A stretch of 41,260 bases of DNA from Basidiobolus meristosporus CBS 931.73. Its lineage: Eukaryota; Basidiobolomycota; Basidiobolomycetes; Basidiobolales; Basidiobolaceae. The notes under the pieces are model-generated. The model searched no databases. It was given only the letters and a program-made list of their open reading frames with translations, and had not been told where the DNA came from. The stretch spans positions 1 through 41,260 of the forward strand of contig MCFE01000736.1 in assembly GCA_002104905.1 (NCBI GenBank), in the 5' to 3' direction. Below, in pieces: positions 1 through 41,260 of this stretch; the stretch's first letter is position 1; the number at the start of each line of letters is the position of its first letter. Position numbers and translations under genes: made by a program.

Positions 1-495
1 TCGAAGATCCCCAGCGACTACGGAGACATATGTCCTATATAGCAACTGACACGGTGTAACAGCAGCGCTGAAATTGTAGAGGACTCAGGCAGCGGCGAGA
101 TGCAGTCCAGCTGGATGGCTGGATTTGTCGACCAAAGGGGATCCAGTCCCACCCTAACCCACCAACTGTACACGGTAACAACCTCTCACAGTGAAGTCTA
201 GTTTGGCCAGGTATCGCCATGAGTCAACGTGCGCTCGGGATCCGATCCCGATGCAGGGCCAATGGACGACCAGGTCTATTATGGTAGCGATGGATACGGC
301 CATTGGGTGTGCCATCCGTGGCCATAGATGATTGCCATCCCTTCCCCAACATGGTTTGCCAAATATGGATGCGCATCTGCAGTCATTTCCTGGGGGGAAT
401 CAATGGGTTTTATTTGACATGGATGTAGATCACCAATTCTAAACTTGATCTCGATGTATGTAGCGTGTTGGGGTGGAGGCGGTCCACTCGAGCCT
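1..495. other. Non-coding flank downstream of the epimerase
   Basis: I see no gene here. It holds the 3' flank of the minus-strand epimerase gene. Short open frames exist on both strands but none has recognisable protein character or splice context. Confidence 0.5.
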
Positions 496-1605
496 CTATC
501 CGGAAATCTGCCACCATTCTTTGCGAACGGGGGTGATTCCAGCGGCGATCAAGGCCTGCTCCTTCTTGACGTCCGACTCGGATTTGAAGCCGTATGGGTT
601 ACCCTTCTGCCAACGCCAAAGGTCTTGGCACATGTCGGTCAGCCCACGCTCCGCCTTCCAATGCAGCTCCTTGTGGGCCAAATCTGGGTCGGCCACCACC
701 ACACCCACATCTCCAGGACGACGATCCACAATCTTGTAGGGAAGCTGGTGGCCCACGATCTCTGACATCGTCTTCACCATGTCCAGCACCGAATAGCCAT
801 TGCCGGTGCCGAGATTGTAAACAACACACCCAGGCTTCTCCTTGAGACGCTCCAGAGCGGCGATATGGCCCAGGGCTAGGTCGACAACATGAATGAAGTC
901 CCGCACTCCCGTCCCGTCGTGCGTCTCGTAGTCCCCTCCGAATACATTCAAGTGAGGCAGACGGCCTACAGCCACTTGCGAGATATATGGCATCAGGTTA
1001 TTGGGGATTCCCTGAGGGTCCTCACCAATCTTACCACTGCGATGGGCGCCAACTGGATTGAAATACCTAAGCAAGGCAGCATTCCATGTGGAATCGGCAT
1101 TGCATGCGTCTGTGATGATTTCCTCGATGAAAAGCTTCGTACGTCCGTAGGCATTTGTACACCCCGTCTTGCACTTCTCGTGGATAGGGATGATCTCAGG
1201 GTCGCCGTATACCGTGGCAGAGGAGGAGAACACAATATCGGTTACGTTGAACTCCTTCATCAAACTCAGAAGCACCAGTGTGGACACGATGTTGTTGTGG
1301 TAATATGTCATGGGGATGATGGAGGATTCCCCGACCGCCTTGAGCCCCGCAAAGTGGATCACCGCCGAGAAGGTATACTTCTCAAATACCTTCTTCAAGG
1401 CGACTCTGTCACAACAATCCACCTTATGGAAGGGGATGTCTTCCCCAGTAAGCTCTTCAACCCGTCGTAACGATTCCGATGAGGAGTTGCATAGATTATC
1501 GACGACCACCACTTTGTATTTGCGTTGCAACATCTCCAGGACAGTATGGCTACCAATGTAGCCTGCGCCACCGGTAACTAGAACATATTCTTGTTTGGAA
1601 CCCAT
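496..1605 (-). CDS. GAL10: UDP-glucose 4-epimerase
   Basis: Interconverts UDP-galactose and UDP-glucose in the Leloir pathway, in the cytosol, with bound NAD+. The 369-residue protein opens with the Rossmann motif [10 protein letters not shown] at residues 11-20. It carries the SDR catalytic serine region SSSATVYG (about 127-134) and the Y153-x3-K157 pair in YGRTK. Length matches stand-alone GalE. There is no fused mutarotase domain of the yeast Gal10 kind, so the symbol is by epimerase homology only. I chose the ATG at 1605 because the Rossmann strand begins ten residues later. The frame stays open to 1686 but those 27 residues are not family-like. Single exon. It diverges from two galactokinase genes, recalling the GAL10-GAL1 arrangement of yeasts. 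A telomere-like repeat lies about 180 nt upstream. Confidence 0.95.
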
Positions 1606-1784
1606 TGGCTTAGATTTCAATAGGATCGAAGGGTATCTTGTATGGGGACTGGGATTGATTCTTGCCAAGAACCAAGCCCTCATCAACGGTTATTTATATT
1701 CCAGAAGGCATCTTGCGTCATGTATCATTACCCTATTCTCGAGGAAGGGATGATTGGAGCAGCTGGATCTCTAACCCCAGCCCC

Positions 1785-1801
1785 AACCCTAACCCTAACC
1801 C
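1785..1801 (-). promoter_or_regulatory. Telomere-like (telobox) repeat in the epimerase promoter
   Basis: The plus strand reads AACCCTAACCCTAACCC, nearly three TTAGGG units on the epimerase sense strand, about 180 nt upstream of its ATG. TTAGGG-binding factors of the Tbf1/TRF type act at such motifs in fungal promoters. A regulatory role here is inference; it could be an interstitial telomere scar. Confidence 0.45.
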
Positions 1802-3001
1802 AGGCCCAAATCTGCGCCCTCCCCTCACCCCTCCACTTTTGGTGTGGTAATCATGCGTGTTTTGGAAGGGATCAATTTCTCGATCATTCCTCTATTGGGT
1901 CAATTTGCTCGCCAACCCAAATTGGTCTAGACGTTAGAAGAAACGTGATTCATCGACTGGGCATCGAGCATCACCATCAGATAAGGCCGAATTCCCTAGC
2001 AGAAAGTTTAAATAATCCATATTGCCAAGCGAGGGGGATCGTATTCACACGCACCTCTTGACCTTGGGAGGAAAGCGGCCAGGATTTCGAACCGGTGCTC
2101 GAAACAACGAACTTCGGGAGGGGTTTTTGGCGTTCGTGATAAGGCTTATCTAGGATTCCCAGTGGTCTCCTTGTGTTCTCACCTAGATTCGATGTGGGTA
2201 CGAGATCGAAACTGGTTGAGGGAAACCGAGTAGGAATCTATTTTTAACTGCCGCCAAGATTGGCGGAAGAGGCCTTCGCTACACTGGGGGTGGCAACGCC
2301 CCCATAAGCATGGATGGTGGATGTTGACCTCTGCCTCCCCGTATTAGTCAACGCCAGAGCTCTCCCTGGCTTACAATTCACTCTCTCTGGGCATGTATTT
2401 TTCAATTCATCCCTACTAAAAGTCATCGGAGTCTTGCCATAATGGGAGTCAATTAAACTGTTTAAGTAAAGAGTCACGGATTATGTACAATGATCGACCT
2501 GCGCGTCCATTGGTGGGCGACCAGGCAGAGGTCTCTGTTCGAGGCACCCGAATGAGGCATTCCCTCACCAGAGTGACACAGAATATCGTACTACAGTTGT
2601 TAGCAACGAGACGCTGCGAAAAATTGCGTTGACATCAGACGACACCCGGGCTAATTCAGTAGCATTCGTCCTTAAGGCTTTTGAGGGTGGGAATTAATTG
2701 GCATGCACGTCTCATGAGGGCCATTTTCTTCCATTGGTTGGCTGAGCTCGTGGATGTTCCGATGCAGAACGGTTCGATGATTCTACGGTGTATCGCTCGA
2801 AGAAGAAAGCTTGGGTTACCGAGAAAGCACTGCTGATTTGGTCAGTAGCATTCATGATGATGCTGATGTAGAACAGCTCGATCGAAATGGAATCCATGCC
2901 TAACAATGGTAGACTTGGTCACCATGAATAGGCCCCTCAATCATCCACCATTCATTAACGAAACGCCTCAACCTCTGGGCCATCTGCCACCTGCGGATTC
3001 A

Positions 3002-3008
3002 TATAAAA
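3002..3008 (+). promoter_or_regulatory. TATA box of galactokinase copy 1
   Basis: TATAAAA about 100 nt upstream of the ATG at 3105. The second galactokinase gene has the same TATAAAATG string upstream of its ATG, so the core promoter seems to have been duplicated with the gene. Confidence 0.55.
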
Positions 3009-3104
3009 TGATACCAGAATCCAGATGCATCCCCAATCCCATTGCCCATCAGCTCGAATTCGTTTCCTTTGGAACGCCGTCCACCCCCCGCGCCTACGCC
3101 AACG

Positions 3105-4707
3105 ATGAACCAGAACTTAGTCCCAATTGCCAATTCCGTGGCTGACATCTATGCTCAAAATAAAGTCGATCAGGAAGTGTAAGCGCTTGCATGTATGATC
3201 GATTGGCAGCAGAAGGACTAATTCCCCTCTTATTTGGATCTTTAGCCAACGCTATCGCGCCTTGATTACTCGCTTTAAAAGTGTATATGGCTTCGAGCCG
3301 GAATTCGTCGCTCGTTCACCGGGTAGAGTCAATCTGATTGGTGAGCATATAGACTATGCGGGATTTCCTGTTCTCCCCATGGCGGTGGACCGCGACTGCC
3401 TGGTTGCCGTTGCCACCACCACAGCTGACCACAGAATCCGGATTGCCAATACGAATGCTAAATACCCTAGTCGGGAGTTTGAGTACGAAGGCGAGAACAT
3501 CATCAGCATTGATGACACCATCCATGAATGGACCAACTACTTCAAAGCGGGCTACAAGGGGATGTTGGAGAATCTCAAGTTAGGGACAGCCCCCGTCGGG
3601 ATGTTCTGCCTAATGGACGGCTCGGTGCCTTCTGGGGCCGGAATGTCGAGTTCCTCAGCCTTTGTATGCGCCTCCGCTATTGCCACCATGGTAGCCAACA
3701 AGAAGGAACTGGCAAAGACTGATATTGTCCAAATTGCGATTGCTTCCGAGCGCTACGTAGGTGTTAATGGCGGTGGCATGGACCAAACTGCATCCGTCAT
3801 GTCCAATGCCGACTCGGCGACCTTTATCGAATTCCAGCCAAAGTTCAGAACCGTTCCCGTTCAACTCCCCAATACTCAGCCGGCAATCTCGTTTGTGGTT
3901 GCCAATACCCTGGTTACTGCTGATAAGGTAGTATCAGGGCCCGTTTGCTACAATCTCCGAGTAGTGGAGACTAGGGTGGGGGCTAAGCTATTGTCAAAGA
4001 AGTTGAATCTTGAAGAGCTAAATCCGCAGACGTACAAGGAGGTTATGGATGCATACTTTATAAACCACGAGGAACCATCATACACAACAGAGACTGAACA
4101 GTGGATCTATCGACTCACCAAAATGCTTGAGCTGGTCAATGAGCATATCACCAAGCACAAAGGATACTCTAGGCACGAGATGGCCGCGGAACTTGGGCTT
4201 ACAGAAGAAGAGATTCACCAGACATTCATGTCCAAGTTCCCTGTACGCACTGAGCTATTTCAACTATACTCTCGGGCCGTTCATGTCTACTCGGAATCCC
4301 TAAGAGTTGTCCGATTCAGAGATATTTGCGAGAACTACAATACCACGCGGACCGACAGCGAGTGTATATTGCAACAGTTGGGTGATCTAATGAATGAGAG
4401 CCAGTACTCGTGCCGGGACAATTTCGATTGCTCCTGTCCGGAGCTGGAAGAGCTCACCACCACATGTCGTAAGGCCGGTGCTTTAGGATCGCGTCTAACT
4501 GGTGCAGGATGGGGAGGCTGCACCGTTTCCTTGGTCCCCGAGGACCGGGTGGAGGCGTTTATCGAAACCGTCAAGAACGAATATTTCCGCAAGCGATTCC
4601 CTCATTTCACGCCCGACCAGCTTGAGAACGTGATCTTTTCGTCGCGGCCCTCTAGCGGGGCATACATCTTCAAGAAGCATGCTGCGGCCAGCCCTATTGG
4701 TGGATAA
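3105..4707 (+). CDS. GAL1: Galactokinase, tandem copy 1 (GHMP kinase, GAL1/GALK2 family)
   Basis: Phosphorylates galactose (or GalNAc, as in the GALK2 branch) at C1 with ATP. Exons 3105-3178 and 3246-4707 give 511 residues. The phase-2 intron starts GTAAGC and ends TTTAG. The ATG at 3105 gives an N-terminus (MNQNLVPIANSVADIYAQ) paralogous to that of copy 2. Seen in the protein: sugar-binding signature GRVNLIGEHIDY (51-62), GHMP ATP motif GSVPSGAGMSSSSA (150-163) and the C-terminal LTGAGWGGC (about 442-450). The SSSSA dipeptide region lost in yeast Gal3 is intact, so catalysis is expected. The IDYAGFPVLPMAV stretch also resembles animal GALK2, so GalNAc kinase activity is an alternative. An AATAAA lies at 4808. 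Confidence 0.93.
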
Positions 4708-5534
4708 ATCGTGATTCGTGCGCTCCATGCAGTGAGTGATTTACCCTCCTGCATGATCCAGATGAGAGGTACAAGGGAGCTCCAACCTGTTAAATAATAT
4801 AAATGTCAATAAATACGCTCTGTCATATGTGCAATATTCACATCACTGGTGCCACGAGAAATGAATAAATCGCTTGGATTAGTATGGAAATCACTCCAGT
4901 TTTACCCGACCAAATCCGGTAGGTTCTAATCTGGGGATGATGTTCTGGAAACAGGACGATCCGAAGCCAGCATCCATCGCCATCAGCGTGCCAACACCGA
5001 TCCCTCCCCCAGGGCGAATTTCCCAAGGGTGGAACGGGTCCAGTAAAGCCTTGGCAGCACATCGCTCACTAGGAACCAGGCTAGTGCGATGGAATATGCC
5101 CCAAATTGAGCTCGGATGTACCTTGTACGACTGCCCACAGTTTTAATTTCAACCCTGCTTTCTCTATTTGGAACTCGTCTTGTGATCAGGATGACAATCT
5201 GATAGGGCGCGCAAACTACCAAGTACTATTCTAGATTCATGAGGTTTGTACCGCTTCACTCGGTTCGAAAAGGAAACTGATGTGGTCACCTCCATTAGAA
5301 TGCTGAGTAAACTAATGGCATGAGAATTTTGTGTTTCTTCGGAGCCGCCAGGATCAAAAGCTCATTCGCGATCAAGCGGTATGCTTTTCTGGTAGGCTCA
5401 GGTGATACCTCTCAAAAGCCACCCGATTCTATAGGGGATCTCGGCGCCGGCGCAGGTATAAAATGGATGCGTGGTCGCAGGCCAACCCTCAAGCCGATGC
5501 AAATTCTCCGACCACAACAGTAGCGTAAATAAAC
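4708..5534. other. Spacer between the galactokinase copies
   Basis: Contains the 3' end of copy 1 (AATAAA at 4808-4813) and the promoter of copy 2. I found no supported gene. Confidence 0.5.
5457..5463 (+). promoter_or_regulatory. TATA box of galactokinase copy 2
   Basis: TATAAAA about 75 nt upstream of the ATG at 5535, in a GC-rich context, followed by TGG. It parallels the TATA element of copy 1. Confidence 0.55.
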
Positions 5535-7131
5535 ATGCAGCAAGAAAACTTCGTGCCCACCACTAATTCGGTGATGGACATCTACGCCGAATCCAAGATT
5601 CCCGGTCAAATGTAAGCCCCAGCATTGTTTTCTGCCGATCCAAATATTGACCACCAGCGCAACCACTAGAAAGCGCTATCGTGATTTATTCCAGGAATTC
5701 AAAACAATCTATGGGTTTGACCCAGAATTTGTCGCCCGGTCCCCAGGTCGCGTCAACATCATCGGTGAGCATATTGACTATGCGGGATTCCCCGTGCTGC
5801 CGATGGCCGTAGACCGAGATTGTTTGATTGCCGTAGCTACCACAAAGTTGGATAGCAAAGTTCGCCTGGCAAATGTAAACCCAAAGTTCACCCGGGCAGA
5901 ATTCTCATTCGTCGACAAGGAAAGGATTGTCGACATTGACGATACCGTCCATGAATGGACCAACTACTTCAAAGCGGGCTACAAGGGCATGCTTGAATCC
6001 TTAAAGCTCGATGCGCCTGTGGGCATGTTCTGTCTCATGGATGGCTCTGTCCCCTCAGGGGCTGGAATGTCAAGCTCCTCAGCATTGGTCTGCACCTCCT
6101 CAATTGCCACCATGATAGCCAACAAAAAGTGCCTGAGCAAGAACGATATTGTTCAGATCGCCATTGCATCCGAACGATATGTCGGAACCAATGGAGGTGG
6201 CATGGACCAAACCGCTTCGATCATGTCGCATGCGGATGCAGCAACATTCATCGAATTCCACCCCAAGTTCATTACCACCCCGGTCCATTTCCCTGCAACC
6301 CTCCCGGCTATATCCTTTGTGGTGGCCAACACAATGGTTGTGGCGGACAAAGTGGTGTCTGCACCTGTATGCTACAATCTACGAGTAGTGGAAACCAAGG
6401 TCGCGGCTATGATTCTGGCCAACAAGCTAGGCCTACTTAGCGAGAGACCCCAAACACTCAAAGAGGTCATGGATTTGTTTTTTGCAGGATCCGAAGAGCC
6501 CAAATATGCCACTGTCACAGAGCGTTGGATCTTTAGGCTTGGCCGAATGTTGGAGCTAGTGGAGCAGTTCATCACCCAGCACGATGGCTATTCTCTTGCA
6601 GAAATGGCAGAGGCAGCTGGGCTGTCTGAGGATGAGATCCATGCTAGATTTATGTCCAAGTATCCAGTTAGGGCTGATGTATTCCACATCTATGCCCGTG
6701 CCATTCATGTGTATTCCGAAGCTCTACGGGTGGTTCAATTTCGGGATGTCTGTGAGAGAAATCAAGATACTGTTGAGGACAGCCAGGTCGTGTTGCATCA
6801 GCTGGGAAGATTGATGAATGAGAGTCAGGTCTCTTGTAGAGATAACTACCACTGCTCATGCAAGGAGCTTGATGATCTTACATTGATATGCCGCAAGGCT
6901 GGAGCATATGGCTCAAGATTGACTGGTGCCGGCTGGGGTGGATGCACAGTGTCGATGGTGCCTGAGGATCAAGAGCAGGAATTCATCCAAAGAGTGAAGG
7001 ATGAATACTTCCGACCCAGATTCCCTGATTATACTGAGGAGCAGCTGAGCAATGTCATATTTTCATCTCGCCCGTCTTCTGGGGCGTTCATCTATAGGAA
7101 GCGTACTGCCATTAATCCATATGGAGGTTAA
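5535..7131 (+). CDS. Galactokinase, tandem copy 2 (GHMP kinase, GAL1/GALK2 family)
   Basis: Second galactokinase, 512 residues from exons 5535-5611 and 5670-7131. The intron is phase 2 at the same protein position as in copy 1, and both second exons are exactly 1462 nt, so this is a tandem gene duplication. It keeps GRVNIIGEHIDY, GSVPSGAGMSSSSA and LTGAGWGGC, so both paralogues look catalytically competent. I chose the acceptor at CACTAG|AAAG because it restores the QxKRYRDLF alignment with QEVQRYRALI of copy 1; an upstream CCACCAG is possible but fits less well. The copies have diverged across the whole length, so the duplication is not recent. Functional division (kinase versus sensor, as Gal1/Gal3) is possible but not shown. 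Confidence 0.93.
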
Positions 7132-7490
7132 TGAACAATTCTGTGTCTATTTAGCTCACTCATGGTTAGTCTTTGTACATTTTGATATCTGCATGTCTCT
7201 ACTCCCTTCTGTCCCAACTCTCCTATGTACATCGTGATTCACAAGTAGATATCCCAGATAAGTACATAATAAATATAGATAAACAGTATTCACGCTGGCA
7301 TTGATATCAATCTGAACCATTTGGTTTCAATCCAATAAGCTTGATATCAGCGAGGCATCTGTACTATACTGCAAGGTGTGGATGCATCTCGATGTTGACA
7401 CAGATGAAACAGGAGTCTGACCAATTTTGTTGATTCAGTCTAATGATAAATAGGGGCTCACTTTCATTCTCGCAGAATAGAATAGAGACC
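7132..7490. other. Intergenic, galactokinase 3' end to PDI-like promoter
   Basis: AT-rich, with AATAAA-like strings near 7268 that may serve copy 2. No gene seen. Confidence 0.45.
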
Positions 7491-9165
7491 ATGACATTAT
7501 ACCTTGCCTTTGCGCTCATTATCTCGCTGGTAAAATCAGAAAATATACTTCCTCTCAGTGTAGCAAATTTCGATCAGACAGTCACCACTTCTCCATTAGC
7601 CTTGGTTCGGTTTCATGCATCTTGGTCTAAGAGCAGCAGACAGTCAGGTAAATCCAAAATGGGCGGTAAAAGTAATGAAGTTCATCAACTAACTCCAGCT
7701 TTCCGGAACTAGAATTGGCATTTCACTCGGTAGCATCGGATTTGAGTCCTCATATCACCTTTGCTACAGTGGATTGTTCCGAATCTAATAGTTTATGTAA
7801 TCAGCTTGATGTATGGGATCTACCGACATTAAGGATTTTCAGGTAGTTAAAGTGCTTATTTTTGATATGGCACGTAACATCGTCGTGACTGGATCTCGCT
7901 TTAGAAATGGAACCAGATACAACTACAGCGGGCCTTTTGAGAGAGATGGGATGATGGAATACCTGCAAAAGTATGCTTTGGAGGTCAGATTCGTGTATTC
8001 TTGGGACGGATATTAACTTGTCCTCAGGCAGAAACTTCCAACCCTCACTCAGGTGAGCGCCATCAATTTCCAAGAATTCATCAATCATGACTTGATTGTG
8101 CTTGTGGGTTTTCTTGGAGAGAATGAGGGACATGAAGCGTTACGGGATATCGCACTCCAATTCAGAGATCAATTCCAGACTGGTTTATGCACAGACAGAA
8201 CCCTAATGAAAGAGCTTCAGGTTACCCCGCCCACCCTAATCCTGTATCACCATGATATGGGCGACTCATATCGCTACACTGAAGCCTTGGAGGTTCCTAG
8301 GATTGCTCAGTTCATCAAAACCAACTCGATCCCGATTATATCCGAAATAACCCCCACGACATACGAGCTGATGCGAGAAGCAGACCTGCCGGTCGCTTTC
8401 ATATTTTACTCGGGCTCTGGGGAAAGGGAACGCCTGAGGAAGGAACTGGTCGGAGTAGCGAGGTTGTTTAGAGGCTCCATCAGCTTTGGTTTAATCAATG
8501 GTGCTGAATATCAGGTGTTTGCTGGATTGTTGAACATTCAGCCAAGATTTCCTGCTTTGGCCATCCAAACACCAGCCAATAATGCAAAGTATGTATTGCC
8601 TCAAGACATACCAGTTGGTGCTGAATCAGTACGTGATTTTGCATACCAGTTTTTGCAAGGGAAGGCCCAACCAAGCCTGCTTTCGGAAGACATCCCTGAG
8701 ACAAATGATGGTCTGGTTAAGATTGTTGTGGGAAAAGAATTCAATCGAATTGTGATGGATCAAGAGAAAGATGTGGTGGTGGAGTTTTATGAGTCCAGCT
8801 GTGGTGCAGGCTGCAACGAGATTGATCCATTGTATGAAGCAGTGGCACGGAAATTCTCCCATCAGAAGGGGCTGCTATTCGCTAAAATGGATATGAAGTA
8901 TAATGAGTTACCTATTGACAAGAATCTGGAGATTATCGGCTTCCCTTCGGTGAAGCTGTTCAAGGCCGGTCAGCCCAAAGAAGCGATAGACTTTGAAGGC
9001 GCACAAGAGTTCAATGCATTCGTCGACTTCCTGAGACAGCACTCTACCTATCCTACCGATGTTGAGAAGATATCTGACTATGAGGAGTATCAGCTGATTA
9101 TGCAGATGAAGCAAGAGCATCAAAAATCAGTGCGCCAATTGAGACCCTCTCATGATGAGCTTTAA
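7491..9165 (+). CDS. ER protein disulfide isomerase homologue lacking CGHC active sites
   Basis: A PDI-family protein of about 499 residues with signal peptide MTLYLAFALIISLVKS and C-terminal HDEL, so an ER-lumen resident. Proposed exons are 7491-7642, 7699-7842, 7905-7970 and 8028-9165. The layout matches a-b-b'-a'. In the a domain the WCGHCK position reads W45-SKSS-R, with no cysteine. In the a' domain it reads ESSCGAGCNE (C379 and C383), a CxxxC instead of CxxC. The flanks are ordinary PDI: VVVEFYES, AKMDMKYNEL, GFPSVKLF. It may act as a chaperone or substrate binder rather than an oxidoreductase. The first intron is uncertain. The best donor (GTAAAT at 7648) breaks the frame, while a weaker GTCAGG at 7643 keeps it. 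A frameshifted pseudogene is the alternative, but the other introns and HDEL are intact. Confidence 0.8.
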
Positions 9166-10154
9166 CGGATGGCTCCCACTAACCATTCCGGAAACTTTCA
9201 GGCTGCAAGTGTCCGTGAAGCATGCAGTGTATGAAACACGCCTACGAGCACCCCATTAGGTTAACAACCTAGTGCAATAAAGCGTTTATCCAAATCACAA
9301 TAAGGACATTTTGCGCTCTTGGCTGAATCCTAGTTTGTGCATTGAAATTACTCAGCCACTCTGATCGGCTTTTCATCCATCAAGAAAGTCGCAATGCCGC
9401 AGGCAACCAGGGTTTCTGCATGGACAGGGCGATGCTTGTGGGTTGGGTTGCCAGATGTCTGCCACCAAGCCAGCTATCAATAATATACGCCAAGGCCCTT
9501 CTGCCCGGCAGCCGTTTGATTCAAGCAAGCGTTGGAAACCATCCAGGGGACATAGACCAAGCACATAGTGCTGTGTCGTATTATATTACACGAGCCCTGT
9601 GGCCATCAGATTAGTCCGATTTGATGCAGCACGATCCATTCTACTAAAATCGGCCATACCTGTGTGCACGGCATTTGTGCCGGATCCGAGATCGTATTGT
9701 CTCCTAATTATTCGTCATCACCACGAAGCTTGAATACAGCACCCTCCAAACGTCTCACACCAATTCGATGAACGGGATTTCTGGGCTAACTTGGAAGGGA
9801 GAATTCCTAATCAAGGATAGTGGGGGGCTGAGGCTAATCTATAAATTGGGGTTGTGACGATCGTAGAGACCACTTTCTCATTATCAAGCTAAATTGAAAT
9901 TAGAGTCAAGCATCAGGCGATTAGTGCATTATATCTCGTTGTTTATCTTATATTTGTCTGAACCAGTCTCGGAATAGATTAAGGGACCCTCGATTCCGCG
10001 ATCTCTATTTAAGCAACTTGCACCTCCACGAAAACCTGAGAGCTAAACAGAAAAGCACATTCATCCTCGTTGCCTCCGAAGCATTTTGTCAATATCTAGC
10101 TTCGCCCCTTCCATTTTGGTTTCAATATCTACACTAATTTCTAATTTCCCAAGA
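9166..10154. other. Intergenic, promoter of the peroxidase fusion gene
   Basis: About 1 kb without a supported gene. A TATTTAAG TATA-like element lies at 10006-10013. It is followed by pyrimidine- and A-rich sequence typical of a fungal 5' leader, up to the ATG at 10155. Confidence 0.45.
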
Positions 10155-13100
10155 ATGAGACTGGCGGTAATCTCATGCTTGGCTTTGTCCGGATCTATAA
10201 TCGGCGTCACTCATGCCCAGGATGTCAGTTACCGCCCTGTTCTTGACAACTGCATAACACCACTAGCACGAAACGCTGTTCCCAAGGCAGTTTTTCCTGA
10301 CAACGTCGGGGCAATGCCTCCCACCCTGACTTCAGCCCCGCACACCCTGAGCTGCCCAAACTCACTCGCCAACCTGAATCTTTTTCCGCCGCCGAGATGC
10401 CTCTCACTTGAAGGTACGACGTACCCTCCCAATGACAATCAAGACATATATGCCCACCGCGGACAGAAGTCATCTCGACTGATTACTCACATGGTATGGC
10501 CACACGTTATACTTCACTCGTGAAGCATCGATTTGGTTGACGAATTCGCCTTTCCTGTAGATCACATTTTTTGGACATTTCCTGTCCTTGGATTTAGGCG
10601 ACTTGCTCGTCAACAACACTGACACAGCAAATGTCGACCTACCTGCTGGAGATAATCTTTTCCCTGAGAGCCTCACCACGAACGGAACGCTGCTATTCAA
10701 AAGAGCGCAGTACCAGATCGGCCCAAACGGCTATCGACAGGCCCTTAACAATGCCACCTTTACCTTGGATGGCTCCGCGATCTACGGCTCTATCACTGCG
10801 GTAAACCAAGCATTGCGGTGGACGAACATGCACGGGAAACTGCGAATGACCAGTTTGAACAACACTATAGCCTTGCCGATCAGAAGTGACGATGGCTATC
10901 TACTAGGGGCTGCGCCATCGCGTAGCATGAATATTTTCACCATGGCCATTCAGATCATATGGATGCGGGAGCACAATCGCATATGTGACGAGCTCTACGC
11001 AATCTACAAGGACACTTGGACGGACGAAAAGTACTATCAAGAGGCACGAAGGCGTGTGGTTGCCCTGATCCAAAAAATCACCTACAACGAGTACTTGGGG
11101 ACAGTCCTTGGTCGCTGGATATCGCAGGACTACGACATCTACAAGAATAGTACGCCCAACACCGACAATTTCTTCCTCGGGACAACCTTCCGCTACGGCC
11201 ACTCAGAGCTGAGGTATGTTTTTACACTAATCTTGGTCCAGATATCCAGACACTTATCTCGATGCACTGCGACCCATGCCACATTAGCGATACATATCGT
11301 CTGGTGGATACCCAAGGTGTTTATCTTAAAGACTTTTCGCTGCGAGAGATCTCCAATTTGACCTTGATCGAGAGCATTCCTCTGGAACTCCTAATCCGGT
11401 CTGCAGCAGCCCAAGTCCAGGAAGAAGTAGACATCTACTTCCCTTCTATGTCCATGAATTACACCAATACCAGGGGAGTCTCCTACGACATCCCGGCCTT
11501 TGATGTTCAACGCGGACGTGACCTAGGCATTCCCCTCTACAACGATGCCCGGCAAGCATTCAACCTCCCAAGAAAAACTAGCTTCGAGGACATCAGCAAT
11601 CTACCGGATGTGCAAAATCGACTGAGAAAAATGTATGGCACGGTTGACCGGGTCGAGTCTTATATGGGTGGTCTGGCGGAGAACAAAATCACGGGCTCCA
11701 GCTTTGGCGAGCTGTTTTTCAAGAGCATGGAGGATCAATTCGTCCGGATACGCAATACAGACCCGTACTGGTACGAGAACAGCCCGGATCTTGTCGATTA
11801 CGTTAAAAGCACGGCTTGGAAAGACGTCATTGCCCGAAACCTTCCGCCCACTGCCTTGATGCCTAATTCTATTTGGACCTTACAACAGGAGAGCTCAGCA
11901 AGCCTGAATGATCTTTCTGCCACCTATCGCAACGAATACGTGGCTAACGATATGTACAAACTCAACTGGGAAGTCCAAGGAGATGTGATCAAGTTTGTCC
12001 TGCAGCTCAAAAGCAACCAGGGTTGGTGCGGCGTAGGGTTCAACCAAGTGAGCGCCTCAATGGGGATGGTAGCTACTCCAATTTCTTGATATATCTTAGC
12101 CTCATTCTAACATCATGTCAGATCAAAGCAGACTTCGTAGTGGCCAACTTTTCGCAGGGGTCATTTAATATCGCACCCTACACCTTTGAAGGTCTTAGTG
12201 CCAGCGTACCCAGGTCGACTGATCTCTATAAGATCACTGATTCAAGCATGATGAACTCCAAAGGTGTAACAATCATCCGGTTTTCTCGCCCTCTGGATGT
12301 GGGGACATCCAATAAGATCATCAATACCAAAATGCTACGTAGGTGGACCCCTCGAAGTGCATCGTCCCCGAGCAGCCGTACTAACCCGGCCTTCTAGTGA
12401 TATGGGCATACTCTACCACAGAGACATCCCCCTCGCACCATAGAGAGAACAAAGGGAAGAAAGAGATGAATTTCTTCACCGGCGAGAATTCGAAAGCCAT
12501 CGGATCCACCCATAAATTCCACGGCATAGGGATGATACTGACCTGGACGTAAGTCAGCATGGCGCAACCTTTGGCCCATACCACTCACTAACACCACAAT
12601 CGCACGGCTTATCTAGTGTTCTCTATCCATGTAAGGCCAAAACCCGTTGGTCGGTCTGAATACGCATACTGACTGTCACTCTCCTGTAGTGTCGATTTTT
12701 GTAGTGCGATTCCGAAAGCACACCAATAATTACATGACCTTGCACCGGAATATGCAAATCATTGGGGGGATCTCGGTTTCGACCTTGGGGGCTGCTGCCA
12801 TCGCCACATTCACCGGCATGATGTCGAAATCGCACGGGACATTAGGACTGGTCATATATGCGTGCGTCTTCTTTCAGCTTGGTTTGGGTATGATATCACT
12901 GTGGGGAAGAGAAAACACCCTCTCGGTGAAACAGGGGATTACGAAGTATACTAAATACTTTCACGGGATATTCGGTAGTGTTCTACTGTTGATGTCATGG
13001 TACCGTATCGTGCCCCTACTACTCACACTCAGTGAACAGTCGCTCATCTTTGCTATTTGAAGGACGAACATATATCTTGGAATCCGCGCCTATGCTCCCG

Positions 13101-15317
13101 CCCAAGAAAGACTACTTACAATTCTCTATTTTGTCTGGTTGGGGATCATATTACTCTCCTTCTGTGTCGGGCAATACTGGTACAAGTACGGCACCAAGCT
13201 GCAAACCAACTCCAGGACAAGCAATCGAAGGTCAATTGCGAACTTCCTGGATGAGAAGAAAGTAGAGAGCCTTCCCGCCTTCACTATCGACGATGTCAAT
13301 GAGAGAGTTGCTCAAGGAGTAAGTGACTTGGCGCTGAGCGCTTATCTACCTTTGGCTCGCAACTTACAATTTGATTACTCCAGGCGTGCCTAGTTATGAT
13401 GGAGGGTTATGTGTTCGACATTCGCAAGTGGATTCAGCATCACCCTGGTAAGTGCCCACAATTCCCGTTTCGTCCAACTCGTTCGCTGACCACGGATGCA
13501 CGCGCAGGAGGAGTCAAGATTTTAGAAGCGGTTGTAGGGACCGACATCGGTATTGACTTTTACGGTCACCACAAACTGGCTGAGGAAGAAATCAGCAAAC
13601 ATGACCAGTCCGCTGGGAGGAAATCCGTTTTCAACAGTGTCGTCGGGGACTACACATCAGAAAAGCGCAAGAAGAAAGGGTTCGGAAACCTCGTAACCCA
13701 GCTGTTCCCGACGAATATTTCAGTGGTGAAGCACGACCATTCAAGATTTGCCGCAGAGAAGCTAGCAACCATGCTTTTTGGGCGCTTGTTAGACGAGAAA
13801 GAGCCCGTAGGAAGAACAACCACTTTGGCCAAAAGAAGAGGAAAAGTGCTGGGATTACCCTCGACTCCGAAGCCATCTCAAAACCTTCAAAATCACCTCT
13901 ATCGCCGTTATCTTGTCAATAGGGTTACCACGGTGACCCTCCCCGCAGCCAAAGCCACAGTCAAGCGGTTCGATTTGTCCATTTTACACCCCGTCAAGAG
14001 CATGGACCCATTTCAGCCTGGTGAATATATTGAAATCCAAGCCAAGATCGAGAACCAAATAGTGGTTCGAGCCATTACACCAATCCAAGGCACCTTGTCA
14101 GATTCATTCTATTTCTACGGAAAGCTTTACTCGGATGGTTTGATGTCCAAGTTCCTGGTAAGTTGATAATGAATTCTACGGTGGATTAAATTCCGACTCA
14201 TCATGAAATACGTGTAGGATGAACTTCAGCCGGGGACACAGCTGAAAGTTCGCGGCCCCCTATACAACGTAACCACAGATACTATCCTGAATCCAATCAC
14301 CCGCGATACCGAGCCCAATAAGACGGCATCAACTGAATCTGTCAGCAGCCTCACAGAACGCTATGAGATCCCTAGGCCTCTGCGAAACAAAAAGAGGCCA
14401 GAATTTGGATGCTGGGATAATTTGTACATGATTGCAGGAGGATCCGGCATTACACCCATGTTGCAACTGGTACTTCAATTGAAACCCTTTCCGTTTTCCG
14501 GCTCCTTATTAAACTCTGGCTTTAGATCTACTACCATTTGGAAAACTGGAAAAAAGAGAACCCCAGGAATAGCCGTATGCATCTGCTGTATTGCAGCTCG
14601 ACTATACTCGATATAATTGACGGATACACCCTTGATCACGTGGTCGAAAACTCCAAGGGAAGATTGACGATTACACATGTGCTGTCGTCCCCATGCGAAA
14701 ACTGGACGGGCTTAACGGGGCATATAGACCATCACATCTTGCGAAAATGGCTATGCACCTACCCTGGCAATAATCCGAACCCTCGCCAATTAGATGCAAT
14801 GCTAGAGATCAGGGAATCATCTACCCCCAGAACTCCAGAGACCCCCAACCTGGAGACAGAGGATACTCAGAGGCTGCTTCCATCCCAACCAGCCTCTATT
14901 TTAGAAAAGCGGGAGTCTAGACCCGCGAATATAGTGACGACTGAGCAGATCAAGGCTTCTGAACGCGTATCCAAATTCTTAGACGAGGCTATTCCAGAAT
15001 TCGTTCCTAAAGGAATTCTAGGCAACTCCTCAAGGAACAAACTGAAGCGCTCAACCCAGATCTCACCTACTGGGCAACTGGTTGGGGATGTGGATCATCA
15101 TATCTCCATGCCGCTGTATCCTAGCCAACAATTGGCATCTGGATCGCTGTCGACACTAAACCTCCCACTGGAACACGACTCCCCATGGTGGTATTCCGAT
15201 GAACCACTTCCCCATACTAAGATAGTTATATGTGGGCCATTTGGGATGGCGCATTCGTCTCGCAAATCACTGCGTCGACTGGGCTTTCAGCCTCAGAACA
15301 TTAGTGTGCTCCGCTGA
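10155..15317 (+). CDS. Peroxidase-DOMON-cytochrome b561-cytochrome b5-reductase fusion (DUOX-like architecture)
   Basis: Twelve exons: 10155-10493, 10561-11213, 11288-12047, 12122-12338, 12398-12548, 12617-12630, 12690-12999, 13063-13318, 13384-13447, 13508-14157, 14218-14469, 14526-15317. They total 4458 nt, or 1485 residues. Signal peptide about 1-21. DUOX-type heme peroxidase about 25-540: MREHNR with R249, RYGHSEL with proximal H327, VQRGRDLG; the distal DHD is replaced by SLD (122-124). DOMON about 545-675. Cytochrome b561 about 690-840 with four His: 698, 730, 760, 803. Cytochrome b5 about 886-950: HHPGG at 919-923 and H942/H943. Reductase about 1000-1485: RAITP, GLMSKFL, GGSGITP at 1212-1218, CGPFGM at 1458-1463. 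The predicted path runs from cytosolic NAD(P)H through FAD, b5 and transmembrane b561 to extracellular DOMON and peroxidase. It would work like DUOX with b561 in place of NOX (inference). Start chosen for its signal peptide. Confidence 0.9.
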
Positions 15318-16641
15318 TCGCTTATCAGAGCCCATCGTCGCTCCTGCATCATATCCACCATCACGGACAACCCAAGGTAATCCAGATAATATTTAAACGA
15401 ACGGAGGTCGACTGAGTGCGTTACCGAGGTTTATTGTTTATTGGTCGCTGTGTGTAATGCGAATACTCTCCGAACCACCGTTGTATCCCAGAACTCAGTG
15501 TTGAACTCGGTTATCTGAATAGAAATGCCCCCCCCCCATTTACTTCAGATATTGGATTAGTTAGGACCGAAGCGGAAATGATCCAGATAAAAGATAAATC
15601 CGAAAATTTTGTCTTCAACAATATCGCCATCTCGAGCCCATTCTAATATAACTTCTGCTCAATGGTAAGCTACCAACGTGGGCGGAAGCTACGCTCCCAT
15701 CCATGATTGGTCCATTCTAAATATGCCAAGAATTTCGTATGACATGATATAAATAGAAGATTCTCTGAATGGCAGAGACTTCTTTTTCGGTGCGTAGTCT
15801 ATTGTGGAATAGAGTGGTCCCGATGGTGGGTTCCATGGCGACCATGCAGGTAGTCAGATCAGCACACACAAAGATTGCAGTTAGACCAGCAACTCAATTT
15901 ATGCGCGGTTTGGGGAGGTACCTGATGCATTAGACCAAACCTTGATTCTGACATGCAAGTAGTTTTTCAGAGTTAACATGAAAGTTTAATTTCGTGCAAC
16001 ACTAATCGTAATTGGTATTTATTTTGTCATTTTGGTGTATCATAATCAGCGCACCATTCATCCGCGCTCATGGGTAGTGTGCCCTTGGCAGCACACGCTG
16101 GTGTATCTTTTCGGAGGAGTCTGCCTGATAGAGTGAACTTAAGTCCACTTCCGGATTGCAAGAGAGAGTATCGATCAACCCATATTTTACATGACCGTTT
16201 GCTTTGGGAGCCTCTGATAGTGGTCCATACTGAGCATCCGTAATCCAGCTGTGACTCTCAATCGTTCAATCAAATACAACGAATCCAGAGTGAATTCCAA
16301 AATCCGGATATTGCTGAAGCCGGGTCAATCCTATCCGCCACTAAAATGGTAATATGAGATCACTATTCCATTATATATGGTGCCAATAGAATGCAAGAAT
16401 CGGTTCTCTAACAGCCATTAAAAATTAGGCGTGTTTTCTGCTGGACCAGTCATTGCTCTCCATTCCTAGATTCATATATCTCTGGTGTTCTTGGATAATA
16501 TTTGGTTGGATTCTCACATATATATTCAATATTTTGAAATAAAACGACCCAACCTTTCTATCTTTTCAGTGTCATTGAAATATAGTTAGAAAAGACCTTT
16601 TCTCCACCTGAACTCTTCCCTTCACACCACAAACTAATATC
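15318..16641. other. Intergenic, AT-rich
   Basis: About 1.3 kb with no supported gene. It includes a C9 run near 15527-15535 and AT-rich sequence leading into the guanylyltransferase promoter. Confidence 0.5.
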
Positions 16642-17998
16642 ATGAAAGCCCTTATTCTTGTCGGAGGTAAGTCTGCTTCTTAACAGGGAAACAAGATAGC
16701 TTGGAACTTAAAGTGCGTTGTACCTATCGCGTCATCTAGGTTTTGGAACCCGTCTCCGTCCACTCACCCTTACCCTTCCTAAACCCTTGGTGGAGTTTGC
16801 CAACAAGCCAATGATCCTTCATCAGATTGAAGCTCTAGTCAAGGTAAATATTCGCCATTCCTCTTACTCACAACTGCTAGTTCTCACTTTGGCTCTCATC
16901 TGCGATAGGCTGGTGTCACTGACATCGTTCTCGCGGTCAACTACCGCCCAGAAATCATGGTGTCTGTTTTGGAGAAATATGAGAAGGAATTCAATGTCAA
17001 AATCACCTTTTCCGTGGAAACCGAGCCCCTTGGCACAGGTACTTCACCCGATGTGACTACTGCCCTTCCAGGTGGCTCTAACCATATTCTACCTAGCCGG
17101 CCCCCTTGCTCTCGCCAAAGAGATTCTCGGTAGAGACAACAGCCCATTCTTCGTCTTGAACAGTGATGTAATCTGTGATTACCCCTTCGAACAGCTCCGT
17201 GATTTCCATCTTCAACACGGAGATGAAGGAACCATTGTGGTCACTAAAGTCGATGAACCCTCCAAGTATGGTGTAGTGGTCAACAAAACCGACAGCACAG
17301 CAATCGAGAGATTCGTTGAGAAGCCCGTGGAGTTTGTATCCAACAAGATCAATGCTGGCATGTACATTTTCAACCCTAGCATATTGGATCGTATCGAGGT
17401 AAGCCCGGATCGCAGTAGACACAACATATGATGGGTTGCATTTATTGAAGCACGATCTTTTTCTTAGCCCAAGCCAACTTCTATTGAGAAGGAGATCTTC
17501 CCTACTATGGCCGCCGAGGTTCAACTTCATTCCTTCAACCTCGAAGGTTTCTGGATGGATGTAGGACAACCCAAAGATTTCCTTACTGGCACCTGCCTCT
17601 ACCTTTCCCATCTGTCCAAGCGGAACCCCCAAAGCCTTGCCCCAGCTTCTGAGCCATATGTGTATGGCGGAAACGTACTCGTCGATCCTAGCGCCAAAAT
17701 CGGCAAGGGCTGCAAAATTGGACCCAATGTGGTGATTGGGCCCAATGTTGTTGTTGGCGACGGTGTACGTCTTCAAAGATGTGTTTTGCTTGAAGGAGCC
17801 AGAGTCAAGGACCATGCCTGGATCAAGAGCGCCATCATTGGCTGGCACTCGGTTGTCGGCAGATGGTGCCGCTTGGAAGGGGTCACCGTTTTGGGAGATG
17901 ACGTTAACGTCAGCGATGAAATCTACGTGAATGGTGGATCTGTTCTTCCTCATAAGGGCATCAGTGTCAACGTCTCCGAACCACAAATTATCATGTAA
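16642..17998 (+). CDS. MPG1: Mannose-1-phosphate guanylyltransferase (GDP-mannose pyrophosphorylase)
   Basis: Makes GDP-mannose from mannose-1-phosphate and GTP for N-glycans, GPI anchors and wall mannans; cytosolic. Exons 16642-16666, 16740-16843, 16909-17038, 17097-17398 and 17468-17998 give 363 residues, the usual family length. The nucleotidyltransferase signature [19 protein letters not shown] spans the first intron, which splits the GG|F codon region. The [27 protein letters not shown] and NAGMY blocks follow. The C-terminus is a left-handed beta-helix hexapeptide domain ([17 protein letters not shown]) and ends near EPQIIM, as in fungal Mpg1/Psa1 and animal GMPPB. All four introns are 59-73 nt. 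A 318-residue antisense open frame is a codon-usage shadow. Confidence 0.96.
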
Positions 17999-18907
17999 CA
18001 AGAGAAAATCGATATTAACCTCGCACCACAATCTTTTCCACACCGACACTATCTAATATATTCCCTGAGCCAGGAATTCATTTTGGATCACTTTAAGATG
18101 ATTCAGTCAACTCTTTTGTGAAATGTATATTAGAAATTTCCATCTTTTTAAACCATCCCCAGATCACAACGTCAATAAAGAATTAGATATGATTTCCAAA
18201 TCCCCATCGCCCGACGCCAAGGATTCAATTCACACCCGCGGCTCAGTGTCGCTGCGGCCATATCTACCAATGAGATGATGAAACATCTTGGTGCGAGGGG
18301 CACTCAAACCAATTTCCATTGGCCAGTGGTGTTTACATGATGATGATGAGTGGATGCGCTGGAGAAGTGTATCCAAGCGCAACTGGATCGCGATGAGGTC
18401 AAGATAGAGAGGTGGTGGGGAGATAGGCTAATCCGAGGCTTGGACAAGTTCAGTCACAGTGGGTATCTGGTTTGTGAGCCTTTTCTTAGATTTGGCGAGG
18501 GTGCCAGCCTAAGAATCCCGCGATGGTTAAAAATAAGGCTGGAGATAAGCTAAACAGTGTTTGGAACTCGTAAATAAACCCTTAATTCGATTTAATTAAA
18601 CATTCCCTTCGTTGGCCAATTACTCGCTATTCATCCTAGGGCAATGTTTAATTAAATCGAGTTGAGGATAAACCAGACCAGCGTACAGTCTTAGGATGAA
18701 GTGCGAGTTATTGGCCAACGAAGGCTGTACGCTGGTCTTGTTTGCATGCCAGCACTCGCTAGGGACACAACGCCATGTGAGACCGAGCTGATTGGTGGGG
18801 CCATTGTTTACCTTTGGTCTTCTCGGTGTATATGAGGTTCATTTCCTACAACTGGAGGGTTGATACACTGGATTCTCTTTACCTTCTCTCATCTGATCTT
18901 TATATTC
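17999..18907. other. Intergenic with interlocked inverted repeats
   Basis: No supported gene. A 67-codon frame at 18350-18553 has no family character. The notable content is the interleaved repeat block at 18588-18737, annotated separately. Confidence 0.5.
18588..18737. repeat. Interlocked inverted repeats (A-B-A'-C-B'-C')
   Basis: Three inverted-repeat pairs interleave. A 18588-18604 pairs perfectly (17 nt) with A' 18643-18659. B 18606-18638 pairs with B' 18692-18724 (33 nt, about four mismatches). C 18676-18688 pairs perfectly (13 nt) with C' 18725-18737. If A/A' and C/C' extrude as hairpins, their loops contain B and B', which are complementary to each other, giving a kissing-loop or pseudoknot topology. 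Origin is unknown. It could be a small palindromic mobile element (MITE or foldback type) or a rearranged palindrome. Confidence 0.8.
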
Positions 18908-20431
18908 ATGGGTGTTGCCGAGAAAAATTACGAGTCTCAGGTGCGGTCGCACAACAAAGTATTGGTGAACAGTACTGAGGAGGAATGGGACAAACGTCGG
19001 GATGCAATCAACAAGTTGAAGTCACTGGTGAAGGAGGGTGTCCACCTCCGCAATTTCATTCCTATGTGCATCATGGTTTCCACGCCCATCATCGAGTGTA
19101 TGAAGAGCGAAAGAACACAGCTTTGCAATCTGGCTATGGATTACGTCGAGGAGATCGCTCGCTCCACCAAGGCTGAGTTTGATCCTCTAGCGGAGCATTA
19201 CCTCTCGGTTATCTTGAGAAACTGCGGACGCACCAACAAGATTGTTAGGCTCAAGGCTGGTGACTGTTTGGTTAGCATCTTAAGCTGCGCTGGGCCAACT
19301 TCGTGGTTTCCAAGGATGCTCCAGGATCGGGACAATGAAAACAAGGATATCAGGTCGCATGTGATTAGAGGGTTGAATGCGGTTCTTGGCGTGGAGCAAG
19401 CGAATCTTTCTCCTCTTGTCTCGTCCATTGAAAAAGTTCTGGCCGCCACCGTAGCTGATGCATCCCCGGAAGTACGAGAGTACGGCTTCAGGTGTTATCA
19501 GCTATATCTCCAAAGATTTCCAGAAAGGGTCCAGTCATTCCACTCTTCATTGGATGTCGGAGCCTTGAAGACCTTGGAAAAACTTCAAGCGCGTAAAGTG
19601 ACCGCCAATAACAGCCGTCATAAACAAATGAAAGCCAAGCCCGCACGTGAGGAAAAATTCTGCATCACCAGTGACAATATGCCAGGGATTGAGGTGGGTT
19701 GTCAGGATCAAATTTCAGAAGCTTCCCGGGCGCAAACTTCGAATCAAGAGGCCCCGAGCACCGAGGTGACTGGATCATCAGAGCAACCTGAGCATCCGTG
19801 CGATGGGGTTCAGGGTGATGCCCAAATTGACACATGCATTGACATGCCAAAACCTCCATCTTCTACGGTAGCTAGCCAAATATCGGTAATTGGGGGGTTC
19901 GTCCCGAAAACGACTTCATGTAACGGTTTGACCAAAACCAACTCTGCGAATCATCAGAAGTCCAATACGGTTGGTCGCACAATTCTTGCAGGAGGGGCAC
20001 AACGTGTTTTGAAAAAGGTCGAGTCAAACAGGAAGGTACTGCCCAAGTCCAATGGAAAGAAGCTGGAAAAATCGAAACCACCATCACAATCGCTGGGCCA
20101 GGGGCCGAAAAAAAGTTTAGTGAAGCCCGAGTCTATTCCTCCAGCCGCCAAAGTTAACCGCGGTATGGCTACCACAAATATCAAGCGTACAGTGTCCAAG
20201 ATCCCTCCTCTAGCAACTAAGCGCCCACATTCTCCACACGACACACCTCTGGAAAGTGTCAAATTGGTGAAGACCACCCGTTCCAGCTTTTCCCGTCCCA
20301 CAGCATCGTCCAACGCCAAGGCGTCTGCCGCTGTAGAAAAATTGCATCGGAAGGGGGTCGATCAACCAAGAACTTTGGCAAGAAAAGCAATAGGGACTAC
20401 TGGCCCACTCCGAGTATTGCGAAAACCATAA
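18908..20431 (+). CDS. Small CLASP-like protein with one TOG domain
   Basis: Predicted microtubule plus-end regulator, 507 residues, single exon. Residues about 10-235 form an alpha-helical TOG/CLASP_N array. Its blocks are EEEWDKRRDAINKLKSLV, the CNLAMDYVEEIA helix, KIVRLKAGDCLVSIL and DASPEVREYGFRCYQLYLQRFPER. The remaining half is basic and Ser/Pro-rich, with SKIP at about residues 430-433 set among Arg/Lys. That fits the SxIP EB1-binding motif. Family CLASPs are usually much longer with several TOG domains, so this is a reduced version. The frame is open upstream to 18860 but only from TTG, so I take the ATG at 18908. An AATAAA lies at 20486. Confidence 0.8.
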   Translation: MGVAEKNYESQVRSHNKVLVNSTEEEWDKRRDAINKLKSLVKEGVHLRNFIPMCIMVSTPIIECMKSERTQLCNLAMDYVEEIARSTKAEFDPLAEHYLSVILRNCGRTNKIVRLKAGDCLVSILSCAGPTSWFPRMLQDRDNENKDIRSHVIRGLNAVLGVEQANLSPLVSSIEKVLAATVADASPEVREYGFRCYQLYLQRFPERVQSFHSSLDVGALKTLEKLQARKVTANNSRHKQMKAKPAREEKFCITSDNMPGIEVGCQDQISEASRAQTSNQEAPSTEVTGSSEQPEHPCDGVQGDAQIDTCIDMPKPPSSTVASQISVIGGFVPKTTSCNGLTKTNSANHQKSNTVGRTILAGGAQRVLKKVESNRKVLPKSNGKKLEKSKPPSQSLGQGPKKSLVKPESIPPAAKVNRGMATTNIKRTVSKIPPLATKRPHSPHDTPLESVKLVKTTRSSFSRPTASSNAKASAAVEKLHRKGVDQPRTLARKAIGTTGPLRVLRKP

Positions 20432-20613
20432 GTTGATATCCTGCGCATTGTGTGCACTGTAGTATTTGTGTATTTCTATCACTTCAATAAAACAAGGAAT
20501 GGGCCGTGTATGGATTTACGAGATAAACCAACCCCGTTTAATTTAGTCTTGTAATAGAAAATCAGCATCAATCCATCTGTCCCCTCCTCAATTGGATGTT
20601 GGTGTTTCACTTG

Positions 20614-22149
20614 CTACTCGGCAACGGTGACACTTTTGACCCGAGTGAACTCATCAATTGCCTCCTTACCCAGGTCTTTGCCTAATCCACTGAGTTTAAA
20701 GCCACCAAATGGCATGTAGGGATTGGAGATGTTGTAACAGTTTACCCAGTTGATTCCAGCTTGGATTCTTCTCGAGAACATCGCGATCTTCTTTGGATCT
20801 TTACTCCACAACCCAGCCGCTAATCCAAATTGTGTCCGGTTGGCCCGCTCCAACGCTTCCTCAAACTCCTTGAAGGGTTTTAGAACGGTAAGTACTGGGC
20901 CAAATATCTCCTCCTGCGCAATCTCTGCGTCATCGTCGACGCCATAGAATACTGTGGGCTCAATGAAATATCCTCCAGTCGCTTGAGGGGCATTGGATTC
21001 AAGAGAGTTGTATTTAGCTCTGGCTCGATCGATAAATCCCTTCACTTTCGTATATTGCCGCTCATCAATCAGTGGCCCATACTGACAATCTGGGTGTTCA
21101 AGGTCAGTGGTGGCCAGCACATGGCTAAGCTTTTGCTGAAGTTTGGCCAGGAACTCCTCATGGATCTTCTCGCTCAAGTACAACCGTGTACCAGCACAAC
21201 AATTCTGGCCAGCGTTTGAAAAAGCCGCTACAAATACCTCTTCAACCGCCTGAGCTATATTGGCATCTTCGGCGACAAGAAGTGGATTTTTCCCTCCCAG
21301 CTCCAAGGTGACCCTCTTTAAGTTAGTAGCTGCACTATGAGCTAGAATTTGCTTTCCTACATGAGTCGACCCAGTAAAACTGCATTTATCGACCAGCGCA
21401 TGTTTACTAATTGCTTCACCAACTGATGCACCGCCAGTTACAACGTTAACAACTCCCTTGGGGAATATGTCCCTGTCGGAAATTAGTCTAGCAACGGCAA
21501 GAGCGGTGAGAGGTGTTTGGGGAGCTGGCTTCAGCAAGACGGTGTTTCCAGTGGCCAATGCAGGAGCTAGTTTCCAAGATGCTAGTAGCAAAGGGTAATT
21601 GAAGCTAGTTATCAACCCACATACACCAGCAGGTTCACGCACAGTGTATGAATGTAATCCATTATCCACCTGGTAGGAGCTTCCCCTTATCTTGTCTGCA
21701 TATCCACTGAAATGCTTAAAGCACTCTATACTCTCATTTATTTCCCAATGTGCCTCGGCTAGCGGCTTGCCAGCGTTGACTGATTCAAGGTACGCCAGCT
21801 CTTCCACATTTTCACTAAGGGTTCGTGCAAGTAAGTTTAGAGCATCTCTGCGTTGTCGTCCATTCCATTCACCCCACTCTCCCTGAAGTGCCTCTTGTGC
21901 ACTAGAAACGGCTCTATCAACATCCTCCGAGCTTCCTTCAGTTACCTCAGCTAGCGGCTTTCCTGTAGCAGGGTTGAGAAGTAGACGCGGAGTGATACTG
22001 CTCAGCGAGTCCACGAATCTATTCCCGATGAAGAGCTGCGTGGTTTTTATGGTGTATTTTAAGCCTGTGGTTCTCATTACCAACATGCAATCTAAAACAC
22101 CTCTCAAAGCGATGCGTTTTTTCAGCTCTAATCCACGATTGCTATCCAT
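20614..22149 (-). CDS. NAD(P)+-dependent aldehyde dehydrogenase (betaine-aldehyde type)
   Basis: Oxidises an aldehyde to the acid. 511 residues from the first ATG. Catalytic elements, numbered from that ATG: oxyanion N184 in TSFNYP, E283 in LELGGK, and nucleophile C317 in GQNCCAG. PFGGFKLSGLGKDLG near the C-terminus is typical of ALDH9/betaine-aldehyde and aminoaldehyde dehydrogenases, but the substrate cannot be fixed from sequence. The first 24 residues are not family-like; the ATG at 22077 (MRTTGLKYTIK) is the likelier start. Single exon, convergent with the CLASP-like gene with about 180 nt between stops. No targeting signal is obvious. Confidence 0.93.
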   Translation of the reverse strand: MDSNRGLELKKRIALRGVLDCMLVMRTTGLKYTIKTTQLFIGNRFVDSLSSITPRLLLNPATGKPLAEVTEGSSEDVDRAVSSAQEALQGEWGEWNGRQRRDALNLLARTLSENVEELAYLESVNAGKPLAEAHWEINESIECFKHFSGYADKIRGSSYQVDNGLHSYTVREPAGVCGLITSFNYPLLLASWKLAPALATGNTVLLKPAPQTPLTALAVARLISDRDIFPKGVVNVVTGGASVGEAISKHALVDKCSFTGSTHVGKQILAHSAATNLKRVTLELGGKNPLLVAEDANIAQAVEEVFVAAFSNAGQNCCAGTRLYLSEKIHEEFLAKLQQKLSHVLATTDLEHPDCQYGPLIDERQYTKVKGFIDRARAKYNSLESNAPQATGGYFIEPTVFYGVDDDAEIAQEEIFGPVLTVLKPFKEFEEALERANRTQFGLAAGLWSKDPKKIAMFSRRIQAGINWVNCYNISNPYMPFGGFKLSGLGKDLGKEAIDEFTRVKSVTVAE

Positions 22150-23395
22150 CAGCCATCAATTAGCCTGATCCACCCGATCTGAGATTTCGATATATTTAGT
22201 AATCCCATGGCCAGAAATAGACATATCAGTACTATTCATATACAATGCTTCTTCTATACATATAAATTCATGCAGGTCTCCTAGATGGTGATTTATTTAA
22301 AAGGTCAGCCTTTTACTTGGTTCTTTAATTCTTGAATGTGGGGCCATATCGCTATATATGTTACCGATTTTGAGCAAGAGCCTAACCTTGCGCTTAGAAT
22401 CGCTTTTGCAAATGAAGAAGGATGCTCGTAAGCCTCACCCCCAGATAAGGTCAAGGTAAGGGGACGAAGGACACTATATCAAAGCTACGTAGGTTCTGGA
22501 CAACCAACAACATCTAAGCGAGACAGCTCTCTTGTTTAAAACTGCAGACCGTCTATGTCTTCCTGTGCTTTACTATCTGCTACAAAGCAAAAGTAAAACT
22601 GGCAGGAGCTCAAAGTCTTAGTCTACTAGCTAACCGGCGCCATCTCCCAAATTGAGTACGAGCACGCTGAGTTGCTGAACAGGGGCCTTTCCTTGCTAGA
22701 GACTGTTGGTGACGAGTCGTTGGTCAGCTCAGCATCTACGTAAACAAGTTTGTCCAGATCTCCTGGCTGGCTGGCTTCACTCTATGCTGTTGGCTTTATT
22801 GCTACCACTCGCTACACTGAACCACGAGGCTGCTTAATTGACATTAAATCTCTTGAAATATTATGCGGTTGACAAGGGAATATTGGCCGATTGTTTGATT
22901 CCAGCGGATCCCTAGATACAAATCCATTAGCAAACCTCTGTGTAGCAAAGGGAGTCCTATCTGGAGATGTTTTGGTAACTAACTTTGGAGTCCTATGTAT
23001 CACATGAGCCACGAATCCGTTGATGCATTGAGAATAGCGACGGTTTAGCCATCCAATACATACTCTCATTCTCTTCGAGGGGCATGGCTTATGACTATTC
23101 TTAATAATATATTGTAGTAAGGGTCGGTTCGCCATTGTCACATCCAAGATATCATCCCCAAATTGGATATGATTCGTCAAATGGGTTAGCCAATCTACTC
23201 ATTGCTCACAAAATGCTCGAATTTAAGCATGGGTGTCAAGCTTCGTCACTGATTAGCTAACATAGTAATCTTCCATATGGTGTTTTCAGGGGATGTAATT
23301 GCAATTTTTCGTAGATATTCACTAAATACCTCTTTCCTCGCACACTACAACTGCGCTAATCTTTCCCTCTTTCTTTCATACTTTCTTCATTTCTC
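22150..23395. other. Intergenic, one unexplained open frame
   Basis: About 1.2 kb. A 122-codon minus-strand frame at 22812-23180 is the only longer one. Its product is basic, matches no family I know and has no splice support, so I do not call a gene. A decayed transposon fragment is possible. The last about 100 bp are pyrimidine-rich leader of the SR gene. Confidence 0.4.
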
Positions 23396-25006
23396 ATGAG
23401 TTCCAGAGTCTATATCGGCCGCCTTGCGCGTGACGTTCGTGAACGTGACGTCGAAAAACTTCTTAAAGGCTATGGCGATATCAGAGAAATCACTCTCAAG
23501 AACGGTTTCGGTTTTGTCGTAAGTGTTGTTTGATTTGATTCAGCCAAGGTTTGGAATTTGTAACGAATGTTGTGATGCTTGAAGGAATTTCGTGATCAAA
23601 AAGATGCGGAGGATGTAGTTTACGATTTCAACGGCAAAGAGTTCTTCAACGAAAGGTAAACTTGTGATGATGCCTCAGATTTCGCCGTTCACGTGGGAGC
23701 GTAACCTAACCTCAATCTCTCTCCAGAATTATTGTTGAACTCGCTCGTGGTGAACGTAAGCGTAATGAGCGTACTGAACGTAATCCTCGTGACAGAAGGG
23801 AAACATCAAGGTATATTTGAGTTTCTTCGAGGAACCCCATAAAAGTGTCGCTTATCATTCGTTGGCCGCTGCCCATAGATACGGCCCCCCACAACGTACT
23901 CAACACCGAGTCATCGTAGAAAATCTTGCTTCAAGTGCTAGCTGGCAGGTATGGATCTCTCCGAATACTCTCTTGGACAACTTGGCAGCAATACTGTGAT
24001 ATTGGGGAGAATTTGTGTGCTACTTGGGCTTATTTCTAAATGAGAAATTACTGGGATGATTGGCTATCAGTGCACATAATACACTATGTGTACTTCTGTT
24101 ACGGTAGAACCTATTTGTTCACACGTGATCTTCCGAGCCTTCAGTGTGAGCAGGTAGCCTACTTGCAACCCCTGGCTTGGCTGTATGGTTTCCCCAGTCA
24201 TATCTTACTATTAGATAATGTCATGCTACACAGTTGTCCATGAATGGAACACTTTAACTGGAGCCTAATATGAATCCCCTTCCGCCTTTCTATGCACCAT
24301 TTCAAAGGATCTCAAGGATTTTATGAGAAAAGCCGGTGAAGTTACTTTTGCGGATGCTCATCGCGAGAAGGAGGGCACTGGGTAAGTTGAATTTCGGTGC
24401 TATTGACGGGGTGTTCGTTTGGTCTAATCATTACTAGTGTCGTTGAATTTTCTTCCTATGACGATATGAAGAGTGCAATCAAGAAGTTAGATGATTCTGA
24501 ATTGAAGGGGAAGAAAGTGGTCCTCAAAGAAGTGAGTTCGCCGCCCCTGTCTAAGTTGTGGCCCCACAGATTTTAAATGTCCTAATAGGATCCTGGACGC
24601 TCTCGTCGCCGCTCTCACTCTCGCTCTCGTTCTCCCCGCCGTAACTCTAGACGCTCCCGTTCTCGCTCTCGTTCTAGATCTCCTAGAGACAGAGGTGACA
24701 GACGCAGAAATGCCAGACCTCGCTCCAGATCTCCCAGAGACAGAAGTGACAGACGCAGAAGTCCAAGATCTCGCTCCAGATCTCCCAGAGACAGGGAAGA
24801 GAGACGTAAGCCCTCCCACTCCCGTTCTCCCTCTCCCGCTCGCGATCGCCGTGAGGATACCGGATCACCCAAAGGTCAACGCTCAAGAAGCGGCAGTAGG
24901 TCTCCCATTCAAGAAAATGGCAGGTTAGTTGAGAATGGAGAATGACACCGTTTGCCCCACTGGATCCTAACAGCACGTGTGCAGAAGCCCAGCCGTTGAA
25001 AACTAA
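23396..25006 (+). CDS. SR splicing factor, two RRMs plus RS domain (SRSF4/5/6 type)
   Basis: Nuclear pre-mRNA splicing regulator, 290 residues. Eight exons: 23396-23518, 23585-23655, 23727-23810, 23879-23948, 24308-24381, 24438-24531, 24589-24923, 24985-25006. RRM1 (about 4-75) starts [20 protein letters not shown] with RNP1-like GFGFVEF. RRM2 (about 100-172) has the pseudo-RRM hallmark [21 protein letters not shown], the signature of the SRSF4/5/6 and fungal Srp2 group. The RS tail (about 173-283) contains two near-repeats of [13 protein letters not shown]. The fourth intron (359 nt) is five times longer than the others and lies between W-Q and D-L-K of the RRM2 signature. Such introns in SR genes often carry autoregulatory poison exons. 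AATAAA at 25129. Confidence 0.93.
24071..24153 (+). other. Candidate poison exon in the long SR-gene intron
   Basis: Within the 359-nt intron, CTATCAG could serve as acceptor and GAGCAG|GTAGCC as donor, defining an 83-nt cassette. Joined after the preceding Gln codon it reads TGC ACA TAA, so inclusion would terminate translation in RRM2. This is inference from splice-like strings only. Confidence 0.25.
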
Positions 25007-25665
25007 GTCATGTTCGGAACTGGAAATGCCTTGATGAGTGACATATATTGCCGGTTTAATGAGCCTTTATTTTATTCTGTATACGAATTGTTTTTCATGT
25101 TATTTTGGTCATTTGGTTTTCAATATTAAATAAACTATATCCTCTTTGGTCGTATCCTCAATCGATTTCCCATTCGGAACATCGCCGGTCTCCCGACTGG
25201 TGGATTCTGCTGGGATTGGAAACGACCCGGCTGATGGGATCAATCGATTGGTCCATGCGCCAAATGGAGTCTGTACAGTTGGCGTGGATGGCACGTACCC
25301 AGAGGGATCTGCTGCTATTATCTCAACGATGCCAATAGTTCTTGACGGGCGAGTTGGCGCTAGCGTTGTTTCAGGTGGTGGCCGTACGTGGGAGCTCAAG
25401 CCATGATGGTCGCTATGACGCTCGGAGCACCAAATCATCGGTCGACGTGGCTCCTAGAGGGCAGAGCGGTTCTGCCTCTTGATCGGACTGCTAGTGGTCG
25501 CTGGGATGTTGCATCTGCGAGATTGAGGAGTGATTGGATTTGGTGGGAATGGTCCACTATTTTATTAAGTTGTGATGAGGATATCATTCAAATTTGATAT
25601 GCTGATGGGTATCGATGATAATTGGATAGAAGAGTGCTGGACTGGTGGCTAAGTAAGGGGCGGGG
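25007..25665. other. Convergent 3' region between SR and STRA6-like genes
   Basis: Holds the SR gene 3' UTR. A minus-strand frame at 25109-25438 encodes a Pro/Ser/Thr-rich 109-residue peptide that looks more like a disordered protein tail than noise. It might be an extra 3' exon of the STRA6-like gene, but I found no clean splice linking them, so it is not called. Confidence 0.35.
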
Positions 25666-28600
25666 CTAACCGGATTTGTGGGATTCCTCCTTGGGCTCTC
25701 CACGGCGACGCAGATCCCGTAATTTGGGGTTGTTGATCAGCGTATACGCTAAATGCCATCTGTTGCGGGCAATCAGCCTGCGGCTTTCCAGATTTGCCGT
25801 TACAATGGTAATGGATTTCATTTCCCCATGAGCATCCTGCTTGTCATCCAAGAAGATGGACGGTGGCCTAATCAACTTGCGCCAACCAGTGGCCTCAAAT
25901 TTGAGGGGGGCTTCATGGTGGGTGATTCCTAGCATCAAGCAGAGGAAAACCATGTTGATTGGGTTGTAGTAGTAATGTTCAGAAAGAAGCTAGTGAAAAG
26001 GCCTGCGTTAGTATCTGCACCGACAGACGCCAATGCTTTCGAATATTACGTACCAGTCCTAGGTAGGCATTGTAGCCACCATCGCCCGATCTGAGGTTGA
26101 CGTGTGATACGTAGCGATCCACTCTCGAGCTGAATACGAAAATTGTGAAGAATGCTTTGAGCATGCGTTCGAGCCAGCCGGAAATCCCCTTGGGGATATG
26201 CACGAACATGGCAAGGTATGACCAGTGCATGAACCCGTTTCGACGTTTGAGCCAGAATTTTGTCCCGGGAATGATGAACAGTAGTGTGGTGATAAGAGAG
26301 ATCACCGCACTGGTGACAGCCGAAATGATGAGAGGGACCAAAAAGGAGAGCAGAAGCCATTTAAGTAAGAAGTTTCGGATTGATTCGATCAGAATGGCTA
26401 ATGAGAGCAGCACCAGTAGCAAAAAAAGTTGAATGATTACTACAATAGAGGCAAAGAACGCATTTCCTAGCGCTGAGCCATAGAACTGGAGATAGTTGTT
26501 CATACTGATCTTGTTGCCCTTGCGATGATGAAACAGGGAGTAGTTTCCCAAGCGAAGTTGCACCAAATCGCGCTGAAACCGATATTTGATTCCGGTGGCG
26601 AAGATGATAATCCCTAGTGAGTGAGTTAGCCACATTCCTTGGCAATCGATTCACTGATTTTTTATACCAAATCCGCCTACTAGAACAGCAATGAAGGTAG
26701 ATGATTTCAGGGCCAAAAGGACCTTTCTTGCAGTGTTCATATCTTCTTCTTCTATTCCGCTCATACCGTTGTAACTGGTTACAGCCGCAGTGAGAACGCA
26801 GGCCCCTGGACTTTGTATAATATAGTACAGAAAAACAACAATATATGCCATCGCTTGTGCGATGAGTAAAGCAATAGTGACGAGTGTGAAGTGGATCATG
26901 TCGGGGATTCTTGATAAAATCAAATGGTTGAGACACTTTAGGAGTAGTTATTGGCATGTCAATGCTACTTACTCGATGTACCGAACAATATCACGCTTAT
27001 ATTTCCGGAAGCTGAAGAATTTTCCAGGGTGGAGGATCGAAGTGATAGGCCCAGGTGGCGTCCTGGCAGCCTGAAACTCCATCTTCTTAAAGGCTAGCAT
27101 ATCTTTGACGTACTGGAAATCAGAGGAATATGCAAGCACCGCTTCTTGAGACCTAGAAGCCTTCGCCGAAAAGATACATGCCAGGAAGTAGATGATCATG
27201 ATAAAAAAACACGTCATGACCGGAACGTAAGAGATGATTTTCGTGGTTCTCGAGAGTTTTGCCCCTTCCTCAAAATAGACTGTTATGGCCGAAGACATGT
27301 ATTGCAAACAAAGTGCTGCCGATATGATGACTCCCAAGAGGCTTCCGAGAAGTTTGTGCGACTGTTCGTAGCACAGAAAGAGCGGATAAAGTATCAATCC
27401 TTGAAGAAGAAGCAAAATCATAAAGAATATGCCTTTGGTGTATCTAGCAGCAGTGGGGTTCAGTGAGAATTGGGCTTGAAATCCAGTATCACCCCAGAAA
27501 ATCTGCATTGCGGATATATAAACCAACTGCGCAACGATCCCGAAAAGGACGATAGAGATACGATTATCTCTTCGACGTTTGAGAAGGTTGATCGGGCTAA
27601 GTAAACACACAGGTCAGTTTCGTTACGGGTGGAAATGGATCGGCTTCATGCCCAACTTACATAGGAAATGGAACATAGTTGCGTCCAAAAACGAGGAGTA
27701 AGAAGGGAATAACAACGATGCATCCACGAGACACCCATGCAGCATAATTGTTGACTGTGGTGGAGTATGATTAACATGGTTGTCATTGAATGTCTTCGTA
27801 AGGTATGATTGTCACTTACTTTTATCGAACAGATTCTTTATGCGATCGTCATAGTAAGACTCGTCAAGATAGAGGACGAAACCATTGTAACATACCGGGT
27901 CATGGTTTGACATATATATGTGGAGTTCGATGGAGCGAGTATACGAAGGCACATCAACGGGGTCGTAGGAATCATCCCAGAACGTTGTGTTAGTTGCATC
28001 CAGCCACTCTTCGTGCATAACGGCTTGATTCTGATATTTGAAAACCAAACGTAGTCTTGTAGAATCTAAAGCGGCAAGAAAGGGGATTGATTGGGAAGCG
28101 AAACGAATATTCGCTGTCTATATGAGAAATTAGTACAGAGTAGAGTATTGACAACGGTTAGGAGATTCTTCAACCATTAGACCGTTGTCTATCTTTGAGG
28201 CAAACGGTGCCAATTTATCCTGGCCGATTGTTTGAATTAACTCTATATCCTTCTTCGGCTGATCCAAGTCTAGTAAACTAGCATCCAAAGAGCAACAGGC
28301 TGCAGAATGCAAAAGTATAATTCAGCGTCTTCTTGCGAACCCGAAGTATGCCGTCGTCGCTTACCATTACCCCACATTTTCCATTCATCTTTTTGGAACA
28401 TCCATTGTGAATTTGCTGCACTTAAATCGCAACGATCGGTGGCAAGTAGATTTTTTAACCTTTAAATTGATCCAGTTAGTACGAACATGCAAGTTATGAC
28501 CTACAGATGCTCACCCCTCTGAGTTTACTTGGCATTGCATCAGAAAAATATCTACAGCGAAGCCAAAGCTAGTCAATAGAAAGCTCATGAGGGAGATGTT

Positions 28601-28695
28601 TCTGATAGGTAAGAAGTACCTGCTTCAACCAAAGAGGCAATGATAACATGGAGCAATATAGAAAGCCAGGGTAGAAACGGCATCCTTCCAACCAT
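25666..28695 (-). CDS. STRA6-like multipass membrane receptor/transporter
   Basis: Ten exons on the minus strand: 28695-28620, 28551-28515, 28459-28365, 28299-28156, 28113-27820, 27754-27661, 27596-26973, 26909-26668, 26613-26054, 25989-25666. They give about 829 residues. Signal peptide MVGRMPFLPWLSILLHVIIA, then a Cys-containing extracellular region of about 220 residues, then about nine hydrophobic segments. The C-terminus ARNRWHLAYTLINNPKLRDL matches the end of animal STRA6 (RWxLAYTLLHNP). The preceding VDRYVSHVNLRSGDGGYNAY resembles its DLSLLPP...GYYTYRNFL region. STRA6 binds retinol-binding protein and moves retinol across the membrane; the fungal ligand is unknown. The exon 4/5 junction is ambiguous: donors at 28155 or 28152, acceptor CATATAG or ACAG. 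The summed length stays in frame either way. Confidence 0.75.
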
Positions 28696-29714
28696 ATCTT
28701 GTTTCCGCGGTAGTGTGAATGCTTATTAGATTGTCGTGTGTAGCTGATACTGTAGAAAGCACCAACCTTCTGGGCATTTATACCTCCGAGCTTCTCATAC
28801 TTTGGCGCCGTGGTTTCTACTCTAGAAACTAGTTCATTTACTTTGGTATTAAGTATACAAGTTTCTAAACCTTATACCAGGTAAATTTAGAGTTTGATTA
28901 GTGTAAAAATACTGGGCTATTTCTTTGGGTAGCTTGTTTGGAACTCGTTTCCTTGCATGCTACTCATCAATGGTGCCGTACGCTTCTAATAGCAATGAAT
29001 TCAAATGATATCCCAACAGAGTGCTCCAGTGTCACCTCAACCCAATGTATAGCTTGGCTTGATTGGTGTACTTCACGCATTAGATCTCAGCCTAACTCAA
29101 GGTTACACATTTCTAAAGTCTGGTTTCTCCCCATGTTCCCACATAATTGAACTAGGCAATTATAGTATCGTGTACCCCTCGTCGATTCTAATCTTCTGCA
29201 GGTGGGCAAACTGATCATATGCAACAATGCCCCTCCACATAGTCGATGGGCATTACTGGATCTTCAGTAAGATGCATATGACCATTCCTTCCCTTCTTGT
29301 ACCCTTAGTGCTCGTGCTACGTACTGAAAGAACCCAGAACCAGTGCTTGATTACCGGTTCTGAAACATACGTAAGTAACATGCTGGTGGTCGTTGGACAA
29401 AAGTGACTACAGGCCCTTTTATTGTCTGGCTAGCCTTGAGATTACATGTAGTTGGGCAAACCCAGAGTTCTTCTCATCTAGTGGCGTGACGTGTTACGTT
29501 GTCATCTTCTCTTAATATGGCTGTATTGGAGATCTCATTTATTGGGATATTTGACTACAGGTTTATGAAGTTTAACCTTGGTGCGCTCAACCCTATCTAC
29601 ATATTACATGCGTAGCGAGGTCTAGGTATCGGATCTATTACTTGCTCTGTATGGAGCACACCTGATTGATATTGGGGCTAGCGTCTCAGCCAATAAACCA
29701 GAGGGGAGGCATGC
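28696..29714. other. Intergenic, upstream of the STRA6-like gene
   Basis: About 1 kb between two minus-strand genes. No supported gene or structural RNA; short frames only. Confidence 0.45.
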
Positions 29715-30526
29715 TCATAGTTCGCTCTTCCTAGTAGCCCCGTTGCTGGGAGGAAAACTTACTATTCGAGGGATGGCACTATATACCTTATCAAGCTTCT
29801 CCACCGTATACTGACCGGAGAAGTTCATGGCGTGTTGTGCGATCAGTACCAACCTACGGTATCGGTAAACATTGTAGCCGAAATAAAGCTGAGATAGCAG
29901 CTTGAAAGAGAGGGATGTTAACCATAGGTTTGTGCGTTAAAAGGGTTCACGATCTGATAACAAACCACAATTAAAGATAAAACGCCGTTGTACCACTCCT
30001 TATTCACCAAAGTTAGGATCAGGCCAGAAAATTCGGTTGTAGCAAGCATCGATGTGATGACCAAGTAGAGCAACAAAACCCATGGCTTGCACTAAACATA
30101 CACGGATTAGTGCCACGATTCAACATGGCTCACTCACGTTTGGAGTTACCTTCCAGGTTCCATAGAAGCCCACCATGCCGATCAACAGCATACCAAGGAA
30201 TGTGGTGAATACCATATACAACCCTATTCGGCCCACATGGAATGTTCTGACATCCTCCATAGTAAAAAGATTGTTCTGATTAAAGCCAAACGAGGAGCTA
30301 GTTACACCACTCCAGTTTAACGAGATCAAGATAACTGCTAGTAAGCCAAGGACCTAAACACGAAAACCCAAAAGGTTAGAACAACCTTGCAATCCAATTC
30401 TTAGGACCGTACCAAGATGGTCACCGGCTCTGTCACTGCCTCAGTGCTTACCAATTCGAAGGAAGTTAATACCAAACATCCAAAGCGTAGGCTTATACAA
30501 TAGAAGCAAGTTTGATTTCTAATCAT
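29715..30526 (-). CDS. Four-TM membrane protein of unknown function
   Basis: Exons 30526-30452, 30353-30150, 30091-29951 and 29900-29715 (all phase-0 junctions) give 201 residues. A short cytosolic N-terminus (MIRNQTCFYCISLRFG) leads into TM1. TM2 is GLYMVFTTFLGMLLIGMVG, TM3 is VLLLYLVITSMLATTEFSG, and TM4 spans the last intron as VLSLIVVCYQ-ILLSQLYFGY. A basic YRYRRL follows, with a cytosolic tail ending RKSEL. The C-x2-C...LR-G start and the TM4-YxxxVYxYRR end recall small tetraspan proteins common in early-diverging fungi, with loose likeness to LAPTM4/tetraspanins. I cannot assign a function. Earlier upstream exons are not excluded. Confidence 0.65.
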
Positions 30527-33090
30527 TCTGCACCTCAACCGCAATATCAAATAATTAGAGAGAAGAGAGACGCCGTTGGGGATATAGACAGAAAGGAAAA
30601 GCACGAAGCTTGCAAGCTATTCCCTAGGGCACGCCACCTTATATTTGACGCCAGATGGCAACGGCACTTCCACCACTTGGCTATTGTTATGATTGTTGAT
30701 TGATGTCTACGAATGATATCCATATAAACACGTTGAGTGCTTTCATCCTAGTGGGTCTCAAGATCCCAACAAATTGTAGTCGGGTAATTCATATGATCGG
30801 TCTTGCAGTAGGGTCTCTAGGGATCATGGTGGAGACCGCGATGATCCCTAGCAATGCCCAAGCCCCGTAAGTAGAGAAAAGTGACTGTAGGCTTGATAGC
30901 ACCCCTCGGTCGTGGTCAAAGCCGAATGTTTTCAGCCCGTGCCCTGCTTGCACTGAGGTCCAACGTGAAATGATTCGTTAGAGATAGAGAAACAGGAATT
31001 TCCCTATTTAGTAGCCATAATAAGTAACCACTGTGATTATGTTGGCAAAATTGGGTCCATTGGTTACACGGAGGTTAAAACAACACGAAAACGGTCTTAC
31101 CCAACCTGATCATTGGGTCTCTAGAACGGATCAAAGTTCATGGAAATATACATCGCCAAAAATCAATGATTATTGGACACAGGCTAGTCAACAAAACGGG
31201 TTTCCATGCACGGTCACAAGAGTGAGAACGGGCGCCTACATGATCTCCTGTACACGCAACCTGCCTCGTATACCCAACTGGGCGCATTTCGCAATCTATA
31301 GATGGGCGCTAATAAAGTTAGATGGTGATCACTAACAAGTGCATCTACACAAGTTTAGTCTGTGGATGGTGGTATATGGGTTGGATCCAACTGCTCCAAA
31401 AGCTTCGTAGTCCCTTAGAACCTAGTGTGCTTTTTTGGGGGTATGTGTTATTGGAGATCTATTAACCGAAGTTGAGGAGAAGCCCATAAGGAGTTACCAT
31501 GGTAACCCTTGATTAGCGGCATCCTCAATAAATGATATGGTTGAAATTTCTAATGCAGAGGATGCAAGCCAAACTAACTCATTTTGACAGACGCACTGGG
31601 TTAATGGTAACGAATGGCTACTTCGTGCTGATGCCGCATATATATACATATATATAATATAGTTGCGTATTTTGGGCTTGGTATCCAGCACTAGTGTTGC
31701 AGAAATATCGGGCAAGTCCCTGGATGAGTTTGGCTGCATCAAAGCCATGGTGTGTTATTCTTTGAAGCACGGATACGATATTTCCATGAACCAGCTGGTC
31801 TGTTATCATACTGGCTGCTCCGGATCATGCCATGCTTGAGTTTGGGCGAGGTAGCCTGATACATGTTTGGCCGAAGTCATCGCCCAGAGGGGTTAATGCT
31901 TTGGTGATATTGAGCTTACCACGAAATGTATTCAGGGTTATGATGTTAAAAGACGGATTTGATTTCAGAGATTTCTCAAGTCTGACTTTACAATACACCC
32001 TAGAAATGGCGTTCTGTTGATTTGCTTTTAGTCGTATACGCCTGCACACAAGTGCAACATCACCTTCGACCCTATAGTTATGAATGATTTGTATTTCTTA
32101 GTGTCCAATTCTACAACTATTATTTCAACTATTGATTCATTCACTGAGCTCTTCATCTTCAATACTAATTTTCTCCAAAAAAACTAGTCAGATTTACCTC
32201 AATCTATACATATTATATCGTCAAGAACCAGGTCTATCTCATCAATAAACATGGACCAGCTGCTCACCAAAGCAATACTCATTACTTGCCTGTATTTTCA
32301 GCATTGTTCAAGCTAATTATACAAGAATTTGCACGTTAAGTGGGGGGGGGGATATGAAGCTCAATAACACAGCTGACGCAAAATCATTTCACATTGAGGT
32401 GGTCGCACAGATTGGTGGATTTGTCCTAATAAATTGCTGCTTTGGAACAGGGCATTTAGATAAAATCGATGGATGCCACTTGGTGAAACTTTGTAGTGTT
32501 TAGAGATGGCGGATGCTAGCGAACAACCAAGTGGATGCATATGGCGTGCTCAAAAGCTTTAGTGATGCCTATGCATTCTTTCCGAGAATATAGAGAGGGC
32601 TGGATTCTACGAAGAGACCTGTAGACTACGTCTACGCTATAACATATTAACGTGTTGAGGAAATTTCACCCCAAAACAGAGGAGGTACTTAGTCATAGTT
32701 GCTAACAGGGGAGCAGTGTTGAAAGATGTGCAATGTAAGCATCTCATCTAAATGCCCGATGTCTTAAAGAGACACTTCGATGTGTAGAAGATGACGAGGT
32801 ATGGTTTGGCAGTATACGTCAACAGTATCCAGTGGATTTGGCACTGCTCACCACTTACTCTCTATTATTAATCCAAGTATCACAAAGAACCACGAACGTC
32901 ACTTGATATTCCACATCCAGCAATAAAACCGGAAATCAGGGGGACGATCATACTGCAGAGATTACTAAGATATCTAATTGTAGTTGGGCCAACTTCCCAC
33001 GCAATTCAACCTTGTGCTTCTTGGTCGATAAGTGAGGGCTATATAATGCCGGCCAGAGAGAGTGACCTCACCAATAACAACAGAATAGAG
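30527..33090. other. Long intergenic stretch
   Basis: About 2.6 kb without a supported gene. A 100-codon frame at 31033-31335 has no family character. Contains a perfect 11-bp hairpin (30817-30851), an AT dinucleotide-rich tract near 31637-31660 and a G-run near 32342-32350. Confidence 0.45.
30817..30851. repeat. Perfect 11-bp inverted repeat
   Basis: CTAGGGATCAT at 30817-30827 and its exact complement ATGATCCCTAG at 30841-30851, with a 13-nt GC-rich loop. It lies about 300 bp upstream of the four-TM gene start. Role unknown. Confidence 0.6.
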
Positions 33091-34058
33091 ATGTCGAACT
33101 TGTCCTCCGCCCAAGAATTGCCCTTGATGTGCGTCACCTGTGGCACGCAGTTCCCATCCTCGTCGCAGAAGGAATGCCCCATCTGTCTGGATGAACGCCA
33201 GTATGTGCCGGCATCTGGACAAAAGTGGACCACACTACGGGGGATCCAAGAAGTCCACCAGAACAAGTTTGAGCCATTCGAGAATGACCCACGCCTAACT
33301 AGCATATTCTCTACCCCAACCTTTGCAATCGGGCAGCGTGGTATCCTGATCCGTACTCCAAAAGGAAACATCCTGTGGGATTGCATTTCACTGATAGACG
33401 AGGAAACTATCAGTAAAGTCAAGGAATTGGGCGGCCTCAACGCGATCGCAATCTCTCACCCCCACTACTATTCAAGGTAAGGCTGAGTTTTGTGTAGTCA
33501 CTTCGGGCCACCGCTAATTTCGAGTTAGTATGGTCGAGTGGAGCAAAGCCTTCAACGACATCCCGGTTTACATTCACAAGCTTGACGAGCAATGGATCAT
33601 GAATCCAGATAAGCGATTGACCCTGTGGGAAGGAGATACCTTAGATATTCTAGATGGCGAAGCCACTATGGTGCGTTGTGGTGGCCACTTCGATGGTTCT
33701 TGTGTTCTGCACTGGGAAAACAGTAAGTTCCTATTATTTCTACGGTAGTGCCATCCCAGGATATACTGAATTTATATTGCCTCCAATAGAATTATTTGTT
33801 GGGGATACCATCAAAGTTCTTCCGGATCTAAACTTTGTAAGTTTCATGTGGTCATATCCAAATCTGGTACCTCTCGCTCCTCAGGCTATCGGAGAGATCT
33901 GGAAAGCAGTCAAGCCATTCCAGTTTGACGAAATGTATGGAGCCTGGGTTAGCCATAATCTGCTAAGAAATGCTCGAGCAATAGTCCTTAAATCTGCCCA
34001 AAGATATGTCAGAGCGGAGAATCATCCTAATGACGCCATTCTTAGCGAATCATTGTAG
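33091..34058 (+). CDS. Zinc-ribbon plus metallo-beta-lactamase-fold protein
   Basis: Exons 33091-33476, 33529-33722 and 33790-34058 give 282 residues. The N-terminus has a C-x2-C...C-x2-C zinc ribbon (CVTCGTQF...CPICLDE, about 14-35). The rest looks like an MBL-fold hydrolase: an AISHPHYYS metal motif, GGHFDGS with the next His, and LFVGDTIKV with the Asp. The canonical HxHxDH reads HPHYYS, so the third and fourth ligand positions are lost and metal binding is probably partial or altered. Such MBL proteins act on thioesters, lactones or phosphodiesters; no substrate can be assigned. The frame is open upstream to 33046 (MPARESD), but the ATG at 33091 sits nearest the ribbon. Confidence 0.75.
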
Positions 34059-35346
34059 TTGGTTCTTTCAATACTTATATAAAATGCATAGTTGCAATAA
34101 GTAAAGATTTATCATTCAAGCCTCTTGTGTAGAACATGTTGTCCTCCATCTACAAGAAACTGTTGGGCTAGAGGTGGTAACTCACAACACAGTAAACCCT
34201 CAACATTTGTAAGTGTTCAAGTAGGGTGGTATGTATATCTGGTATTGACTTTGAGGTTACTCACAGTATGGCTTATTTCCTGCACATCTCTTTAGTAATC
34301 AACCTCCTAGGTTCCTTACTTCATTTTAATGTTTGAAACCATGGTGGAGTTAAACAACCATTGAGGACACCGAAATACGGCCATAGTAAAGTTGCTCTGA
34401 GCACTATTATTTGCTATTGATTGTGATTTTAATATTGGCTTACCAGTTCCCATTTCCGTTCTCGGGATATATCGGTCGCGCATCATTAGGTCAGAACATA
34501 CTAAATACTGTCAGATTACCTTGTATCTTTGGTAAACATCTTCGCTAATTTCGTGCAGAGCCAACTTCCTGTTGAGTTCCTCTTTTAACTTACATCACAG
34601 ATGGTGCCGATTATCTAACCCCAATCGTTAATAGTTTGTGCCCCTATGGGTGCCTTCAAAAATTTGTTTCAAACTAATCCTCAATATGTCTGATTAGGAT
34701 GCAGTTGGGCTAACGTAATGTTGTACACATCGATATTTAAGATGTGTGGTGTTACAACGAGCACATTCAGTTTATTATTTTTAGTTGCAAGCCCCAATCT
34801 TCTTGTGAACAAGCGAATAGTATAAAGCCACCCTTAAAGCAAATCTGGTTTCCCTCGCTTAACTTCATACTTATTTGCTTACCTACAGTAACTTGATAGT
34901 CGCAAAATAAATGATGATTCACTATATATGTTATCTGAAACTTTAATCAATGATGTTAGTTGATAAGATATTAGTCAGCCATTTACCATGCAATATTATA
35001 AACCAACATTAAATATGTGGTAGCTCCTGCTCATATATCTCCACAAGAGAACTTACCAATCAGCTTTTTCATATAGCATCAGGCTGGCAGTGGATCTGAC
35101 AAATAAGGAGCAAGCAGTATCAGGTGGTTATTACCAGTCAATGCTAATGTTATATTAGCCTGAGCAAGGAGTGTCTAGCACTGAGCCAAATTGTAATGAG
35201 TTGGTACACCAATAAGTGGGTCTTATTTCACTTTCAAGTTTTCAAGTGCAAATACCCTATTGACAATATTTCAAAGAGCCCCACTTTCACTATTAGGTAA
35301 GCTTTTACTGATTTGAGTATGCTATGAACTGCTCATCCTAATAAGG
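34059..35346. other. AT-rich intergenic region before the transposon block
   Basis: About 1.3 kb, no supported gene. It ends where recognisable LTR sequence begins. Confidence 0.5.
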
Positions 35347-35655
35347 TGTTGTGTCCAAGAGAAAAGTGTAATAAAACTCTTGAATGGTTTAACTGAACCC
35401 TGGGTGACAACCAAGTGCAGAAACTAAGAACTGTCAGAGAGTGGTGAAAATATTAGCAGAGAAGTTCTGGTCTAATATTGGTTTTGTATATAGTTGAGTT
35501 GGGCTATAAAGGCAACAGAGTTGCTTTGCTATACAGGCTAGGCTTGGTGTTCTTGGGAGTGCTAGATATGCTAGGCTGGGGTAGAAACCAGAATGTAATT
35601 GTTGAGTTCTTAATTTTGTTGAGGCACACACTATAAACCAAAAGGTTCAGTAAAC
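35347..35655 (-). mobile_element. Truncated LTR fragment
   Basis: Begins TGTTGTG. Its reverse complement matches the last about 320 bp of the solo LTR at 36493-37169, including the shared CTCTTGGAC-x-CAACA terminus. It is cut at 35655, exactly where LINE copy A begins, so it predates that insertion. Orientation is opposite to the solo LTR. Confidence 0.85.
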
Positions 35656-36157
35656 TTAGGGATAGGGGGGAGGGAGTCACCAATAGGTGAAATCTTTATT
35701 TCAGTTGAAACAAAGAAGCCAGCACTACTGTTGTAGCTTTGATACAAGAGTGTGTAGCTGAGGGGAATTTGTAGGTAAGTTTACAAGAAGTAATGATGGT
35801 TCTTCAGTGCTCAAGACACTGTTCAGTGGGAAGGGGGGTAACAAGAGTGGCAAGAATGATTTGTGAACAACATTAATGAGGGGAATATGATAAGGATTGA
35901 TATTTGTCATAAAGGGAGTGTGCTGCTTCACATATTGCTGCCAAAGGTCTGTCAAGTACTTCAGGTAGGCCAGCTTGGGTATTTCTGACTGCAGAATATA
36001 GTGAGCAAACTTCTTGACTTCAGGATCTCCAAGTATAGTTCTCCAGCAGGAGCCAGGTGTAGTGTGGTGTGTTCTCTTCCAGGTCTTGATTAGTGGGTTG
36101 TTGCAGTGGTGAAGTCTGCAATATAATTTTGATCTAAGATAGAGTAGTCTGATCTTA
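35656..36157 (-). mobile_element. LINE copy A, 5'-truncated
   Basis: 3' part of a non-LTR retrotransposon. It encodes the C-terminal reverse-transcriptase ORF end, whose stop is at 35725 after VSKLQQ, and a short 3' UTR with AATAAA and a terminal hairpin. It ends at the plus-strand junction CTTAGGGATAGGGGGG. Its 5' side stops at 36157 where copy B begins, within the sequence that in other copies reads CTTATAGGGCATAAACCC. The open frame reads through from copy B's 3' UTR into copy A. Confidence 0.9.
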
Positions 36158-38852
36158 GGGTTAGGGGGGAGACAGTCACCAACAGGTGAAATCTTTATTT
36201 CAGTAGAAACAATGAAGCCAGCGCTACTGTTGTAGCTTTGATATAAGAGTGTGTAGCTGAGGGGAATTTGTAGGTAAGTTAATAAGAAGTGATGATAGTT
36301 CATCAGTGCTCAAGACACTGTTCAGTGGGAAGGGGGGTAGCAAGAGAGGTAAGAATGACTTGTGAACAGCATTAATGAGGGGAATGTGATAAGGATTGAT
36401 ATTCATCATAAAGGGAGTGTGCTGCTGCAGATATTGCTGCCAAAGGTCTGTCAAGTACTTCAGGTAGGCCAGCTTGGGTTTTTCTGACTGCATGTTGTGC
36501 ATCAACATTTAAAACTTAGCCAGTTTTTCTCTGTTTGAAAATCTAGTACCCTAACTGATTTTCCCTAACCCAAACATAACAAATCCCAGTTACAGTTTAT
36601 TTTATCCCACCTCAGAATCTATTTTTAGCTATCACACCTGATCTATTTTCAAATGATCATTACATTATCAACCTATCTGCCAAGCCTTCCCAGGTGATTA
36701 GTCATCTGAGATCTATCCAACCACTGTGCAGTTGCCAAGGCATCAGTTGATTGATGATGTAATTTTCATTTATCTTATGCACCTATGAACATCCAGTCCC
36801 TTGGCGCTTACTAATTCAACTTGATCAGAAAAGTATAAATAAAGTTTACTAAACCTTTTGGTTTAGGGTGTGTCTCAACAAAATTAAGATTCTGTCTCAG
36901 CAAAAATAAGAATCCAACAATTCCGTTCTAGTTTCCATCCAAGCCTAGTATATCTAGCACTCCAAAGAACACCAAGCCTAGCCTGCCTAGCCAACAAATA
37001 TCATTGCCTTTATAGCCAACCCAGCTATATCCAAGACCAACATTAGATCAGAATCTTTCTGCTAATATTTCCGCCACTCTTTGACAATTCTAAGATTCTG
37101 CACTTAATTGTCCCTTTGGTTCAGTTAAACCATTCAAGAGTTTTATTACACTTTCTCTTGGACTCAACACTGCAGAATAAATTGAGCAAACTTCTTGACT
37201 TCAGGATTTCCAAGTATAGTTCTCCAGCAAGAGCCAGGTGTAGTGTGGTATGTTCTCTTCCAGGCCTTAATCAGTGGGTTGTTGCAGTGGTGAAGTTTGA
37301 GATATAATCTGGTTCTAAGGTAGAGAAGTCTGATCTTATAGGGCATAAACCCAAAAGCACCAAGAATAGCATGTCTGTAGGGGCATTCAGGCAAATGAGG
37401 CACCATGAGGTAATGCACCATACTGCAAACTTGTCAAGCTTAGTGCAGTCTCTAGAAGTAAGAGAGAGAAGTTGTAAGCCAAATTGCAGGACAGGGAAGA
37501 CAAACTGCTTGAGTAGAAGGAGGCAGCTGGGAGCTGAAGTTGTAGGAGGAGTAACAGCCAGTAGCTTGTGGAGTGCCTGTCTTGCAAGGATAATTCTCTT
37601 CTTCAGGTGTGCCCCAGAGTCTAGTCCAGTAGGAAGGAAAGGAAAGCCAAGATATGTAGCAGAAACCTGAGCAGGTAGAGTGGAGTTCTCCAAGTTGATG
37701 GGAGAGCCCAAAGGTACTGTCTTTGCAATGGAAAGCTGGAGATTATTCTTCTGCAGATACTAATGGATGGTCTGGGAGTCTTGTTGCATATTGGAGGAGG
37801 ATATTCTGATGTCATCAGCAAAGAGAGTAACCAGGCAGTCAGCTGAGAGTCTTGGAAATTATTCAGGAAGATGGTAAACAGTATAGGACCAAGCACAGAG
37901 CCTTGAACCACCCCATTTGAAACTGAGAACACAGCTGATTGCTCACTTGGGTGAAGAATTCTTGCTTGTGGATCCAGAAACAGAGACCTGACAAGGAGGG
38001 TGAGAGAGGTACTGGAGAAGCATTGCAACTTGGACCAAAGCAGATTTCTGTCAACTGAATCAAAGGCCTTAGTAATATCAAACAGAACAGAGGGATACTT
38101 GCACTGGAGAGAGTGATATTGGCTAAGTATGACTGCATATTCCAAGGAGAGGCCAGGAACAAAGCCAAACTGTGCAGGGTGAAACTTGAGGGAGTCAGAG
38201 TAGAGCTCCTGAGCAAGCAGAAGCTCAAACACCTTTCTGCAGGTGGGCAGCAGAGATATTGGCCTGTAGGAGCTAGGATCCAGGTGCTTTCCTTTATCCT
38301 TGTACAGTGGCAGAACATTTGCAAAGGACCATTCATCAGGAGTAGAAAGCTTGGCTGAGCATTGCTGAAACAGTGGAAGCAGAAGTGCAAACATGGCCTT
38401 AGTATTAGTCTTCAGAAGCTCATAGGAGATTGTGTCCACACCTGGAGCAGTTGGGTTGGGAAGCCTCTTGAGCACATTATGGATTCTCCCTTGATCAAGT
38501 GCAAGTGGGATGGGCAGAGTCTTGAAGTCAGGATGAAAACCAGGAGTTGAGTACTGCTTTGTATAGAAGAAGATGCCAGCCAGCTGTTCTGTTGAGGGTA
38601 ACTTCCTGGAAGAGGGCCTCATTGCCCTGTAGAGTCTTGATACTGTTCTTGTTATAGAGTTGGAAGATTGCAGAGGCAAAGAACTTATAATATGATCCCA
38701 GAGCTGAGTATGCAGAGTGTGGTGAATTGCCTTGGAGTGGTGTATTGCTTTCAGGAGGAGTTTCTCTGTTTTTGGGTTAGGGAAACTCAGGTAGCTTTGT
38801 TGCAGGGCTGAAACAATGGATTCCCATTATCTTGAAGTAACAGCAGTAGTAT
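36158..38852 (-). mobile_element. LINE copy B with reverse transcriptase, interrupted by a solo LTR
   Basis: Longest LINE copy, split by the LTR at 36493-37169. From 38852 downward it encodes RT fingers and palm: GVDTISYELLK, FANVLPLYKDKG, YRPISLLPTCRKVFE, FDITKAFDSVDR, GVVQGSVLGPILFTIF. The catalytic box LFADDIRIS is present but shifted out of frame, and a stop follows in the next segment, so the copy is dead. The thumb-like region continues to the C-terminal VSKLQQ-type end (stop at 36224). The style is that of the CR1/Jockey/Tad group; no endonuclease or 5' ORF is present. The 3' junction reads TCTTAGGGTTAGGGGGG, with two telomere-like units. Confidence 0.9.
36493..37169 (+). mobile_element. 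Solo LTR (677 bp) with 5-bp target duplication
   Basis: Starts TGTTG and ends CAACA, the canonical TG...CA LTR ends. It is flanked by CTGCA at 36488-36492 and 37170-37174. Removing the LTR plus one CTGCA restores the LINE reading frame across TTTCTGACTGCAGAATA. A TATAAATA promoter-like element lies near 36834. No internal retrotransposon genes follow, so it is a solo LTR left by recombination. A truncated relative lies at 35347-35655. Confidence 0.93.
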
Positions 38853-38969
38853 TTAGGGGGGGGGATGATAATCACCACAGGGTGAAATCTTTATTTAAAT
38901 AATAAATAAAGAAGCCAAACTTCAATATGAATATTTGAGATGCAGTAAGCCTAAAAGTTAAGCTTGGAC
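38853..38969 (-). mobile_element. SINE-like unit S1
   Basis: A 117-bp unit whose 3' end is the plus-strand junction ATTTAGGGGGGGGGG. It carries the same terminal hairpin (TCACC-4 nt-GGTGA), the AATCTTTATTT block and AAAGAAGCCA as the LINE 3' UTR. The rest is unrelated to the LINE and non-coding. This is consistent with a non-autonomous element that borrows LINE machinery, or with the 3' end of a different LINE. Confidence 0.7.
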
Positions 38970-39288
38970 TTAGGGGGGAGGAAAGTCACCAAGTGGTGAA
39001 ATCTTTATTTACTTATGACAAGTATCTAAAGAAGCCAAGTTAATCTGAAGTTTTTCCTAGAAAGCTAGGTCTGAGAGATATCTTCCTGGTAAGCCAGGTC
39101 TGAGAGTTGAGAAGCTGAGTGGTACTATATTTCCTAGTTAGCTAGGTCTGAGAGTGGTTTCCTGGAAAGCCAGGCCTGAGAAGTGAGAATCTGAATATAT
39201 CTGAGCTAAGTTATCATGGTTTGCGGTAGCTGAATTGTGGCCGGAATGGCCAGTAGACTGGGGGAACTGAGAGGAATTTCTGGGCGAT
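38970..39288 (-). mobile_element. SINE-like unit S2 with four hairpin repeats
   Basis: 319 bp starting at TTAGGGGGGAGGAAAGTCACC and sharing the LINE-type tail. The body has four copies of a roughly 25-bp motif, each a 5-bp stem with a 4-nt loop followed by TCTGAGAG (or CCTGAGAA). I see no tRNA or 5S A/B-box head. It abuts LINE copy D at 39289. Confidence 0.7.
39056..39174. repeat. Four hairpin repeats with compensatory changes
   Basis: Stems at 39056-39069 (CCTAG/CTAGG), 39085-39098 (CCTGG/CCAGG), 39133-39146 (CCTAG/CTAGG) and 39161-39174 (CCTGG/CCAGG). Their loops are AAAG, TAAG, TTAG and AAAG. The A-T to G-C change occurs on both arms together, so pairing is kept. Confidence 0.85.
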
Positions 39289-40247
39289 TTAGGGGGGAGA
39301 CAGTCACCAACAGGTGAAATCTTTATTTCAGTTGAAACAAAGAAGCCAGCGCTACTGTTGTAGCTTTGATACAAGAGTGTGTAGCTGAGGGGAATTTGTA
39401 GGTAAGTTAATAAGAAGTGATGATAGTTCTTCAGTGCTCAAGACACTGTTCAGTGGGAAGGGGGGTAGCAAGAGAGGTAAGAATGACTTGTGAACAACAT
39501 TAATGAGGGGAATGTGATAAGGATTGATATTCATCATAAAGGGAGTGTGCTGCTGCAGATATTGCTGCCAAAGGTGTGTCAAGTACTTCAGGTAGGCCAG
39601 CTTGGGTTTTTCTGACTGCAGAATATAGTGAGCAAACTTCTTGACTTCAGGATCTCCAAGTATAGTTCTCCAGCAGGAGCCAGGTGTTGTGTGGTGTGTT
39701 CTCTTCCAGGCCTTAATCAGTGGGTTGTTGCAGTTGTGAAGTCTGAGGTATAATCTGGTTCTAAGGTAGAGAAGTCTGATCCTATAGGGCATAAACCCAA
39801 AAGCACCAAGAATAGCATGTCTGTAGGGGCATTCAGGCAAATGAGGCACCAAGGAGGTAATGCACCATACTGCAAACTTGTCAAGCTTAGTGCAGTCTCT
39901 AGAAGTAAGAGAGAGAAGTGGTAAGCCAAATTCCAGGACAGGGAAGACAAACTGCTTGAGTAGAAGGAGGCAGCTGGGAGCTGAAGTTGTAGGAGGAGTA
40001 ACAGCCAGTAGCTTGTGGAGTGCCTGTCTTGCCAGGATAATTCTCTTCTTCAGGTGTGCTCCAGAGTCTAGTCCAGTAGGAAGGAAAGGAAAGCCAAGAT
40101 ATGTAGCAGAAACCTGAGCAGGTAGAGTGGAGTTCTCCAAGTTGATGGGAGAGCCCAAAGGTACTGTCTTTGCAATGGAAAGCTGGAGATTATTCTTCTG
40201 CAGATACTGGTGGATGGTCTGGGAGTCTTGTTGCACATTGGAGGAGG
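39289..40247 (-). mobile_element. LINE copy D, 5'-truncated
   Basis: Nearly identical to copy E and open without a stop from 40247 to the stop at 39352. It covers the region after the RT catalytic box (SSNVQQDSQTIHQYLQ onward) to VSKLQQ, plus the 3' UTR. The 3' junction is GCGATTTAGGGGGG. The 5' side ends at 40247, directly against unit S3, just short of where LFADD would be encoded. Confidence 0.9.
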
Positions 40248-40357
40248 TTAGGGGGAGGAAAGTCACCAAGTGGTGAAATCTTTATTTACTTATGACAAGT
40301 ATCTAAAGAAGCCAAGTTAATCTGAAGTAATTCCTAGAAAGCTAGGTCTGAGAGATA
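40248..40357 (-). mobile_element. SINE-like unit S3, truncated copy of S2
   Basis: 110 bp, nearly identical to the first about 110 bp of S2, up to the first hairpin repeat (CCTAGAAAGCTAGG). It is cut after CTGAGAGATA by copy E. The shared sequence with S2 shows S2/S3 are members of a repeated family rather than unique spacers. Confidence 0.85.
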
Positions 40358-41260
40358 TTAGGGGGGAGACAGTCACCAACAGGTGAAATCTTTATTTCAG
40401 TTGAAACAAAGAAGCCAGCGCTACTGTTGTAGCTTTGATACAAGAGTGTGTAGCTGAGGGGAATTTGTAGGTAAGTTAATAAGAAGTGATGATAGTTCTT
40501 CAGTGCTCAAGACACTGTTCAGTGGGAAGGGGGGTAGCAAGAGAGGTAAGAATGACTTGTGAACAACATTAATGAGGGGAATGTGATAAGGATTGATATT
40601 CATCATAAACAGAGTGTGCTGCTGCAGATATTGCTGCCAAAGGTCTGTCAGGTACTTCAGGTAGGCCAGCTTGGGTTTTTCTGACTGCAGAATATATTCA
40701 GCAAACTTCTTGACTTCAGGATCTCCAAGTATAGTTCTCCAGCAGGAGCCAGGTGTTGTGTGGTGTGTTCTCTTCCAGGCCTTAATCAGTGGGTTGTTGC
40801 AGTTGTGAAGTCTGAGGTATAATCTGGTTCTAAGGTAGAGAAGTCTGATCTCATAGGGCATAAACCCAAAAGCACCAAGAATAGCATGTCTGTAGGGGCA
40901 TTCAGGCAAATGAGGCACCAAGGAGGTAATGCACCATACTGCAAACTTGTCAAGCTTAGTGCAGTCTCTAGAAGTAAGAGAGAGAAGTGGTAAGCCAAAT
41001 TCCAGGACAGGGAAGACAAACTGCTTGAGTAGAAGGAGGCAGCTGGGAGCTGAAGTTGTAGGAGGAGTAACAGCCAGTAGCTTGTGGAGTGCCTGTCTTG
41101 CCAGGATAATTCTCTTCTTCAGGTGTGCTCCAGAGTCTAGTCCAGTAGGAAGGAAAGGAAAGCCAAGATATGTAGCAGAAACCTGAGCAGGTAGAGCGGA
41201 GTTCTCCAAGTTGATGGGAGAGCCCAAAGGTACTGTCTTTGCAATGGAAAGCTGGAGATT
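40358..41260 (-). mobile_element. LINE copy E, runs off the window
   Basis: Same region as copy D with few differences. The stop is at 40421 and the open frame extends at least to 41227, so this is a young copy. The 3' junction is GAGATATTAGGGGGG. Its 5' part lies beyond the window. Confidence 0.9.

Follow-up and report, generated by a model that had tools for sequence, protein, structure and literature searches.

When a domain of the peroxidase family is tied, on one polypeptide, to a membrane electron path and a pyridine-nucleotide reductase, does it still act as a peroxidase, or does it serve as the end of a wire? The question is raised by a gene on the forward strand of a 41,260-nucleotide stretch of the genome of Basidiobolus meristosporus CBS 931.73 (contig MCFE01000736.1; hereafter the window), predicted to encode a chain that recalls the dual oxidases (DUOX) in outline and differs from them in its parts.

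Gene model and relatives

The gene was modelled as follows.

10155..15317, + strand: whole gene, 12 exons, 1492 residues predicted; introns all GT-AG, phases close, one terminal stop
10155-10493, 10561-11213, 11288-12068, 12122-12338, 12398-12548, 12617-12630, 12690-12999, 13063-13318, 13384-13447, 13508-14157, 14218-14469, 14526-15317, + strand: exons
10155..10217, + strand: N-terminal hydrophobic stretch, probable signal peptide (residues 1-21; hydropathy segment 3-21, mean 1.79)

The eleven introns, all GT-AG, measure 53-74 nt, and the single chain of twelve in-frame exons proposed in the original prediction stands, at 1492 rather than 1485 residues. A Pfam scan of the protein (E ≤ 1e-3) finds An_peroxidase, DOMON, Cytochrom_B561, Cyt-b5, FAD_binding_6 and NAD_binding_1 in that order, which bears out the five redox modules that had been proposed (the b561 match lies under its own cut-off). 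This module order is read directly from the sequence.

RNA-seq reads of strain CBS 931.73 are on record (PMC7466969). The exon model was predicted from genomic sequence, and an artefact of the model or of the assembly that fuses neighbouring genes had to be weighed. Each module border lies within a single open exon (exon 3 for peroxidase/DOMON, 5 for DOMON/b561, 8 for b561/b5, 10 for b5/FAD and 11 for FAD/NAD), so the fusion does not depend on the splice model, and the frames open across all borders exclude separate genes. Since peroxidase, DOMON, b5, FAD and NAD domains also occur together in 69 of the best 120 of 1462 relatives, among them other fungi as had been anticipated, an artefact is scarcely credible and was dropped. 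A Basidiobolus ranarum protein predicted by others is identical at 535 of 742 positions (72%), over a stretch that starts inside exon 7 and reaches exon 12.

The relatives are the 1462 proteins that matched at E ≤ 1e-20 among 7989 scored; the best 120, with a few further rows, gave the 123 rows, window protein included, on which family counts are based. Those with all five domains include proteins from what we take to be Glomeromycotina, Mortierella and chytrid-grade fungi, with presumably several copies in arbuscular mycorrhizal fungi. PF18962 occurs in 17 of the 123 rows, which are taken as bacterial (one is named Saprospiraceae bacterium; the others were assigned by inference). Among the rows listed, database names go no further than "heme peroxidase", "hypothetical protein" and similar. 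A search with the C-terminal half for peroxidase-free relatives returned five proteins, three with a peroxidase module; it had poor recall, missing relatives in its own alignment, and says little on such kin. The other two, P0124 (partial) and P0125 (548 residues), have no peroxidase domain listed and are possibly incomplete. In the same genome, a search for DOMON found a single match elsewhere and failed to recover the exon-split DOMON of the window protein itself; paralogs are therefore possible.

The proposed path from NAD(P)H to the DOMON

The C-terminal half carries the candidate entry point for electrons.

13957..14268, + strand: FAD-binding module (residues 1079-1162; PF00970, E 4.2e-10, over cut-off)
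14428..14753, + strand: NAD-binding module with GGSGITPM (residues 1216-1305; PF00175, E 3.4e-14, over cut-off)
14754..15203, + strand: low-similarity insertion within the NAD module, before its ICGPFGM end, placed by alignment
15231..15317, + strand: end of the NAD module (CGPFGM...) and stop
13289..13791, + strand: cytochrome b5 module (residues 898-1023; Cyt-b5, E 3.6e-9), with about 55 extra residues ahead of the HxHSxxA motif
13441..13443, + strand: b5 heme ligand His927 (HPGG), His in 95 of 95 rows with a letter
13738..13740, + strand: candidate second b5 ligand His1006 (KHDHSRFA), His in 96 of 98 rows with a letter; weak profile support
13567..13572, + strand: His949/His950 (FYGHH), which compete with His1006 for the place of second b5 ligand and follow HPGG at the classic distance

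The FAD motif reads RAIT instead of RxYT, with Ile in 1 of 94 rows with a letter. The best-matched solved structure of this module is a cytochrome b5 reductase, and the last, weak piece of that match falls after the NAD-module insertion. An HPGG-bearing b5 followed by FAD_binding_6 and NAD_binding_1 is the arrangement of cytochrome b5 with NADH-cytochrome b5 reductase and of nitrate reductase, which also provide the nearest solved structures of this half; the window protein differs in the extra b5 residues, the long NAD-module insertion and the junction to b561. The donor may be NADH or NADPH, the NCBIfam matches of three relatives that bear on this choice all being far under cut-off.

The second b5 ligand is uncertain and may be His1006 or His949/His950. 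When the extra residues are removed from the window protein, the profile match grows from positions 3-59 to 3-73 of 74 but gains only 2.6 bits; P0001 gains 2.0 bits, with coverage 1-70 both ways, and the natural b5 piece of P0118 matches 1-59, ending just beyond its HS. Position 950 is also His in B. ranarum, and P0001-P0005 and P0007 have no His there.

Ahead of b5 lie the modules that may carry electrons through the membrane.

11949..12411, + strand: DOMON module, exons 3-5 (residues 552-668; PF03351, E 5.2e-15)
12066..12068, + strand: DOMON heme-ligand candidate Met591, Met in 102 of 102 rows with a letter (106 rows)
12439..12441, + strand: DOMON heme-ligand candidate His678, just beyond the Pfam match, His in 96 of 97 rows with a letter
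12520..13168, + strand: b561 core with transmembrane (TM) segments at residues 706-724, 742-760, 769-787, 811-829 and 839-857, and His705, 737, 767 and 810

The Cytochrom_B561 match is weak (E 9.8e-4; 19.8 bits, under the 23-bit cut-off); five hydrophobic segments and four His that the relatives share lend it support. The segments were located by hydropathy, the fourth being seen only with a lowered threshold; His705, 737, 767 and 810 are kept in 91 of 91, 87 of 88, 91 of 91 and 77 of 77 rows with a letter. All ten ligand and FAD sites are present in 56 of the 84 rows of at least 1250 residues, and in 27 of the remaining 28 the misses are alignment gaps, possibly gene-model faults. The wire counts (106 rows) and this ten-site count come from a faster alignment than that used for the peroxidase counts. 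Where they align, the wire's heme-ligand sites are kept nearly everywhere, and together with the signal-like N-terminus and the five TM segments they agree with the anatomy of an outward electron wire put forward in the original prediction.

A close parallel to this middle part is found in the CYBDOM proteins (plant HYP1 and CRR; animal SDR2/FRRS1 and CG8399), which share the DOMON Met/His pair and a b561 core with four His. For HYP1 and CRR, the available text adds a signal peptide and a core of five TM helices whose His pair 1-3 and 2-4, a plan resembling the one seen here, although these proteins are driven by free cytosolic ascorbate (PMC10784544, PMC10784552). The window protein adds b5 and the FAD/NAD module on one side and the peroxidase module on the other. 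Lys and Arg number 4 and 4 in the two putative inside loops against 1 and 1 in the two putative outside loops. The C-terminus of CRR is cytosolic in the same text (PMC10784544, PMC10784552), and by analogy b5 and the reductase would be cytosolic here. In the accessible part of another source, the TM helices of CYBDOMs are even in number and the C-terminus lies outside (PMC10691727), a topology which, if valid here, would place the reductase outside.

The peroxidase head and its possible acceptor

The N-terminal module matches PF03098 with 280.9 bits, over a cut-off of 25.

10449..11855, + strand: An_peroxidase module, exons 1-3 (residues 99-520; PF03098, E 2.4e-83)
10573..10593, + strand: former distal motif GQxxDHD, now G-H-F-L-S-L-D (residues 118-124)
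11200..11202, + strand: proximal heme-ligand His327 (RYGHSE), His in 84 of 84 rows with both positions aligned

Measured against the consensus distal motif GQxxDHD (PMC4420034, in its available text), residues 118-124 have Gln, the ester-forming Asp and the distal His all substituted and the Ca-site Asp retained. The RxxE Glu is absent as well, and the Arg stands one alignment column off its expected place. These absences make the proposed "electron-transfer peroxidase" doubtful for the window protein, and a classical working peroxidase was dropped for it, the distal motif being gone.

The peroxidase counts were taken from a second, more careful alignment after dropping 7 of 123 rows with fewer than 330 residues of the module. 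The Asn partner of the proximal His is present in 95 of 97 rows with a letter. The distal His occurs in just 8 of the 84 rows with proximal and distal positions aligned and is absent in 76, a count that is no census, as similarity to eight sequences without distal His set the order of the rows; its bearers may be commoner among the other 1342 matching proteins. Of 88 rows scored for distal residues, the 8 with distal His all have the distal Arg and 4 the Glu. The other 80, window protein included, lack the distal His, and in no case does the aligned column hold the RxxE Glu; in many of them the loss of Arg is uncertain owing to a one-residue indel. Distal-His members include Powellomyces and Boothiomyces proteins, and the relative P0085 (EukProt) keeps an Asp-His pair along with three DOMON stretches and b5, FAD and NAD modules. 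In a tree of the peroxidase module built from 52 of 116 rows, hand-picked for spread, the distal-His pattern needs at least two changes. The cation-site residues Asp183 and Asp124 are kept in 88 and 82 of 88 rows. Judged by these alignments, the heme-binding side of the head is conserved and the peroxide-activating side is mostly gone; from the kept His and Asn we infer that the head binds heme.

The protein is probably a plasma-membrane flavo-cytochrome that would oxidise cytosolic NAD(P)H and send electrons outward to a peroxidase-fold heme and from there to an outside acceptor, with O2 as the first candidate. The route would run from NAD(P)H through FAD, the b5 heme, the inner and then the outer b561 heme and the DOMON heme to the peroxidase-fold heme. 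This last station would be a His-ligated heme in an extracellular peroxidase fold with its H2O2-activating distal side dismantled, so it would most likely be reduced and pass electrons on. If O2 is the acceptor, superoxide or H2O2 would be released and the protein would be a convergent analogue of DUOX. O2 is the leading guess, with metals or peroxide as live rivals; the hydrophobic distal pocket alone is no pointer to it. Production of reactive oxygen, metal reduction and wall modification, the roles suggested in the original prediction, are each possible.

Somewhat unlikely, and the strongest of the alternatives, is an extracellular ferric or cupric reductase in which electrons exit at the DOMON or the outer b561 heme and the head is a docking or chelate-binding module. 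Its appeal lies in the CYBDOM anatomy of the middle of the protein and in HYP1 and CRR being metalloreductases, as the available text of PMC10784544 and PMC10784552 has it; yet it leaves unexplained why the peroxidase site has kept its proximal His and its Asn, and four ferric-reductase-domain matches, on four contigs of the same genome, could serve instead.

An unlikely reading has electrons from the cytosol reducing H2O2 or organic peroxides at the outside heme, as a defence against external peroxide. The eight distal-His rows, all with Arg and half with Glu, are possibly under-sampled, and P0085 carries its Asp-His pair on a multi-module chain, but the 80 rows without distal His, which include the window protein, speak against this reading.

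A head that has become a heme-free structural or maturation domain, with the wire ending at the DOMON, is very unlikely. Human DUOX1 offers the precedent, its peroxidase domain having no heme and keeping its cation sites (PMC7794343, in the part available), and the conserved Asp183 and Asp124 would fit; a proximal His kept in every aligned row would be unexpected had heme binding been lost.

Kinship with known systems and biological meaning

Under the outward-wire reading, the likeness to DUOX lies in an N-terminal peroxidase-superfamily head (presumed outside from the hydrophobic N-terminus), a membrane heme wire and a cytosolic FAD/NAD(P)H module; both heads are degenerate with cation-site residues kept. 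Membership is another matter: no NOX/ferric-reductase core and no EF-hand is matched in the protein (Pfam, E ≤ 1e-3), the TM segments matching b561 weakly and the DOMON occupying the place of the EF-hand. The wire is DOMON-b561-b5 and the flavin module seems b5-reductase-like. The label "DUOX-type" was accordingly rejected as a class assignment, the more so as the head is degenerate in a different way. As far as the available text goes, human DUOX1 lacks the proximal heme-ligand His (PMC7794343, PMC4420034), whereas the family described here keeps it and mostly loses the distal one.

Other systems share single parts. Members of the peroxidase-cyclooxygenase superfamily (peroxinectin A, secreted bacterial-type peroxidases) share the fold family, the proximal His-Asn, the Ca-site Asp and many invariant Arg/Glu/Tyr positions; the head of the window protein is reductase-fused and has neither the Gln and ester Asp nor the distal His and RxxE Glu. 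Human DUOX1 does not stand for every DUOX, as the title of a study cited in PMC3591440 points to heme binding in the peroxidase domain of C. elegans DUOX1. A Ppo/linoleate diol synthase was rejected, no P450 family match following the peroxidase module in Pfam; a presumably Ppo-like ORF, labelled by its motifs, lies elsewhere in the genome (C1056). The DOMON ferric reductases of Naegleria and oomycetes join an extracellular DOMON to a ferric-reductase-superfamily membrane heme core, and the available text describes neither peroxidase nor b5 (PMC3591440). Sponge DspNOX carries additional TM helices matching b561 in two species, on a calcium-regulated NOX with other domains; DOMON, b5 and peroxidase head are not mentioned in the part available (PMC9524095). 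Literature searches aimed at the peroxidase-DOMON-b561-b5-FAD-NAD architecture found no description in the texts available.

We tentatively suggest, at slightly less than even confidence, that this is a fungal, self-made DUOX: a peroxidase may have joined a DOMON-b561-b5-reductase wire at or before the early stages of fungal evolution, and its peroxide-activating side may then have been lost at least twice with the heme ligand kept, leaving the head as the far end of an electron export chain that runs over five hemes and draws on NAD(P)H. The role of the degenerate peroxidase domain in DUOX "remains obscure" (PMC4420034, in its available text), and a like head on an unrelated membrane wire offers test material for this open question. 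Members that have lost catalytic residues to different degrees (Asp-His, Ala-His, no His) form a natural series for it. If the suggestion is true, the freeing of a peroxidase from its catalytic residues by reductase fusion would be a repeated rule, common to DUOX. In arbuscular mycorrhizal fungi and chytrids, the family is also a candidate for electron export driven by NAD(P)H, and the arbuscular mycorrhizal copies could then set the redox state of reactive oxygen species or metals at the root interface.

Gene structure and genomic setting

The fusion gene (10155-15317, + strand) comprises 12 exons separated by GT-AG introns of 53-74 nt with consistent phases, and encodes 1492 residues with one terminal stop. 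The twelve in-frame exons of the original prediction are thereby borne out, at 1492 instead of 1485 residues. The smallest exon measures 14 nt (12617-12630), and the residues joined there, WTVLYPLS, align with WGVLFPCS of the homologue P0001. A Pfam scan of the protein at E<=1e-3 returned six families, in the order originally claimed, and no family beyond them:

Pfam modules of the fusion protein
aa 99-520, An_peroxidase
aa 552-668, DOMON
aa 705-829, Cytochrom_B561 (19.8 bits, below the cut-off of 23)
aa 898-953, Cyt-b5
aa 1079-1162, FAD_binding_6
aa 1216-1305, NAD_binding_1

When these ranges are placed on the exons, each of the five module borders lies inside a single uninterrupted exon (3, 5, 8, 10 and 11); therefore, the fusion requires no splicing assumption. 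The other genes and frames of the window are as follows:

499-1689, - strand, UDP-glucose 4-epimerase-like gene, near both galactokinase genes
3199-4704, + strand, galactokinase gene, in tandem with the next
5578-7128, + strand, galactokinase gene, in tandem with the preceding one
8020-9162, + strand, PDI-like thioredoxin-domain gene (Thioredoxin_6 and Thioredoxin, domain scan)
35725-40281, - strand, frames with near-identical stretches repeated, presumably parts of a non-LTR retrotransposon, judging from their appearance

The two galactokinases and the epimerase-like gene perhaps form a small galactose-use cluster, and the thioredoxin-domain gene is the next scanned frame upstream of the fusion gene on the same strand.

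The genome assembly amounts to 89.0 Mb in 1311 contigs, one of which is the entire window. Other An_peroxidase matches found in it are confined to one 616-aa frame, which by its motifs we take to be Ppo-like. A DOMON search found one further frame elsewhere, presumably a dopamine-beta-hydroxylase relative by the appearance of its motifs; this search missed the exon-split DOMON of the fusion gene itself, so paralogs could likewise have escaped it. Four ferric-reductase-domain matches lie on contigs other than the window. A partial protein of Basidiobolus ranarum (P0124, 739 aa) aligns from b561 through the NAD module and shares 535 of 742 positions, which places the source in or near Basidiobolus. 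Both Basidiobolus proteins carry the FAD motif RAIT (aa 1116-1119), whose third place is Tyr in 91 of the 94 rows with a letter.

Distribution of the architecture and conservation of its proposed electron path

A whole-protein search at E<=1e-10 recovered seven proteins among 6296 candidates, from Rhizophagus diaphanus (1), R. clarus (4), Actinomortierella ambigua (1) and Physocladia obscura (1, partial). Searching with an alignment of the first matches at E<=1e-20 yielded 1462 proteins, the best 120 of which were tallied by hand from the table for domain content. Seventeen of these 120 carry PF18962, lack the reductase domains and were called bacterial, one bearing the name Saprospiraceae. 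Among the other 103, PF03098, PF03351, PF00173, PF00970 and PF00175 occur together in 69, and the remaining 34, often partial or short, miss at least one of the five.

The original prediction had called for a survey of other fungi, and these five-domain rows extend from Rhizophagus, Funneliformis, Gigaspora, Cetraspora, Dentiscutata, Acaulospora, Entrophospora, Diversispora, Paraglomus and Mortierella to Paraphysoderma, Lobulomyces, Blyttiomyces, Geranomyces, Thoreauomyces, Powellomyces, Boothiomyces, Sorochytrium and others. Two Jimgerdemannia rows have peroxidase and DOMON only, and among the matches listed Spizellomyces, Chytriomyces, Cladochytrium and Hyaloraphidium each lack one of the five domains. 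The name R. clarus stands on eight clusters across the listed matches, and the family is therefore multi-copy in that species. No Dikarya name occurs among the best 120 of the 1462 matches, the other 1342 lying outside the listing. The architecture is thus genuine and has been maintained across deep divergences within the fungi.

Redox sites were counted in an alignment of 106 rows without PF18962, with rows bearing a letter at the column as denominators. The DOMON Met (102/102) and His (96/97), the four b561 His (91/91, 87/88, 91/91 and 77/77), the b5 HPGG His (95/95), the HxHS His (96/98) and the FAD Arg (94/94) are nearly invariant. Of the 84 rows 1250 aa or longer, 56 carry all ten sites and 27 miss sites by gaps only; the one other row, P0085, has Asp at the HxHS column, yet its b5 looks complete, with His standing 23 residues past HPGG. 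The plant DOMON-b561 proteins (CYBDOMs) HYP1 and CRR are described with the same plan, Met/His in DOMON and b561 His pairs 1-3 and 2-4 (PMC10784544, PMC10784552).

Hydropathy of the fusion protein gives a signal-like segment and five transmembrane segments, the fourth at a lowered threshold only, with more Lys and Arg in the loops predicted to lie inside. Among 74 relatives of 1350 aa or more, 48 have a hydrophobic N-terminus, the remainder including rows apparently incomplete at the start. The CRR C-terminus was shown to face the cytosol (PMC10784552), contrary to the even helix number and outside C-terminus given for CYBDOMs in PMC10691727.

The Pfam b5 match is confined to positions 3-59 of a 74-position profile, and an HxHSxFA...L motif resembling a b5 end lies about 79 residues past the HPGG His, compared with a distance within about 30 from HPGG in the Powellomyces protein. 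Removing the extra residues extends the match to position 73 with a gain of only 2.6 bits; P0001 gains 2.0 bits, with coverage 1-70 in both versions. In the Powellomyces protein, whose b5 is naturally short, the match runs over 1-59 and stops just beyond the HS. His949/His950 have the classic ligand spacing, and 950 is also His in B. ranarum; P0001-P0005 have no His there. Since the family keeps its position, His1006 of the HxHS motif is favoured as candidate second ligand.

The peroxidase head

Two motifs mark the superfamily: GQxxDHD, which contains the catalytic His of the distal side, and RxxE (PMC4420034). The Gln, Asp-His-Asp, proximal His, R and E are present in each of the 17 PF18962 rows. 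Among the other rows with both positions aligned, the proximal His is kept in 84/84 and the distal His in 8/84, which is no census because the ranking of rows favoured similarity to sequences that lack it. Its replacements are F (35), M (17), L (8), Y (7), T (4), S (2), I, A and N (1 each). The calcium-site Asp183 (88/88) and Asp124 (82/88) are retained.

The eight distal-His rows belong to Powellomyces (1), Boothiomyces (3), Cladochytrium (1), Sorochytrium (2) and P0085, with Ala-His in seven and Asp-His in P0085. All eight have the distal Arg and four the Glu, which is found in 0/80 other rows. Many rows, the fusion protein included, have an Arg one column off the expected place, so loss of the distal Arg is not certain. 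A tree of 52 rows, with the motif columns left out, requires at least two distal-site changes, on the branches to a Lobulomyces-Geranomyces clade (100/99) and to 29 rows including the fusion protein (100/97); rooted on the PF18962 rows, the tree shows both as losses. Support is weak for the position of P0085 (88/64) and for the grouping of the seven Ala-His rows (85/84).

Nine rows whose distal His is replaced (chytrid P0007, P0076, P0079, P0087, P0102 and others) have His at the heme-ester Asp position, possibly a shifted distal ligand. P0085 (EukProt g480.t1, 1753 aa) has three DOMON stretches, the Asp-His site and a b5 without extra residues, and its N-terminus is joined to an Spt4 zinc-finger, a junction that may come from a faulty gene model. 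This relative may represent an outgroup whose peroxidase still works.

Known systems and proposed function

The modules are known; their order, for which the original prediction knew of no functional description, was not found described in the literature searched, which lay mostly outside subscription papers. A ferric-reductase-domain survey describes a core different from that of the fusion protein, to which DOMON and peroxidase-like modules are added for electron transfer (PMC3591440); sponge DspNOX has extra helices, with a b561 match in two species (PMC9524095); and animal-like heme peroxidases of Mucoromycota are described as peroxidase-P450 (PMC10629195). What PMC8778642 says on peroxidases, at two places, concerns other matters, and PMC10234402 contained no term looked for. 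Kawahara et al. found no Duox in the four fungi of their study (PMC1940245). The human DUOX1 peroxidase domain has neither the heme-ligand His nor heme density and keeps two cation sites (PMC7794343), whereas a reference title in PMC3591440 speaks of heme binding for that of C. elegans DUOX1; DUOX heads thus differ. In contrast to human DUOX1, the present family keeps the ligand His in 84/84 aligned rows and in most of these has lost the distal His.

The invariant proximal His argues against a dead scaffold, in which it would vary freely, and the frequent loss of the distal His against an ordinary peroxidase, which would keep it. The pattern fits a head heme that would still be bound and wired but would no longer split H2O2 in the usual way. 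Given this combination, NAD(P)H electrons would most likely pass to the head heme and from there to an acceptor outside the cell. By analogy with DUOX, O2 would be the first-choice acceptor, and ferric iron, by analogy with CYBDOM, would rank second; for members with the distal His, reduction of peroxide is plausible. The suggestion of the original prediction that this protein rebuilds the DUOX idea stands as a probable likeness in working, by convergence; its label DUOX-type falls as to membership, the Pfam scan having returned neither a NOX/ferric-reductase core nor an EF-hand.
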